Below the pieces are notes generated by a model. It was not told the DNA's origin and did not search any database. It was given only the letters and a program-made list of their open reading frames with translations. From assembly GCF_000238275.3 (NCBI RefSeq), contig NZ_AHCF03000003.1:372001-436000 (forward strand): a stretch of DNA of 64,000 nucleotides. The letters are read 5' to 3'. Positions 1-64,000 of this stretch are shown piece by piece. Both the position numbers and the translations under genes were made by a program. Source of the stretch: Pseudoalteromonas undina. GTDB lineage: Bacteria; Pseudomonadota; Gammaproteobacteria; Enterobacterales; Alteromonadaceae. Within the stretch, counting starts at the first letter, position 1. Every line of letters starts with the position of its first letter.

Positions 1-543
1 GACGAAGTTACTCATATTAATGATGAGTTACGCCAACTTGCGGGTGGCAGCGGTACAAACCTAGGCACAGGGGGTATGGCAACCAAACTACAGGCCGCAG
101 ATATTGCCAGAAGAGCTGGGGTTGAGGTGATTATTGCCAAAGGCGCTGATGAAAATGTGATTTTAAAATGCATGAGCGAGCAACTACCAGGCACTCGCTT
201 TTTAAAACTTACCGCGCCTAAAGATGGCCGAAAAAAATGGTTATTGGCAGGGCCTAAAAGTAGCGGCCAAATTTTAATTGATGCCGGTGCGGTGCATGCA
301 TTGCAATCTAAGGGCGCTAGTTTACTTGCTAAAGGCATTACGCGTGCTATTGGTGAATTTGAACGTGGAGATTTAATTAACTTAATTGATGTAAACGAGC
401 AAATTATTGCACGCGGGTTAACTCGCTTTAGCCATCTTGAAATCGATAAAATAAAAGGCGCACACTCTAATCAAATCAGCCATTTACTTGATTACGATAG
501 CGGCGTGGAAGTGCTACACAGAGATGATATGGTGGTGTTGTAA
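1..543 (+). CDS. proB: Glutamate 5-kinase, C-terminal part (cut by window start)
   Basis: The frame is open from base 1, so this is the 3' end of a longer gene. Glutamate 5-kinase phosphorylates glutamate in the first cytoplasmic step of proline synthesis. The visible part begins in the amino-acid-kinase domain, with the glycine-rich GTNLGTGGMATKL stretch that is highly conserved in ProB and contributes to the nucleotide site. It ends in a PUA-type domain (roughly the last 80 residues, starting near GQILIDAGAVHAL), typical of the long bacterial ProB form. A rho-independent terminator follows 23 bases after the stop. Identification is firm; the start lies outside the window. Confidence 0.93.
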   Translation, partial: DEVTHINDELRQLAGGSGTNLGTGGMATKLQAADIARRAGVEVIIAKGADENVILKCMSEQLPGTRFLKLTAPKDGRKKWLLAGPKSSGQILIDAGAVHALQSKGASLLAKGITRAIGEFERGDLINLIDVNEQIIARGLTRFSHLEIDKIKGAHSNQISHLLDYDSGVEVLHRDDMVVL

Positions 544-565
544 TTAAGCACTTTTTTAACGATAT

Positions 566-605
566 AGCGCAACGTATAATCCGCATATAGTGTTGCGCTT
601 TTTTG
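566..605 (+). terminator. Rho-independent terminator after proB
   Basis: An 8-bp stem AGCGCAAC/GTTGCGCT (566-573 and 592-599) is followed by a run of T. It ends the proB transcript before the glutaredoxin gene. Confidence 0.8.
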
Positions 606-649
606 TGTTAAAATCTTGCACCTTAAATTTGTTGTAAAGAGTATTGAAG

Positions 650-1009
650 ATGAAATTAGTTCGCTGGGTTTTAGGTTGTATCATCTTATTTTTTAATTTT
701 GTTTTTACGCCGCGTAGCAAAAAACGTGATCCGCAAGAGCAAACTAAGCTTGATCAGCAAACCGCACAATTTAAGCTCTATCAATTCAAAGCATGCCCTT
801 TTTGTGTAAAAGTGCGCCGTTCAATTAAGCGTGAAGGCTTAAAAATTGAAACACGCGATGCAAAAAATGATGAGCAATACCGCCAAGAGCTATTAGAGCA
901 AGGCGGAAAAGTTAAAGTACCTTGTTTACGTATTGAGCAAGATGGCCAAGTAAAATGGCTTTATGAATCAAACGATATTATTGCTTACTTAAACAAAGTA
1001 GCCGCTTAA
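650..1009 (+). CDS. Membrane-anchored glutaredoxin-like protein
   Basis: A short protein with an N-terminal hydrophobic segment (about residues 4-20, preceded by K/R) and then a glutaredoxin/thioredoxin fold. The dithiol motif CPFC is preceded by LYQFKA, and the end ([26 protein letters not shown]) contains the Val-Pro cis-proline segment and the glutathione-binding style helix of glutaredoxins. It probably acts as a thiol-disulfide oxidoreductase tethered to the inner membrane. I chose ATG 650 rather than TTG 644 because the AAAGAG upstream is correctly spaced only for ATG 650. It sits just ahead of gltX, 50 bases away. The physiological substrate is not evident. Confidence 0.8.
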
Positions 1010-1059
1010 AATATTTATTGGTATTTCATACCATCTCACTTATTAAAAGAGACATTACC

Positions 1060-2544
1060 ATGACAATTCGTACCCGTGTTGCTCCGTCGCCAACTGGTGA
1101 CCCGCATCTTGGCACCGCTTACATTGCCTTATTTAACTACTGTTTTGCTAAACAGCAAGGCGGTGAATTTGTACTTCGTATTGAAGATACTGACCAAGTT
1201 CGCAGCACACCAGAATCTGAACAAGCCATCATGGATAGCTTACGCTGGTTAGGCCTTGAGTGGGATCATGGTCCTGATGTAGGTGGTGAGTTTGGTCCAT
1301 ACCGTCAATCTGAGCGCAGTGATTTATATAAAAAATACGCCCATCAGTTAGTTGAAGACGGCAAAGCATTTTATTGTTTTGCAACCAGCGAAGAACTGGA
1401 CCAAATGCGTGAAGAGCAAATGGCCGAAGGTCTGCGTCCTAAATACGATGGCCGTGGCTTAAACCATACAGAAGACGAAATTAAAGCAAACCTAGCTGCT
1501 GGTAAACCGTACGTTATACGTATGAAAATCCCAAGCGAAGGTACCTTTAAGTTCAACGATTACCTACGCGACGAAATTGAGATCCCGTGGGAAAACGTAG
1601 ACATGCAAGTGCTATTAAAAGCGGATGGTTTTCCAACGTACTTTTTAGCTAACGTGGTGGATGATCACCATATGCAAATTAGCCACATTTTCCGTGGTGA
1701 AGAGTGGATAAACTCAGCGCCTAAGCTATTAAAACTGTATGAAGATTTTGGTTGGGAAGCACCCGTACTAGGTCACTTACCATTATTGCGTAATCCAGAT
1801 AAATCAAAACTGTCTAAGCGTAAAAACCCAACGTCTATTAATTACTACAAAGAAATGGGTTACTTACCAGAAGCGGTACTAAACTACTTAGGCCGTATGG
1901 GTTGGTCAATGCCTGATGAGCGTGAAAAGTTCACCCTTAATGAAATGATTGAACATTTTGACATGAAGCGTGTATCACTTGGTGGCCCAGTATTCGACGT
2001 AGACAAGTTAAGCTGGTTAAACGGTATGTGGATCCGCGAAAACTTAACTGATGCAGAGCTAATGCAGCGTTTTGTTGACTGGAAATTTAATGGCGACATG
2101 CTGGCTAAAGTCTTACCTGAAGCTAAAACGCGTATAAATACACTCTCTGACATGGTTGATTTAGCAGGGCACTTTGTAGGCGGCATCCCGACTTACGACC
2201 CAGCGCTATTAACCGCCGGTAAAGCTGACGAAGATGTTATTCGCCAAGCGCTGCAGTTTTTTGTATGGCAGCTAGAAGGCTTACGTAGCTTTGAAAAACC
2301 AGCTATTTTTGCAATTGCAAAAGAAGTAGCCACCTTCCACGAGCTTAAAATTAAAGATTTCTTAGAGCCTATATTTGTGGCTATTACCGGCAAAACATCA
2401 TCAACTTCGGTATTAGATGCAATGGAAATTTTAGGGTCTGACCTATCGCGTGCACGTTTACGTGTTGCGTTGGCTCATTTAGGTATTTCTAAAAAGCAGG
2501 CTAAAAAAATAGAACGCGCATACCGCGATTATCCAAGTGCGTAA
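1060..2544 (+). CDS. gltX: Glutamyl-tRNA synthetase
   Basis: A class I aminoacyl-tRNA synthetase that charges tRNA-Glu in the cytoplasm. The HIGH-type signature appears as [11 protein letters not shown] at residues 10-19, and the KMSKS-type loop is SKLSKRKN near residue 245. At 494 residues it is close to the usual length. An upstream in-frame start at 1018 exists, but ATG 1060 begins the conserved sequence ([13 protein letters not shown]) and an AAAGAGA lies just upstream of it. A strong terminator follows the stop. Confidence 0.97.
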
Positions 2545-2560
2545 TCGTGTATACAGATTC

Positions 2561-2590
2561 AAAAGCCGCTTAATTTAAGCGGCTTTTTTG
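2561..2590 (+). terminator. Bidirectional terminator between gltX and the CPBP protease gene
   Basis: A near-perfect hairpin (AAAAGCCGCTT...AAGCGGCTTTTTT) flanked by A and T runs on both sides. It can stop gltX from the left and the convergent gene at 2602-3453 from the right. Confidence 0.9.
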
Positions 2591-2601
2591 TGCCTGTAAT
2601 T

Positions 2602-3453
2602 CTAAGATGGAGTTGCCAGCATAGGGTAAGTAAATAAGAAAAAATGAAACACATTAACGAGCCAATGACACAAAATAGCCCATTCTAATCGGCTTGTTTT
2701 ATAGTAAATATAGCCATAACCAAAACCTGCTACGGCCGCCACGAGCATATAATGAGTACCCGCTGAAAAGTGTGCTAGCGAAAATACACAAGTGCTGATC
2801 ACCGGTGCCAGTAATGCAAACCTGCCTGGGGTTATTAGTTTTGAAAGCTTAGTTTGTATCACTCCCCTGAATAATGCCTCTTCTGCAACGCAGGTAAAAA
2901 GTAGGTTGATAGCTATAAATAACAACCAAAATTCAGGTACTTTTGGCGCAAATTCAACAAGGTTTAACGTTAAAGCAGTTATAAGCGCCGCTAAAATAGT
3001 GATAATTATGATTAAAGCAGGGTAGCCGATAGTCACTGGCTTTATCGTTTTGTTTTTTGCAAAAAAATAAGCGCTCAGCATTAAACCCGCTAATGCTTTA
3101 TCAAAATTAGCATACAGGGTAAATGCAATTGCGTTACTAGTGACTTGTTCATTAACAACGATAGGCAGGTTATTAAACCCCGCAAACCAGTGTAAGGCTA
3201 ACCCGAGTGAGGCTGTTATAAATAAAGACGTTAGAACATTACGTTTTAACGCTGAGGTTGCCAATAACGTAAAGTGAAACAATCCCACATAAACAGCTAT
3301 AACAGCAACGGCGTTTAAATTTATATATTGTTGATAATAGGCACTAATAACACTTAGCAGTAATAAGTATTGCCATAATGGTTGGCGAAATACAGTGAGT
3401 TTACACTGTGGGAAAACACATAAAATAGCGGCAGCTAAAAAGTAAAAAGTCAT
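2602..3453 (-). CDS. CPBP family intramembrane metalloprotease
   Basis: A very hydrophobic protein of about 283 residues with roughly eight membrane segments. It carries the CPBP/Abi (CAAX-protease-like) motifs: EEALFRG (the paired glutamates plus arginine), FSLAHF with a histidine, and a C-terminal CHWLVNVFHF with a further histidine. These residues form the intramembrane metal site in the family. I place the start at ATG 3453; the longer frame begins with TTG 3459. Members act in protein processing or bacteriocin immunity, but no partner gene is adjacent, so the role is not inferred further. It converges on gltX. Confidence 0.85.
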   Translation of the reverse strand: MTFYFLAAAILCVFPQCKLTVFRQPLWQYLLLLSVISAYYQQYINLNAVAVIAVYVGLFHFTLLATSALKRNVLTSLFITASLGLALHWFAGFNNLPIVVNEQVTSNAIAFTLYANFDKALAGLMLSAYFFAKNKTIKPVTIGYPALIIIITILAALITALTLNLVEFAPKVPEFWLLFIAINLLFTCVAEEALFRGVIQTKLSKLITPGRFALLAPVISTCVFSLAHFSAGTHYMLVAAVAGFGYGYIYYKTSRLEWAILCHWLVNVFHFFLFTYPMLATPS

Positions 3454-3540
3454 TGGCAAATACAGCTTGTTGTTTGATAGAGGAAATGAGAGAAAACGAA
3501 TTACATAGCGTTATAGTCTCAATTAGATAATTTTGAGCTA

Positions 3541-3936
3541 TTAATAATTATAGGCTTGTCCGCTACAAATAACGGCTAAATCACAATTGTAGCGGGATAC
3601 TGATTGGCACTGCTCTAGTGTAAATGCATTGCCACCTAAATAAAGCACATCGTTTTTAAGGGATTCTATAGCTTGTGATTTCAAACGGTTATAGCTAATT
3701 GAGGATGTTCGCGTATCATCTGATACATCGCAGCTTTCGCCTTTTATTCCACCAAGGGGGCTTGCACCTCTATCGAGAGCGTCCTGAACACTGTAAAATT
3801 GCTCTAGACCACGTTTTTTAATGTGGCTTGAAACGTGTTCTGATAAAACCTCGTCGTCGATATTGGTTGTGTAAGTAACGTTATTACAGCCAGTTAAAAA
3901 TGAAACCGCACATATTAATAAAGAAAAATACTTCAT
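3541..3936 (-). CDS. RcsF-like outer-membrane lipoprotein
   Basis: The N-terminus is a lipoprotein signal with lipobox LTGC (Cys17). The mature part has four further cysteines spaced GESC...LEQC...YNC...AVICSG, which parallels the two-disulfide pattern of RcsF (GEAC...HSCEVTSGTPGC...AVCIG), including the ending after the last cysteine (SGQAYNY compared with IGSALNI). RcsF is the envelope-stress sensor of the Rcs phosphorelay. No rcs genes are visible here, so I claim fold similarity rather than function. The DUF4156 lipoproteins share this general architecture. The gene is monocistronic, 84 bases beyond the CPBP gene. Confidence 0.6.
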   Translation of the reverse strand: MKYFSLLICAVSFLTGCNNVTYTTNIDDEVLSEHVSSHIKKRGLEQFYSVQDALDRGASPLGGIKGESCDVSDDTRTSSISYNRLKSQAIESLKNDVLYLGGNAFTLEQCQSVSRYNCDLAVICSGQAYNY

Positions 3937-4092
3937 TAGTTAATCCCTTAAACTCGTATTTGCCTAATTTACTTAGTAAATTAGCGAGTTGCAAATTATC
4001 ATTTTTCACCTTTATTAAACAGATTCGACCTCTCAAGATTTTTTTTCTGGTAGTATAGCTAGGTTATAAGCAGTTTAAGCAGTGAACACACT

Positions 4093-4797
4093 ATGTTAAG
4101 TCCTTACTATCAGCAGCATGCTGATTATGTTTCAATTTCTCGTGAGCAAGGTTGTCGCTTTGCTAAATGTGTAGCCGACGACTACAACCCGCTTCATGAT
4201 AAAGACGCTAAAAAGTTTTGCGCACCAGGAGACTTACTTTTTTCTCTAGTGTTAGACCGCTATGGCATTAGTGAGCGAATGGAGTTTACCTTTGCCGGTA
4301 TGGTTGATGAAAATACCAAGCTAAATTTTCCAGAACAACCTGGAGAAGAGTTTGATGTAAACCATGGCGAAAAAGTAATTTTAAAGGTTAAACGCGACGG
4401 TAAAACCAGTAAATGCCCAACACTTACAAACAGTTTAATAAAAAATTATGTTGAGTTCTCAGGTGCTGCGTTCCCGCATGTAATTATTCCTTTAATGGGC
4501 AAGCAAGAGGTAATGATAAATCCTGCGCGGCCTATGATTATTTATGAATCAATGATCATTAACCTTAATAACATTGATATTAAATCACCGTCCCTTGAGT
4601 TTGCAGAGCCAAGCTTTGAATACGCTGGTAAACGCGGCAAAATAACCTTGCGCTTTAATTTATTAGAAAACGGCGAAAAGGTGGGTTTTGGTGAAAAACA
4701 CATGGTGGTATCGGGTATTCGTGAATACTGTCAAAGCACCGTAGATGATTTAATTGCATTTTATAATGAGCGCAAAGCCACATTAAAACCGGCTTAA
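4093..4797 (+). CDS. DUF3581-like protein, hotdog-fold-like
   Basis: A soluble 234-residue protein without signal or membrane segment. The N-terminal stretch CVADDYNPLHDKDAKKFCAPGDLLFSLVL resembles the conserved active-site turn of MaoC/hotdog dehydratases (DxNPxH), which suggests a hotdog fold. The overall sequence matches my memory of the DUF3581 family of marine gammaproteobacteria. The substrate is unknown and no pathway neighbours help. A strong terminator follows. The family name is moderately certain, the function uncertain. Confidence 0.65.
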   Translation: MLSPYYQQHADYVSISREQGCRFAKCVADDYNPLHDKDAKKFCAPGDLLFSLVLDRYGISERMEFTFAGMVDENTKLNFPEQPGEEFDVNHGEKVILKVKRDGKTSKCPTLTNSLIKNYVEFSGAAFPHVIIPLMGKQEVMINPARPMIIYESMIINLNNIDIKSPSLEFAEPSFEYAGKRGKITLRFNLLENGEKVGFGEKHMVVSGIREYCQSTVDDLIAFYNERKATLKPA

Positions 4798-4814
4798 ATA
4801 CTTCATTTTACTTA

Positions 4815-4836
4815 GGCGCTATTTAGCGCCTTTTTT
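4815..4836 (+). terminator. Rho-independent terminator
   Basis: The stem GGCGCTA/TAGCGCC with a 2-base loop and six T residues lies 18 bases after the DUF3581-like gene. Confidence 0.88.
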
Positions 4837-4888
4837 ATTACTTAAGCTCAGGTATAATAGCGTTCTTTGTTATTTTAAAGCCAAGCTT

Positions 4889-6136
4889 ATGTCTGCCACA
4901 TCGTTCTCATCACTAGCCCTAGACCCGTTACTATTAACGGCAATAGAGCAAAATAATTACACTACGCCTACCGCCATTCAGCACAAAACGATACCGCCAA
5001 TTTTAGCGGGCAAAGACGTTATGGGCAGCGCTCAAACTGGCACCGGTAAAACAGCCGCGTTTGTTTTGCCGCTATTACATAAGCTTTTAAATACCACTAA
5101 AAAAGACGAACCAGGCATTGCTCGTGTGGTTATTTTAACGCCCACTAGGGAGCTTGCTCAGCAAGTATTTGCAAGCTTTGAAAAATACGCACAAGGTACA
5201 GATATAAAAGGTGCACTTGCCTATGGTGGCGCAAGTATTGGCCCGCAAATCAAAGCACTTAAAACAGCGCAAGTAATAGTGGCAACGCCAGGGCGCTTGC
5301 TTGATCATATAGTGAAGGGCAGTGTGGTGCTTTCAAGCGTGGACTCTTTAGTATTTGATGAAGCAGACCGTATGCTGGATATGGGTTTTATTGACGAAAT
5401 TAGACGAATACTGCGTCATATCCCAGGCGATCGTCAAACCTTACTGTTTTCAGCCACCTTTGATGACAGTGTATTTGAGCTGAGTAAAAAATTGCTCAAA
5501 GACCCTGAGCTTATTGAAGTCGATAAGCGCAATTCTGCTGCTGTAGAGGTTGAACAAGTTATTTACGCAGTAGATGAAGACAGAAAGCGTGAACTGGTAT
5601 CGCACATGATTGGCATGAAAAACTGGCGCCAAGTACTTATATTCACCCGCACAAAACAAATGGCCGATAAGCTTGCCAAAGAAATGTGTAAAGATGGTTT
5701 AAAAACCGAATCTATTCATGGTGATAAATCACAAGGTGCTCGCGACCGAGCTCTTCATAACTTCAAAGAAGGCAGTACACGTGTTCTAGTGGCCACCGAT
5801 GTAGCAGCGCGCGGTTTAGATATACCGGCACTTAAATATGTAATTAACTTTGAATTACCATACATAGCTGAAGATTATGTACACCGTATTGGCCGTACAG
5901 GCCGAGCTGGCGAGCAAGGTTTAGCAATGTCATTAGTGAGCTTAGATGAGCAATGGCTACTTGAAGAAATTGAAGTACTGCTTGATACGCGTTTAGCCCC
6001 ACAATGGCTTGAAGGCTATGAACCTGATTTAAATAAGCCACCCAAAGATAACCGCAAAAACACCAACAAAGCGCGTAAAGATCGCGATAAAAAACGTATT
6101 ACAGGGCAAAGAGCGCCGAATAGAAGACGTAAATAA
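4889..6136 (+). CDS. rhlE: DEAD-box ATP-dependent RNA helicase, RhlE-like
   Basis: All the DEAD-box motifs are present in order: a Q motif region (TPTAIQ), AQTGTGKT (Walker A), PTRELAQQV, TPGR, DEAD, SAT, the C-terminal ARGLDIP and HRIGRTGR. The tail of about 35 residues is rich in K, R and N (KDNRKNTNKARKDRDKKR...), typical of the RNA-binding extensions of RhlE-type helicases. At 415 residues it is of usual length. It remodels RNA in ribosome assembly or mRNA decay. Subfamily assignment (RhlE rather than SrmB or DbpA) is from overall appearance. Confidence 0.88.
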   Translation: MSATSFSSLALDPLLLTAIEQNNYTTPTAIQHKTIPPILAGKDVMGSAQTGTGKTAAFVLPLLHKLLNTTKKDEPGIARVVILTPTRELAQQVFASFEKYAQGTDIKGALAYGGASIGPQIKALKTAQVIVATPGRLLDHIVKGSVVLSSVDSLVFDEADRMLDMGFIDEIRRILRHIPGDRQTLLFSATFDDSVFELSKKLLKDPELIEVDKRNSAAVEVEQVIYAVDEDRKRELVSHMIGMKNWRQVLIFTRTKQMADKLAKEMCKDGLKTESIHGDKSQGARDRALHNFKEGSTRVLVATDVAARGLDIPALKYVINFELPYIAEDYVHRIGRTGRAGEQGLAMSLVSLDEQWLLEEIEVLLDTRLAPQWLEGYEPDLNKPPKDNRKNTNKARKDRDKKRITGQRAPNRRRK

Positions 6137-6180
6137 AAGCGTTCAGTTTTTAGCTATCAGCTGTCAGTAAAAAAGAGCCC

Positions 6181-6207
6181 AACACGGCGTTAAATTTAGC
6201 GCCGTGG
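6181..6207 (+). terminator. Hairpin after the helicase gene
   Basis: CACGGCG and CGCCGTG flank a TTAAATTTA core. The stem is good but no T run follows, so intrinsic termination is uncertain. Confidence 0.4.
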
Positions 6208-6372
6208 TTTGCTGCATATTCTTAATTCACTACCTCTCCCTGTTAGTTCTTTTTAGCACACAGCTTAAGTATTAAGTCATTGTATTGTTTACATGTAATC
6301 AATAAATTGTAATTATTTTGTCGAGAATGAAATCAGGTGATTAAAACGTAAAATATAAAAAAGGAAGTGACA

Positions 6373-6699
6373 TTGAATTATCTCAATTGGTTGAAAAAGG
6401 AATACGCTGAGCTAGGTAATGTGTCAGACGAAACTATTAATGCTCATATAAACTCAGCCAAAATGGACTCTCAGCTATTTAGGGAGTTTATCAAAGTCTT
6501 AGGATTTTTAATTTTTGTGGTTCCATTCAATTTGTATCTGTCTATTTCAGGGGTGGTCACTTTTAATAGTATTTACTATTGGCTTATTGTGATCTTTTCG
6601 AGTTTTATTGGGGTTTTTGTTGCATTGTATTGCGAACAAACCTTAATTAAGAAACAGCTAAAAAAAACAATCCGCGATAAACACAGTAATAAAATATAA
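6373..6699 (+). CDS. Hypothetical small membrane protein
   Basis: An unrecognised protein of about 108 residues with two hydrophobic segments (VLGFLIFVVPFNLYL and YWLIVIFSSFIGVFVALY) between a charged N-terminus and a basic C-terminus. Start choice: AAGGA at 6361-6365 lies one base before GTG 6367 but seven bases before TTG 6373, so TTG 6373 is the better-spaced start. It lies at the beginning of the AT-rich accessory block, 237 bases upstream of the first attC-like site, so it may itself belong to the cassette cluster. Confidence 0.5.
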   Translation: MNYLNWLKKEYAELGNVSDETINAHINSAKMDSQLFREFIKVLGFLIFVVPFNLYLSISGVVTFNSIYYWLIVIFSSFIGVFVALYCEQTLIKKQLKKTIRDKHSNKI

Positions 6700-6934
6700 A
6701 TTTAAAAATAAATTGACCGGCGAATTACATTATAAAAATAAAAAGGCAAGCCATATAGGTGTAGTAGCTCATATCTGATCTTACAGCTGAGGAGAATTAG
6801 TTTAGATTTCACCTGACAAGCAGCTAAGAGTGATAAGCGGATACTGAAAAAGTTAAATTTTTACTGCTTTTTTGAGTTGAAGCCTAGTTTTGTCTAATAA
6901 CATTATTAAACGCCGTTTTGGGGCAAAATAACAT

Positions 6935-7062
6935 GCTTAACTCCTAGCTTTTTTAATTACTTGTTTACAAAAGTAATTGTTGGTGAAATTATCATGGTAT
7001 GTAATATACGCCTTTTTGGTGTGTTATAAACCACCAAAATGGGGTTCAATAAGCTGTTAAGT
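6935..7062 (+). other. Candidate attC site 1 (integron cassette recombination site)
   Basis: The 5' box GCTTAAC fits RYYYAAC and the 3' box GTTAAGT fits GTTRRRY. They are about 115 bases apart, a spacing like long VCR-type attC sites. Next to the boxes, AGCTTTTTTAA pairs imperfectly with the complement of TTCAATAAGCT. Two smaller hairpins fill the interior (ATTACTT/AAGTAAT, TTTTGGTG/CACCAAAA). The next gene starts 16 bases after the right box, as cassette genes usually do. It is divergent from the other two sites, so confidence is moderate. Confidence 0.4.
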
Positions 7063-7077
7063 TTCTAAGGAGGGCTC

Positions 7078-7485
7078 ATGCCAGAATTCAAAATATTAAA
7101 TAATATTCTTGATTGTATGGAGTCAAATGGAACGACTTATAAAATGGTTGAAATTACCATTAATGAAGCACTTGTCGAAGAAATAAACTCAGATAGTAAA
7201 ATATCATACACTTTAGAAGAGCTTAAAATGGCAGCGGATAAATGTCTTGCTCATGAATGGTTAAAACATAGCTATCTTGGCTCTGGCAAATATGAACATC
7301 TAAGAATAACACCAAAAGGTGTTGGCGCAGCAAGGTCGAAACAAAAATCTGAAGAGTTAAAGTCTTCTCGTTCATTCTTGAAAAAAGCATCGGATTATAT
7401 TGAAGATCATAAAGGTTTGTTCATTGTTTTAGGCTTCTTTTTAGCTCTAGCTACATTCGCTTTAAAAATATTTGGAGACAGCTAA
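7078..7485 (+). CDS. Hypothetical protein, winged-helix-like with C-terminal membrane anchor
   Basis: An unrecognised 135-residue protein. The first 90 residues look like a small winged-helix fold: helices, then a YEHLRITPKGVGAARSKQ wing-like segment. Then follow a charged linker and one membrane helix (GLFIVLGFFLALATFALKIF) at the C-terminus. The Shine-Dalgarno AAGGAGG is strong. The stop codon overlaps the start of the next gene by one base (TAATG), so the two are translationally coupled and probably work together. It is the first gene of a putative integron cassette. Confidence 0.6.
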   Translation: MPEFKILNNILDCMESNGTTYKMVEITINEALVEEINSDSKISYTLEELKMAADKCLAHEWLKHSYLGSGKYEHLRITPKGVGAARSKQKSEELKSSRSFLKKASDYIEDHKGLFIVLGFFLALATFALKIFGDS

Positions 7486-7715
7486 TGGAAAATAAACAGT
7501 TTGAAATTTCCCTAAAGTGTTTGTTCTGTGATTGTGAACTACAAGGAGATACAGAAAAAGAATACAGCTCGGGTGACATGCTTGAATGTCAAGAGTGTGG
7601 AGAGTTGAATGACTATGATGCATTGATTGATGTGGCAGCCGATGAAGGAAGGGAAGTTGCCGCCAAATATGTAAACGAAGAAATTGAAAAGATGCTAAAA
7701 AAAGCATTCAAGTAA
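7485..7715 (+). CDS. Small zinc-ribbon protein
   Basis: A 76-residue protein with two CxxC knuckles (CLFC/CDC... and CQECG) that should bind one zinc ion, followed by an acidic helix. It resembles the minimal zinc ribbons often found in mobile or defence-linked cassettes. It is coupled to the preceding membrane-anchored protein by a one-base overlap. Six bases after its stop begins the second attC-like site. No function is claimed. Confidence 0.6.
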   Translation: MENKQFEISLKCLFCDCELQGDTEKEYSSGDMLECQECGELNDYDALIDVAADEGREVAAKYVNEEIEKMLKKAFK

Positions 7716-7720
7716 TCGAA

Positions 7721-7820
7721 ACTTAACAAACCAATTCAAAGGACAAAAAACAGCTGGCTTTTGCTCCTTCGTCGCTAATTTTAGCCAACAGTTTTATTGC
7801 CTCTTAACGAGGCATTAAGC
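7721..7820 (+). other. Candidate attC site 2, VCR-like
   Basis: The left box ACTTAAC fits RYYYAAC. The right end reads GCCTCTTAACGAGGC followed by ATTAAGC, the layout of VCR-type attC right ends. The left arm TTCAAAGGACAA pairs with the complement of TTGCCTCTTAA with extra unpaired bases, and AAAACAGCTGGCT pairs imperfectly with AGCCAACAGTTTT. The right core is ATTAAGC where GTTRRRY is expected, so the usually invariant G is replaced and the site may be weakened. Confidence 0.6.
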
Positions 7821-7836
7821 CTATTAGGGGGCATTA

Positions 7837-8799
7837 ATGAGTAAGTATGAATTGAAAGATGCTATTGATGAACATATGCCGCATATTGATGAAATTCTCC
7901 AAGAGTCAAAAGTAGCTATATTTGATCGGTTTATGCGAGCTGCTTCAATTTTTGTTGATGTTGCAATAACTGATTCTAGTTTTGGAAGCAAGGAAGAGCT
8001 TCTTAAAAGTGAAGCTTTTCTTAAGGGAATAATTCCATTGGTAAACGACTGGTATTGGGAGAAATATGGCGAGCTCGCGAAAAATCCAAAGGATATAATT
8101 TATTCGGGAATTGTTAATCCCTATGGGCAACCTGTACTAGTAAAAATCCCATCTACAACTAGTAGAGTTGAAGTACCAAATGAAACAGCATGGCTTACTT
8201 TTCCAGATTGCCTGCAAGAAAGCGAGTCATTACCCGATATGATTCAAACTCCATTGATACTGGATAAGCTACCCACAAATGAAAAAGAGGTACTACTTTC
8301 TGAGTTCGATGAAGTTGTATCTATGACGCGATCGATAAACCTAAATATAATGTCTGCTAGCAAACTTGATGCAGAAACTACTCATATGGCACAGGGAATA
8401 TGGAGTCATTTTGAAAAAGCTATTACGGATATCCTTTCATTTAAAAATCATCAAGCATCTATTGGGTGTTGGGAGTTACATCTAGCAATAGAAAAAACGC
8501 TAAAAGTGTATCTAAAGCAGGCCGATGGAAAGAAATACTTTGGACACAATTTGAACACGCTCGGGAATAAAGCAAGGGACTATATTCCAGAAATTGACTT
8601 ATCAATGATAAAATCGTTGCCAAGTGACAAAGATGCTATCCAGCTTCGATACTCCGAATTAGTTCATAATGTTGATGAAGCTGTGGATTATTATAAAAAA
8701 GCATTGGCATTGGTTTTCTTTATAACTAGCAAACTATCCCGAAAGTATAAGTTCAATAACGCGTCTTTCTTAATAAAAATGGCACCTTGGGCAAAGTAA
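7837..8799 (+). CDS. HEPN-domain protein in an integron cassette
   Basis: A 320-residue soluble protein. The C-terminal third looks like a HEPN domain: WELHLAIEKTLKVYL (residues 212-226), then RYSELVH (R271 to H277), which is the R-x(4-6)-H signature of HEPN RNases, followed by a helix DEAVDYYKKALALV. The N-terminal 200 residues are not recognised. HEPN proteins often act as RNases in toxin-antitoxin and defence systems, but many are inactive binding modules. No partner nucleotidyltransferase is adjacent. GGGGGC gives a ribosome site before ATG 7837. The stop is followed immediately by an attC site. Confidence 0.65.
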   Translation: MSKYELKDAIDEHMPHIDEILQESKVAIFDRFMRAASIFVDVAITDSSFGSKEELLKSEAFLKGIIPLVNDWYWEKYGELAKNPKDIIYSGIVNPYGQPVLVKIPSTTSRVEVPNETAWLTFPDCLQESESLPDMIQTPLILDKLPTNEKEVLLSEFDEVVSMTRSINLNIMSASKLDAETTHMAQGIWSHFEKAITDILSFKNHQASIGCWELHLAIEKTLKVYLKQADGKKYFGHNLNTLGNKARDYIPEIDLSMIKSLPSDKDAIQLRYSELVHNVDEAVDYYKKALALVFFITSKLSRKYKFNNASFLIKMAPWAK

Positions 8800-8800
8800 G

Positions 8801-8874
8801 GCCTAACAAGTTGCTGCACTCGGAAAAATTAATCGCAGCGCTCCTAATTTTCCGGTGAGCAAGGCGTTAGAAGC
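8801..8874 (+). other. attC site 3
   Basis: This is the clearest cassette site. The left box GCCTAAC pairs with GCGTTAG at the right end. Inside, TTGCTGCACTCGGAAAAATTA pairs with the complement of TAATTTTCCGGTGAGCAA, leaving a few extrahelical bases, which is the folded attC form that the integron integrase recognises. It starts one base after the HEPN gene stop, and the next gene begins right after it. Confidence 0.8.
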
Positions 8875-8875
8875 A

Positions 8876-9361
8876 ATGCAAACTTTTGAGTACAACCATA
8901 CTATGATAAACAAGCTTGATAATTCGAATAAAGAAGTTGCCAATCAAATTTTCGAGGTCTTTCAAAATTCTTATAAAGTTGAAGCTAAACTTATTGGTAT
9001 TCTTAATTTTCCACCGCTATCGCGCAGTGGCAAAGATATAGAAAGTTCCAAAACCCTATTTTACGGTTTTATTGAAAATGGATGTATTGCCGCAGTCATA
9101 GAGATTACTTTAAAAGATAAGTATTTAGAGATCGACAGTTTAACTGTTGACCCAAGTTATTTTAGGAAAGGCATTGCAAGCAAATTACTTAATTACGTTC
9201 TTGGCTCATTCGAATATACAAAAGCTATTGTAGAAACGGCTGTAGCTAACGAGCCCGCAATAAGGTTGTACAAAAAGCATGGCTTTGCGGAGTTAAAACG
9301 GTGGACTCCATCTCATGGCATCGAAAAACTAGCTTTGTTCAAACCTGACAGATCAAGTTAG
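8876..9361 (+). CDS. GNAT family N-acetyltransferase (cassette gene)
   Basis: An acetyl-CoA-dependent acetyltransferase with the core GNAT pattern: LEIDSLTVDPSYFRKGIASKLL, which holds the R/Q-x-x-G-x-A pyrophosphate loop as RKGIAS, and later AIRLYKKHGF, the usual C-terminal helix. About 161 residues. A longer frame opens with GTG 8855 inside the attC site, but ATG 8876 lies directly after the attC right box and is the natural cassette start. The substrate cannot be told from sequence. No recognisable attC follows; the gene is followed by about 70 AT-rich bases and a heptamer repeat. Confidence 0.8.
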   Translation: MQTFEYNHTMINKLDNSNKEVANQIFEVFQNSYKVEAKLIGILNFPPLSRSGKDIESSKTLFYGFIENGCIAAVIEITLKDKYLEIDSLTVDPSYFRKGIASKLLNYVLGSFEYTKAIVETAVANEPAIRLYKKHGFAELKRWTPSHGIEKLALFKPDRSS

Positions 9362-9428
9362 TACTTATTAAAATAAACGAAGCTAACTACTTGAACTGGC
9401 TTATTTTATGTCGCTTATTATTGTTGCC

Positions 9429-9498
9429 CGAACCTCGAACCTCGAACCTCGAACCTCGAACCTCGAACCTCGAACCTCGAACCTCGAACCCCGAACCC
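9429..9498. repeat. Heptanucleotide tandem repeat, CGAACCT x8 plus two CGAACCC units
   Basis: Eight perfect CGAACCT units are followed by two CGAACCC units, between the end of the cassette block and the convergent MTHFR-like gene stop (9504). The same unit recurs in the opposite orientation at 46474-46508. Confidence 0.97.
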
Positions 9499-9503
9499 CG
9501 CAA

Positions 9504-10460
9504 TTAAGCTATCAGTTTTTCCGCAAGGTTGAGTTCCATTGTTGCTTTTAATAAACGGTATAAGTTAATTGACGCGTCAATTTCTTCTTTACGGTTGGTT
9601 AAGCTTTCAATATTTAAGCCCAGCGGCACACCTAAGTGGGCACAGCTTTTTAAAATTGAGTCGAGGTTTTCGCGACAAATACGCACTGATTCGCTTAGTG
9701 TATTTTCCGAATCAAGCATGCGCCATTTAGTTGCCTCTGGCACTGAGATGCCTAGCCACTGCATAAACTCTAAGGTTTTTTCACCACCACAAGGCGTAAA
9801 GGTTAATATAATTCGATTAGGTGTCAGGCCTTGTGCTTTGCATGTGCGCGCATAACTGGTTATTAAATCTATAGTTGCTTGTGCGTTGTAAACGGCTTGA
9901 GAGATAAAAAACTGGCACCCTTGTGCTGTTTTTTCTATTAAGCGTTGGTGCTCGTTACGCTTGTTGGCATGGCGCTCAGCAATGGTTACACCACCTAAAA
10001 AGAAGTCTTCAGACTGCTCTGCCAGAGTTTTATAGGCATTCGGTAAGCTCAGCTTTATATCACCTGCTGATGATGGGCTGCCCACTAGCACCACGTTTTT
10101 TAAATCGTAGTCATTTTTAGTTTCATCTAACCACGCTTTAAACTCACTCACACCGCGCTGAGCTACACTTTTATAAGTAATTACATCAAGATCAGATAAG
10201 CCTCGTAAGAGTTGACTGTACTCGCGCGGATCAACTGTTTGCTTAAATGCAAATGGACGCGCTTGCTCTGTACGGCTGCTTTCATCTTGAATGTCATAAA
10301 TAATTACGCCGTCATATTCAATTTCGTGTAAACGGCCTAATAACTTTTCGGCAATGATTTTTAATTGCGCTTTATCAGTCCCAATTTTTGGCGGTGTTGT
10401 GCCAATTAGGTAAACACCTTGGTTGGTGTCCTGTATTTTTTCTTGAAGTGATAAAGCCAT
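9504..10460 (-). CDS. Methylenetetrahydrofolate reductase-like protein, MetJ-linked
   Basis: A 318-residue soluble protein resembling the FAD-binding TIM barrel of MTHFR: IIYDIQDESSR near the N-terminus, NVVLVGSPSSAGDIKLSL, FLGGVTIAERH, GCQFFISQAVYNAQAT (matching the QFFFD region of MetF) and IILTFTPCGGEKTLEFMQWLG. It is clearly diverged from enterobacterial MetF, so a folate- or C1-related reductase is inferred rather than shown. ATG 10460 has GGGGA at proper distance; the alternative 10469 does not. A consensus MetJ operator lies about 50 bases upstream, which supports a role in methionine or one-carbon metabolism. Confidence 0.7.
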   Translation of the reverse strand: MALSLQEKIQDTNQGVYLIGTTPPKIGTDKAQLKIIAEKLLGRLHEIEYDGVIIYDIQDESSRTEQARPFAFKQTVDPREYSQLLRGLSDLDVITYKSVAQRGVSEFKAWLDETKNDYDLKNVVLVGSPSSAGDIKLSLPNAYKTLAEQSEDFFLGGVTIAERHANKRNEHQRLIEKTAQGCQFFISQAVYNAQATIDLITSYARTCKAQGLTPNRIILTFTPCGGEKTLEFMQWLGISVPEATKWRMLDSENTLSESVRICRENLDSILKSCAHLGVPLGLNIESLTNRKEEIDASINLYRLLKATMELNLAEKLIA

Positions 10461-10512
10461 AATCCCCATTCCAGCTTAATTTGTGATGATGGATTTAATA
10501 TAGCAGCCATTT

Positions 10513-10528
10513 AGACGTCTAGATAGAT
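10513..10528 (-). promoter_or_regulatory. MetJ operator (two tandem met boxes)
   Basis: The first box is the exact consensus AGACGTCT; the adjoining 8-mer AGATAGAT matches it at five of eight positions. Tandem 8-bp boxes are the normal MetJ binding unit. It is 53 bases upstream of the MTHFR-like start. Confidence 0.75.
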
Positions 10529-10699
10529 TTATTTGTTGAAAGTTTCTCAACTAACGTGAATTATTTTCATAGTTAAATTAAATAACTGACACAGTTGTTT
10601 ACATAATTAATAGGCTTAGGGCTCTTATATTTAATTACTTTACGGCATACTTAGTTTGGTAAATGTTTTAAAAATTGCTCAATTTAAAAAGGGATAACA

Positions 10700-13582
10700 A
10701 TGAAATTTAAATTATTGGCAACTAGCCTAGCGGTATCGCTGGCCTTAACAGGTTGTGCTATGCAGCAAAGTCAAAACACGCAAACAGCAGCTCAACAAGA
10801 ACAAGTTAATAAAGCAGATGAGCGTGTTTTTTCACAAGATTACCTAATAGAAGAGCTAGATAACGGCCTACGTGTGATGGTAGTTAAAACCGATTACCCA
10901 GATGTAGTATCGCTACAAATACCTGTATCTGTTGGCTCGCGTAATGAAGTGGAAGCGGGTAAAACTGGTTTTGCTCACTTTTTTGAACACATGATGTTTA
11001 AAGGCTCTGAAAAGTTTCCGCAAGATGTGTATTCAGATATTCTAAAAAATTCAGGGGTTGATAACCGCGCCTACACAACTAACGATTACACTAACTACCA
11101 CTTAAATTTTTCAAAACAACATCTTGATAAAGTACTTGAGATTGAAGCTGATATTTTTCAAAACTTAAGCTACACCGAAGAACAATTTAGAACGGAAGCG
11201 CTAACGGTCAAAGGCGAGTACTTAAAAAATAATGCCAGTCCAATTCGTAAATTATTAAGTGCGGTACGCCAAGAAGCGTTCGAAAAACATACCTATAAAC
11301 ACACTACAATGGGCTTTTTTGAAGACATTGAAGCTATGCCAGATCAAATGGCCTACGGTAAAGAGTTTTTTGATAAGTTTTATAAGCCTGAATATGTATC
11401 GCTTGTGATTGTTGGTGATGTTGATCCAAAAGAGACCATGGCGATGGTTAAAAAACATTGGGGTAACTGGCAAAAAGGCGACTATGTTGCTGATATTCCT
11501 AAAGAGCCAACTCAGCAAGCGCCAAAATATGTGCATGAGCAAAACGAGGGATTACCAGGCCATTGGTTACTTGTGTCGTATAAAGGGGCCGCATGGGAGC
11601 CTCAGAAAAAAGACAGAGCCGCACTAGATTTACTGTCGCAGCTTTATTTTTCGAGCAATTCAGATATTTACCAAGAGCTGGTAGTAGAAAAGCAAATCGC
11701 GAGTCAAATGTTTACCTATAACCCTGAAACTAAAGATCCAGGGTTACTGCATGTATTTGTAAAAGTTGAAAATGCCGATGATTTAGCCACAGTGCGTGAT
11801 GCTATAAACCGTACGTATGCCAAAGCGCGTACCGAGTTGGTTGATAGCCAAAAACTCAGCGATTTAAAGTCTAATCTTAAATACAGTTTTATAAATGGTT
11901 TAGATTCGTCGCAAGCAATTGCTTCTACACTTGCCAGCTATATGCATTTTGAGCGCGATCCTGAGGTAATTAATCAGCTGTATAAATCGGCAGACAATAT
12001 CACTAGCGAAGATATTAGAGCCGTTGCAAATAAGTATTTTGTTGATAATGCCCGCACCACAATTACTATGTCGGCACTTGATAAAGCCCCTGGTTTTGAA
12101 CAAGAAAGCGATTTAAATGCCTTGGTAGCTAAGTATCAGCAAGTACCGAGTAAGCCAATCTTTAAGGTGCTGGATAAAACTAATAGCTCGCCGTTAATCG
12201 ATATTAACTTACTATTTAATACCGGTGCCGCTGCCGATCCGCAAGGTAAAAAAGGGGTTGCTGCACTCACTGCCGCAATGCTGGCGCAAGGTGGCTCAAC
12301 CTCAATGAGTTACAAAGATATTAAAAAGGCAATGTACCCACTGGCGGGTAGCTTTGGTTATCAAATAGATAAAGAAATGCTGTCGTTCCAAGGGCGTATT
12401 CATAAAGATAATGCAGCTCAGTGGTATGCCTTAGTGAGTGAGCAGCTGCTAAACCCAGGCTTTAGAGAAGATGACTTTAAACGTCTGAAAAAAGAAATGA
12501 TCGATGGCATTAAATCAGGTTTAAAAGCCTCTAATGATGAAGAGTTGGGTAAAGAAGTGCTCTACAGTGTGCTTTATAAAGGCCACCCTTATGAAAGCTA
12601 TAACTACGGTGATTTATCAGATTTAGAAGCGCTCACTCTTGATGATGTTAAAGCATTTTATAATGCTGAGCTTACACAAGCTAAACTTACTGTGGGTTTA
12701 ATTGGTGCCGTGCCTGAAAAACTTAAAGCACAAATGTTAGCTGACTTGGCGACACTTCCAAAAGGCGAACAAAGCCGCTTAACAATCCCTGATGCGCCAG
12801 TGCTTGAAGGTCATCATGCAACAATTGTTGAAAAGTCAGCGCAATCAACGGCTGTATCGTTTGGCTTTCCTATTGATACCATTCGTAGCAGCGAAGACTG
12901 GACCGCATTGTGGCTAGTGCGTTCGTATTTTGGTGAGCACCGCAGTTCTAACAGTTACTTGTACGAACGTATTCGTCAAACGCGTGGCATGAATTACGGT
13001 GATTACGCCTATATTGAATACTTCCCTAGAGGTATGTTTCAAACTAAACCGGATGCAAACTTAGGCCGCTCTGAGCAAATATTCCAAGTGTGGCTGCGTC
13101 CACTGCGCTCAAACAATGATGCGCATTTTGCTACCCGTACCGCATTATTTGAGCTAGATAAGCTAATTAAAAATGGTATGACCGAGGCAGATTTTGAAGC
13201 CACACGTAACTTTTTAATTAACTTTGTGCCACAAATGGTTGCTAGTCAAAATCGTCAGTTAGGTTATGCGCTAGATAGCGAGTTTTATAACACCGACAGC
13301 TTTGTAAACTACGTCACAAGCAAACTGAAAACATTGACTGTTGACGATGTAAATCGAGTGATTAAAGACAACCTACAAACTGAGAATATTCACTATGTGT
13401 TTGTTACCGGTGATGGTGAAGATATGCAAAAACGTTTAGCAACTATGCAAACCTCGCCTATGGTGTACAACACCGATAAGCCTGCCGAGTTAGTGGCTGA
13501 AGATAAGGTAATTGCTGATTATAAACTGGCAATTCCTGCGAAAAATATTGAAGTAGTGAAAGTGGATAAAGTATTTCAATAA
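10700..13582 (+). CDS. M16 family zinc metalloprotease, lipoprotein
   Basis: A 960-residue pitrilysin/insulinase-like peptidase with a lipoprotein signal peptide (lipobox LTGC, Cys19), so it is periplasmic and membrane-tethered. The inverted zinc motif HFFEH is at residues 93-97, and the third ligand is E173 in VKGEYLKN. Two M16 halves are present: a catalytic N-terminal pair of domains and a C-terminal half that lacks HxxEH and serves as the clamp. Length is usual for two-half periplasmic M16 peptidases. It is monocistronic, with a strong terminator downstream. It probably degrades peptides. Confidence 0.92.
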   Translation: MKFKLLATSLAVSLALTGCAMQQSQNTQTAAQQEQVNKADERVFSQDYLIEELDNGLRVMVVKTDYPDVVSLQIPVSVGSRNEVEAGKTGFAHFFEHMMFKGSEKFPQDVYSDILKNSGVDNRAYTTNDYTNYHLNFSKQHLDKVLEIEADIFQNLSYTEEQFRTEALTVKGEYLKNNASPIRKLLSAVRQEAFEKHTYKHTTMGFFEDIEAMPDQMAYGKEFFDKFYKPEYVSLVIVGDVDPKETMAMVKKHWGNWQKGDYVADIPKEPTQQAPKYVHEQNEGLPGHWLLVSYKGAAWEPQKKDRAALDLLSQLYFSSNSDIYQELVVEKQIASQMFTYNPETKDPGLLHVFVKVENADDLATVRDAINRTYAKARTELVDSQKLSDLKSNLKYSFINGLDSSQAIASTLASYMHFERDPEVINQLYKSADNITSEDIRAVANKYFVDNARTTITMSALDKAPGFEQESDLNALVAKYQQVPSKPIFKVLDKTNSSPLIDINLLFNTGAAADPQGKKGVAALTAAMLAQGGSTSMSYKDIKKAMYPLAGSFGYQIDKEMLSFQGRIHKDNAAQWYALVSEQLLNPGFREDDFKRLKKEMIDGIKSGLKASNDEELGKEVLYSVLYKGHPYESYNYGDLSDLEALTLDDVKAFYNAELTQAKLTVGLIGAVPEKLKAQMLADLATLPKGEQSRLTIPDAPVLEGHHATIVEKSAQSTAVSFGFPIDTIRSSEDWTALWLVRSYFGEHRSSNSYLYERIRQTRGMNYGDYAYIEYFPRGMFQTKPDANLGRSEQIFQVWLRPLRSNNDAHFATRTALFELDKLIKNGMTEADFEATRNFLINFVPQMVASQNRQLGYALDSEFYNTDSFVNYVTSKLKTLTVDDVNRVIKDNLQTENIHYVFVTGDGEDMQKRLATMQTSPMVYNTDKPAELVAEDKVIADYKLAIPAKNIEVVKVDKVFQ

Positions 13583-13601
13583 TTTAAGTTTTTAAGTATT
13601 A

Positions 13602-13638
13602 AAAAATGCCCCTGTGCCGTAAGCATTGGGGCATTTTT
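13602..13638 (+). terminator. Terminator after the M16 protease gene
   Basis: The stem AAAAATGCCCC/GGGGCATTTTT with a 15-base loop and flanking A/T runs can act in both directions, stopping also the convergent XRE gene. Confidence 0.85.
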
Positions 13639-13657
13639 ATATTTTAGGTTGTAAATA

Positions 13658-13972
13658 CTAGTTACTTACTAAAAGTACTGAGGCTGCACCAAGGGCAAAA
13701 CTAATAACAGAGCTAATAACTAAACCAGCAATAAAACTTTTAGATGGACTGTTATTGGCATCATTTTGGTTGTTTTCATCAAGCTTAATAAGCTCACCTT
13801 GGCGTACTTCAAATACCGCACATAAGGCCATGGTGGTTTCTTTTGAGGCTGCACCTTCTTTTTCTACTCGTTGAATGGTTCGCAAGCTTATATCGCAGGC
13901 ATCGGCAAGCTGTTGTTGTGTCCAATCGAATGTGTGCCTAAGCGACTTTACCGTTGTAGGGTTTAATTGCAT
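13658..13972 (-). CDS. XRE-type helix-turn-helix protein with C-terminal membrane segment
   Basis: A 104-residue protein. Residues 5-60 form an XRE (Cro/C1-like) DNA-binding domain: LRHTFDWTQQQLADACDISLRTIQRVEKEGAASKETTMALCAVF. After a polar linker, the last 25 residues are a membrane helix (FIAGLVISSVISFALGAASVLLV). A membrane-tethered transcription factor is implied. It follows the gene at 13974-14381 with one base between stop and start, so they form an operon. The upstream region has a candidate operator. Confidence 0.8.
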   Translation of the reverse strand: MQLNPTTVKSLRHTFDWTQQQLADACDISLRTIQRVEKEGAASKETTMALCAVFEVRQGELIKLDENNQNDANNSPSKSFIAGLVISSVISFALGAASVLLVSN

Positions 13973-13973
13973 G

Positions 13974-14381
13974 TTAAAGTTTCCCTACAAATAGTTCCAT
14001 TACTGCTGCAGTGGTATAGCCAAATACTGCACCACCTAATGCACAGCCTAGAATAAATAAAGCTGCTTTTTTAGGATCGCTAGGAAGACTACTTTGAACT
14101 TGCTTGGCAAGCACTTCTTGATCTTTATATAGGGTGCATTCAAGTCGCCCAGTCAGTATATTGAGCATGTCAAACTTCACTTGGTACTGCGAGTTTTCAA
14201 AATCAAATTTGTGTGAGCTTTTTATATTAACACTGCGTCTACTGCTAACTAAGTCATCGTTAATATAGACTTCTTCTTTACCAGTAAAGTAGCTTCCAAA
14301 ACAGGCTATTTGGTTATCGCCATCTTGAAAGTAAAATTTATAACCAAGTTTTTTTGTATTTAATATGTCGTTTTTCATCAT
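13974..14381 (-). CDS. Hypothetical protein with C-terminal membrane helix, partner of XRE gene
   Basis: Unrecognised, 135 residues. The N-terminal 100 residues appear to be a beta-rich soluble domain (GYKFYFQDGDNQIACFGSYFTGKEEVYIND...). The C-terminus has a glycine-rich hydrophobic segment (AALFILGCALGGAVFGYTTAAVMELF). Because it is cotranscribed with a membrane-anchored XRE regulator that has a similar tail, the two may interact in the membrane. That is an inference. Confidence 0.6.
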   Translation of the reverse strand: MMKNDILNTKKLGYKFYFQDGDNQIACFGSYFTGKEEVYINDDLVSSRRSVNIKSSHKFDFENSQYQVKFDMLNILTGRLECTLYKDQEVLAKQVQSSLPSDPKKAALFILGCALGGAVFGYTTAAVMELFVGKL

Positions 14382-14469
14382 CGTTATCCTTGTTGAGTTG
14401 ATGATGCTAATTTAGCGTTTATTATTATTTTTTACGCCGTCAGCAGTACGCCAGTGGCCATTTTGGCAC

Positions 14470-14563
14470 ATGACACACGTGCTGTCATATGTTGTTATTT
14501 ACTGATTTTTATTAACTTATTTTATTTTTGTATGAATAGCTAAATCAGCCTAGCTGTCATATG
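14470..14563. promoter_or_regulatory. Candidate operator region: repeated GCTGTCATATG and inverted ATGACA/TGTCAT
   Basis: The 326-base gap 14382-14707 separates the divergent XRE operon and cysE. In it, GCTGTCATATG occurs twice (14481-14491, 14553-14563) and ATGACA (14470) faces TGTCAT (14483) as an inverted pair. A plausible binding site for the XRE protein; otherwise the gap is AT-rich. Confidence 0.35.
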
Positions 14564-14707
14564 CTCTAGCTTTAAAAAAGTATTACATAGATAAAACTTA
14601 GCTAGTTATATCTAATAACTAGAACAAATAACGAAGGGATTAACACCTAGGCGGCTAAATCCGTTAGAATTAGCGGTAGGCTCTTTGTACTAACTTAAGG
14701 CATTATT

Positions 14708-15526
14708 ATGCGTCATGAAATTTGGCAACAGCTTCGTAGCGAAGCAAATGAAGTAGTAACTCGTGAACCCCTTTTAGCGAGCCATGTGTATTCGTGTATT
14801 TTAAATCATGAGTGCTTAGGGTCGGCATTGAGTTTTATTGTTGCTAACAAGCTAGCTGATGCTGTGGTTTCTGCTTTTACAATCCGTGAGCTGTTTGACC
14901 AAGCTTTTGTAAAGTGTGACCGCATGCTGACACATGTTGCTCATGATATTAAAGCAGTAAAAGATCGTGACCCTGCAGCCGAAACCTACCTTACTGTGAT
15001 TTTAAATTTAAAAGGGTTTCACGCCATACAAGCACACCGCTTAGCTAACTGCTTATGGCAACAAAATCGTAAAGAGCTTGCGCGCTTTATTCAAAGCCGT
15101 ACCTCAGAGGTGTTTGGGGTTGATATTCACCCTGCCTGTAAAGTAGGCCAAGGCATCATGTTTGACCATGCTACCGGTATTGTAATTGGCGAAACCGCCG
15201 TGATTGAAGATAATGTATCTATATTACAATCGGTTACATTAGGTGGTACGGGTAACGAGCAAGGCGATCGCCATCCTAAAATCAGGGCGGGCGTACTTAT
15301 TGGTGCGGGCGCTAAAGTGTTGGGTAATATTGAAGTGGGCGAGGGCGCACGTATTGGTGCAGGCTCTGTGGTACTAAGCCCTGTGCCGCCTCACACAACT
15401 GCTGTTGGCGTACCTGCAAAAATTATTGGTCGTCCTGATTGTGAGTGCCCGGCAGAAAGTATGAACCAAAACTTTTTAGAATACCCCGAGCCAGAAAACG
15501 AATCGCACACCAGTGCAATGCTTTAA
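14708..15526 (+). CDS. cysE: Serine O-acetyltransferase
   Basis: CysE transfers acetyl from acetyl-CoA to L-serine, the first committed step of cysteine synthesis. The N-terminal helical SATase domain (about residues 1-140) is followed by the left-handed beta-helix of hexapeptide repeats. Visible landmarks are HRLANCLWQQNRKELARFIQSR, GVDIHPACKVGQGIMFDHATGIVIGE and VTLGGTGNEQGDRHPKI, which include the catalytic histidines. At 272 residues it has the usual length of the enterobacterial form, including the C-terminal tail that binds cysteine or CysK. The next gene lies 17 bases downstream. Confidence 0.95.
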   Translation: MRHEIWQQLRSEANEVVTREPLLASHVYSCILNHECLGSALSFIVANKLADAVVSAFTIRELFDQAFVKCDRMLTHVAHDIKAVKDRDPAAETYLTVILNLKGFHAIQAHRLANCLWQQNRKELARFIQSRTSEVFGVDIHPACKVGQGIMFDHATGIVIGETAVIEDNVSILQSVTLGGTGNEQGDRHPKIRAGVLIGAGAKVLGNIEVGEGARIGAGSVVLSPVPPHTTAVGVPAKIIGRPDCECPAESMNQNFLEYPEPENESHTSAML

Positions 15527-15543
15527 TTTTTGAGTACCTAGAA

Positions 15544-16188
15544 ATGATATATAAAAGTAACCTTGTGGCTATGCTGCTCTGTTTTTCTTCAGGCGTGGCG
15601 TTAGCAAGTGGTTACTTTTTGTTTTTTAAAGATTCCACTCGTGTTTCCTCAGCGCCCAAACAAGCTGTAATCTCTTCGGCTAGCAATCAAGTCAATAATC
15701 AAACAACTACTTTGCAAGGTTTAGTGCAGGTTAATAAAGCCCAAGAGGCTGATCAACAAACTCAGCTAGCACAACATGTGGTTGAGCTTAATCAGCGGCT
15801 TGAAAAAAAATCAATCCAGCTTAAGCAGTCTCAACAACAGTTAAAGTTAAATCAATCAGAAAGTGTAGAGCTTGATGATGAGCTCGCAATACAGTTTGAA
15901 CAAGAGGCTGATAATCTCGAATGGAGTTACGAGCTTGAAGTCGCGTTAACTGACTTTTTAATTATTAATGAGTTTGCAGATAGCGCTGAGCTTACAGCGC
16001 TAAAGTGTAAGCAAACAATTTGTAAGTTTGAGCTTACCATTAACCAACATGCCGTTAATTATGGAGCTAAATTATGGCGCGAGCTAAACGATAAACTTCA
16101 TCTTGAACCTTGGTGGCAGCAATTTAAACTCAGTGCATCTCAATCTAACGATGCCCGTATTGAGTTTACTGTTAGTACGCAAGGCTAG
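15544..16188 (+). CDS. Hypothetical membrane-anchored protein with coiled coil
   Basis: Unrecognised, about 214 residues. The N-terminus is an uncleaved signal anchor (NLVAMLLCFSSGVALASGYFLFF). A glutamine-rich predicted coiled coil follows (LAQHVVELNQRLEKKSIQLKQSQQQLKLNQ), then a C-terminal domain with two cysteines (ALKCKQTICKFELTI). The reading frame is open upstream into cysE, but ATG 15544 is the first start after the cysE stop. It converges tail-to-tail with xseA, 15 bases away. Confidence 0.6.
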   Translation: MIYKSNLVAMLLCFSSGVALASGYFLFFKDSTRVSSAPKQAVISSASNQVNNQTTTLQGLVQVNKAQEADQQTQLAQHVVELNQRLEKKSIQLKQSQQQLKLNQSESVELDDELAIQFEQEADNLEWSYELEVALTDFLIINEFADSAELTALKCKQTICKFELTINQHAVNYGAKLWRELNDKLHLEPWWQQFKLSASQSNDARIEFTVSTQG

Positions 16189-16203
16189 CGCTTAGCAATA
16201 TGG

Positions 16204-17538
16204 CTAAGCTTCTACCTTTGAAATAACCTGGCCATCTACTAACTCAGTGATCAACACATCACCCACTTTTACATCTTCCACTGATTTAACCACTTTATTT
16301 TGCGCCGTTTTCGTTATGCTGTAACCGCGCGCTAATACATTAAGGGGGCTGACCGAATCAAGCCGACTTGCTTGTAAGGCAAGCGTATTATTTGCGTGTT
16401 GTAGTTGCTGCTGCATCGCTTGGTGTAACCTTGCATGTAGTTGTGCTAACTGATGGTTTGCATTTGCTAGCTTTTTATCTGGTGATTGGCGCATTAGGCG
16501 TGGAGTTAAATTAGCTAACACGCGTTCTTGCTTGTATAAACGCTGACGCATTGCCTGTTGCAGTGCAATACTCAACTCATCTAAGCGTTGTGATTTTTGG
16601 TTTAGCTGATTGCGCGGGTGGCATAAATTTAAGCGGTGCTGCAACTGTGTGGCTAGTGCGCGTTTATCGGCAATGTCGTGTTTAAATGCATTCGCTAAAC
16701 GGCTAATTAATTGGTTAACCTTATTGTGTAATTCTTGCGTATTGGGACTTACGAGCTCTGCGGCTGCAGAAGGAGTTGCTGCACGTACATCAGCGACATA
16801 ATCGCTAATTGTGGTATCTATCTCATGGCCAACAGCGCTCACAATGGGTAGTGCGCTTTGATAAATAGCGCGAGCAAGGTGCTCATGGTTAAAGCACCAT
16901 AAATCTTCTAATGAACCACCACCGCGTCCGAGAATGATAACGTCGACTTCATTACGTAAATTTGCCAGCTCTATTTGCTTTATTAAATGGCCATGGGCTT
17001 CTTTGCCTTGCACCATAGCGGGGTAAATAACGATTTCTAATTGCGGAGCACGACGTTTTAGTACTGTTAAAATATCTTTAATTGCGGCGCCTGTAGGTGA
17101 GGTGATCACCCCTATGCGATTTATGTTTTGGGGTAGGGATTTTTTATAAGCGGAGCTAAATAAGCCCTCTGCAGCCAAACGCATTTTTAGCGCGTCAAAC
17201 TCTTGCTTAAGTTGTCCTTCGCCGGCAGGCTCCATATGTTCAACAATAAGCTGGTAGTCACCACGGGGCTCGTACAAAGATACACGTGCTTTAACGGTTA
17301 CTTGTGCGCCGTTAATTGGTCGGTAACTTTGGTTGCGATTATTGCCTCGCCACATGGCGGCTTTAATTTGCGCTTTATCGTCTTTTAACGAAAAATACCA
17401 ATGCCCAGAAGCAGGCGCAATAAAGTTAGAAATTTCACCTGTGAGTATTAAAGACGCAAAACCTTGTTCAAGTAAGGCACGTATTTCACGATTAAGGCGA
17501 GATACGGTATAAACCGTTTGCGAGGGCTTAGAAAACAT
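16204..17538 (-). CDS. xseA: Exodeoxyribonuclease VII large subunit
   Basis: The large subunit of ExoVII, which degrades single-stranded DNA to short oligonucleotides in mismatch-repair and recombination backup. An N-terminal OB fold ([28 protein letters not shown]) is followed by the catalytic domain ([59 protein letters not shown]) and a long coiled coil, ending with the conserved LARGYSI. I prefer ATG 17538; the longer frame uses TTG 17550. It is divergent from guaB, the usual gammaproteobacterial arrangement. Confidence 0.95.
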
Positions 17539-17672
17539 AAAAACTACCAAAAAACATTTATAAATCTAGCTTATCATAAATAAATACAAAATATTATTTA
17601 CTAGTGCCTACAACGCTGTTAAAATTTGGCCGCAATTCCTTATCTTAGATCCACATGTGAGAAGTTGCCAAA

Positions 17673-19142
17673 ATGCTTAGAATCGCTAAAGAAGCTCTTA
17701 CCTTTGATGACGTACTTTTAGTACCTGGTCATTCTACTGTTTTGCCACATACGGCAAATATTTCAACTCGCTTAACGCGTGGTATCAAACTTAACTTGCC
17801 GCTCATTTCAGCATCTATGGATACTGTTACAGAAGCTCGTTTAGCTATTGCCCTCGCGCAGGAAGGTGGTCTTGGTTTTATTCATAAAAACATGACCATT
17901 GCAGAACAAGCGAAAAATGTTCGTAAAGTTAAAACCTATGAAGCAGGTATTGTTTCATACCCTGTTACAGTAACCGCCGATCTGACTATTGCAGATGCCG
18001 TTGAGCTGTCTCAGGAAAAGGGATTCTCAGGTTTTCCGGTCACCGATAGCGAAAATAACCTTGTAGGTATTGTAACTAGTCGTGATATGCGCTTTGAAAC
18101 TAAGCTTGAACAGCCGGTTTCAACAGTGATGACGAAAAAAGAAAACCTAGTAACGGTTAAAGAGGGAACTGCTCGCGAAGATATCTTAAGCTTAATGCAC
18201 GAACACCGCATTGAGAAGATTCTTGTGGTTGATGATGCGTTTAAACTTAAAGGCATGATCACCGTAAAAGATTACCAAAAAGCACAAGACAAACCAGATG
18301 CATGTAAAGACGAGCAAGGTCGTTTACGTGTAGGTGCTGCGGTAGGCGTTGGCGCAGGCACTGATGAGCGAATTGCTGCATTAGTTGAAGCCGGTGTTGA
18401 TGTACTACTAATCGATACTTCTCATGGTCACTCTCAAGGTGTTATTGACCGTGTTGCAGCGACTCGTCAAGCTTACCCAGACTTACAAATTGTTGCGGGT
18501 AACGTGGCAACTGCCGAAGGTGCTATTGCCCTTGCAGATGCCGGTGTTGATGCTGTCAAAGTAGGTATCGGCCCAGGTTCTATTTGTACTACACGTATTG
18601 TTACTGGTTGTGGTGTACCACAAATAACAGCCATTTCAGATGCGGTTGAAGGCCTTAAAGGTCGCGATATTCCAGTGATTGCCGATGGCGGTATTCGTTT
18701 TTCTGGTGATATTGTAAAAGCATTGGTTGCGGGTGCATCGTGTGTAATGGTTGGCTCTATGCTCGCGGGTACTGAAGAAGCACCAGGTGAAGTTGAACTT
18801 TATCAAGGTCGCTACTACAAGTCTTACCGTGGTATGGGTAGCTTAGGTGCGATGGATCAAAAAGAAGGTTCATCAGATCGCTACTTCCAAAAATCAAACC
18901 AAGCTGACAAGTTAGTACCTGAAGGTATTGAAGGTCGTGTTGCTTATAAAGGGCCAATTGCAACCATTATTCACCAACAAGTGGGTGGTCTTCGCAGTGC
19001 AATGGGCTTAACCGGTTGTGCCACAATCGAAGAGTTAAACACTAAACCACAGTTTGTACGTGTAACTTCTGCTGGTATGGGTGAGTCGCATGTTCATGAT
19101 GTGCAAATCACTAAAGAAGCACCGAACTACCGTTTAGGCTAA
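17673..19142 (+). CDS. guaB: Inosine-5'-monophosphate dehydrogenase
   Basis: GuaB oxidises IMP to XMP with NAD+, the rate-limiting step of guanine nucleotide synthesis. The TIM-barrel catalytic domain is interrupted by two CBS modules (about residues 90-205, e.g. VTSRDMRF and [15 protein letters not shown]). The catalytic loop [10 protein letters not shown] carries the active-site cysteine, and the flap has [10 protein letters not shown]. The 489 residues are of standard length. guaA follows 104 bases downstream, forming the guaBA operon with a small hairpin between. Confidence 0.97.
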
Positions 19143-19167
19143 TCAGCCTTAACAACTTGAAATAAGT

Positions 19168-19187
19168 GGGCTAACCTTTGTTAGCCC
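19168..19187 (+). other. Intercistronic hairpin between guaB and guaA
   Basis: GGGCTAAC-cttt-GTTAGCCC is a perfect 8-bp stem without a T run, so it is more likely an mRNA-stabilising or processing structure than a terminator. Confidence 0.6.
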
Positions 19188-19246
19188 TAATATAGTCACA
19201 CAGCTTAAGCTGGTGGCGTTTAGCACCTGACTTTACGAGATACTTC

Positions 19247-20824
19247 ATGAGCAAAGACATTCACGATTCACGAATCCTCATTTTAGATTTTGGTTCACAA
19301 TACACGCAGTTAATTGCCCGTCGCGTACGCGAAATTGGTGTTTACTGTGAGCTTTGGGCTTGGGATGTAACCGAAGAGCAAATTCGCGAGTTTAACCCAC
19401 AAGGTATTATCCTTTCAGGTGGCCCAGAATCAACTACGCTTGAAAACAGCCCGCGTGCTCCTGAGTATGTATTTAATGCAGGCGTCCCCGTACTTGGTAT
19501 TTGTTACGGTATGCAAACTATGGCAACGCAGCTTGGCGGCCGTGTACATAGCTCAGATAAAAAAGAATTTGGTTACGCACAAGTTGAAAAAGTGGGTAAC
19601 TGTGCATTATTTGATGCCATTGAAGATCATATTACTGATGGCGGCAATGGTGTACTAGATGTGTGGATGAGCCACGGCGATAAAGTAATGGAAATTCCAG
19701 ATACTTTTAAAACTACTGCTAAAACATCTACTTGTCCACATGCGGCAATGTCTAACGAAGAAAAACGTTTTTACGGCGTACAATTTCACCCAGAAGTAAC
19801 ACACACACATCAAGGTCAACGTTTACTAGAGCGTTTTGCTATTGATATTTGTGGTTGTGAAAAATTATGGACGCCGGCAAAAATCATTGATGACGCCATT
19901 GAGCGTATCAAAGAAACAGTAGGCGACGACGAAGTTATTTTAGGCTTATCAGGCGGTGTAGATTCATCGGTTGTAGCTATGCTTATTCACCGTGCTATTG
20001 GTGAACGACTAACCTGTGTATTTGTTGATAACGGGCTACTTCGTTTAAACGAAGGCCAGCAAGTTATGGATATGTTTGGCAATAAGTTTGGCTTAAACAT
20101 TGTTAAAGTAGATGCCGAAGATCAATTTTTAAATGACTTAGCAGGTAAATCAGACCCAGAAGATAAGCGTAAAGCCATTGGCCACACGTTTATTAATGTA
20201 TTTGATGAGCAAGCTAAAAAGCTTAAAAACGCAAAATGGTTAGGCCAAGGTACAATTTACCCTGACGTAATCGAATCAGCGGCCTCAGCGACTGGTAAAG
20301 CACACGTAATTAAATCGCACCATAATGTGGGCGGCTTACCAGATGATATGCAAATGGGCTTAGTAGAGCCATTACGTGAGTTATTTAAAGATGAAGTACG
20401 TAAAATTGGTTTAGAGCTAGGTTTACCGTACGACATGCTTTACCGTCACCCATTCCCAGGGCCAGGTTTAGGTGTGCGTGTACTTGGCGAAATCAAAAAA
20501 GAGTACTGTGATTTACTTCGCCGCGCTGATGCTATTTTCATTGAAGAGCTTCACAAAGCAGAGCTTTACCATAAAGTAAGCCAAGCGTTTACTGTATTCT
20601 TACCGGTTAAGTCGGTAGGGGTTATGGGTGATGCACGTAAGTATGATTGGGTTGTTTCACTTCGTTGTGTAGAAACCATTGACTTTATGACTGCGCGTTG
20701 GTCACATTTACCGTATGAGTTCTTAGGTGTGGTTTCAAACCGTATCATTAACGAAATCGATGGTATCTCACGTGTTGTTTATGATATTTCAGGTAAACCA
20801 CCTGCAACTATCGAGTGGGAATAA
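19247..20824 (+). CDS. guaA: GMP synthase (glutamine-hydrolysing)
   Basis: GuaA converts XMP to GMP using ATP and glutamine. The N-terminal class I amidotransferase has the nucleophile in GICYGMQ and the catalytic His-Glu in QFHPEVTH. The ATP pyrophosphatase domain begins at [10 protein letters not shown], and the C-terminal dimerisation domain ends with the conserved [14 protein letters not shown]. At 525 residues it is the normal two-domain form. It is second in the guaBA operon and ends at a strong palindromic terminator. Confidence 0.97.
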
Positions 20825-20854
20825 TCCTCCCGTTACTGTAATTTCGTAATAACT

Positions 20855-20889
20855 AACGGCGAATTAGCATGCTAATTCGCCGTTTTGTT
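20855..20889 (+). terminator. Palindromic terminator of guaBA
   Basis: A perfect palindrome, AACGGCGAATTAGC joined to GCTAATTCGCCGTT, followed by a T-rich stretch. Confidence 0.85.
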
Positions 20890-20969
20890 TATTTAAAAAG
20901 CAAACAAACCAAAAAGTTGATTTTTTACTTTACCTTTGTCAAAAGGTCTTTATAATTCATCGTCATTGC

Positions 20970-21046
20970 AGGGGCGTAGTTCCAATTGGTAGAACAGCGG
21001 TCTCCAAAACCGACGGTTGGGAGTTCGAATCTCTCCGCCCCTGCCA
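20970..21046 (+). tRNA. tRNA-Trp (anticodon CCA)
   Basis: The acceptor stem AGGGGCG pairs with CGCCCCT and the encoded 3' CCA is present. The anticodon loop TCTCCAAAA carries CCA. The T loop GTTCGAATC and D loop AATTGGTAGA are standard, and the sequence is nearly that of enterobacterial tRNA-Trp. A TATAAT element at 20951-20956 may be its -10 box. Confidence 0.97.
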
Positions 21047-21110
21047 TTTCTTCTTTACATCGTTTTGATTACTTCCTATATTATTCATCTTACTAATCCA
21101 TCGAGTTGTT

Positions 21111-21395
21111 ATGCATTCACGTTACGCATCTGTTTTTGGTATAGAAAAGCTTGAACTTAATCAACACTTTCGCCCAGCTCAAGCTGAGTTGTCAGCGACT
21201 TCATCGTTAATACTCTGTGATACATTAAAAGATGATATTGAGCGTGCCTTTGCGCCTGTAACAATAAACTCAATTGTTAAATCATCAACCATTGAGTTTA
21301 GTGAGCAACAATTAGGCCTGCCTGATTCTAACCTAACCTGTGCGCAAAAACGTGCGTTATGGGCTTTAATGAGTGAACACCTTGATACACTTTAA
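21111..21395 (+). CDS. holD: Putative DNA polymerase III psi subunit (HolD-like)
   Basis: A short 94-residue protein overlapping rimI by 23 bases. In many gammaproteobacteria holD directly precedes rimI in this way. The N-terminus (FGIEKLELNQHFR) and C-terminus (LTCAQKRALWALMSEHL) line up by eye with the ends of HolD (LGITQWSLRR and NPTARAALWQQI). Psi links the clamp loader to chi and SSB. It is about 40 residues shorter than the enterobacterial protein. The assignment rests on context plus weak end similarity. Confidence 0.55.
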   Translation: MHSRYASVFGIEKLELNQHFRPAQAELSATSSLILCDTLKDDIERAFAPVTINSIVKSSTIEFSEQQLGLPDSNLTCAQKRALWALMSEHLDTL

Positions 21396-21846
21396 GTCGG
21401 TTACCGATGAGAATATCAATGAGCTGATGGCCATTGAAAATGCCTGTCATACACACCCTTGGACGTTAAAAACAATGCAGTCGTGTTTGCAGGGGCGCTA
21501 TTTTAATTTAGCTGCGTTCAAAGACGAGCAAATGATAGGCTTTTACATTGGTGAAAAAGCAGGGCCCGATTTTACCTTAATGGATATTTGTGTCGCCCCG
21601 AGCTTTCAGGGACAAGGATTTGCTAAGCAGTTATTAACGCAGTTTATAGCGTACGGCGAGCAACACAGTGCCGAAAACTTATTTTTAGAAGTGAGAGAGT
21701 CTAATACGCGGGCGATTGCTTTGTATGAGCGTGCGGGCTTTATTGAAATGTCAGTACGTAAAAATTATTACCCCAGCGATGCGCCAAATAAAAACGGCTT
21801 TGAAGATGCGATTTTAATGGGCATGGCACTGGGTTTAAATTTTTAA
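21373..21846 (+). CDS. rimI: Ribosomal protein bS18 N-alpha-acetyltransferase
   Basis: A GNAT-fold enzyme of about 157 residues that acetylates the N-terminus of ribosomal protein S18. The acetyl-CoA loop is FQGQGFAKQLL (Q-x-x-G-x-A), preceded by MDICVAPS. The C-terminal part LEVRESNTRAIALYERAGF and KNYYPSDAP(N) is characteristic of RimI. The likely start is GTG 21373, inside the end of the holD-like gene, so the two are translationally coupled. A convergent histidine-kinase gene ends 3 bases after the stop. Confidence 0.88.
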   Translation: MNTLIHFKSVTDENINELMAIENACHTHPWTLKTMQSCLQGRYFNLAAFKDEQMIGFYIGEKAGPDFTLMDICVAPSFQGQGFAKQLLTQFIAYGEQHSAENLFLEVRESNTRAIALYERAGFIEMSVRKNYYPSDAPNKNGFEDAILMGMALGLNF

Positions 21847-21849
21847 TGA

Positions 21850-24507
21850 TTACTTATTAGCGATGGCTTGTTCTATTGCTGTAATGAGTTCTAAAACGCG
21901 TTTTTCTCTTTGAGTCATATCATTGCCTTTTAAACTTTGCTCAAGCGCTGAGGCGCTTTGGTAAATTTCATCAAAGTTAAAACAACCAGCGCTGCCTTTA
22001 ATACTATGGGCAAGGGCGCGTAATGTCTCACAGTCACGGCTGTTATATAGTGCTTTTATCTGTTGTAAATAATCAGGTAAACTTGCTAAATAATTAGCAT
22101 TTATTTGCTGAAACTTTTCACTCTTCAATAAGCTATCCCACTTGTTTTGGTTATCACGTTCAAGGTGTAAATAGCTGACTAATACATTTTCTAGTGCGTC
22201 TTTATCAATGGGTTTACCCAGCGCTTTATCACAGCCTGCTTCAAGGTAAGTATCAATATCATGATTCATCACATTCGCGGTCAGAGCGATAATTGGGCCA
22301 TCATAGGCCGCATCTCTGAGCATTTTAGTTGCTTCTAACCCACCCATAACCGGCATTTGCATATCCATGATTATAAGCTGGTAGTCGTTTACCAACGCCA
22401 TTTCTACAGCTTGTGCACCATTGTTGGCTATATCGGGCTCTAATCCCCATGTTTGTAATAGCAATTTAATCAGTAACTGATTATCGGGGTTATCTTCTGC
22501 TACCAAAATATGTGCATCAAAGCTGTTGCTTGCAAAAGATAGCTGCGGATCCTTTTCTGGTGTTAGTTGAGAATGCTCGGTTAATAATAAATTGCCGCCA
22601 AGGCTATTATGCAAATGGCAATCTATATCGATGGTAAAGCAACTACCCACACCCACCTCACTGGTTACACTTACATCACCACCTAGTAACTGAGCTAAGT
22701 TTTTTGAAATACACAGCCCTAATCCCGTACCACCAAACCGACGTGTCGTTGTAGCATCGGCTTGCTCAAATGGCGTAAATAATCGTTTTATTTGGTTTGA
22801 CGACATACCAATGCCAGTATCTTCTATAACAAAGGTAAGCGTTTTTGGTGCTTGGTATTTAGCGGTTATTGTAACCTGACCTTGCTCAGTGAATTTAACC
22901 GCATTACTGGCAATATTAATCAGTATTTGTTTTAAGCGAGTAATATCACTATTAATGGTATGCGGTAGCGGAAGTGCATAATTAATTGTAAATGACAGCT
23001 GCTTCTCTTGTGCTAGAGGTTTAATGATTGATTCAACATCATGAATAAGTTGTACAACATTTAACGGCGTTTGCTCAACCGCGAGTTTTTCGGCTTCAAT
23101 TTTTGAAAGATCGAGAATGTTATTAATAAGCTCTAACAAATGTTTTGAGTTACGTAGAATAGTGCCTAAATGATGTTTGTCATTGGTTGGTTTTTCGCTA
23201 TGCAGTAGTTGCTCTGTAAATCCCATAATGGCTGTAAGCGGAGTGCGAATTTCATGACTCATATTGGCTAAAAAGCGGCTTTTAAGCTGGTTTGCTTGTT
23301 CTGCTTGGGCGATGGCGGTTTCAAGCTTACTGTTCATCGACTCAAGCGCCTTAGTCCGACTTTCTACTTTGTCTTCTAAGTGATGCTTATATTCTTCTAG
23401 TTGCTGTTGATAATGCTTAATTTGGTTAATCATGTGATTAAAGTCGTTAAACAGTATTCCTACTTCATCCGTAGTATATGCAGGGAGTGTAACAGAGAGG
23501 TCGCCATCACCAACGCGATGACTTGCTTCACCTAATAATTCTATTGGGTTAAGCAGTAAATTACGCACCACAATAAAAATTAAGATTGGTAGGGTGATCA
23601 CAGAAATAATTACAATTAGCCCAGTGATCACACTAATTGCTTTGCCTGACTGATACAATACTGCTTTTGGAATGGTCGACACATAATAGTAGCCGCCACT
23701 CATTTGGGCTGCAAAAATCAGTCGCTCTATTTTATCCACACTTGAAAGTTCAATGGTTGATAAGCTGCCTATATCCGCTAAATCGTTAATTTTATTTAGT
23801 TCATACTCGCTGACATAGTGGCCACGCATTTTATAATCGGAGCTAAATAAAATTTTACCATCGTTGGCCAGTAACAAATTTAAGGTGTTGTTATAAGGCG
23901 CTTCTAAAATGCTGGTGTTTAAAATAGAAGGGTCGACTTTAAGAATAATAAAGCCTAATTGTTGTGGGCGTTTTAAATAATAGTCGACGCTATATATGCG
24001 CTGCACAAAGTATAAGTTAGTGGTGCCATCTTCTTTTTGCACCATAAACTGCTGCTGGCTTAAATTACTTTGTTTAACTTGATCAAAAAATGGGTAGGAT
24101 TTGGGCGCTACGGTTAAATTACTGGAATAATAGGCGTCACTTTTACCTGTATTTGAGACTAAGTTAATACTAATAATGTCAGGGTAGGCTTCACTGTAAC
24201 TGGCAAATACGTCCATTAACGCGCCAAGGCGATAGGTATAGCTGGCGTCTTCAAATAAATTTTTAGCTAAAAAGTCACTTAGTACCGGTGAAGCAGAGAG
24301 TAACTTAGCCGTTGCATGAAAAGAATCGATATAGTTGAATACTTTTTGCTGTTGTTGTTCTACAAAGCGACTCATGATCAAGTCGGCCTGCTTTTGCGTA
24401 GAGTTGGTCACATTAGTGAGCGTAAAGCCCCCTAAAAATAACAATGGCAGTATAACCAGTGGAGTTATATACCATAATAATCGAATACTTAGCTTACTGG
24501 TTTTCAT
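21850..24507 (-). CDS. Hybrid sensor histidine kinase with receiver and HPt domains
   Basis: An 885-residue inner-membrane sensor. Two membrane helices (about residues 9-31 and 290-315) enclose a periplasmic sensor domain of cache type. A HAMP region follows, then a coiled coil (360-410), HisKA with H418 in SHEIRTPL, HATPase with N-box NIASNAVKF, DTGIGM and GGTGLGL, a receiver domain with phospho-acceptor D715 in IIMDMQMPV, and an HPt domain with H834 in LAHSIKGSAG. It can run a complete phosphorelay and must pass phosphate to a response regulator not in this window. The signal is unknown. Confidence 0.9.
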   Translation of the reverse strand: MKTSKLSIRLLWYITPLVILPLLFLGGFTLTNVTNSTQKQADLIMSRFVEQQQQKVFNYIDSFHATAKLLSASPVLSDFLAKNLFEDASYTYRLGALMDVFASYSEAYPDIISINLVSNTGKSDAYYSSNLTVAPKSYPFFDQVKQSNLSQQQFMVQKEDGTTNLYFVQRIYSVDYYLKRPQQLGFIILKVDPSILNTSILEAPYNNTLNLLLANDGKILFSSDYKMRGHYVSEYELNKINDLADIGSLSTIELSSVDKIERLIFAAQMSGGYYYVSTIPKAVLYQSGKAISVITGLIVIISVITLPILIFIVVRNLLLNPIELLGEASHRVGDGDLSVTLPAYTTDEVGILFNDFNHMINQIKHYQQQLEEYKHHLEDKVESRTKALESMNSKLETAIAQAEQANQLKSRFLANMSHEIRTPLTAIMGFTEQLLHSEKPTNDKHHLGTILRNSKHLLELINNILDLSKIEAEKLAVEQTPLNVVQLIHDVESIIKPLAQEKQLSFTINYALPLPHTINSDITRLKQILINIASNAVKFTEQGQVTITAKYQAPKTLTFVIEDTGIGMSSNQIKRLFTPFEQADATTTRRFGGTGLGLCISKNLAQLLGGDVSVTSEVGVGSCFTIDIDCHLHNSLGGNLLLTEHSQLTPEKDPQLSFASNSFDAHILVAEDNPDNQLLIKLLLQTWGLEPDIANNGAQAVEMALVNDYQLIIMDMQMPVMGGLEATKMLRDAAYDGPIIALTANVMNHDIDTYLEAGCDKALGKPIDKDALENVLVSYLHLERDNQNKWDSLLKSEKFQQINANYLASLPDYLQQIKALYNSRDCETLRALAHSIKGSAGCFNFDEIYQSASALEQSLKGNDMTQREKRVLELITAIEQAIANK

Positions 24508-24757
24508 TACCCAACATCAAATCCTCCATGTAATCGACCAATAATATGATTTACAGCCCTATTACTCAAGCTTGGTGTTAAGTTAGTGGGCAATTTATAG
24601 CGTTATTGTTAATAATCGCTGAAAACACCAAACTTAAAAAAGATCCGTTAATAACCAACCATTGATTGTTTATAAAGCCAAGATCAGCGAAAATAGTCTT
24701 TAATTACGATTAACTTAACGGATAGCGTCACAAGAGCTAATTTGGGTTCTTGTTGGG

Positions 24758-24810
24758 GTATGTTGAGCTTTAGAGGTTAGCTTATTTTTAGCCTTGAAAG
24801 CTCAGCATAC
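24758..24810 (+). other. Long hairpin in the prfC upstream region
   Basis: GTATGTTGAGCTTT pairs with AAAGCTCAGCATAC (one G-T mismatch) around a 25-base loop; it ends 44 bases before the prfC start. The rest of the 347-base gap 24508-24854 is AT-rich without other visible features. Confidence 0.5.
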
Positions 24811-24854
24811 TAAAATACAAATACATCCGTATATCAACTAAAAGAACCTTTTTA

Positions 24855-26444
24855 ATGGCAGACCAAAATCTCCTTAGCGAAATTAATAAACGCCGTACCT
24901 TTGCGATCATCTCGCATCCGGATGCGGGTAAAACCACTATCACTGAAAAAGTATTGTTGTTCGGACAAGCAATTCAAAAAGCTGGAACGGTAAAAGGCCG
25001 TGGCTCTAATCAGCATGCTAAGTCTGATTGGATGGAAATGGAAAAAGAGCGTGGTATATCTGTTACTACCTCTGTAATGCAATTTCCTTATAACAATGCG
25101 TTAGTTAATTTACTTGATACCCCAGGACACGAAGACTTCTCTGAAGATACATACCGAACTTTAACCGCGGTAGATTCGTGTTTAATGGTAATTGATGCTG
25201 CTAAAGGTGTAGAAGAGCGTACCCGTAAGCTAATGGAAGTAACACGCCTGCGTACCACGCCTATTGTTACCTTTATGAATAAATGTGACCGTGATATTCG
25301 TGACCCAATGGAACTACTTGACGAAGTAGAAACAGAGCTAAATATTGCCTGTGCACCTGTTACTTGGCCAATTGGCTGTGGTAAAGAGTTTAAAGGTGTT
25401 TATCATATCCATAACGAAGAGACCATCTTATATAAAACAGGTCAAGGTCACACTATTCAAGAAGTACGCAGTATTAAAGGGCTCGATAACCCTGAGCTTG
25501 ACCAAGCCATTGGTGATGAACTTGCAGCGCAGTTACGCGATGAACTAGAGCTAGTTATTGGTGCATCACACGAATTTGATTTAGATCTATTCTTAGCGGG
25601 TGAGTTATCGCCTGTGTATTTTGGTACCGCACTTGGTAACTTTGGTGTAGATCATGTCTTAGATGGGTTAACTCAGTGGGCGCCAACCCCATTACCACGT
25701 GAGACAGAAGACCGCCAAGTTGTAGCCACAGAAGAAAACTTCACTGGATTTGTATTTAAAATTCAGGCCAACATGGATCCAAAACACCGTGACCGTATTG
25801 CTTTTATGCGTATTGTGTCGGGTAAATATAGCCAAGGCATGAAAATGAATCATGTGCGTATCGGTAAACAAGTCAGTATTTCTGATGCGGTAACCTTTAT
25901 GGCGGGCGATCGTGAGCGTGCGGCTGATGCTTACGCTGGTGATATTATTGGTTTACATAACCACGGTACGATTCAAATTGGTGATACCTTTACCCAAGGC
26001 GAAAAAATTAAGTTTAGCGGTATTCCAAACTTTGCCCCTGAATTGTTCCGCCGTATTCGTCTGCGCGATCCATTAAAACAAAAACAGTTATTAAAAGGAT
26101 TGGTACAGCTTTCAGAAGAGGGCGCAGTACAAGTATTCAGACCATTAATTAATAATGACTTAATTGTAGGTGCGGTAGGTGTGTTGCAGTTTGACGTGGT
26201 TGTAGCGCGTTTAAAAGCTGAATATAACGTTGATGCAATTTACGAAAGCGTTAATGTAAATACAGCCCGCTGGGTTAGCTGTGATGATGTTAAAAAGTTT
26301 GAAGAGTTTAAGCGTAAGTGCGAAAGCAACTTAGCACTCGATGGTGGCGATAATTTAACTTATATCGCACCGAGTCGTGTAAATCTTAACTTGTCGACTG
26401 AGCGTTACCCTGAAGTGACATTTAACCACACGCGTGAGAACTAA
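24855..26444 (+). CDS. prfC: Peptide chain release factor 3
   Basis: A translational GTPase that recycles RF1 and RF2 after termination. The G domain carries SHPDAGKTT (P loop), [12 protein letters not shown] (G3) and NKCD (G4). Two beta-barrel domains and the C-terminal RF3-specific domain follow ([21 protein letters not shown]). At 529 residues it matches the usual length. It is divergent from the histidine kinase. A weak hairpin lies between it and argS. Confidence 0.96.
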
Positions 26445-26468
26445 CACTTAGCCACTAGAATTAACACA

Positions 26469-26488
26469 AAGCCTGCTTTGGCGGGCTT
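26469..26488 (+). terminator. Weak hairpin between prfC and argS
   Basis: AAGCCTGC and GCGGGCTT form an 8-bp stem with one G-T pair. No T run follows, so it may only attenuate. Confidence 0.4.
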
Positions 26489-26506
26489 ATAAAGGTAAAT
26501 AATATA

Positions 26507-28249
26507 ATGAATATTCGTACTATTTTAGTAGAAAAAGCCATTGCCGCTATGACCGCTGCAGGCTTGCCAGAAGATACTAACCCAGCGGTTACGCAAAGCA
26601 CACGTCCACAGTTTGGTGATTACCAAATTAATGGCGCGATGGGCGCAGCTAAAAAAATGAAAAGTAATCCGCGTGAATTGGCGCAAAAAATTATTGATCA
26701 GTTAGATGTAAGCGACATTGCCGAAAAAACGGAAATTGCTGGCCCTGGTTTTATTAATATTCACTTAAAGCCAGAGTTTTTAGCACAAAGCGTACAAGCC
26801 GCTAATAACCACGCAAAACTTGCAGTAAATGAGCACGCCAAACCACAAAAAGTAGTGGTTGATTACTCATCGCCGAACCTTGCAAAAGAAATGCACGTAG
26901 GTCATTTACGCTCAACTATTATTGGTGATGCGGTAGTACGCGCACTTGAATTTAGAGGCGATACCGTTGTTCGTCAAAATCACATGGGTGATTGGGGCAC
27001 ACAGTTTGGTATGTTGATTGCGCATTTAGAAGATCAAATTAACCAAGGTGTTGACTTAGATACTGTTGCGCTTGCTGACTTAGAAACTTTTTACCGCGAT
27101 GCTAAAAAGCGTTTTGATGACGAAGAAGGTTTTGCCGATAAAGCACGTAACTACGTAGTTAAACTGCAAAGTGGCGACGCTCACTGTGAAAAACTGTGGA
27201 AGCTATTTATTGCCACTTCAGTGAAACACTCAGAGGAAGTATATAAGCGTTTAAACGTAACCCTTACGCCTGCCGATATTATGGCTGAAAGTGCTTATAA
27301 CAGTGAACTTAACGATATTATTAGCCTGTTAAAAGATAAAAATATTGCAGTAGAGTCGCAAGGCGCACAGGTGGTATTTTTAGATGAGCTGGCAAATAAA
27401 GACGGTGAGCCTTCAGCGTTTATCGTGCAAAAATCAGGTGGCGGCTTCTTATATGCAACCACAGATTTAGCCGCGTGTGATTACCGTTCAAACAAACTAG
27501 GCGCTGAGCGTATTTTAATATTTGTTGATGCGCGCCAAAGTCTGCACTTTAATCAAGTGGAACTTACTGCGCGTAAAGCTGGTTTGTTACGTGATGAAAC
27601 CAGTTACGAGTTTTGCCCATTTGGCACCATGATGGGCGCTGATGGTAAACCATTTAAAACCCGTACAGGCGGTACGGTAAAATTAGCTGATTTACTTGAA
27701 GAGTCAATTACTCGCGCAGCAGCTAAACTCGCTGAGCGTGAATCAGATTTATCTGACGAAGATCGTAGTGAAATTGCCCGTAAAGTAGGTATTGGCGCGG
27801 TTAAATACGCTGACCTTTCTAAACACCGTACCAGCGATTACATATTCAACTGGGACAGCATGCTAAGTTTTGAAGGTGCAACAGCCCCTTACTTACAATA
27901 TGCGTATACGCGTGTTCGCAGTATTTTCCGTAAGTCAGGTGTTGATGCTGCAAGCTTAAAGGCTGATGTGAGCATTATTGAGCCGCAAGAGAAAACGCTC
28001 GCGCTTAAATTATTGCAGTTAGAAGAAGTTCTTGATCTGATGATCAATGAAGCCACACCGCACGTATTATGTGGTTACTTATACGAACTAGCTAGCCTAT
28101 ATATGACATTCTACGAAGCTTGCCCAGTACTTAAAGAGGGCGTAGAGCCAAGTGTTCGTGATAGCCGTTTAGTATTGTGTAATTTAGTGGCAGATACGCT
28201 GAAAACAGGGTTAGATCTACTAGGTATCGAAGTCATGGAGCAAATGTAA
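26507..28249 (+). CDS. argS: Arginyl-tRNA synthetase
   Basis: A class I synthetase charging tRNA-Arg. The N-terminal Add-1 domain is followed by the HIGH-type signature [17 protein letters not shown] (about residues 122-138) and the arginine-specific [14 protein letters not shown] segment, which stands in for KMSKS. The C-terminal DALR anticodon domain ends in EACPVL...LGIEVMEQM. At 580 residues the length is normal. The downstream 478-base gap contains a palindromic element and a long heptamer array before pdxH. Confidence 0.96.
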
Positions 28250-28276
28250 TCACCGTCGTATTTTAATCTAATACTG

Positions 28277-28341
28277 CGTTGTCCACTCGACTGACCCTAA
28301 TCACATACAACTACGTATGCTCATAGGGATAAGTCGAGTGT
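28277..28341. repeat. Three-tier palindromic intergenic element
   Basis: Nested arms ACTCGACT...AGTCGAGT, CCCTA...TAGGG and CATAC...GTATG form one long, interrupted hairpin. Further downstream (28381-28442) the words CTGCGTTG and CTAA-TCACATACAA recur, as if part of a larger dispersed repeat. It occupies the gap between argS and the heptamer array. Confidence 0.6.
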
Positions 28342-28522
28342 CCGCCTTATCTTAGACTAAACTACTTAGGTGAACGTCTGCTGCGTGTAGTTCGCTTTAG
28401 CTGCGTTGGTAAAATTATTTAGCCTAAGTCACATACAAAAGTAACAAGGTACTAGGAAGAAATAGGCTTTAGGCACTAGGAAAAGTGTGACACGTATTAC
28501 AGAGCGCTTATAAACTTTTGAC

Positions 28523-28716
28523 GAACCTAGAACCTAGAACCTAGAACCTAGAACCTAGAACCTAGAACCTAGAACCTAGAACCTAGAACGAACCTAAGAA
28601 CCTAGAACCTAGAACCTAGAACCTAGAACCTAGAACCTAGAACCTAGAACCTAGAACCTAGAACCTAGAACCTAGAACCTAGAACCTAGAACCTAGAACC
28701 TAGAACCTAGAACCTA
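28523..28716. repeat. Heptanucleotide tandem repeat, GAACCTA x27
   Basis: Nine perfect units, then an interruption (a 4-base stub, one unit, one extra A), then seventeen perfect units. The last unit touches the pdxH Shine-Dalgarno (GAGGG, 28717-28721). Confidence 0.97.
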
Positions 28717-28727
28717 GAGGGAATTTT

Positions 28728-29366
28728 ATGAAACTCGAAGATATTCGTCGTGAATACCTGCAAGATGCGCTTAGTGAAGACAACTTGCTTGATGATCCGT
28801 TTAAGCAGTTTGAAACTTGGCTAGAGCATGCTGTTGGTAGTAACTTGCCTGATCCTACAGCTATGGTGGTCGCTACGGTCGATGAAACCGGTCAGCCTTC
28901 ACAGCGTATTGTATTGTTAAAACATTTAGATGATAACGGGTTTGTATTTTTTACTAATACCGGCTCACGTAAAGCGCAAGAACTAAGAAGCAATAACAAA
29001 ATATCGCTGCACTTTCCGTGGCACCACATGGAGCGCCAAGTGATTGTATACGGCGAGGCAAAACCATTACCTACATCGGCAGTCGCTAAATACTTTTTAT
29101 CTCGCCCTAAAGAAAGTCAATTAGCCGCATGGGCGTCGCAACAAAGCCGTCCAGTTTCATCGCGCAAGGTGCTAATGGAGACCTTTGCCAACATGAAAAA
29201 CAAATTCGCTAAAGGCGAAATTCCGCTCCCTGATTTTTGGGGCGGGTATTGTGTTGTGCCGCAAAAAATCGAGTTTTGGCAAGGCGGAGCGCATCGCCTG
29301 CATGATCGCTTTATGTATCAGCGTCAAGCCGACAATAGCTGGCAAATAACCCGCTTAAACCCTTAG
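28728..29366 (+). CDS. pdxH: Pyridoxamine 5'-phosphate oxidase
   Basis: An FMN enzyme that makes pyridoxal 5'-phosphate, the last step of vitamin B6 synthesis and salvage. The family signature is seen in [38 protein letters not shown] and the C-terminal [15 protein letters not shown]...WQITRLNP with the substrate-binding Arg-His. At 212 residues the length is usual. The ribosome site GAGGG sits six bases before ATG and directly after the 27-unit heptamer array, so the repeat occupies the promoter or 5' leader. Confidence 0.96.
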
Positions 29367-29379
29367 TTGGCTGCTAGCT

Positions 29380-30147
29380 TTGCAATTTATAGACTCGCAC
29401 TGTCATCTCGATTTTAGTGAGTTTGATACAAATCGCGAATCGCTTATTAATGCCTGTGTAGCAAAGGGCATTAATCAATTTATTGTGCCAGGTATTAGCT
29501 TGGCGCAATCTCAAAAATTACTCGAGTTTAAAGCAACCTACCCACAAATTAGAATAGCTGCAGGGCTACATCCTTACTTTTTAGCGCAACATCAGCAATC
29601 GCATTTAGAATCACTGTATAACTTTGCTAAAACAAACAAAACTCAGCTAGTGGCTATTGGGGAATGCGGGCTAGATCGCAGTATCGAAAATCTTGAAAAA
29701 CAAACCTTTCTGTTTGAGCAACAAATAGCGCTTGCTAATGAGCTTGAGTTACCGCTGATTGTGCATCACAGACAAAGCCATGATTTAATAGCGCAATCGT
29801 TTAAGCGTTGTAAGCCTAAGAATGGCGGTGTGATCCATGCTTTTTCAGGCTCAATACAACAAGCACAGTACTACATAAAAATGGGCTTTAAGCTTGGAGT
29901 GGGTGGGGTTATCACCTATGAGCGGGCTGCTAAAACTCGTGCGGTTGTAGCAAAGCTTGAGTCACAGCATTTAGTGCTTGAGACTGATTCACCTTCAATG
30001 CCGCTAAATGGTTATCAGGGAGAAATAAATACCCCATTGCATATTCCTAACGTGTTTGATGCGCTCTATGCTTTAAAGCCAAATAGCGATAAATATCGAT
30101 TAGCTGAGCAGCTTTATGATTCGTGCTCTGACGTTTTTTGTATATAA
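29380..30147 (+). CDS. TatD family metal-dependent hydrolase (YjjV-like)
   Basis: A 255-residue TIM-barrel hydrolase of the TatD DNase family. Metal ligands appear as DSHCHLD (N-terminus), GECGLD, IVHHRQSHD, VIHAFSG and LETDSP. Members are divalent-metal DNases or D-aminoacyl-related hydrolases; the exact substrate here is not known. The start is TTG 29380, since the conserved QFIDSHCHLDF follows at once and no ATG is available. It is 13 bases after pdxH, probably cotranscribed, and its end overlaps the convergent smp gene by 34 bases. Confidence 0.87.
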   Translation: MQFIDSHCHLDFSEFDTNRESLINACVAKGINQFIVPGISLAQSQKLLEFKATYPQIRIAAGLHPYFLAQHQQSHLESLYNFAKTNKTQLVAIGECGLDRSIENLEKQTFLFEQQIALANELELPLIVHHRQSHDLIAQSFKRCKPKNGGVIHAFSGSIQQAQYYIKMGFKLGVGGVITYERAAKTRAVVAKLESQHLVLETDSPSMPLNGYQGEINTPLHIPNVFDALYALKPNSDKYRLAEQLYDSCSDVFCI

Positions 30148-30734
30148 CGATTTACTTGCCAGCGTTTTAACCCTCGGCCTAATTGCCAAGTAAAAATACA
30201 AGCAATCACTAGCATAAGTAATACTTGGCGGCCTAAATCGTGAAAATGGTTATGGCTTGAAGATACCGCAGCACGCGTTAAATAGGTAATAGATACAAAG
30301 CCAATAGGGCGATTGTCGTCAGAAATAACTTGTTCAACAAACGGTGTTTTTAATTTACTAATGCCTGGTGATGAGTCTGGTAATAAACCATATACATGAT
30401 GTGATTGCCAGTTATCGCTGCTTGCAAGCACTACACCTTGTTTATCATAAATGGTGGCTGAAAGAACAAACTCATCTTTACTGATATTGTTGCATAAGGT
30501 GGTGAGCTGCGATTTGTTTTTTTCTATTAGCGGTTTTTTGGCATTCAGTGCCATAAACTGAGTGAGTGACTTGGCTGCACTATTGGCACTATCGTAAAGT
30601 AGTTGATGGCTTTGGTGGCTACTGTTTATTCCTACCCAGCTTAATAATACAAAGCAACCCGCGGCCAATAACAAACGAATTAAACGCTTTTTTTGCGAGG
30701 CTGTAAGTGGATTTTTAAGATGGTTATTTTTCAT
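30114..30734 (-). CDS. smp: Smp/YtjB family membrane protein
   Basis: About 206 residues. Two membrane helices, near residues 20-40 and close to the C-terminus (VLLMLVIACIFTWQLG), enclose a periplasmic domain with a PAS-like sheet (SATIYDKQGVVLASSDN). Divergent placement upstream of serB is the classical position of smp in gammaproteobacteria, which supports the name. ATG 30734 has a better upstream ribosome site than ATG 30761. The molecular role of Smp is not well defined. Confidence 0.75.
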   Translation of the reverse strand: MKNNHLKNPLTASQKKRLIRLLLAAGCFVLLSWVGINSSHQSHQLLYDSANSAAKSLTQFMALNAKKPLIEKNKSQLTTLCNNISKDEFVLSATIYDKQGVVLASSDNWQSHHVYGLLPDSSPGISKLKTPFVEQVISDDNRPIGFVSITYLTRAAVSSSHNHFHDLGRQVLLMLVIACIFTWQLGRGLKRWQVNRYIQKTSEHES

Positions 30735-30876
30735 AGTCACCGTATATGCTGCTGACAGCATTTTGATTTGATGTTACAACTACACTATAACCCTAAATCC
30801 CCCCTGATGGCGAATTTTGTATCTCATATCCTTATTATCAATGAGCTAAATGTCAGGAAATATAAACGGAGATCCC

Positions 30877-31902
30877 ATGTCGAACGCGAACATGGCACAG
30901 CAAAGCGCTGAGCTATTATCATCATCACTTATTCTTAATAAATGGTTTAGCTACCAACAAGGTGTTTTTACACCACTAAATACAACACCAAACAGAAACC
31001 AAGGGTTATTTAGTATTGCCTTTGGCCGTGATTTTAATATTCAGCATATCAATAGCATTATTGAGTTTTTTGCGTCTCACCAGCAAAAAGTAACGGCTAT
31101 TTGTCAATATCAGCCAGATTTAGGGTTATCTCCGGCATTATGTTTTTATATAGAAAATGCAGAGCGCGCAATAAACCCACTTGAACTTCAAACTTTTGCA
31201 AATACCTTGGCGTGTCAGTTAGTGCAAGTAACTAGCCCCCCAGATTTACAAAAACCAGGATTATTGGTAATGGATATGGATTCAACGGCCATTACTATTG
31301 AGTGTATTGATGAAATTGCACGCTTAGCGAATGTATACGACGAGGTTGCCAACGTAACCGCGCAGGCAATGGCAGGTAAGCTTGATTTTAGCGAAAGCTT
31401 ACACCAGCGTGTTGCCAAGCTCGAAGGCATTGAAAAGAGCTTAATTGATGAGCTTAAAAGTGCACTGCCTTTAATGCCAGGTATTAAAGCGTTATGCCAA
31501 ATTTTAAAACACCACGATTGGTATTTAGCGATTGCATCGGGCGGCTTTGTGCCGTTTGCTGAGCGAGTGCAGGAGCTGATTAATTTAGATGAAGTGCATG
31601 CTAATGTGCTGGAATTTAAAGACAATAAACTAACTGGTAAAGTGTTAGGTGGGATTGTTGATGCTGAGCAAAAAGCGGTTGTTTTAAACGCGCTACAACA
31701 AAAGCTGGGGCTTGAAAAATGCCAAACAGTTGCCATAGGCGATGGTGCAAACGATTTAAAAATGATGGCTCAAGCTGGCTTAGGCGTTGCTGTACATGGT
31801 AAACCAAAAGTAGTTGAGCAAGCCCAAGCAGCTATTTGCCAAGGCTCGTTATTACAACTGTTATATATGCTGGCGGTTCCGCTAAACCCATCACAGGTTT
31901 AA
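30877..31902 (+). CDS. serB: Phosphoserine phosphatase
   Basis: A HAD-superfamily enzyme for the last step of serine synthesis. Motif I is MDMDSTAI (the first Asp is the nucleophile), followed by ECIDEIA, the motif II Ser in IASGGF, and motifs III and IV with GDGANDLKMM. An N-terminal regulatory-type domain (about 110 residues) precedes the HAD core, as in enterobacterial SerB. I choose ATG 30877 because CGGAG precedes it; ATG 30850 is less well placed. The 3' end overlaps the convergent PilZ gene by 4 bases. serA lies 5 kb away. Confidence 0.94.
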   Translation: MSNANMAQQSAELLSSSLILNKWFSYQQGVFTPLNTTPNRNQGLFSIAFGRDFNIQHINSIIEFFASHQQKVTAICQYQPDLGLSPALCFYIENAERAINPLELQTFANTLACQLVQVTSPPDLQKPGLLVMDMDSTAITIECIDEIARLANVYDEVANVTAQAMAGKLDFSESLHQRVAKLEGIEKSLIDELKSALPLMPGIKALCQILKHHDWYLAIASGGFVPFAERVQELINLDEVHANVLEFKDNKLTGKVLGGIVDAEQKAVVLNALQQKLGLEKCQTVAIGDGANDLKMMAQAGLGVAVHGKPKVVEQAQAAICQGSLLQLLYMLAVPLNPSQV

Positions 31903-34379
31903 CGTAAACGATTTAACCAGATTAGCTTTCGTCTAGACATTTGCTCAACCTGTTGTTGGTTGAGCGCTAAATGCTCAAGTGCTTCATCACTTACATCAAT
32001 AATGTCGCCCACACCTGATACAGACCATAATGCATCCTCTAAGTCTTTGGCCTTGTGAATTGCGTATTGGCTAACGTATTTTAGCTCGTTTGCTAAGTAG
32101 TCAGTATCGAGTCGACCAGTGCGAGAAATATATAAACGCATTATAAAAACCAGCTCAGATTTAAGCCCTTTACTTACTTGCTGTTTAAACTCGCTACAGT
32201 CAGTACCTAAAACACATTGGCTGGTAATGGCATCGGCTATATTTTCTTTTTTAGGATCAAAGTTAATTACTAAACTAAACTCTAGCGGCGGATCTTGACG
32301 GGTGCGATCTTTAATATTAGGGGTGATCACATCAATAATATGCGCTTTAGTAATAATATTTGATAAGTCTGTTTTAGCATTCAACAAGGCAAAATTTTGT
32401 AAAATAACATGCAGTGGGCTTGGATATAAACCAAATCCCATGGCGCCAATTTCAAAATGCGCCATTGATTTATGTAAATAAATCGGAAACTGGCAAAGCG
32501 TTTTTGTTACCATATTTCTAAGTGCTGTAGAAAGGCCTGGTACTTTAGGTGACTCTTCAGCAACTTTTAATTTCTGTTTATTACTATTGATTAAAAGGGT
32601 AAAAAAATCGACCCCAGTATGAGATGAGCCTTTATCTGCATGCGCTTTCAAATTAATCGTAGTCAGCGATTTGCTCACTGCCATGACTTCATATTGAATA
32701 AGATTTAATGAATAGTTCTTGGTAATTTTTTGCAAATCAGGAAATGATAACGAAACAATATCGCCTTTTTTAAAGTCCACTTCTTGATTGCACTCTAGCT
32801 GTAAGCCAAATATTGAAAAATCACGGGTATACCCATGCAATACCGCATCACGAGTATTAATCACTACATTAGTTTTGTATAAATAGCGTTTATTAGAGCG
32901 AAGATTTACATACTCTAGAGGTACGGTGTTGAGCTCCGGTGGAGATGCATGTTTACTGTGGCCAAAATATTTTAATTTATTGGCTAAGGCTTTATCAAAT
33001 TCATATTGTTGATAATGCTGTTGCTCATGCTCATTACCAACTTGGGTAAGTAGCATTAAATATTTTACGTCTTTTATCGCGCCTTCAACACGTGGTGAAG
33101 GTGGTTTATTCAGTTTCTCAATATCTTTACCTAAAGAGTTAGGTAAAGATAAAGGAATATAAGCATCTTCAGTATGACTCGGCATTAGTTGTAATTTAAA
33201 GCAACGCCAACTGTCTCTTCGGCTACCAAAACCAAAAAATAACGCTTTTAATTGTGTTTGTTGTTCAAGCTCAGAACGAGTTGCTGAGTAGTAATAAATT
33301 TTTCCTGCAGAGACATGGGTAAAGGTATACAAATATTCTTCTTTTACTGCCACAGGTTTTAGCGCTAAGGTACGAATACGCTTATGATTTAACACATTGT
33401 AAAGACATGATTTTTTGCGTTCATCTGTAAAGTAACGCTGAATAAATAAACTGTTCTCAGTGGTTAAGCTCAGGCTAGGATAATAAACGCCGTTTTGCTG
33501 GCTAATAAAAACATATAAAGAATTAACCCTAGGAATATAATATTGTTCATACCCTTTAGAAACAACCGCATCCAGGGTGTTATCTAAATTCACTTTATAA
33601 CGGCGTTTATTACCATGAATAAAGCTTTCTAAAAAACGATCAAACGCGCTGTTATTTTCTTCAAATGTACGCTTTAAGCGGATATGATTAAATTCTTCAG
33701 AGGTGTTTTCTATCGCAACGACTTCATATTTAACGCCACTTTTTAGGCCAAGCTGAAAATCTTGCTCTAAGCCTACTAAATGCATATTTATAAGCTGACC
33801 TTTTTTTAAGTTATAGCGCGACGCCAACTTAATTTTACAACCACTGAGTGAAATATCAGAGGTACTCGCATCGATTTTTGCTTGCCCGTCATACTCAATA
33901 GTAATTTTAATTGAGTAATTCATCCGCTCTTCACTGCGATTTTCATAAACTGCAAATTTAATAACGTTGGTGGTCAGTTCATGTTGTGGTTTAGCTTCTA
34001 CTTTTTTTGGTGTAATTGATTGCTGTTGTAATACGCGATAATTATTTTCGGTATTCATTACCGCTTCGTATACTGCAAGGGTGTAATCTTTATGTTGTTT
34101 TATGGCCGCTTCGAATACTTCAATAGCGGTGTCATCCATAAAGTGTTGCTTGCCCTTGTATTCATATGGTTTTACTTGGCCAGTAACTAAACCACGAAGA
34201 TCAATAAAGCGGTCTATCGGCTGAGATAAACGCGACATTTCCATTTTTATTAAAAACTGCTCGGGTTTAGTTAACTCGGCAGTTTTTGACTTGAAAATGA
34301 GATCAAACTTAGCATTTCCCAAATACTGTTTTAATTCATTTACAAGCGCTTCATGCTTAAGCAATACGTCATCAGCCAT
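31899..34379 (-). CDS. Large protein with two PilZ domains
   Basis: An 826-residue soluble protein. The first PilZ domain is at about 145-260, with R148/R152 and the DxSxxG motif at D175-S177-G180. The second is at about 490-600, with RSNKR (R494, R498) and DFSIFG (D520-S522-G525). Both keep the residues that bind cyclic di-GMP in the family, so a c-di-GMP effector is likely. The remaining parts are not recognised. It lies between serB and radA, convergent with serB and divergent from radA. Confidence 0.8.
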   Translation of the reverse strand: MADDVLLKHEALVNELKQYLGNAKFDLIFKSKTAELTKPEQFLIKMEMSRLSQPIDRFIDLRGLVTGQVKPYEYKGKQHFMDDTAIEVFEAAIKQHKDYTLAVYEAVMNTENNYRVLQQQSITPKKVEAKPQHELTTNVIKFAVYENRSEERMNYSIKITIEYDGQAKIDASTSDISLSGCKIKLASRYNLKKGQLINMHLVGLEQDFQLGLKSGVKYEVVAIENTSEEFNHIRLKRTFEENNSAFDRFLESFIHGNKRRYKVNLDNTLDAVVSKGYEQYYIPRVNSLYVFISQQNGVYYPSLSLTTENSLFIQRYFTDERKKSCLYNVLNHKRIRTLALKPVAVKEEYLYTFTHVSAGKIYYYSATRSELEQQTQLKALFFGFGSRRDSWRCFKLQLMPSHTEDAYIPLSLPNSLGKDIEKLNKPPSPRVEGAIKDVKYLMLLTQVGNEHEQQHYQQYEFDKALANKLKYFGHSKHASPPELNTVPLEYVNLRSNKRYLYKTNVVINTRDAVLHGYTRDFSIFGLQLECNQEVDFKKGDIVSLSFPDLQKITKNYSLNLIQYEVMAVSKSLTTINLKAHADKGSSHTGVDFFTLLINSNKQKLKVAEESPKVPGLSTALRNMVTKTLCQFPIYLHKSMAHFEIGAMGFGLYPSPLHVILQNFALLNAKTDLSNIITKAHIIDVITPNIKDRTRQDPPLEFSLVINFDPKKENIADAITSQCVLGTDCSEFKQQVSKGLKSELVFIMRLYISRTGRLDTDYLANELKYVSQYAIHKAKDLEDALWSVSGVGDIIDVSDEALEHLALNQQQVEQMSRRKLIWLNRLR

Positions 34380-34734
34380 TTATAAATCATCACCGTCTAA
34401 TTTAAAAAGTAGGTATACTGTTGCAATTATTTATTAGAATATTTAATAAATAGAATCTCGCAAAACCGCCAAATGCGGTCACGATACTATGCGTAACTTT
34501 ACTTTGTGTTTATTGTTATTTTCTAATAGCCAATTAATTGGCAAGGGTTAATTAGTTTTTTAAAGCAAGAAACATGCCCTAAAGTAGGTTAAGTGAAACT
34601 ACATTAATATAGCGTATTTGGTGATACTAAATGCGCTGATCCACAAGACGTTGTTGCTAAGGTAGAGCCAGCAATGGCAAAATAAGCGCTTAACACTGTG
34701 TATTTCAAAATAAAGAATAGTAGGTAAGGTTTAA
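34380..34734. other. Intergenic region between the PilZ gene and radA
   Basis: 355 AT-rich bases between divergent genes, so it must hold both promoters. The only structures I see are a small hairpin (CCGCCAAATGCGG near 34468) and the inverted words CCAATTAATTGG near 34531. No RNA gene recognised. Confidence 0.5.
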
Positions 34735-36120
34735 ATGGCTAAAGCGGCAAAAGTAGAGTTTGTTTGTACAGAATGTGGCATGAACTATCAACGTTGGCAA
34801 GGCCAGTGTCGCTGTGGCGCATGGAACACTTTAGCAGAGTTTAAACCCTCTGCAGGGCAAAACAAAAAGGTAGCTGCTCGTGCAAGTGTAGGTGGTTATG
34901 CCGGTGGCATTGGCGGTGGTTCTAAGAAAATTAATGATGTAGCAACCTCTGAGGCTGAAAAGCAGCTTACTGAAATTGGCGAACTTGACCGTGTACTAAG
35001 CGGTGGTGTAACCACCGGCTCGGTTAATATTATTTCTGGCGATCCGGGGGCGGGTAAAACAACACTACTATCTGATTTGGTGGCAAGAATGTCTCAGCGT
35101 ATGCCATCACTTTACTGTACTGCGGAGGAGTCTCTATCGCAGTTTAAAAATAGGGTTAATCGGTTAAAACTAAATTACAACGAAGATGAACTCTATTTAC
35201 TGTCAGAAACCAGTGTTGAAACCATTATTGAAGAGCTGGATAAAAACAAAATTAAGTTTGCCGTTATCGACTCTATTCAAGCTGTTGTCACCGATACCGC
35301 TAATGGCAGCCCAGGTTCACCTTCTCAGGTAAAAAGTGCAGCTCAAGCATTAACTCAATATTGTAAGCAAAACGACGTGACTATGTTTATTATTGCTCAC
35401 GTAAATAAGAATAATGAAATAGCCGGCCCGCAAACCTTAGTACACATAGTTGATGCACTGTTACATATTGATACCAACGATGGTCAAGTGCGCACCCTGC
35501 GCGCTAATAAAAATCGCTTTGGTGATATAGACACCGTCGGCATTTTTAAAATGTGTGAACGCGGTATGCTCAGTGTGGATAACCCCAGTGAAATTTTCTT
35601 ATCGGGCTCAACCACTGAATCACCGGGGTCGACAATTACCTGTATCCGTAAAGGAAATCGTAATTTACTGCTAGAAATTCAGTGTTTAACCACTGAAACC
35701 GAAGCAGAGTTTCCACAGCGAGTATGTGTTGGTTTAAATATGAACCGGATCAAAATGCTCACCGGTATTTTACGTAAGCACACCAAAACTAAAATATTCC
35801 ACGATACGTTTTTTAATATTGTCGGTGGTTTAAAAATTGATGAATCAGAAACCTGTATTGACTTAGCGCTTGTTACTGCACTTTTGAGTAGTTTAAACGA
35901 ATTCGTTGTTCCACGAACCACCTGTATTATGGGGGAGTTAAGTTTAAATGGTGATGTACGCCCAATCGACAGTGGTGTGCCCCGTGTTAAAGAAGCGGCG
36001 CAACATGGGTTTACTGAAATATTTATCCCATTTCGTAACTACCATAAATCAATGGAAGGGCTGGGTGCCAAAATAACGCCGGTTAAAACCGTGCACGAGC
36101 TACTTAGTTTAATTAATTAG
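34735..36120 (+). CDS. radA: DNA repair protein RadA
   Basis: A RecA-like ATPase and branch-migration helicase used in homologous recombination. The N-terminal C4 zinc finger (C11, C14, C25, C27 in CTECG...CRCGAW) is followed by Walker A GDPGAGKT (102-109), Walker B FAVIDSIQ, the RadA-specific KNRFG motif, and the C-terminal Lon-protease-like domain (GELSLNGDVRPI...). At 461 residues the length is standard. The serB-radA neighbourhood is conserved in gammaproteobacteria. Confidence 0.96.
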   Translation: MAKAAKVEFVCTECGMNYQRWQGQCRCGAWNTLAEFKPSAGQNKKVAARASVGGYAGGIGGGSKKINDVATSEAEKQLTEIGELDRVLSGGVTTGSVNIISGDPGAGKTTLLSDLVARMSQRMPSLYCTAEESLSQFKNRVNRLKLNYNEDELYLLSETSVETIIEELDKNKIKFAVIDSIQAVVTDTANGSPGSPSQVKSAAQALTQYCKQNDVTMFIIAHVNKNNEIAGPQTLVHIVDALLHIDTNDGQVRTLRANKNRFGDIDTVGIFKMCERGMLSVDNPSEIFLSGSTTESPGSTITCIRKGNRNLLLEIQCLTTETEAEFPQRVCVGLNMNRIKMLTGILRKHTKTKIFHDTFFNIVGGLKIDESETCIDLALVTALLSSLNEFVVPRTTCIMGELSLNGDVRPIDSGVPRVKEAAQHGFTEIFIPFRNYHKSMEGLGAKITPVKTVHELLSLIN

Positions 36121-36205
36121 CAAACAAAAAGTGCTTAACGACTTATGCTCTCAATGTTAGTCTTGCTTAAAGCCACTTATGTAAAGAGTTTAATAAGGAA
36201 ATAAC

Positions 36206-37138
36206 ATGAAAAAATTAGTGATTGCAGCCGCGATTATTGCTGCAGGTGTGGGTGGCGTAAGCTATGCAAACTATGTAGCAACCCAAGAGGTACGCGCTGA
36301 GGTTGATAAGCAGTTGGCTTTGGTTAGCGAACAAACAGGTGCCAGCTTTAACTATGCAGAACTATCGGCGAGTGTTATTTCAAATAGTGTTGCCATTAGT
36401 AATATAGAAGTGACCAGCCCTGAGGGTGAAAATATTGCCACGGTTGAGCATGTGGAAGTGACAGGTTACGAAACCGATAAAATATCGCCACATACTGCTT
36501 TTACACTGAAGAACTTCCAATTTGATAAAAGCTTTGTCGCTACACTGCCTGCAGATACTAATGCACAACTAGCCTCGGCCAGTTATGATTTACACTCATC
36601 ATTAGATTACGATGAGCAATCAGGTAACAGCGATATAGTTGTTAAACTGCACGCCAACGATATTGCCAGCATTGATATGAATATGGGACTTGCTAATTCT
36701 AAAGCGCTTATGGATGCTTCACTAGAAATAAGCAAAGCTCAGCAAACAGCAGGTGATACACCGCTTACTTATGAGCAAGAGTTGCAACAGCAAACACTTA
36801 TTATGCAAGCAATGAGCAAGTTAGAGCCACGTACTATGAGTGTAATGCTCGATAACCAAGGCGAGTTAAGTGGTTTGCTAGAAAGTGAATTAGCCAAACA
36901 AGGTATGACACTAGAGCAGATGCAAATGATGCTAGCTCAACAGTTACAGCAAGCGCCGGTAACCGAAGAAATAGCGCAAGCATTAACTGACTTTGCTAAA
37001 GGTCTAAATTCGCTTAGTGTCTCAGCTAAACTGCCTGAAGGTAAAACCATGATGGAAGTAAATCAGCAGCTAATGATGTTAGCAGGGCAACCCGAAGAGC
37101 TGGTTAAATTTATAAATTTAGAAGTAAAAGGCAAATAA
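36206..37138 (+). CDS. Hypothetical exported or membrane-anchored protein
   Basis: A 310-residue protein with an N-terminal hydrophobic segment (KKLVIAAAIIAAGVGGVSYA) that may be a signal peptide or anchor. The middle is beta-rich and repeats short structural phrases (LSASVISNSVAISNIEVTSPEGENIATVEHVEV), reminiscent of AsmA- or DUF945-type periplasmic proteins. The C-terminus is helical and rich in M and Q. No catalytic motif is seen. The ribosome site AAGGA is good. It is monocistronic, closed by a strong terminator. Confidence 0.6.
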   Translation: MKKLVIAAAIIAAGVGGVSYANYVATQEVRAEVDKQLALVSEQTGASFNYAELSASVISNSVAISNIEVTSPEGENIATVEHVEVTGYETDKISPHTAFTLKNFQFDKSFVATLPADTNAQLASASYDLHSSLDYDEQSGNSDIVVKLHANDIASIDMNMGLANSKALMDASLEISKAQQTAGDTPLTYEQELQQQTLIMQAMSKLEPRTMSVMLDNQGELSGLLESELAKQGMTLEQMQMMLAQQLQQAPVTEEIAQALTDFAKGLNSLSVSAKLPEGKTMMEVNQQLMMLAGQPEELVKFINLEVKGK

Positions 37139-37170
37139 TAGAATAAGTTGCCAGCTTCCAGTTTAATGTA

Positions 37171-37204
37171 AAAAGCCGTACTTGATTATTCAAGTACGGC
37201 TTTT
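37171..37204 (+). terminator. Terminator, bidirectional
   Basis: A perfect stem AAAAGCCGTACTTG/CAAGTACGGCTTTT with a 6-base loop, between the exported-protein gene and the convergent serA. Confidence 0.92.
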
Positions 37205-37211
37205 ATTATTT

Positions 37212-37274
37212 TAGCTGATAGCTGATAGCTGATAGCTGATAGCTGATAGCTGATAGCTGATAGCTGATAGCTGA
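37212..37274. repeat. Heptanucleotide tandem repeat, TAGCTGA x9
   Basis: Nine perfect units lie between the terminator at 37171 and the serA stop codon (37279), so the array is within the serA 3' end region. Confidence 0.97.
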
Positions 37275-37278
37275 TTAT

Positions 37279-38508
37279 TTAGTGAAGAATACGGGCTCTA
37301 ATTGTGCCTTCAACAGCACTGAGTTCTTTTAGTGCTACTTCAGATTGAACGGTGTCTACGTCAATAACCACGTAACCAATTGCTTCGTCTGTTTGTAAGT
37401 ACTGTGCGGCAATATTAATACCATGCTGAGCAAACGCTTGGTTAATTTGCGTTAACACGCCAGGGCGGTTGTGGTGCACGTGTAACAAGCGACTACGGTT
37501 GGCAAGTTCTGGTAATGATACTTCAGGGAAGTTAACTGCTGTAATAGTTGAGCCATTATCTGAGTACTTAGCGAGTTTACCTGCTACTTCAATACCAATA
37601 TTCTCTTGTGCTTCTTGAGTCGACCCCCCAATGTGCGGCGTTAAAATAACGTTGTCGAATTCACGTAGTGGCGAAATAAACTCTTCATCGTTTGATTTAG
37701 GCTCAACTGGGAATACATCAATGGCTGCACCGCTAAGCTTCTTCTCTGTTAGTGCTTCAGCTAGGGCGTCAATGTCAACCACAGTACCGCGAGAAGCATT
37801 AATTAAAATAGCGCCTTGCTTCATCACGGCAAGCTCTGCTGTTCCAATCAAGTTTTTAGTTTGCGGTGTCTCTGGAACATGTAAACTAATAATATCAGCG
37901 CGTTGCAACAGCTGCGTTAAGTTATGTACTTGTGTAGCATTACCTAAAGATAGTTTGTCTTCAATGTCGTAATACTCCACGTTCATACCAATATTTTCAG
38001 CCATAATACCCAGCTGAGTACCAATGTGGCCGTAACCAATAATACCTAAGGTTTTGCCGCGAGCTTCAAACGAGCCATTAGCTGTTTTTAACCAGCCGCC
38101 ACGATGGGCAGCGGCATTACGCTGTGGAATACCACGTAATAACAGCAATATTTCACCAAGTACAAGCTCAGCCACAGAGCGAGTATTTGAAAACGGTGCA
38201 TTAAATACCGCAATACCGCGCTCACGCGCTGCGTTTAAATCTACTTGGTTTGTGCCAATACAAAAACAACCTACAGCAACTAGCTTTTCAGCTGCGTTTA
38301 ATACAGATTCGTTAATATGAGTACGAGAACGAAGCCCTACAAAGTGCACATCTTTAATGCGCTCTATAAGTTCGTCCTCTGGCAACGATGTTTTAACGTA
38401 GTCGATATTGCTATAACCGTTACGTTTTAGCGTTTCAACAGCGCTTTGGTGAACACCTTCAAGCAAGAGAATTTTAATTTTGTCTTTTGCTAACGATACC
38501 TTACTCAT
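37279..38508 (-). CDS. serA: D-3-phosphoglycerate dehydrogenase
   Basis: SerA oxidises 3-phosphoglycerate with NAD+, the first step of serine synthesis. The Rossmann motif GIIGYGHIGTQ, the conserved RSRTH, SRGTVVDIDAL and HIGGST (catalytic His) are present, with an ACT domain at the C-terminus (LLHVHHNRPGVLTQINQAF...AQYLQT) for serine feedback. At 409 residues it matches the short enterobacterial form. ATG 38508 is preceded by AGGA at the right distance; ATG 38514 is not. It follows rpiA by 9 bases in an rpiA-serA operon. Confidence 0.96.
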   Translation of the reverse strand: MSKVSLAKDKIKILLLEGVHQSAVETLKRNGYSNIDYVKTSLPEDELIERIKDVHFVGLRSRTHINESVLNAAEKLVAVGCFCIGTNQVDLNAARERGIAVFNAPFSNTRSVAELVLGEILLLLRGIPQRNAAAHRGGWLKTANGSFEARGKTLGIIGYGHIGTQLGIMAENIGMNVEYYDIEDKLSLGNATQVHNLTQLLQRADIISLHVPETPQTKNLIGTAELAVMKQGAILINASRGTVVDIDALAEALTEKKLSGAAIDVFPVEPKSNDEEFISPLREFDNVILTPHIGGSTQEAQENIGIEVAGKLAKYSDNGSTITAVNFPEVSLPELANRSRLLHVHHNRPGVLTQINQAFAQHGINIAAQYLQTDEAIGYVVIDVDTVQSEVALKELSAVEGTIRARILH

Positions 38509-38517
38509 AACCATATC

Positions 38518-39171
38518 CTATTTAATTTGTGGCCCATTTTTAGTGCCGATAATTACTTTATCAGCACCACGCTCTGCAAATAGGCCGTTGGTGACTACGC
38601 CAACAATTTGATTTATTTGTGTTTCAAGCTGTTTAGCATGGGTAATTTTTAAATTATGTACGTCTAAAATAACGTTGCCGTTATCGGTTACAACACCGTG
38701 GCGATACACAGGGTCACCGCCAAGTTTTAATAATTCGCGGGCAACATAGCTGCGCGCCATCGGAATAACTTCAACCGGCAGTGGGAAGTCTCCTAAGGTA
38801 TCGACTAGTTTTGTATCATCAACAATGCATACAAACTGTTTTGCTACTGCTGCCACTATTTTTTCGCGGGTAAGCGCCGCACCGCCGCCTTTGATCATTT
38901 CATTTAAGGCGTTAATTTCATCTGCGCCATCAACGTATACATCAAGTGCTGCTACATCGTTAAGCTCAAACACTTCTATGCCAAGCTCTTTTAAGCGCGC
39001 TGTAGATGCTTCTGAACTTGATACTGCGCCAACGATGGTGTCTTTAACTGTGCCTAGGGCATCAATAAAGTGATTAACGGTTGAGCCTGTACCTACACCT
39101 ACTATGGTGTTTTCTTTTACAAACTCGAGTGCAGCCCACGCAGCTGCTTTTTTTAATTCATCTTGTGTCAT
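38518..39171 (-). CDS. rpiA: Ribose-5-phosphate isomerase A
   Basis: Interconverts ribose 5-phosphate and ribulose 5-phosphate in the non-oxidative pentose phosphate pathway. Family landmarks are [40 protein letters not shown] and the C-terminal [14 protein letters not shown]. At 217 residues the length is standard. It lies upstream of serA on the same strand, 9 bases apart, in the conserved ygfA-rpiA-serA neighbourhood. Confidence 0.96.
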
Positions 39172-39222
39172 TGTTGTCTGCTCATTGGTGTCAAAATAGC
39201 TGTTAGTTTACAAGATTAGTTG

Positions 39223-39819
39223 TTACCAACAGTAGGTTTTATCGGGTGTTATGATCGTTTTTAGTGGTACATCCCACGATTCAATCGGTAACTCATCGAC
39301 TTGTTGGCACGCATGTGCGAGGCCAATAAGTTGCGGTTGTTGCCAATGTTGTTCGTATAAACGTGCCAATGTTCTATCGTAAAACCCACCTCCCATTCCA
39401 AGGCGATTACCAAATTTATCAAATGCCACTAATGGCATTAAAACGTAATCAAGCTCAGGTAATGGGCATATTTGAGAGCAATTCAGCTTAGGCTCCAAGA
39501 TACCATAGCGATTTGCTCTCATGGGTGAGTTTTTTTCATAGCGTTGAAATAGTAAATTAGCCCCATTAAATGGATGGATTATGGGCAGGTAAATAGCCTG
39601 GTCAGTGTTCCATAATTCATTAATTAACAATGAAGTATCTAATTCTCCATCATTACTTAAATAAAGCGCGATATGGCTTTTTTTGGCCGGATTTATGCTT
39701 TTTAAGTGTTGAATAAAATTCACTTTAAGCGATTCGGCGGCTAATTCTTGCTGGTTTTTTGATAGGTTATTACGTGCTTTACGAATATCGTGTCTTATTT
39801 GTGCGCGATTATTACTCAT
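39223..39819 (-). CDS. ygfA: 5-formyltetrahydrofolate cyclo-ligase
   Basis: ATP-dependent conversion of 5-formyl-THF to 5,10-methenyl-THF. The signature is GNRLGMGGGFYDRTLA near residue 145, with a basic N-terminal helix (IRHDIRKARNNLSKNQQE). At 198 residues the length is normal. It lies upstream of rpiA and serA. I looked for the 6S RNA gene that often precedes ygfA; instead a protein gene sits 18 bases upstream. Confidence 0.9.
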   Translation of the reverse strand: MSNNRAQIRHDIRKARNNLSKNQQELAAESLKVNFIQHLKSINPAKKSHIALYLSNDGELDTSLLINELWNTDQAIYLPIIHPFNGANLLFQRYEKNSPMRANRYGILEPKLNCSQICPLPELDYVLMPLVAFDKFGNRLGMGGGFYDRTLARLYEQHWQQPQLIGLAHACQQVDELPIESWDVPLKTIITPDKTYCW

Positions 39820-39837
39820 TAAATAACTTAACCGTAA

Positions 39838-40383
39838 TTAAAAAGAGAATAAATTAGGAAATAATAAGTACAAAGCAAGTACAATAAGCAATATTACGGC
39901 TGTAGAAATCAGCGAATATAAAACAAGGTTGCCGCGTTTTTTGGGCTCAGTAGAGAGAGGCTCATCAAGCATTAAATCGTCATCTTCCCATACTTCATTA
40001 TTTTCATCAGGTAATGATAATTCAACTTCAGGGAGGCGTTGCTCAATATCTTCTAGTTTTTCTTCAAGGCGAATTAGGCTACTGGTAATGTAATCTAGGG
40101 CGTCAAATAAGCGCTGATCTCGCTGGCTGTCGTGCGCTTTTTGAGAAGTAGCTTGTGTAGGGGCTGTTTGCTGAAGTTTGCTTTTGATCCCCAGCGTTGA
40201 AAGTAACTTAGCTTGCTTAAGGGCTTTCTCTTTGTTGCTAGGAGCAAACAGCGGCTTGCCATTAAAAAATGCCGCCACCTTTTCAGGTGAGGTTTTTAGT
40301 TTTTCTGTCAGTGCATTGGTCACTGCTTGGCTGTCTGCGCCTTCTGCAAGTCCTACAAATATAACACGAAAATTGTCGGCCAT
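39838..40383 (-). CDS. Hypothetical tail-anchored protein
   Basis: Unrecognised, 181 residues. The first 75 residues look like a small alpha/beta domain (FRVIFVGLAEGADSQAVTNALTEKLKTSPEKVAAFFNGKPL). A predicted coiled coil follows (DALDYITSSLIRLEEKLEDIEQRL), then an acidic linker, then one C-terminal membrane helix (LVLYSLISTAVILLIVLALYLLF). It is 18 bases upstream of ygfA and probably cotranscribed with it. No function is claimed. Confidence 0.6.
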   Translation of the reverse strand: MADNFRVIFVGLAEGADSQAVTNALTEKLKTSPEKVAAFFNGKPLFAPSNKEKALKQAKLLSTLGIKSKLQQTAPTQATSQKAHDSQRDQRLFDALDYITSSLIRLEEKLEDIEQRLPEVELSLPDENNEVWEDDDLMLDEPLSTEPKKRGNLVLYSLISTAVILLIVLALYLLFPNLFSF

Positions 40384-40480
40384 TTTTTATCCCTAACACG
40401 CTTTATTGTATAAGCAGAGTATATACCTAAAATGTTAAACAGTTCGAGACTGTTTTATGACTAACTTAATACACATAGCA

Positions 40481-40505
40481 AAACGGCCCTAAAAAGGGCC
40501 GTTTT
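40481..40505 (-). terminator. Terminator of metK
   Basis: AAAACGGCCCTTTTTAGGGCCGTTTT read on the minus strand: a strong GC stem with T run, 17 bases after the metK stop. Confidence 0.85.
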
Positions 40506-40522
40506 AATATTAGCTAGGTGGC

Positions 40523-41674
40523 TTACAGGCCAGCTGCTGCGCGAAGTGCGTCTGCTTTATCTGTGCGTTCCCATGGGAATTCATCACGGCCAAAGTGGCC
40601 GTAAGCCGCTGTTGGTAGATAAATAGGGCGCTCAAGATCAAGCATTTGAATTAGGCCGTAAGGGCGTAAGTCAAAGTGTTCACGAATAAGTTCGATTAAA
40701 CGCGCTTCTTCTAATTTACCTGTGCCAAATGTTTCAACACTGATAGATGTTGGCTCTGCAACACCAATAGCATAAGACACCTGAAGTTCACACTTGTCAG
40801 CAAGGCCAGCAGCAACAATGTTTTTAGCAACATAACGTGCAGCATAAGCCGCTGAGCGGTCAACTTTTGATGGATCTTTACCAGAGAAAGCACCACCACC
40901 GTGACGAGCCATGCCACCGTAAGTATCTACAATGATTTTACGACCAGTTAAACCACAGTCACCCATTGGTCCACCAATTACAAAACGACCAGTTGGGTTA
41001 ATAAAGAATTTAGTGGCACTAGTAATCAGCTCAGCAGGAAGTACTGGCTTAATAATCGTTTCCATTACCGCTTCTACTAAATCACTTTGCGATACATCTT
41101 CGCTGTGCTGAGTAGAAAGTACAACGGCATCAATGCCTACTGGCTTGCCATTTTCGTATGCAAACGTAACCTGTGATTTTGCATCTGGACGCAACCAGTT
41201 AAGCTCGCCGCTTTTACGTACTTGTGCTTGGCGTTGTACTAAACGGTGAGAATAAGTAATTGGAGCAGGCATTAATACTTCAGTTTCGTTACATGCGTAA
41301 CCAAACATTAGGCCTTGGTCGCCAGCGCCTTGCTCTTCAGGGCTTGTACGGTCAACACCTTGGTTAATGTCAGGAGACTGTTTACCAATAGTGTTTAAAA
41401 TTGCACACGAATCGGCATCAAAGCCCATGTCTGAATGTGTGTAACCAATTTCACGTACTGTTTTACGTGTAATTTCTTCGATATCAACCCATGCGCTAGT
41501 AGTGATTTCACCACCAACCATAACCATACCGGTTTTAACGTAAGTTTCACACGCTACACGGGCATGAGAGTCTTGCTCTAGGATAGCATCAAGTACCGCA
41601 TCAGAAATTTGATCGGCGATTTTATCCGGATGACCTTCAGAAACAGATTCAGAAGTAAATAAATGTTTTGCCAT
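40523..41674 (-). CDS. metK: S-adenosylmethionine synthetase
   Basis: Makes AdoMet from methionine and ATP. Signatures are [24 protein letters not shown] at the N-terminus, [12 protein letters not shown], and [22 protein letters not shown]. The start is ATG 41674 ([10 protein letters not shown]), the family-typical beginning; an in-frame ATG at 41689 adds five residues. At 383 residues the length is normal. The MetJ-type operator about 110 bases upstream fits methionine repression. It is divergent from tkt, a neighbourhood known in related bacteria. Confidence 0.97.
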
Positions 41675-41776
41675 TGTAATTATGCTCACAAATATTGCGC
41701 TTCACAAACGTCGGTATTAGCGCTAAAAAATTAAGGCGCGTATTTTATCTAAAACAAGCGAACTTGCATAGTTTTT

Positions 41777-41800
41777 TTACGCCTAGACGTCTAAATAAAA
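41777..41800 (-). promoter_or_regulatory. MetJ operator upstream of metK
   Basis: A consensus box AGACGTCT (41785-41792) flanked by weaker 8-mers in register (TTACGCCT and AAATAAAA). It lies between the divergent metK and tkt genes. Confidence 0.7.
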
Positions 41801-41939
41801 TATATAATAGTAAATGGTTCTTAAAAAATATTCATAATGTCCTATTTTTATGGGTTTTTAATTGCACACAGCCCCTACAATAAGTAAGAATGGAGGTATA
41901 TAAATACCCGCGCAAATACATATAAAGGTAGGAGAATTC

Positions 41940-43931
41940 ATGCCATCTCGCAAAGAACTTGCAAATGCTATTCGCGTCTTGTCAATGGACGCAGTACAAA
42001 AGGCCAAATCTGGTCACCCTGGAGCCCCTATGGGCATGGCTGATATCGCAGAAGTATTATGGCGCGATTATCTAAAACATAACCCAACAAATCCAGAGTG
42101 GGCTGACCGAGATCGATTTATACTCTCAAATGGTCACGGTTCAATGCTAATTTATTCTCTATTGCATTTAAGTGGTTATGATTTACCACTGGACGAAATT
42201 AAAAACTTCCGCCAAATGCACTCTAAAACACCAGGCCACCCAGAATATGGATATGCGCCAGGAATTGAAACCACTACGGGTCCATTAGGTCAAGGGATCA
42301 CAAATGCCGTAGGTATGGCAATTGCTGAAAAAGCATTAGCCGCTCAATTTAACCGTGAAGGCCATGACATTGTTGATCACCACACTTACGCATTTATGGG
42401 TGATGGTTGTTTAATGGAAGGTATTTCTCATGAAGCCTGTTCGCTTGCTGGCACATTAGGCCTAGGCAAGTTAGTGGCATTTTGGGATGACAACGGCATT
42501 TCAATCGACGGTGAAGTTGAAGGCTGGTTTAGCGATGACACACCAGCACGTTTTAAAGCATACGGCTGGCATGTAATTAGCGACGTTGATGGCCACGATA
42601 GCGATGCTGTAAGTGCTGCAATTAGCGAAGCAAAAAGCGTGACCGACAAACCAACGCTAATTTGTTGTAAAACAGTGATTGGTTATGGCTCACCTAATAA
42701 ATCAGGTAGCCACGACTGTCATGGCGCACCACTAGGTGATGACGAAATTAAAGCATCTCGCGAGTTCCTAGGTTGGACGGGTGATGCATTTGAAATCCCT
42801 GCTGACATTTATGCACAGTGGGATAACAAAGAAAAAGGCCAACAGCTTGAAGCAAGCTGGGATGAGAAATTTGCCGCATACGAGCAAGCATTCCCAGAGC
42901 TCGCTGCTGAATACAAACGCCGTACAAATTCAGATTTACCTGCTGATTGGGCTGAAAAGTCACAAGCGTATATTGAGCAGTTACAAGCAAACCCAGCAAA
43001 CCCAGCATCACGTAAAGCATCGCAAAATGCATTAAACGCATTTGGTCCGTTACTACCTGAGTTTATGGGTGGCTCTGCCGATTTAGCAGGTTCAAACTTA
43101 ACAATTTGGGATGGCTCTAAAGGCTTAACGGCAGACGATGCAAGTGGTAACTACGTTTACTACGGTGTGCGTGAGTTTGGTATGTCGGCAATTATGAATG
43201 GTATTGCACTTCATAAAGGCTTTATCCCTTACGGTGCAACGTTCTTAATGTTTATGGAATACGCACGCAACGCGGTTCGTATGGCTGCATTAATGAAGCA
43301 ACCAAGCATTTTTGTATACACGCACGATTCAATTGGTTTAGGTGAAGATGGTCCAACTCACCAACCAGTAGAGCAAATTGCCAGCATGCGTTTAACGCCT
43401 AACCTTTACAACTGGCGCCCATGTGACCAAGTTGAGTCGGCAATTGCATGGCAACAAGCTATTGAACGTAAAGACGGTCCTACATCATTAATCTTTACTC
43501 GCCAAGGCTTAGAGCAACAAGCACGTGATGCACAGCAATTAAGCGACGTTAAAAAGGGTGGTTACATCCTAAGTTGTGACGGCAACCCAGAACTTATTCT
43601 TATTGCTACCGGCTCTGAAGTACAACTAGCGCAAGACTCTGCGAAAGAGCTACGTGCGCAGGGTAAAAAGGTACGTGTTGTATCTATGCCGTGTACTGAT
43701 GCGTTTGAAGATCAATCGCCTGAGTACAAAGAAAGCGTATTACCAGCAAGCGTTTCACGTCGCGTAGCGATTGAAGCGGGTATTGCTGATTACTGGTACA
43801 AGTACGTAGGTCTAAATGGCGCCGTAGTCGGTATGACCACCTTTGGTGAGTCGGCACCAGCTAACGAGCTGTTTGAATTCTTCGGCTTTACCGTAGAAAA
43901 CATCGTTAATAAAGCAAACGCATTGTTTTAA
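41940..43931 (+). CDS. tkt: Transketolase
   Basis: A thiamine-diphosphate enzyme of the pentose phosphate pathway. The N-terminal domain has [18 protein letters not shown] and the ThDP/metal motif [14 protein letters not shown]...DDN. The middle domain has [17 protein letters not shown] and [20 protein letters not shown]. The C-terminal domain ends in [11 protein letters not shown]. At 663 residues the length is standard. A good ribosome site (AGGAG) precedes ATG, and a strong terminator follows. It is divergent from metK. Confidence 0.97.
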
Positions 43932-43950
43932 GCGACTGCTTTAACATTTA

Positions 43951-43986
43951 AAAGCCCGTCCTGTGTATAGCAGGGCGGGCTTTTTT
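43951..43986 (+). terminator. Terminator of tkt
   Basis: The stem AAAGCCCGTCCTG/CAGGGCGGGCTTT (with one T-G pair) and a T run. The rest of the 298-base gap to 44229 shows nothing recognisable. Confidence 0.88.
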
Positions 43987-44229
43987 ATGAGTTGTACTTT
44001 TATTACCTCTCTAAAGCGCAGCGTCTCATCGCCCTCTTTATGCATAAATTACTAAAAGATCTGTTCGAAACTCGCAGCCCGTTGCTCGAAGCATATCTCT
44101 CTATAAAGTCGTTCATTTTTAATCTTTTGGCTTCTAAATGAGTAATTTTCACAGCACTTAACTTGCAAGGTTTTTGTGTATCAGGCACTGTGGAGGTAAC
44201 AAAATTATAAATTAATAACAGGAGTTAAC

Positions 44230-44544
44230 ATGCCAAAGTTCGATAACGTTAGTGTGGTTAAAAAAGCCAATGTATATTTTGATGGCAAAGTATCAAGCCG
44301 AACTGTGCTTTTAGGAAATGGTGAAGCGAAAACCTTGGGTTTTATGCAACCAGGTGAATTTGAGTTTAATACTAACCAAAAAGAGTGTATGGAGTTGTTA
44401 GCAGGGCAGTGGGATGTGTTATTACCAGGTGAAAGCGAGTGGAAAACATTTAATGCGGGTGAGTCATTTAATGTTGATGCTAATGTCAGCTTCCATGTAA
44501 AAGTAAGTGATTTTGCTGATTATTGCTGTTCATACACAGATTAA
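44230..44544 (+). CDS. ppnP: Pyrimidine/purine nucleoside phosphorylase PpnP
   Basis: A small cupin-fold enzyme of 104 residues (formerly YaiE, DUF1255) that phosphorolyses several nucleosides. The sequence is close to the family throughout: [60 protein letters not shown] and DYCCSY. The ribosome site AGGAG is strong. It stands alone between two terminators. Confidence 0.9.
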
Positions 44545-44576
44545 TTACATGAATGGTTAAATTATCAGCACCTCTG

Positions 44577-44602
44577 AAAGGCCGCTATCACGCGGCTTTT
44601 TG
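44577..44602 (+). terminator. Terminator of ppnP
   Basis: GCCGC-tatcac-GCGGC with flanking AAAG and a T run. Confidence 0.8.
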
Positions 44603-44734
44603 CATACTTAATGCTAAATGAATGATCTAAATCAGGTGGGGTAATAAATAATTGCTAAATTTAGCTATTTTCTCTTGTGTTAATTCGTTTAGCCCCCAAT
44701 ACTAACTGTGAGGTAACATAAAAAAGGATACCCT

Positions 44735-45091
44735 ATGAAAATTAATCTTTCTGGTCACCATGTTGACGTTACTGATTCTATTAAAGAACACATTAACGAA
44801 AAGTTTTCTAAAATTGAGAGTCATTTTCCATCATTGATAGCGCTCGACATTATTCTTTCAAAAGAGCATCACAAGTTCCAAGCAGAAATTAGTACAAATT
44901 ATGAAGGTGCGCGAATATCAGTTAAAGGGGAAAACGAGGTTATGTACCCAGCCATTTCAAGCGCAGCTAAAAAACTCGATGCCGCACTAAAGCATCGTAA
45001 AGGGCAAATAAAAGCGAACTTACATGAAAAGCCTGTAAGTACCACACCTGAAATAGCACACGAAATCATCCAAGAGATGGATTTAAATTAA
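44735..45091 (+). CDS. hpf: Ribosome hibernation-promoting factor, short form
   Basis: A 118-residue protein of the HPF/RaiA family. It binds the 30S decoding region and helps form inactive ribosomes in stationary phase. It starts with MKINLSGHHVDVTDSIKEHINEKFSKI and contains the conserved segment ISVKGENEVMYPAISSAAKKLDAAL with the basic KHRKGQIK. No C-terminal dimerisation domain is present, so it is the short form. It is monocistronic, closed by a strong terminator. The gene does not sit in the rpoN-hpf-ptsN cluster where an hpf is usually found, so it may be a second paralogue. Confidence 0.9.
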   Translation: MKINLSGHHVDVTDSIKEHINEKFSKIESHFPSLIALDIILSKEHHKFQAEISTNYEGARISVKGENEVMYPAISSAAKKLDAALKHRKGQIKANLHEKPVSTTPEIAHEIIQEMDLN

Positions 45092-45113
45092 TAACTAACA
45101 ATGTGTTATTTTT

Positions 45114-45137
45114 AAAAAGAGCCTAAGGGCTCTTTTT
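45114..45137 (+). terminator. Terminator of hpf
   Basis: AAAAAGAGCC-taa-GGGCTCTTTTTT, a strong symmetric hairpin. Confidence 0.9.
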
Positions 45138-45233
45138 TATTGCCTGTAAATTAGGTAAGTTATGCACTCACACAGTTTATTAATGATAAAAATTAATAAT
45201 AAAAGCACATAAAACACCAAATTTGAGAAGTTA

Positions 45234-46466
45234 ATGCAGTACACACAAAACACATGGAAGTCTCGGTTAGGGGCACTCGGCCCAGGTATTTTAATGGCAA
45301 CCGCTGCCATTGGTGGCTCACACTTAGTTGCATCGACCCAAGCTGGCGCATTATTTGGCTGGCAGCTATTTTGGCTTATTGTGGTGGTTAACGTTTTAAA
45401 GTACCCGTTTTTTCGTTTTGGTATGGAGTACACACTCGCTACTAAAAATAGTTTAGTCGAAGGGTATAAAAATCAAGGGCCTGGCTATTTTTACAGTTTT
45501 ATTGCCCTCAATATTATTGCCGCTGTGGTAAATACCGCGGGCGTATTGTTGCTTACTGCGAGCTTATTACACTACGCATTACCTATTAGTATTCCTGTTA
45601 CCTTATTGTGCTGGTTAATATTGGCTGTGTGTTTAATTATATTATTACTAGGGCACTTTAAAGCGCTCGATAACGTTGCAAAAGCTATTATGGGGCTACT
45701 TACTATAGCAACCATAACCGCATTAGTTATTGCTATAAATAACGGCCCTGTAGCTCCTGTAAACTATATTGGTCCCTCACCATATGAACTTGCCATGTTA
45801 GGCTTTATGGTTGCCTTAATGGGCTGGATGCCAGCGCCTATTGAAATTTCGGCTCTGAGCTCGTTGTGGCTTAAAGAAAAACAAGCTCAGCAAAGTGTGA
45901 CTAAAAGCCAAGGCTTATTCGACTTTAATGTAGGTTATTGGTTAACCGCTGGGCTTGCGCTGGTATTTTTTAGTTTAGGTGCGTTAGTGCAATATGGGCA
46001 AAGCAGTAATATAGAGCTTGGCGGTGTAGCCTTTGCTAAACAGCTGATTGATATGTATGCACTTACTATTGGCGAGTGGGCAAGGCCTTTGGTATCTGCC
46101 ATCGCGTTTTTGTGTATGTTTGGCACCACACTCACCGTGCTTGACGGTTACGCCCGCACACTTAACGAATCGCATAAACTACTGGGTTTTAAGCAATCAA
46201 AACACAGCTTAAATACGTGGCTTATATTACAAGCATTGGCCGGTATGGCGGTGATCTTATTTTTTAAATCAGCTCTTGGCCCCATGCTTACCTTTGCCAT
46301 GACACTTGCGTTTGTTACCACACCGGTTTTTGCATGGCTTAACTTCAGCCTAGTGCGCTCAGAGCCTGCGATTAAACACAGTCTACTTTTGCGTGGCTTA
46401 ACCTGGTTAGGCTTGGTGTACTTGGTTGGTTTTGCTGTAGCGTTTGTGGTGTGGAAGTTGATGTGA
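45234..46466 (+). CDS. Nramp-family-like transporter lacking canonical metal motifs
   Basis: A 410-residue inner-membrane protein with about eleven hydrophobic segments. The first segment GPGILMATAAIGGSHLVASTQAGALFGWQLFW aligns with TM1 of Nramp transporters, but the metal-binding DPGN is replaced by IGGS. The TM6 counterpart ALMGWMPAPIEISAL carries MPA instead of MPH. Canonical Nramps import Mn or Fe with protons. Loss of these ligands argues for another substrate or mode, as in divergent Nramp-related clades. ATG 45234 is preceded by a weak AG-rich site. It is monocistronic. Confidence 0.8.
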   Translation: MQYTQNTWKSRLGALGPGILMATAAIGGSHLVASTQAGALFGWQLFWLIVVVNVLKYPFFRFGMEYTLATKNSLVEGYKNQGPGYFYSFIALNIIAAVVNTAGVLLLTASLLHYALPISIPVTLLCWLILAVCLIILLLGHFKALDNVAKAIMGLLTIATITALVIAINNGPVAPVNYIGPSPYELAMLGFMVALMGWMPAPIEISALSSLWLKEKQAQQSVTKSQGLFDFNVGYWLTAGLALVFFSLGALVQYGQSSNIELGGVAFAKQLIDMYALTIGEWARPLVSAIAFLCMFGTTLTVLDGYARTLNESHKLLGFKQSKHSLNTWLILQALAGMAVILFFKSALGPMLTFAMTLAFVTTPVFAWLNFSLVRSEPAIKHSLLLRGLTWLGLVYLVGFAVAFVVWKLM

Positions 46467-46473
46467 TTTTATA

Positions 46474-46508
46474 TTCGAGGTTCGAGGTTCGAGGTTCGAG
46501 GTTCGGGG
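46474..46508. repeat. Heptanucleotide tandem repeat, TTCGAGG x4 plus TTCGGGG
   Basis: The reverse complement of the unit at 9429, again with the C-for-T variant unit at one end. It starts 7 bases after the transporter stop and marks the left edge of the accessory stretch 46500-48470. Confidence 0.95.
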
Positions 46509-46617
46509 TGAAAGGTACAAACCAAACGCTCTCTGCATAGATACCTGCTAGTGTGGACCACGATAGCCTACGGTGGGCGAGAATTGGCCTGTCAAAAGTA
46601 ATAGCTAGGTGAAAAAG

Positions 46618-47061
46618 ATGATCATACTTGAAAGCCAAGTATTTAAGACAATCCCTAAGTCTCCAGAACAGAGCTTTATCTTTTTAAATAATACGCAAAC
46701 AGATAAAGTTGTTGATGGTACTTATTTGGAGCTTTGTATTAAAGCGGGTTGTAAATACCTTGTCTTTATGACGGATGACATTCCTTACGAGGATATGCTT
46801 CACATCCATCTCTTGAATGAGCGCCTTGATATTATTGATTCAGCTACGATTGGTAGCATGTATTCAACGGGATCTTTTCGAAATTATAATATTCAAAACT
46901 CGAACACGTTAACTTTTCATTTTATTGGCGATACTAAATGGAAAATAGAAATACTAGATAGTAAGGAGTTCTTATTTCCTCTTATTTCTTCACTTAAAGG
47001 AGTTTCGAGAAAGAATATTTTTTATCAATATTTTAAAATTTATAGCAATCCTTCGTTATAA
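46618..47061 (+). CDS. Hypothetical protein
   Basis: Unrecognised, about 147 residues, soluble, without signal peptide. It looks mixed alpha/beta (YLELCIKAGCKYLVFMTDDIPYEDMLHIHLL). The frame is open from GTG 46609; ATG 46618 is the first ATG. AT-rich composition and the position between a heptamer repeat and other small unknown genes suggest accessory DNA. No homologous family comes to mind. Confidence 0.5.
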   Translation: MIILESQVFKTIPKSPEQSFIFLNNTQTDKVVDGTYLELCIKAGCKYLVFMTDDIPYEDMLHIHLLNERLDIIDSATIGSMYSTGSFRNYNIQNSNTLTFHFIGDTKWKIEILDSKEFLFPLISSLKGVSRKNIFYQYFKIYSNPSL

Positions 47062-47125
47062 GCCTTGTAACTTTAAATTGTCCTAGGGAATCATTATTTT
47101 ATGTTTAATCTACAAGGAAGAAACT

Positions 47126-47332
47126 ATGATATTTAATATGCTTATTACAGACAACTTCGCATCATTTTATGATGAGGATAAAGAAGTACATATTTTTATT
47201 GATAGTTTTGATAATCAAAGGTTTGAGATGCGAATAGGGGACTTAGAACACTCGAAATCAGTCGGTAGCGTTTTAGCTTCTAGCAATGATGAGTTAAATA
47301 TAAAGTTATTAGCGCTTTATATTAAATATTAA
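47126..47332 (+). CDS. Small hypothetical protein
   Basis: A 68-residue acidic, soluble protein (FASFYDEDKEVHIFIDSFDNQRFEMRIGD). It is not recognised. A good Shine-Dalgarno (AAGGAAG) nine bases before ATG is the main evidence that it is real. It lies 64 bases after the preceding hypothetical gene and 22 bases before a GNAT gene, so the three may form one accessory operon. Confidence 0.5.
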   Translation: MIFNMLITDNFASFYDEDKEVHIFIDSFDNQRFEMRIGDLEHSKSVGSVLASSNDELNIKLLALYIKY

Positions 47333-47354
47333 TACACGGAAAAATGAGTTGTAA

Positions 47355-47810
47355 ATGGAAATAAGAACAGGCGAGCTTTCAAACCCACACGTCATAAAAC
47401 TATTAAAAACGCATCATAACGATATGCTAAAGCACTCACCTGTTGAGAGCGTACATGCACTTGATGTGAGTAAACTCACTCACCCCAACATAACATTTTA
47501 TAGCTTATGGATTGATAATAATTTAGCGGGTGTAGGTGCATTAAAAGCGCTTAATACAACTCATGGCGAAATTAAATCAATGCGTACATCAAGTAACTAT
47601 TTTCGCCAAGGCATAGCGGCTAAGCTACTTACGCATATTATTGAGCAGGCAACACTGCGAGGTTACAAAAAGCTAAGTTTAGAAACTGGAACAGCAGAGG
47701 CATTTTTGCCCGCACAAAAGCTCTACGCCCAATTTTGTTTTAAAGAGTGTGAACCGTTTGGGAATTATGAGCTAGATCCATATAGCTTGTTTATGAGTAA
47801 AGCGCTTTAA
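47355..47810 (+). CDS. GNAT family N-acetyltransferase
   Basis: A 151-residue acetyltransferase. The acetyl-CoA loop is FRQGIAAKLLTHII (R/Q-x-x-G-I-A). It is preceded by GEIKSMRTSS and followed by LSLETGTAEAFLPAQKLYAQFCFKECEPFG, the arrangement of the PhnO/YsnE-like subgroup. The acceptor substrate is unknown. It directly precedes the remains of another acetyltransferase gene, suggesting a small cluster of mobile GNAT genes. Confidence 0.85.
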   Translation: MEIRTGELSNPHVIKLLKTHHNDMLKHSPVESVHALDVSKLTHPNITFYSLWIDNNLAGVGALKALNTTHGEIKSMRTSSNYFRQGIAAKLLTHIIEQATLRGYKKLSLETGTAEAFLPAQKLYAQFCFKECEPFGNYELDPYSLFMSKAL

Positions 47811-47828
47811 AAGTGAGAAAGGGATATT

Positions 47829-47939
47829 ATGGCTTATAAAGTTGGATTTAAAGCCCCTGCACTGGATGAGTTTGCTAATTTACGTACACAAGTAAAGTGG
47901 CAAAATCCTGACGATGAAATTTTAAAAGTGTATGAATAG
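47829..47939 (+). pseudogene. Truncated GNAT acetyltransferase remnant
   Basis: Only 36 codons, MAYKVGF...EFANLRTQVKWQNPDDEILKVYE, preceded by a GGGA ribosome site. The segment resembles the N-terminal LR-x(2)-V-x-W motif of small GNAT acetyltransferases, whose acetyl-CoA-binding part is missing. The stop codon TAG ends exactly on the first G of the inverted-repeat element at 47939. So the element's arrival, or a deletion reaching it, probably cut the gene. I see no continuation on the other side. Confidence 0.5.
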
Positions 47940-47995
47940 GGTCAGGTCTTGTATTTTTCCTTTATGTAATTAGTGGCAAAAAAAAGACCTGACCC
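47939..47995. mobile_element. 57-bp REP/MITE-like element with 12-bp inverted ends
   Basis: Perfect 12-bp inverted ends GGGTCAGGTCTT...AAGACCTGACCC surround a 33-base AT-rich centre. The end sequence is like those seen beside IS200-like REP-associated transposases in marine gammaproteobacteria. No transposase is in the window, so any mobility would need one in trans. Confidence 0.65.
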
Positions 47996-48045
47996 CGATA
48001 GTTCGTACTCAACGAGTTATGAGTTTAGCCAATTTAGCCTAATTG

Positions 48046-48468
48046 TTACTCATTTGAGTAAACAACAATTTCATCAGAATTTGGTAATTTATAAAATCCA
48101 ACGTTTTTTGATTGCTTACCAATGAAATCAATAGCATATTTCATCTCTGCAATTGTTCTTACTGTAGAAAATTTATCTTTAAAACATGCTGAGAATTCGT
48201 ATGTGAAAGATGTTGACTGATCATAACCTCCCAGCTCTAAAAGGTTATATTCAGCAAAAGGATCTGGTCCTAGAATTTGATGAGAGGTAATAAAAGGCAC
48301 TCTTGAGTCTTGTGATTTCCAATCATTCAAACATTTAGCTTCAACATTACTTGCTAATAAATAAATGCTTTCATTTTTTTTAGAGTCACTTATAAAGATA
48401 GAAATAAAAACCATATTTATAATAAGTGATGCAAACAAAACTAATTTTAATGTATTCCTATTACTCAT
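48046..48468 (-). CDS. Hypothetical protein with N-terminal membrane segment
   Basis: Unrecognised, 140 residues. One hydrophobic segment (LKLVLFASLIINMVFISIFI) near the N-terminus makes it a signal-anchored periplasmic protein. The rest is soluble with two cysteines (AKCLNDW and SACFKDKF). It starts one base beyond the stop codon of the upstream VWA gene, so it may be the last gene of the MoxR-VWA operon, though AT-rich composition resembles the accessory island beside it. Confidence 0.55.
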   Translation of the reverse strand: MSNRNTLKLVLFASLIINMVFISIFISDSKKNESIYLLASNVEAKCLNDWKSQDSRVPFITSHQILGPDPFAEYNLLELGGYDQSTSFTYEFSACFKDKFSTVRTIAEMKYAIDFIGKQSKNVGFYKLPNSDEIVVYSNE

Positions 48469-48469
48469 T

Positions 48470-49657
48470 TTAACTCAGCTCTTTTATAGCGCTACTTATC
48501 CCATCCAAGCTCAGCGGGTACATGCGGTTGTTCATTAGCTGCTTTATAAAATCAATTGATTGATAGTACGGCCAGTGTTCAACCGGTTGTGGGTTGAGCC
48601 ACGCGACTTTATCAAAGTGATTGGTGATTCGGTTTAACCATGCACTGCCGGGTTCTTCATTCCAATGCTCTACTGAGCCGCCAGGATAGGCAATTTCATA
48701 CGGGCCCATAGTGGCATCGCCAACAAATATTACTTTGTAGTCGCTGGTAAACTTGTTGATGAGTGTCATGGTGTCAATAACGTTTGAGTGGCGGCGTTGG
48801 TTATCTTGCCAAACGTGTTCGTATAAACAGTTATGAAAGTAGTAAAACTCTAAATGTTTAAACTCGCTGTGGGCGGCGCTAAATAACTCTTCACAGGTAT
48901 GAATGTAGTCATCCATTGAACCGCCAATATCAAACAGCATCAATACTTTTACCGCGTTATGGCGCTCGGGGGCCATTTTTACATCGAGCATGCCGCCTTG
49001 CTTGGCGGTCGCGCGAATAGTCTCGTTTAAATCAAGGGTGTCGCTTGCGCCAGTACGAGCAAATTTGCGTAGTTTTTTAAGTGCCAGCTTTATGGTACGT
49101 GAACCAATTTCGCGGTCAGAATCGAGGTTACGGTATTCGCGCTTATCCCACACTTTTACTGCTTGGCGATTGCGGTTGCCGTCTTGACCAATACGTACAC
49201 CCTCAGGGTTATAGCCGTATGCCCCAAAAGGCGAGGTGCCGCCTGTACCTACCCACTTATTGCCGCCAGCATGGCGTTTTTGCTGTTCTTCTAAACGCTC
49301 TTTTAGGGTTTTCATTAGCTCGTCGAGCCCACCCATGGCTTTTAGTTGGGCTTTTTCTTCATCGCTTAGGTGCTTTTCAAACTCTTTACGCAACCAATCT
49401 TCAGGTAAGTTGTGTTGCTGTTTTAAGCTCTCGAGTAGGTCTAAGTCGGCAATACCGCTAAAGTAATCGCTAAAGGCTTTATCGAACCGGTCAAAATGGG
49501 TTTCGTCTTTTACCATAATAGTGCGCGCTAAATGATAAAACCCGTCTACATCAGCAAATATAACGCCTTGTTTTAAAGCGTTAATTAAATCGAGTAGCTC
49601 TCTCAGGCTCACGGGTAAGCGGTATTCTCGTAATTTGAAGAAAAACTGTACCAACAT
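48470..49657 (-). CDS. VWA-domain protein, CoxE-like, partner of MoxR ATPase
   Basis: A 395-residue soluble protein. The C-terminal half is a von Willebrand A domain with the MIDAS motif D243-I-G-G-S247 (DxGxS). The N-terminal half is helical, as in CoxE-like proteins. A metal-ion-dependent adhesion site usually binds client proteins. MoxR ATPases and VWA proteins form chaperone-like pairs that insert metals or activate enzymes; this pair is one base apart. The client is not visible here. Confidence 0.85.
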   Translation of the reverse strand: MLVQFFFKLREYRLPVSLRELLDLINALKQGVIFADVDGFYHLARTIMVKDETHFDRFDKAFSDYFSGIADLDLLESLKQQHNLPEDWLRKEFEKHLSDEEKAQLKAMGGLDELMKTLKERLEEQQKRHAGGNKWVGTGGTSPFGAYGYNPEGVRIGQDGNRNRQAVKVWDKREYRNLDSDREIGSRTIKLALKKLRKFARTGASDTLDLNETIRATAKQGGMLDVKMAPERHNAVKVLMLFDIGGSMDDYIHTCEELFSAAHSEFKHLEFYYFHNCLYEHVWQDNQRRHSNVIDTMTLINKFTSDYKVIFVGDATMGPYEIAYPGGSVEHWNEEPGSAWLNRITNHFDKVAWLNPQPVEHWPYYQSIDFIKQLMNNRMYPLSLDGISSAIKELS

Positions 49658-49658
49658 G

Positions 49659-50507
49659 TTAGCGACGGCTCATAAACGCAAGTTTTTCGATTAGGCTTAT
49701 GTCTTGCTCGTTTTTAAGCAGCGCGCCAAACATCGGCATTAAACCGCCTTTTTGCGCTTTGTCGTGCAGGGTTTTTGCGTCTATGTCTTCAGCCATTAAT
49801 AGTTTTAACCAATCCAGCAATTCGCTGGTTGATGGCTTCTTTTTAAGGCCGTTGGCTTCGCGTAAGTTAAAAAATACTTCTAGCGCTTGGCGAACTAAAT
49901 CTTGTTTAACATGCGGGTAGTGCACATCAATAATTTGCTGCATTTCGTCGCTATTTGGAAAATCAATATAATGGAAAAAACAGCGACGTAAAAACGCATC
50001 AGGCAGCTCTTTTTCATTGTTTGATGTGATGATCACAATAGGGCGCTCTTTAGCCACAATGCGCTCACCGGTTTCGTATACATGAAATTCCATTTTATCG
50101 AGTTCGAGCAGTAAATCGTTTGGAAACTCAATATCGGCTTTGTCTATTTCATCAATAAGCAGTACTGGGCGTTTGCCGTTTAATTCAGCGTACATGAAGG
50201 CTTGCCACAGCTTACCTTTAACTATGTAGTTGCTAATATTGTGAACGCGCTCATCACCTAGCTGGCTGTCGCGCAAACGCGATACCGCATCGTACTCGTA
50301 CAAACCTTGCTGCGCTTTAGTGGTTGATTTTATATGCCACTGAATAAGCTCAGTATCTAAACTTTTCGCTAACTCTTCAGCCAGCATGGTTTTACCTGTG
50401 CCAGGCTCGCCTTTAATTAAAAGCGGTTTTTGCAGCATAATAGCGGCGTTTACTGCCTGTTTTAATGCTGAGCTTGCGATGTAATTATCAGTAGAATTAA
50501 ATTGCAC
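49659..50507 (-). CDS. MoxR-type AAA+ ATPase
   Basis: A 282-residue AAA+ ATPase. Walker A is GEPGTGKT (33-40), Walker B is LLIDEIDKAD, sensor 1 lies in VIITSNNEKELPDAFLRRCFFHYIDFP, which also holds the arginine-finger region. It fits the MoxR family. It is upstream of and nearly touching the VWA gene, forming a two-gene chaperone module. ATG 50507 is the only sensible start. Confidence 0.9.
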   Translation of the reverse strand: MQFNSTDNYIASSALKQAVNAAIMLQKPLLIKGEPGTGKTMLAEELAKSLDTELIQWHIKSTTKAQQGLYEYDAVSRLRDSQLGDERVHNISNYIVKGKLWQAFMYAELNGKRPVLLIDEIDKADIEFPNDLLLELDKMEFHVYETGERIVAKERPIVIITSNNEKELPDAFLRRCFFHYIDFPNSDEMQQIIDVHYPHVKQDLVRQALEVFFNLREANGLKKKPSTSELLDWLKLLMAEDIDAKTLHDKAQKGGLMPMFGALLKNEQDISLIEKLAFMSRR

Positions 50508-50561
50508 GGGTTATCCTTTATCTGGTCTGAGCAGTAATTATTATGCGTTATAATGCCATAG

Positions 50562-50786
50562 TTAATCGGCTTCACCAAGGTAGGCAAAACGGGCGATAGT
50601 TTTACCGTCTTTTTCTACGGTTTCAGTAAACATACTTAGTGGGCGTGCCCATATGCCGTATTCACCGTATAAGGCTTGGTAAATAACCAATTGCTCGTTG
50701 GTTTCGCTGTGAGTCGCCACATGCATAACTTTATATTGTGGGCCTTTGTAGTGTTGATATAAACCCAGTTTTAGTGCTGTAGTCAT
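50562..50786 (-). CDS. DUF1653 family protein
   Basis: A 74-residue protein closely matching the DUF1653 pattern: GLYQHYKGPQYKVMHVATHSETNEQLVIYQALYGEYGIWARPLSMFTETV. This is a compact beta fold of unknown role. It sits upstream of the MoxR gene on the same strand, 54 bases away, and is divergent from the next gene. Confidence 0.85.
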   Translation of the reverse strand: MTTALKLGLYQHYKGPQYKVMHVATHSETNEQLVIYQALYGEYGIWARPLSMFTETVEKDGKTIARFAYLGEAD

Positions 50787-50847
50787 AGTCTGTTATCTTG
50801 TATAATTTGCCTTCGCTTTTTATTATGCCAAAGAATACAGCAATACT

Positions 50848-51327
50848 ATGAATTATATTTCTCTTGATGATTACAAAAAAGCCTGGGTATTTCGCCACAA
50901 AGATATTCCGGTTTCAGATATTGATGCAGCCAATATTAAACCCATGACCAGCGAGCGTGCCGCCGTACTGTGGACAACCATGGTGAGTCGCGAACATGAT
51001 CATCCAGACTTTTTTGATAAAACCGATTGGTGCGCGCAAGAGCAAAACTTTAGCCAAGAAATTAATTGGGAAGATGCGTGGGAAAGCGAAGAACCCCAAT
51101 TTCCAGATGCTATTTTGAACCACTTAGATTGGCAGGCTAATACCACAGTGTATTTTTGCATGGCACGCGACAATATTATCGAAACGACATTTGATGTGTT
51201 TAAACGTAATTGGCAAAACTTTATGTTTTTGGCTGATGGCAGCTTATTAATAGGTAAAAAGCGAAGTACTATGGTGCAATTTTTAGAATCAGGTATCGCA
51301 AAATTAGGTGAAAAGCCAAGCGCTTAA
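50848..51327 (+). CDS. DUF2947-like protein
   Basis: A 159-residue soluble protein rich in W, D and E (ISLDDYKKAWVFRHKDIPVSD...FFDKTDWCAQEQNF...). It recalls DUF2947 from Shewanella and relatives; the assignment is from memory. There is no catalytic motif I can name. The next gene begins 75 bases downstream on the same strand. Confidence 0.6.
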   Translation: MNYISLDDYKKAWVFRHKDIPVSDIDAANIKPMTSERAAVLWTTMVSREHDHPDFFDKTDWCAQEQNFSQEINWEDAWESEEPQFPDAILNHLDWQANTTVYFCMARDNIIETTFDVFKRNWQNFMFLADGSLLIGKKRSTMVQFLESGIAKLGEKPSA

Positions 51328-51402
51328 ATTACTACAAGTGCTTAAAAACTGTGCATTACTGTGTTATAAAACAGTATTAAAATGTTTTTTTGAGTACAGC
51401 GA

Positions 51403-52035
51403 TTGGTTGCTAAAAATAAGCAGTTTAACACAAGCCAGCAAGTTGAAATGTGGCAAACTGATGCACAAAAAGTGCTTTACGCACAATTATGCAATGCTTT
51501 TTATCAGCGTGAAGTTCAGCGCTTAGTGGCTGAACCTAATGGTGACCGTTTACGCAGGCAATTAAAAAGCCTGCCTTATTATATTGAACGTGCCGCAACA
51601 CGTGTAGCTAATGCACCATTGCCTTTTACGCTTGATGCGCAAAATGGAGGCTGGCTTGAAAAACAAAAACCTACACCGCCAGAGGCTAATCCTGCAGCGA
51701 ATGAACTTTTTTATCAAGCGCATGCCAAAGTAGGGCTAATAATTCCGGTATTATTACAAAGTCACGGTCAAATTCGGGTTAGAATAGATAGCATTGATCA
51801 AGTAGCTGATACGCAACTGCATTGTAATGAACTTGGCTGGTTTGATTTTTTAGGCCAAGGACTTGAGCAACAAAGTGCGCAATTGCTTAAACCTAGTAAA
51901 ACGAGCCTTGCAGCGGCGTGTTGTGGCCACCAGTGGCAGTTTTCAAAGCGTAGCACGCCACGGGTTTTGTCATTACGGGAAATGTTACTAGCTGCCAATA
52001 TTAATTGGCGCAATGTTAAGCGGCCGCTAGCATAA
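51403..52035 (+). CDS. Hypothetical protein
   Basis: Unrecognised, up to 210 residues, soluble and basic. Segments such as LRRQLKSLPYYIERAATRVA and RVLSLREMLLAANINWRNVKRPLA look helical. The frame starts with TTG 51403; the first in-frame ATG is 51448 (MWQTDAQ), so the N-terminus is uncertain. It lies between the DUF2947-like gene and ftsB, 34 bases before ftsB. Confidence 0.55.
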   Translation: MVAKNKQFNTSQQVEMWQTDAQKVLYAQLCNAFYQREVQRLVAEPNGDRLRRQLKSLPYYIERAATRVANAPLPFTLDAQNGGWLEKQKPTPPEANPAANELFYQAHAKVGLIIPVLLQSHGQIRVRIDSIDQVADTQLHCNELGWFDFLGQGLEQQSAQLLKPSKTSLAAACCGHQWQFSKRSTPRVLSLREMLLAANINWRNVKRPLA

Positions 52036-52069
52036 GTAGATAATTAAAAATTAAAATAAGGAGTGTTTA

Positions 52070-52357
52070 ATGCGATTTTTTCAATTTGGCTTGTTGTGCT
52101 TAGCACTTTTTATCCAGTATCGCCTTTGGTTTGGTCATAACGGGGTGCAAGACTACACCCGTTTAAAAAATGCGGTGGCATCGCATCAACAAACTAACGA
52201 AAAACTAATAAAGCGTAATAAAGTATTAAAAGCGGATATAGAAGATTTAAAGCTCGGCCACGAAGGCATTGAAGAGCGTGCCCGCAACGAATTAGGAATG
52301 ATTAAACCGGACGAAACCTTTATTCGTGTTTTACCGGCTCAACACCATGACAAATAA
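52070..52357 (+). CDS. ftsB: Cell division protein FtsB
   Basis: A small bitopic divisome protein that bridges FtsL and FtsQ. Its membrane helix is at about residues 5-20 (FGLLCLALFIQYRLWFG), followed by the periplasmic coiled coil (NEKLIKRNKVLKADIEDLKLG) and the conserved EERARNELGMIKPDETF. At 95 residues the length is standard. It is followed with overlap by ispD, the usual order. Confidence 0.94.
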   Translation: MRFFQFGLLCLALFIQYRLWFGHNGVQDYTRLKNAVASHQQTNEKLIKRNKVLKADIEDLKLGHEGIEERARNELGMIKPDETFIRVLPAQHHDK

Positions 52358-53048
52358 ACAAACTATTGCTGCTATTGTTCCTGCCGCAGGTGTTGGCAGT
52401 CGAATGCAACACACAACACCAAAGCAATATATTTCCTTAGCAGGAAAAACCATTTTAGAGCATACGCTCGCTAAGTTATCGCAGTTACCGCAGTTAAACT
52501 CTATAGTGGTGGCTCTGAGCGAAACCGACCCCTACTTTGACGACCTTACGCTAGCTGATCCTCGCATTGTGCGTGCTATTGGCGGTAAAGAGCGCGCAGA
52601 TTCAGTGTTAAACAGTTTATTGTTTTTAGCTGCCAACCCACCTGCTTGGGTTTTGGTGCACGACGCAGCAAGACCTTTAGTGGATATTGCTGATATAGAG
52701 CGCTTGATAGCACAGTGTATGCAGGCTGATGAAGGCGGCATTTTAGCCAGCAAAGTAAAAGACACTATAAAACGGGGGCAAAGCCATGCACAGCAAACAG
52801 TGCCTCGTGATGATTTATGGCAAGCGCTTACCCCGCAACTGTTTAAATACGACGAGCTTAAAACGGCATTGCAAAATGCGCTTAACAGCGGCGTTACTAT
52901 TACTGATGAAGCCAGTGCAATGGAGTGGGCAAATAAGCCGGTAAAGCTGGTAGCAGGGCGTAGTGATAATATTAAAATCACCACCCCAGAAGATTTAGAT
53001 TTAGCAGGCTTTTTACTGCAAAAACAAAATAATGAGAGTGCAAAATGA
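52347..53048 (+). CDS. ispD: 2-C-methyl-D-erythritol 4-phosphate cytidylyltransferase
   Basis: The third enzyme of the MEP isoprenoid pathway. The nucleotidyltransferase signature is [12 protein letters not shown], followed by PKQY and [10 protein letters not shown], and the C-terminal [11 protein letters not shown] set the start at ATG 52347 (MTNKQTI), which overlaps the end of ftsB by 11 bases; the longer frame begins inside ftsB. Its stop overlaps the ispF start. Confidence 0.95.
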
Positions 53049-53527
53049 TACGAATAGGCCATGGTTTTGACGTGCATAAATTTGGAGGCCAAGGGCCTTT
53101 AACTATCTGCGGCGAAAAAATTGATTATCCACAAGGCTTTTTAGCACACTCAGATGGTGATGTAGCTATTCATGCCTTATGTGACGCTATTTTAGGATCA
53201 TTAGCGCTGGGCGATATTGGTAAGCATTTTCCGGATACGGCCAGTGAATATGAAAATATCGATAGCCGTATTTTACTTCGCCATGTAGTGAACCTAGCCA
53301 AGCAACAAGGTTATGTATTGGGCAATGCGGATGTCACTATTGTGGCACAAGCACCAAAAATGCTGCCGCACATTCAAGCGATGCGTGGCAACCTTGCCAG
53401 TGATTTAAATGCCGAGCTTTCACAGGTAAATGTAAAAGCTACCACTACCGAAAAACTCGGTTTTGAGGGGCGTAAAGAAGGCATTTCAAGCCATGCCGTG
53501 GTCATTATGAGCAAACAAAACGCATGA
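53045..53527 (+). CDS. ispF: 2-C-methyl-D-erythritol 2,4-cyclodiphosphate synthase
   Basis: The fifth MEP-pathway enzyme, a zinc-dependent homotrimer. Zinc and substrate residues lie in GHGFDVHKF and [17 protein letters not shown], with [17 protein letters not shown] at the C-terminus. At 160 residues the length is standard. A four-base ATGA overlap joins it to ispD, and truD overlaps its end likewise. Confidence 0.96.
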
Positions 53528-54573
53528 GCGAATTAAATTATTTATATGGCGCGCCGCTTTCCAAAGCCGACTTTAAAACCACCGCAGAAGACTTTATGGT
53601 TGATGAGGATCTCGGTATAGAGTTTACCGGCAGTGGTGAACACGTGTGTTTGCAAGTGGTTAAAAAGGGTGAAAACACCCAATATGTTGCCAAGCTGATT
53701 GCACAAAAAGCGGGTGTATCGCCACGTGATGTAAGCTATGCCGGTATGAAAGACCGCCATGGAGTATGCTCGCAGTGGTTTAGCGTGAAAGTACCGATTA
53801 AAAAGCATATTGATTTTACAGAGCTGAACAGTGAAAGCGTGTTTGTGGTATCGCAGCAGCGCCATGAGCGAAAATTGCGCACCGGTTGCCATAAAGGAAA
53901 TAGATTTACTATTACCTTGCGCAATGTAACCGAGCCGCTTGATATTCTGTGCCGTATAAACGCAGTACGCGCAGGTGTGCCTAACTATTTTGGTGAACAG
54001 CGCTTTGGTCGTGATGGACACAACCTAGTGATGGCCGAAAAGATGTTTGCCGGTGAGCGTATTCGCGATAAAAAGCTGCGAGGCATTATTATTTCTGCCG
54101 CGCGTTCACATGTGTTTAATCAAATTGTTAGTTTACGCGTGGCTGAGCATGGCCTTGCTAAAACCATGCACCGCGAAGTATTTATGCTCAGTGGCAGTAA
54201 TGCATTTTTTGAAGATGCGATAAGTGATGAAAATATTGCACGGCTTGCCTCTGGCGATATTATGATGTCGGCGCCCATGGTGGGCAAAAGTGAAAAAGGC
54301 TTAACCGAACAAGAAAAAACATGGTTGGCACCGTATCAAGCATGGTGTGATGGCTTAGGGGATTTAGGGCTTAAAAACGAGCGTAGAATGCTGCGTTTAA
54401 TACCCCAAGAGCTAAGCATAGAAACACTTGATGAACGCACATTAAAACTCAGCTTTGGTTTACCCAAAGGCTGTTTTGCAACGGCTTTACTGCGCGAACT
54501 GGTTAATTATACTGACGCCAGCCCACGCGAGCGAAAAGAAAAGGATACCGCAGATGAAGATTCTATTAAGTAA
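53524..54573 (+). CDS. truD: tRNA pseudouridine(13) synthase
   Basis: Modifies U13 of tRNA-Glu and possibly some mRNAs. The TruD catalytic Asp lies in [18 protein letters not shown], followed by [14 protein letters not shown] and the C-terminal [14 protein letters not shown]. At 349 residues the length is normal. It overlaps ispF by 4 bases, and the start of surE lies inside its last 20 bases. Confidence 0.95.
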
Positions 54574-55318
54574 TGATGATGGTGTTAATGCCAAAGGTAT
54601 TGCTGTTTTATATCAAGCATTAACACAAATTGCTGAGGTAACGCTGGTTGCTCCAGATAGAAATTGTAGTGGTGCTAGTAATTCACTAACGCTAATGAAT
54701 CCGCTGCGTGCCACAACGCTCGACAACGGATTTATGTCGGTAAACGGTACACCCACTGATTGTGTGCACTTAGGTGTTAATCAATTAGTGGATGAAAAAC
54801 CCGATTTGGTAGTTGCCGGTATCAATCATGGCGGTAATTTAGGCGACGATACACTTTACTCTGGTACAGTTGCTGCGGCGACTGAAGGTCGTCATTTGGG
54901 CTTACCAGCGATTGCGGTATCTTTGTGCTCTCATCATGGTGAGCATTTTGAAACAGCGGCAGCCGTTACTGTAAATATTATTAAAGGACTTGCCTCACAT
55001 CCGCTGCCGAAAGATCAGATCATTAATATTAATGTTCCCGATATTCCGCTCTCTGAGCTCAAAGGTGTTCAGGTAACTCGTTTAGGGGCTCGTCACAAAG
55101 CAGAAACCATGACCAAGCAAACCGATCCATGGGGACGCGATATTTTTTGGTATGGATCGCTAGGGCTTGAAAGCGACGCAGGTGAAGGCACTGACTTTTA
55201 TGCGGTTAATAATGGCTATGCATCAGTGACCCCGTTAAGCGTTGATATGACTGCCAAAGACAGTATTAAAGCCGTGGGAGAGTGGTTAGCCGAGTTGGAG
55301 ATTAACCGTGCTGGCTAA
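54554..55318 (+). CDS. surE: 5'/3'-nucleotidase SurE
   Basis: A metal-dependent nucleotidase and exopolyphosphatase, linked to stationary-phase survival. The signature [13 protein letters not shown] is at the N-terminus, with [16 protein letters not shown] and [21 protein letters not shown]. The longer frame from 54455 is in truD; ATG 54554 starts the conserved [10 protein letters not shown]. It overlaps pcm by 11 bases. Confidence 0.95.
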
Positions 55319-55946
55319 TTATACTCGTAGTGCACAAGCGCTTTCAGACTTATTACAGCGAGATGGCGTAGAAGATAAAGAGGTTTTAAAAGCAATAGCG
55401 CAAATTCCTCGGCATATTTTTATTGATGATGTACTCAAACACAAGGCGTATCAAAATACCGCGCTACCTATAGGACAAGGGCAAACTATTTCTCAGCCCT
55501 ATATTGTTGCGCGCATGACCGAGCTAATGCGATTAGCCGGTGTGCAACATAAGGTGTTAGAAATAGGCACCGGGTCGGGCTATCAAACTGCGGTTTTAGC
55601 TAAAACCTTTGATAAGGTATATTCGGTAGAGCGTATTAAAGCTTTGCAATGGCAAGCTAAACGCCGATTACACCAGCTCGATTTGTACAATGTCACCATG
55701 AAACATGGCGATGGTTGGCAAGGCTGGCAGTCACAAGCGCCATTTGATGGCATTATCGTGACCGCTGCGGCAACCACCATTCCCCCCGAGTTACTCGCAC
55801 AACTTGCAGATGGAGGCGTATTACTGGCCCCTATTGGTGAGGCAGAACAAAATTTAACCATGGTTATTCGCCAAGGCGATAGCTTTACAGAGCATGTAAT
55901 TGCGCCAGTAAGATTTGTACCTTTAGTCCCTGGTGATATTGAATAG
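55308..55946 (+). CDS. pcm: Protein-L-isoaspartate O-methyltransferase
   Basis: Repairs isoaspartyl damage in proteins using AdoMet. Characteristic blocks: [47 protein letters not shown] (AdoMet loop) and [16 protein letters not shown]. The start is GTG 55308, within the surE end. At 212 residues the length is normal. It is followed by the yqaA-like gene after 9 bases. Confidence 0.95.
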
Positions 55947-55955
55947 GAATTCATT

Positions 55956-56534
55956 TTGAAGTTGTTTACCAAGTTATACGATATGGCGCTAGTGTGGGCT
56001 AAACACCGCCACGCAGAACGTTATTTAGCAGGAATGAGCTTTGCCGAATCGGTTTTTTTTCCGGTCCCGCCCGATGTAATGTTAGCGCCGATGTCGCTAG
56101 CGCAACCAAGTAAGGCATGGCGATTTGCAAGCTTTGCTACGGTTGCCTCTGTGCTTGGCGGCGTGCTGGGTTACTTACTTGGATTTTGGTTGTTTGAACC
56201 GGTTGTAGAGCCCTTTATTGCGCAAATGCAATGGCAAGATAAATTTAATACGGCGCTTGCATGGTTCAAAGATTACGGTGTTTGGGTGGTATTTATAGCG
56301 GGGTTTTCGCCTATTCCTTATAAAGTGTTTACCATTGGCGCTGGTGTATTACAAATGGCGTTTTTACCTTTTATTATTGCCTCAGGTATTGGGCGTGGCG
56401 CGCGTTTCTTTTTAGTATCTGCTTTAATGAAATGGGGCGGAGTTAAAATGGAACAAAAATTACGCCAATATATTGAAGTACTTGGCTGGGCAGTGGTTGC
56501 TTTAATCGCTGTTGCGTACCTATTGTTGCGATAA
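55956..56534 (+). CDS. yqaA: YqaA family (DedA-like) membrane protein
   Basis: A 192-residue inner-membrane protein of the DedA/SNARE-associated superfamily. Landmarks are FAESVFFPVPPDVMLAPM (the amphipathic reentrant motif), FATVASVLGGVLGYLLG, and FIAGFSPIPYKVFTIGAG. These proteins are linked to lipid transport and membrane homeostasis. The likely start is TTG 55956, the first start codon preceded by a purine-rich site. It sits between pcm and nlpD, an order I know from related genera. Confidence 0.85.
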   Translation: MKLFTKLYDMALVWAKHRHAERYLAGMSFAESVFFPVPPDVMLAPMSLAQPSKAWRFASFATVASVLGGVLGYLLGFWLFEPVVEPFIAQMQWQDKFNTALAWFKDYGVWVVFIAGFSPIPYKVFTIGAGVLQMAFLPFIIASGIGRGARFFLVSALMKWGGVKMEQKLRQYIEVLGWAVVALIAVAYLLLR

Positions 56535-56575
56535 TCGCCATAATATAATGATATTAAAACAGAGGGCAAAACACA

Positions 56576-57400
56576 TTGAATAAACAAATACGCTGTTATG
56601 TTGCTTTATTTATTAGTGTTTTGCTTTGTGCATGCTCGTCTCGCCATGTTCCCGCTCCTGTAAGTAGTTTAAATAATAATATTAATGACTATCCTTCACG
56701 GATTAATATTAACGGTGGTAAGTACACGGTACAAAAAGGCGATACACTTTATTCGATTGCTTTTAGTGCTGGAAAAGATTTCAGAGAACTTGCAAAAAAT
56801 AATTCAATTCCATCACCTTACACTATTGTTCCTGGTCAGGTTGTATCCCTTTTAGAACCAAGTAGGTCAAGGGTTACACAAAAAAAGTATAAAAAGAAAG
56901 CTGTTAAAAAGTCATCTCATTTACAAAAAAGTAACAGAAAATTAAAGAAAGAGCTTGATAAGCCGAAAAAACGTAGGTATGTTCAAAAACAAGCTAACCA
57001 AAAAATTAGTCAGTCTCAAGGTTCTTCAACTAAAAAGTTGAGTTGGTTTTGGCCTGCTAAAGGTAAAATAACAAAACGCTTTTCTAACAAGGAAAATGGT
57101 TATAAAGGCCTACAGATTGCTAATAGAAAGGGTACTGCCGTACTCGCCGCTGCAAAAGGAACAGTAGTTTACGCGGGTAGTGCACTTAGAGGTTACGGTA
57201 ATTTAATTATATTGAAACATAATGATGATTACCTAAGTGCTTATGCACATAACTCAACGTTACTTGTGAAAGAAAAGCAAATAGTGAAGGCGGGACAAAA
57301 AATAGCAGAAATTGGTAATTCAGAGTCTTCAGTAACGGCACTTCGTTTTGAAATTCGTTATCGAGGAAAAGCTGTTAACCCTGCTAAGTACCTACCCTGA
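56576..57400 (+). CDS. nlpD: Murein hydrolase activator NlpD
   Basis: An outer-membrane lipoprotein that activates the amidase AmiC in cell separation. The lipobox is LCAC, followed by a LysM domain (YTVQKGDTLYSIAFSAGKDFRELAKNN...IVPGQVV), a basic linker and a degenerate LytM/M23 domain (GLQIANRKGTAVLAAAKGTVVYAGSALRGYGNLIILKH). The catalytic zinc ligands are missing, as in other NlpD. The start is TTG 56576. In gammaproteobacteria rpoS promoters usually lie inside nlpD. Confidence 0.93.
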   Translation: MNKQIRCYVALFISVLLCACSSRHVPAPVSSLNNNINDYPSRININGGKYTVQKGDTLYSIAFSAGKDFRELAKNNSIPSPYTIVPGQVVSLLEPSRSRVTQKKYKKKAVKKSSHLQKSNRKLKKELDKPKKRRYVQKQANQKISQSQGSSTKKLSWFWPAKGKITKRFSNKENGYKGLQIANRKGTAVLAAAKGTVVYAGSALRGYGNLIILKHNDDYLSAYAHNSTLLVKEKQIVKAGQKIAEIGNSESSVTALRFEIRYRGKAVNPAKYLP

Positions 57401-57410
57401 ACTGAAGGTG

Positions 57411-57570
57411 TTGATTGACTGTTCTGGAGAAGGCTCATGGCTAATACAGCAAAAGCTAATAAAACGACTACAGACCTTAATCATAAAGTTATTGATAGCT
57501 TGCTCAGGAGAAGTCTTATGGCTGATGTAGCAAAAGCTGAGAAAACCCCCACTGATGATAAGTTTGACGA
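57411..57570 (+). repeat. Imperfect tandem duplication carrying ribosome site and start codon of rpoS
   Basis: Two copies spaced 81 bases apart (ATG 57437 and 57518). Each has GGAGAAG, then ATGGCT-AT-AGCAAAAGCT and AAAAC. The starts are in the same frame. Confidence 0.8.
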
Positions 57571-58057
57571 CTCTAAAATAGAGGAGACAACGAAGTTACT
57601 TGATGACGTGGAAGATGAAGATGTATTTGTAAAAGAAGAAGTCACTAAAAACCTCGACGCCACCCAATTATACTTAGGCGAGATTGGTTTTTCCCCTCTA
57701 TTAAGTGCAGAAGAAGAAGTGTTTTTTGCACGAAAATCGCTTAAAGGCTGTGAAGCCTCCCGAAAACGCATGATCGAAAGTAACTTACGCTTAGTTGTGA
57801 AAATTGCGCGTAGGTACAACAATCGTGGGCTTGCTCTACTTGATTTAATTGAAGAAGGTAATCTAGGGCTGATCCGAGCTGTTGAAAAGTTTGATCCTGA
57901 ACGGGGTTTTCGATTTTCTACTTATGCCACATGGTGGATACGCCAAACCATTGAACGGGCAATAATGAATCAAACCCGTACTATTCGTTTGCCTATTCAT
58001 GTTGTTAAAGAGCTTAACGTTTATTTACGTACGAATCATGTACTGGTGGTGGAGTGA
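57437..58057 (+). pseudogene. rpoS: RNA polymerase sigma factor RpoS, truncated by deletion
   Basis: The sequence is normal RpoS from region 1.2 to region 2.4: [67 protein letters not shown] (the core-binding and -10 recognition part) and [18 protein letters not shown]. After codon 199 (T, 58031-58033) it leaves the family and adds seven foreign residues, NHVLVVE, encoded by the pncC sequence read in another frame. Regions 3 and 4 (the -35 contact) are absent, about 130 residues missing. The 206-residue product could bind core polymerase but should not drive normal promoters. Two possible starts exist (57437 and 57518). Confidence 0.92.
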
Positions 58058-58437
58058 GTTATTCGCTTACCGATACCCCCGGAAGTTCAGCATATATTGA
58101 CCGTGCATTTGTTACTTATAGCAATAACGCCAAGCAAGAATTACTCAATGTGAAGCATGCTACCCTCGAGCAATTTGGCGCAGTAAGCGAACAAACAGTC
58201 ATTGAGATGGCTGCAGGCGCCTGTAAGGCTGCAAATGCTGATATTGGCATTGCTATTTCAGGAATTGCAGGTCCAGGTGGTGCTACTGAGGGCAAACCGG
58301 TAGGGCTCGTGTGGTTTGGACTGCAAATTAACGGTAAACACTGGACGTTTGAACAAGTATTTAATGGTGATAGGGCGCAAGTTAGGCTGCAAGCTATTGT
58401 ATTTTCTTTAAAAAATATAATAGAGAAGATAAAATAA
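58033..58437 (+). pseudogene. pncC: Nicotinamide-nucleotide amidase PncC (CinA C-terminal type), 5'-truncated
   Basis: In the frame starting at 58033 the sequence reads [26 protein letters not shown] and on through FVTYSN, VSEQTVIEMAAGA and ISGIAGPGGATEGKPVGLVWF, a clear PncC match from the catalytic-serine motif to the normal C-terminus. The first 30 or so residues are missing. No start codon precedes the ESCTGG motif after the in-frame TAA at 58015. The first usable start is GTG 58054, overlapping the truncated rpoS stop as GTGA. That product would have 127 residues without the ESC motif and is probably inactive. Confidence 0.9.
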
Positions 58438-58447
58438 TAAAATTAGC

Positions 58448-58475
58448 TTGATACTGTGATTTCATACAGTATACT
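58448..58475 (+). promoter_or_regulatory. recA promoter with LexA (SOS) box
   Basis: -35 TTGATA (58448) and -10 TATACT (58470) with a 16-base spacer. The SOS box TACTGT-N8-ACAGTA (58452-58471) lies between and overlaps both, exactly as in enterobacterial recA. Confidence 0.92.
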
Positions 58476-58505
58476 TGTCTGCATTAGCTGGATTTGGAGA
58501 AGAAA

Positions 58506-59549
58506 ATGAACGATAACAAACAAAAAGCGTTGGACGCAGCTTTATCACAAATTGAACGTCAATTTGGTAAAGGCTCAATCATGAAATTGGGTGACAATAA
58601 AGCGTTAAACATTGACGCTGTATCAACAGGCTCGCTAGGTATTGATATTGCCTTAGGCATAGGCGGCTTGCCGATGGGGCGTATTGTTGAAGTATATGGC
58701 CCAGAGTCATCAGGTAAAACAACGCTAACATTGCAAGTTATCGCTGAAGCTCAAAAAGAAGGTAAAACCTGTGCCTTTGTTGATGCTGAGCATGCTCTTG
58801 ATCCAATTTATGCACAAAAACTAGGTGTTAACATTGATGAGTTACTGGTATCTCAACCAGATACGGGTGAGCAAGCACTGGAAATTTGTGACATGTTAGT
58901 GCGTTCAAGCGCGGTTGATGTAGTGATTGTCGATTCGGTTGCAGCATTGACACCAAAAGCTGAGATTGAAGGCGACATGGGTGATTCACACATGGGCCTA
59001 CAAGCACGTTTAATGTCGCAAGCATTACGTAAGCTTACAGGTAACATTAAGCGTTCAAACACACTATGTATTTTCATTAACCAAATCCGTATGAAAATTG
59101 GTGTAATGTTTGGTAACCCTGAAACAACAACTGGTGGTAATGCCCTGAAATTTTACGCCTCTGTACGTATTGATATTCGCCGTATTGGTTCGGTAAAAGA
59201 AGGCGATGAAGTTGTTGGTAATGAAACGCGCGTTAAAATTGTGAAAAACAAAGTTGCACCGCCGTTCAAACAAGCTGAATTTATCATTATGTATGGCGAA
59301 GGTATTTCTAAGCAGGGCGAGCTGATTGATTTAGGTGTTAAGCACAAAATTGTTGAAAAAGCGGGTGCTTGGTACAGTTACAATGGCAACAAAGTTGGCC
59401 AAGGTAAGTCTAATTCGATTAAGTTCCTTAAAGAAAATCCTGAAATTGCAGATGAAATTGAAGGTAAATTACGAGAGATGCTATTGCTAAAAGCAACGGT
59501 TGAGCCAGAAGATGGCGAAGACGTATTAGGTGATGAAGGCGACCTTTAA
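58506..59549 (+). CDS. recA: Recombinase RecA
   Basis: The central strand-exchange and SOS coprotease protein. Walker A is GPESSGKTT, Walker B region VIVDSVAAL, with the L1/L2 loops [16 protein letters not shown] and [28 protein letters not shown], and an acidic C-terminal tail. At 347 residues the length is standard. ATG 58506 has GGAGAAG directly upstream; TTG 58494 is in frame but weak. The gene and its SOS promoter are untouched by the deletion immediately upstream. Confidence 0.98.
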
Positions 59550-59585
59550 GCCCATTTGTTTTAAAGCTTGATTTGACCCGAGCTT

Positions 59586-59620
59586 AAAAAAAGCGCTAAC
59601 CATTAGGTTAGCGCTTTTTT
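59586..59620. terminator. Bidirectional terminator between recA and the TonB receptor gene
   Basis: A perfect stem AAAGCGCTAACC...GGTTAGCGCTTT flanked by A and T runs on either side. Confidence 0.92.
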
Positions 59621-59657
59621 ATTGTTTGCTATAAAGTGACTTAAAGCCTAGTTAGCT

Positions 59658-61778
59658 TTATAGCTGCCAGTTAACTGACAATGAGTAGTTACGCGGTGCC
59701 CCGTAGTAACCTTGCTCCCAATAAAGGCTGTTTATGTACTTTTCATCAGTACTGTTATTAACATTAAAGGTAACACCGACGTTTTGAGTAATTTCGTAGG
59801 TGGCCATTAAATCTAATAAGCCATAAGCATCTTGTTTTGTAGTTGCCAATGCGTTGCCTGCTGGATCTTTCACTTGCACACGGCTAATAGAATCTTGCCA
59901 GCGGTAATTAGCACCTAAGGTTAAACCATCAATAAATGGCACTTGATAAGTGGCTGCCATTTTTAATTGGTTTTCTGGGGTGTAATCTTTAACGAGTTCA
60001 TCACCATCAATACTTAAATTACTAAAGCTGATGCTGGCACTTAAATCATCAGTTAAGCGACCGCTTAATTCAATTTCGAAACCATCACTGTTAATACCAT
60101 CTGCAGCGTAATAACGCGTATCGCTTGGAAGGGAGCCCGGAAGTGCAACAGCAAGTCCATCTTGCTTAGCATCAAAATAGGCCAGTGTTACAAATACTTG
60201 CTCATCTAAAAGTTGTGCTTTTAAACCAACTTCAGCACTTTTACCAATAACAGGAGCCAGTTGTTCAGCGTTAATGTCTAATTCTTTTTGCGGCACAAAC
60301 GTTTCTGTGTAGCTAGCGTAAGCTGATAATGACTCGGTAAAATCGTACACAGTACCAATGTAAGGAATAACCTCTGAGTCATCGCGGGTTTGCACTACAC
60401 TATAAGCAGTACCTTTAGTTTCCCAGTCGGTATAGCGTACGCCAGCCAAAATGCTTAATGGATCTGCTAGTTTTATACGAGTTGAAACATAGGCCGATCT
60501 TTGTGTATTTTGTACATCACTGCCGTCAGGTTTATCAACCAGTGTTGCTTCTGGTGCTATCCCATCCCAAGTCGCTAAATCAGGCATCGCAGGGAAACCA
60601 TTTCCTGTGCTGTAGTCATAAAGAGATTGGTCATTAAAGTCCATGTTTGCTTGGCTAATGCCGAATGATAAGTCGTGCTCTAAAGAAAATAGCTCAAACT
60701 TACCGCTGGCATATAAATCAAACAAATCTTGTGTGTCTTTGTAATCATAACGACTCGCATAGCCGGTTAAACCTAAACCAGTATCTTTATCTGGGGTACC
60801 ATATACATAAAATAACTCAGAATTTTGTTCATTTTTTATATGGGCATAACGGGCTTTAGCAACCCAAGTCGCTGATAAGTTTTGCTCAAGTGTTACATAG
60901 ATACGTTCAGCGCTATTATCCCAATACGACCAATCTGCAGCTGTACTAGTTGACTCATCATAATCAGTTGGTGAACCATCAGTGTAATAAAGCGGTAACG
61001 CGCCCCATAGAGGGCTATCGGCATCTTTTTGCTGGTTTACATAGTTAATGCTTAGTAGTGTATCGTCAGTTAGCTTACCCTCATAGGCAAGGTAGGCAAT
61101 GGTCTTATCGGTTTCGTAACGGTCTAGGTACGACTCTTTATCTTGCTTAGTAAATACAGCACGAACAGCGTGTTCATCGTTAATCGGTGCGGAAACATCA
61201 ATATCTACACGTTTGTTATTCCACGAACCATAAGAAGCCGATGCATTAGCTTGCGTTGTGTAGGTTGGCTTTTTTAGCACCATATTAATAGTCGCAGATG
61301 GGTTACCTGCACCGGTCATCATGCCATTGGCACCACGTACAATTTCAACGCGATCATAAATTGCAGTATCTAGTGTACCTTGAATTGAACCGGAATTTTG
61401 CGGTGTCCCTAAGCCATCAATTAAAAAGTTAGTTATTTCAAAACCACGCGCTTTAAAGTAAGTACGGTCAGTTTCTATTTGCTCTACTGTTACGCCAGGT
61501 GTGCTTTCTAATACTGCGTTAATATCATCAAGTGAAAAATCATCCATCAGCGCGCGTGAAACAACAGAAATTGACTGTGGGGTCTCTTTAATTGTTAGAC
61601 CTAGCTTAGTCGCAGACTGTGCTTCTTCGGTGATATAGTTTTTATGATGTTGCCCATAAACGGCTATTTTTTCTAGAGGCAGGTTGTCTTGCGTGTCGTT
61701 TGCAACAGCATATCCAGATAAAACGAGTGAAGTAAGTAGACTTAGTTTAAATGCAGAGTTTTTATGTTTGTGCAGCAT
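59658..61778 (-). CDS. TonB-dependent siderophore receptor
   Basis: An outer-membrane receptor of about 706 residues with a signal peptide (LSLLTSLVLSGYAVA). The plug domain contains a TonB-box-like EKIAVYG, ETPQSISVVS, DDINAVLESTPGV and RGFEITNFLIDGL, the form seen in hydroxamate receptors such as FhuE or FoxA. The 22-strand barrel ends with RNYSLSVNWQL, a final aromatic/hydrophobic strand for BAM recognition. ATG 61778 has GGGA upstream; ATG 61790 has none. A Fur-like box lies 43 bases upstream. The siderophore is not determined. Confidence 0.9.
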   Translation of the reverse strand: MLHKHKNSAFKLSLLTSLVLSGYAVANDTQDNLPLEKIAVYGQHHKNYITEEAQSATKLGLTIKETPQSISVVSRALMDDFSLDDINAVLESTPGVTVEQIETDRTYFKARGFEITNFLIDGLGTPQNSGSIQGTLDTAIYDRVEIVRGANGMMTGAGNPSATINMVLKKPTYTTQANASASYGSWNNKRVDIDVSAPINDEHAVRAVFTKQDKESYLDRYETDKTIAYLAYEGKLTDDTLLSINYVNQQKDADSPLWGALPLYYTDGSPTDYDESTSTAADWSYWDNSAERIYVTLEQNLSATWVAKARYAHIKNEQNSELFYVYGTPDKDTGLGLTGYASRYDYKDTQDLFDLYASGKFELFSLEHDLSFGISQANMDFNDQSLYDYSTGNGFPAMPDLATWDGIAPEATLVDKPDGSDVQNTQRSAYVSTRIKLADPLSILAGVRYTDWETKGTAYSVVQTRDDSEVIPYIGTVYDFTESLSAYASYTETFVPQKELDINAEQLAPVIGKSAEVGLKAQLLDEQVFVTLAYFDAKQDGLAVALPGSLPSDTRYYAADGINSDGFEIELSGRLTDDLSASISFSNLSIDGDELVKDYTPENQLKMAATYQVPFIDGLTLGANYRWQDSISRVQVKDPAGNALATTKQDAYGLLDLMATYEITQNVGVTFNVNNSTDEKYINSLYWEQGYYGAPRNYSLSVNWQL

Positions 61779-61820
61779 CTTGTTTCCCATAAGATTAAAT
61801 TTGGTTGGTAATTTAATCTA

Positions 61821-61840
61821 AATGAGAGTGATTTGCAATT
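61821..61840 (-). promoter_or_regulatory. Fur-box-like operator
   Basis: The 19-mer AATGAGAGTGATTTGCAAT agrees with the Fur consensus AATGAGAATGATTATCATT at 15 of 19 positions. It is placed just upstream of the siderophore receptor, so iron repression is expected. Confidence 0.6.
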
Positions 61841-61923
61841 ACGTTTGCGCGGTATTTTACACGTCTTTGACATTTTTTAAGTAAAGCGCATGGATTTGGT
61901 TAACTTGAGCTCTGGTTAAAAAC

Positions 61924-61946
61924 AAAAAAAAGCGGCCGAAGCCGCT
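61924..61946 (-). terminator. Terminator of the porin gene
   Basis: On the minus strand: AGCGGC-TTCG-GCCGCT with a stable TTCG tetraloop and a T run, 36 bases after the porin stop. Confidence 0.9.
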
Positions 61947-61981
61947 CAGGAAGTAAATCAGTATTTTAATTGGTTAGGAAA

Positions 61982-63151
61982 TTAAAACGCATACTTTACA
62001 GAAAATTGTAAACGATCTAGATCGCCATCTACGCCACTTTCAAGCTCTCGTTCTGCATGTTTAAATTCCGCACCAAAGGTTAGACGTTTAACCGGTGAGT
62101 ATAAAATATTTGCACTGTAGCTTTGGCTTGATTCTGTAGGATCGCCATACATTGCAAGTAGGTTTTCATCGTTATCAGCAGGTAAGAACGAATATAGGAA
62201 AGTAGAGCGCCACTGGCTATTCCACTTATGTTGATATGCAATAAAACCTGATGTTGAATCAATCGCATCTAGGTCATCACCATTGAGAACCGCACCACGA
62301 GCTACGTTTAGACCAACATAACGACCTAGTCCTTTACCTTGGGTAAGCATAAATTTTAGATTGTCTTCACCAAGTTTCACCATACCCGATGCACTAACAC
62401 CAAATGAGGTTTCATCGGCATCAACACCACCTACTTTGTAGGTCAGTTGACGAGCAAGGGCTGCTACTACAAAGTTACCCCAATCCGCTTTGTGAGTATA
62501 GCGTGCGGTAAAGTCAGGTAATGAGGCATCATCAGTCACTGCCATACCACCACCTGCTGTAGTAATTGTGCTTTCTGGATTTTCTAAAGAGAAAGACCAT
62601 GCACCTGTAGTGTATTTAATTTGAGATTGACGAACGAACACTGTGCCTTCTGCTGGGCCAACAAAATCAAGCGCTTCTGGTAATGCACCAACGTTTTGAA
62701 AGTTTGACCACGTTTGACCAAATAACCATCCATCATATGAGATAAATGCATGGCGAATACGCGGCGAATATGAATTAGACACACGCTCGTTACCGCCTGG
62801 GGCAGAAGCTAAAAAGTCTAGCTCTATTTTAGTTTTAACCGTTTTACCGTTATCTAATAAGGTAGCAGTTCCAAAATTGAAACGTGACTCACGAGCGTGC
62901 ATATCAAATACAGCGTCTGAACTATCATCGCTACCGACTGTTAATGTACTTGGTACATAAAAGTCACGGCCAACACTGCTGCCTGCAGGAGCGCCTGCTG
63001 AGTAGTCACTCCACATTGCGTCGAGTTTAATGTATCCACCATAGGTGAATTCTGTATCACCTATTTTCGCAGCTGTAGCAGCATAAGCTGTGCTAGAAAG
63101 TGCACATAGTACAGCAGTCGCTGCCAGTGTTTTAATTGGAGTAAATTTCAT
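61982..63151 (-). CDS. DcaP-like outer-membrane porin
   Basis: A 389-residue outer-membrane beta-barrel with signal peptide (TLAATAVLCALSSTAYA). The mature start TEFTYGGYIKLDAMWSDY and the following DFYVPST, DMHARESRFNFGT, TKIELDFL, RIRHAFISYDGWLFGQTWSNF are typical of the DcaP-like trimeric porin family. The last strand ends ...LQFSVKYAF with terminal phenylalanine. Such porins take up small dicarboxylic or peptide-like substrates. It is next to, and divergent from, acs. A long hairpin lies about 75 bases upstream of the start. Confidence 0.85.
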   Translation of the reverse strand: MKFTPIKTLAATAVLCALSSTAYAATAAKIGDTEFTYGGYIKLDAMWSDYSAGAPAGSSVGRDFYVPSTLTVGSDDSSDAVFDMHARESRFNFGTATLLDNGKTVKTKIELDFLASAPGGNERVSNSYSPRIRHAFISYDGWLFGQTWSNFQNVGALPEALDFVGPAEGTVFVRQSQIKYTTGAWSFSLENPESTITTAGGGMAVTDDASLPDFTARYTHKADWGNFVVAALARQLTYKVGGVDADETSFGVSASGMVKLGEDNLKFMLTQGKGLGRYVGLNVARGAVLNGDDLDAIDSTSGFIAYQHKWNSQWRSTFLYSFLPADNDENLLAMYGDPTESSQSYSANILYSPVKRLTFGAEFKHAERELESGVDGDLDRLQFSVKYAF

Positions 63152-63226
63152 TGTTGCGTCCTTTTATAGGCTACTTGTTGTATGTTGTTTGCTTATGATA
63201 TGCATTAATGTGTGTTACTTATATAG

Positions 63227-63271
63227 TACTAACAGATTGAATTTAATTATCTTTAATTTAATTTGTTAGTA
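63227..63271. promoter_or_regulatory. Imperfect palindrome upstream of the porin gene
   Basis: TACTAACA (63227) and TGTTAGTA (63264) enclose AT-rich arms that pair further with some G-T pairs. It could be a binding site or an RNA hairpin in the porin leader. Confidence 0.45.
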
Positions 63272-63353
63272 AATACGAGTTATTAATAAACAATCAAGGT
63301 TTTTATATATTTAAGCTACTGTTGTATATGTACACAATTTACTCAATCAACTA

Positions 63354-63370
63354 TTAGTCTATTAGACTAA
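63354..63370. promoter_or_regulatory. 17-bp palindrome between porin and acs
   Basis: TTAGTCTA-T-TAGACTAA is perfectly symmetric around one base, about 200 bases from both starts. It looks like a dimeric regulator's operator; the regulator is unknown. The rest of the 417-base gap 63152-63568 shows nothing else clear. Confidence 0.45.
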
Positions 63371-63568
63371 GGTTTAATAATTATTGAAGGCTCATATACT
63401 TTTATTTAATAGTATGTTTTTTATGTAAATAAGGTGTAGCCATGAGGATTATAGATAAGATAATCGTTGTTTGAACCCAGATACAACTAATGTCTAATAT
63501 TTAATAGTGCACTGCTGAGTAATCCTTGATGAAAAGCCTAAGGCAAGTAATATAAATTGGAGACTAAT

Positions 63569-64000
63569 ATGTCACAAAGTATCTATCCAGTTCCTGCGCA
63601 GATAAAAAACGCAGCGCTCGTCGATAATGAAAAATATAATACGATGTATAAACAGTCTATTGAAGACCCTGAAGGGTTTTGGGCTGAGCACGGTAAGCGT
63701 CTTGACTGGTTTACTCCATATTCAAAAGTAAAAAACACTTCATTTGACAAAGGCCATATCAATATTAAATGGTATGAAGATGGCTACCTGAATGCCTCTT
63801 ATAACTGTATTGATCGTCACTTAAAAACAAAAGCGGATAAAGTAGCATTAATTTGGGAAGGTGATGATCCTTCACAAAGCGAAAATATCACCTACCAACA
63901 GCTACATGATGAAGTGGCAAAGTTTGCCAATGGTTTAAAAAAATTAGGTGTTAAAAAAGGTGACCGTGTAGCCATTTATATGCCAATGAGCCCGCAAGCT
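63569..64000 (+). CDS. acs: Acetyl-CoA synthetase, N-terminal part (cut by window end)
   Basis: The first 144 codons of an acetate-CoA ligase. The opening [47 protein letters not shown], then [40 protein letters not shown] and [17 protein letters not shown] match Acs closely. The enzyme activates acetate through an acetyl-AMP intermediate and is cytoplasmic. A GGAGA ribosome site precedes ATG. The gene continues beyond the window. Confidence 0.95.

Follow-up and report, generated by a model that had tools for sequence, protein, structure and literature searches.

The closest described parallels to the locus studied here are two deletions in Escherichia coli. In strain eMS57, a spontaneous 21-kb deletion containing rpoS and mutS arose during laboratory evolution, and either a knock-out of rpoS alone or the 21-kb deletion restored the growth of the parent to 80% of that of eMS57 (PMC6389913). 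The isolate from patient 11 became a mutator when a deletion of 17,491 bp took out mutS and reached as far as rpoS; the mutator is proposed there to be a side effect of selection that acted on adjacent genes (PMC7845604). Two further cases are related in part. A constructed mutS deletion mutant of Pseudoalteromonas lipolytica is a mutator, with growth on ciprofloxacin or rifampicin increased about 100-fold (PMC10634453), and an ancestral Escherich strain from culture collections combines a mismatch-repair defect with an rpoS mutation, both attributed to storage (PMC5793043). The mutS region, which includes rpoS in many bacteria, is described as unusually variable in a study of Vibrio (PMC5296598). 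The mutS allele in PMC3771984 is an 8-bp deletion.

The genome studied here (G000) resembles eMS57 in that rpoS and mutS were lost in one deletion, and the mutation rate of eMS57 rose. The two deletions differ in size and setting: 21 kb and 21 genes were lost from an engineered, genome-reduced laboratory strain, whereas 3.2 kb and three genes are affected in G000. The available account of the eMS57 deletion (PMC6389913) makes no mention of pncC, which G000 lost. The patient 11 isolate is a closer match in that a non-engineered strain lost both genes spontaneously in one step; its deletion is larger, its setting is clinical and its mutation rate was measured. The P. lipolytica mutant belongs to the same genus and also has no mutS, but it was made on purpose, and rpoS has no occurrence in the available text of PMC10634453. 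In the ancestral Escherich strain, a mismatch-repair defect likewise stands together with an rpoS defect, but separate small mutations (in mutL, mutT, rpoS and others) are responsible, among many accumulated changes. In the literature searched, which left most subscription journals outside its scope, no report of an rpoS-mutS-pncC deletion in Pseudoalteromonas was found. The case is an unusually compact new instance of an already known type of event.

The junction and the missing genes

The window is the whole 64,000-nucleotide stretch analysed, and corresponds to C3:372,001-436,000 of the 4.03-Mb genome of G000, which is assembled in four contigs with a completeness score of 100%. The features around the junction are listed in Table 1 in window coordinates.

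Table 1. Features of the nlpD-rpoS-pncC-recA region of G000
Feature	Position	Strand	Remark
nlpD-like murein hydrolase activator gene, full-length left flank	56582..57400	+	
rpoS remnant, 198 native codons + 2 nt (350 codons in G068 and G096)	57437..58032	+	sigma-70 regions 1.2 and 2 kept, 3 and 4 gone
deletion junction, blunt	58032..58033	.	3,204-3,209 bp missing relative to four relatives; ends share no base
out-of-frame read-through from rpoS, NHVLVVE then TGA (58055-58057)	58033..58057	+	206-aa product
pncC remnant, native codons 29-162 and stop	58033..58437	+	sole CinA/PncC match in the genome
recA, intact right flank	58506..59549	+	347 codons, as in G068 and G096

The segment 54600-59549 of the window was compared with 108 Pseudoalteromonas genomes, with one genome per species. 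The four nearest relatives are G068, G096, G101 and G092, and the identities of the block to the left of the junction are 97, 96, 90 and 87%, respectively; the next best genome shows 79% over a shorter block. The alignment to each of the four relatives falls into two blocks, joined at 58032/58033 (the left block of G092 is 3 nt short), and the gaps between the blocks are 3205 bp in G068, 3204 bp in G096 and 3209 bp in both G101 and G092. In G068 and G096, the gap was read and contains the 3' part of the 350-codon rpoS, mutS (861 codons, opposite strand) and codons 1-28 of the 162-codon pncC. The MutS copy of G068 matches TIGR01070 with 1210.8 bits. In G101 and G092, MutS (870 codons in each), RpoS (356 codons) and PncC (190 codons) are all encoded by full-length open frames. 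Loss of these genes across the clade was thus ruled out, as the four nearest relatives keep rpoS, mutS and pncC. In these relatives rpoS and mutS directly adjoin and converge on each other, and therefore 3.2 kb suffices for a double loss. According to the two-block alignment and the genome-wide searches described below, one contiguous deletion inactivates both rpoS and mutS.

The two ends of the deletion share no base, and a deletion at an exact repeat was ruled out; illegitimate recombination is therefore favoured over recombination at an exact repeat. The repeat search covered the segment 57900-58200 of the window itself, so that the parental sequence may contain imperfect repeats near the ends.

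At the junction, codon 199 of rpoS still encodes Thr by chance, and the rpoS frame then continues out of frame to its stop. The pncC sequence resumes at codon 29 (ESCTGGG...) in a different frame. In this frame a stop occurs at 58015, and the earliest start codon is GTG (58054). This GTG overlaps the stop of the rpoS frame and is located downstream of the ESCTGG motif. Since the frames differ and the pncC part has no start codon upstream, no fusion protein is formed, and an RpoS-PncC protein fusion was ruled out. The original prediction, which was made from the window alone, had RpoS normal to codon 199 and PncC from 58033 at the ESCTGG motif, and the alignment to the relatives agrees with both points; its description of rpoS as fused to pncC does not hold at the level of translation.

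The deleted genes were searched for elsewhere in the genome. No MutS_V domain was detected in the G000 genome, with 11 of 14 control genomes positive, and the MutS protein of G068 used as a query found no match in G000, with matches in G068, G096 and G097. The 3,205 deleted bases of G068 also gave no match in the G000 genome, in a search that had no positive control of its own. As for RpoS, none of the 12 sigma-70 region-2 matches in the G000 genome reaches the RpoS cut-off. The product of the rpoS remnant scores 296 bits against NCBIfam NF004207 (PRK05657.1), for which the cut-off is 394, and covers residues 15-185 of the 329-residue profile; only the regions given as kept in Table 1 are assigned to it by Pfam. 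The pncC remnant, the only CinA/PncC match in G000, has lost 28 N-terminal codons and has no start before ESCTGG.

These results correspond well with the original prediction of a single deletion with its junction near 58030-58033, and 3,204-3,209 bp are missing from G000 relative to the four relatives. The end of rpoS, mutS and the start of pncC were removed as had been supposed; to this we add that pncC itself is lost, as no spare copy is present. A comparison with close Pseudoalteromonas genomes and a search for a second mutS or rpoS had been proposed as checks: the locus is intact in the four relatives, and neither gene was found across the four-contig assembly.

The genotype RpoS-, MutS-, PncC- is well supported. 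Judging from the functions of the genes, G000 should have no working sigma-S, as the stump retains the core-binding and -10 part and lacks regions 3 and 4, and should have neither MutS-dependent mismatch repair nor PncC. MutL (a 616-codon frame) and MutH are both encoded in the genome. As MutL and MutH are present and MutS was not found, the MutHLS pathway is without its mismatch sensor. If the assembly is right, rapid drift and poor survival of starvation are expected of the strain, and stress sensitivity is predicted. The G000 genome stands for its species in a reference collection.

Apart from the deletion, the start of rpoS is duplicated at 57405-57555. Two 70-nt copies, 74% identical, lie 81 nt apart, and each contains GGAGAAG and ATG GCT, with candidate ATGs at 57437 and 57518. 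The RpoS proteins encoded by G068 and G096 show the in-frame duplication as well.

Mutational footprint and age of the deletion

The footprint of the mutS loss was examined in 524 kb of G000 (the window and 460 kb to its right) against G068 and G096, and 396,438 sites were aligned in all three genomes. An initial 87-kb comparison lies within this sample. The mean identity to G000 is 93.8% for G068 and 95.6% for G096, and thus G068 was treated as the outgroup.

Private substitutions number 7,509 in G000 and 7,760 in G096 (fewer in G000; binomial p = 0.043), and the transition/transversion ratios are 2.38 and 2.28, respectively (Fisher p = 0.26). When all three genomes are counted under a single rule, the clean-flanked short indels private to each number 19 in G000, 22 in G096 and 21 in G068, and those in homopolymer runs of at least 5 number 7, 7 and 5 in the same order. 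The length of runs of at least 5 is privately changed in 5 of 1,134 runs in G000, 4 of 1,126 in G096 and 2 of 1,123 in G068; when shorter runs are included, the counts are 8, 5 and 4 (8 versus 5, p = 0.58). An earlier count of clean indels (G000 22, G096 43, G068 64), in which the rule was stricter for G000, was set aside. Over about 0.4 Mb, therefore, the signature of a long-standing mutator, an excess of homopolymer indels and of transitions, was not seen.

The counts of broken ORFs lean slightly the other way. In pairwise comparisons, 6 of 322 ORFs are broken in G000 versus 3 of 321 in G096, and 10 of 309 in G000 versus 3 of 310 in G068. In a further 400 kb compared pairwise with G068 only, the counts are 12 of 216 in G000 versus 5 of 217 in G068. 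Of these, 10 in G000 and all 5 in G068 are located in the first 4% or the last 7% of the ORF, and 2 versus 0 are left. Because such counts depend mostly on where ORFs are taken to start and end, which is uncertain, frameshifts were recounted only inside ORFs whose length is similar in the other two genomes. Frame-shifting short indels in these ORFs number 3 in G000, 1 in G096 and 2 in G068. The ORF length is unchanged by the one in G096, by both in G068 and by one of the three in G000, and the gene-breaking indels are thus 2, 0 and 0. One of the two is a single extra base midway through putP, a sodium/proline symporter gene (TIGR02121, 511 codons); this insertion is private to G000 and is located at about 572,568 of C3 (position 200568 of the compared stretch); G068 and G096 have the full 511 codons. 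The other changes T7 to T6 early in a 150-codon ORF, and is of the type expected without mismatch repair. Another private one-base difference in G000, in the early part of an ORF of 305 codons, is ambiguous in class.

According to these results, a brief mutator phase is possible, and the 2 versus 0 versus 0 gene-breaking frameshifts are at most a hint of it; the leans in broken ORFs likewise hint against reading the sample as free of any footprint. The original prediction had called the strain a natural mutator. The genotype does predict one, and the mutator phenotype is a prediction from the sequence in our account as well; a long history as a mutator finds no counterpart in homopolymer indels or transitions. 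Separately, the loss of PutP could be a further adaptive change or a mutator-derived one.

Private changes in the gene remnants were also counted. The rpoS stump shows 3 synonymous and no nonsynonymous changes and the pncC remnant shows 7 synonymous and 2 nonsynonymous changes, and these counts fit a recent loss.

For a rough age, rates were borrowed from E. coli. After the loss of mutS, eMS57 acquired a mutation every 4.3 generations (PMC6389913), and the share of single-nucleotide changes among mutations is given as 38-57% in PMC7845604. Guided by this share, we assumed that about half of the mutations are indels, and the indel filter used in the estimate keeps 19 of 40 indels. With these rough values, an excess of ten indels in the sample would need about two thousand generations. 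As the mutational footprint is nearly absent, the deletion should be recent, with an age of no more than a few thousand generations if the rates of E. coli are valid here, on the basis of about 10% of the genome and one genome per species. A deletion so young may therefore have arisen during isolation or culture. The slight footprint thus sets a rough upper age, and suggests that the RpoS-/MutS- genome represents a fresh and perhaps culture-derived event.

Origin of the double loss

We consider that a single recent, blunt deletion of about 3.2 kb, in which the loss of rpoS was selected and mutS hitch-hiked, explains the locus best, with a probability of roughly 60%. Illegitimate recombination would have removed the DNA from rpoS codon 199 through the convergent mutS to pncC codon 28, probably recently and perhaps during isolation or culture. 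By analogy with E. coli, selection would have favoured the loss of rpoS, with faster growth at the cost of stress protection, and mutS would have been lost as a passenger because it directly adjoins rpoS in this clade. That selection acted, and that rpoS was the gene on which it acted, are suggested by the same precedent. The locus would then illustrate in compact form how selection on an adjacent gene can produce mutators as a side effect: the loss of rpoS can be advantageous, and mutS lies beside rpoS.

If selection acted, the mutator allele itself could have been its target, with mutS loss raising the supply of useful mutations and rpoS as the passenger. This is unlikely in our view. In its favour, 80 ± 5% of a P. 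lipolytica co-culture consisted of the mutS deletion mutant after 72 h with the wild type, and the mutant gave many colony variants (PMC10634453). Such selection should leave accumulated mutations, but only two gene-breaking frameshifts were found in about 0.4 Mb and private indels are not raised; moreover, in the eMS57 case the removal of rpoS alone gave much of the gain (PMC6389913). An old loss, in which the species would be a stable hypermutator lineage that has long done without RpoS and MutS, is highly improbable. The genotype and the slightly larger number of broken ORFs in G000 agree with it, but the branch substitutions (7,509 versus 7,760), the transition/transversion ratio and the indel counts are like those of relatives with mutS, and the rpoS stump shows no relaxed constraint.

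A recent deletion with blunt, repeat-free ends is also what a random break would give. A neutral or mildly harmful deletion may have become fixed when isolation or storage imposed a single-colony bottleneck, neither gene being under selection; we regard this as an outside chance, since random deletions that hit rpoS are rare unless selected, and the loss of rpoS and mutator alleles are recurrent in stored strains according to PMC5793043. The deletion would be only apparent if the assembler had dropped 3.2 kb from an intact locus. We judge such an artefact quite improbable: the junction is free of N, repeat and contig end and is located about 430 kb into a 2.49-Mb contig, the genome is scored as 100% complete, and the missing single-copy DNA is present on no other contig.

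A wider and rather doubtful proposal concerns the gene order. In this clade, the convergent, end-to-end arrangement of rpoS and mutS may let a deletion of a few kb switch a protected and faithful cell into a fast-growing and hypermutable one, much more easily than in E. coli, in which the two cases found needed 17-21 kb; the genome would then come from an environmental isolate caught just after the switch.

Distribution in the genus and family

MutS_V is present in 106 of the 108 genomes of the genus (G000 counted), and the exceptions are G000 and G097. G097 was ruled out as a second Pseudoalteromonas without MutS, as its mutS runs into a contig end at residue 582. In the family, MutS_V is present in 391 of 393 genomes, and the exceptions are G000 and G423. 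The latter belongs to another genus, is assembled in 70 contigs, and shows neither MutS_V nor a match to the MutS protein; it is either without MutS or affected by an assembly gap.

The RpoS equivalog cut-off is passed by 107 of the 108 genomes of the genus, and G000 is the sole failure. The 107 genomes include three with an irregular rpoS, namely G080 (split frame), G047 (partial match) and G034 (TAG inside the match). In G080 (L007 2279-3281, minus strand), rpoS is split over two frames near codon 125 and adjoins an open mutS frame; this break is apparently independent of that in G000, or is a sequencing error. The RpoS match of G034 (C10:394227-395147) contains an internal TAG, and that of G047 (C53:86903-87727) stops early; each is a possible rpoS defect.
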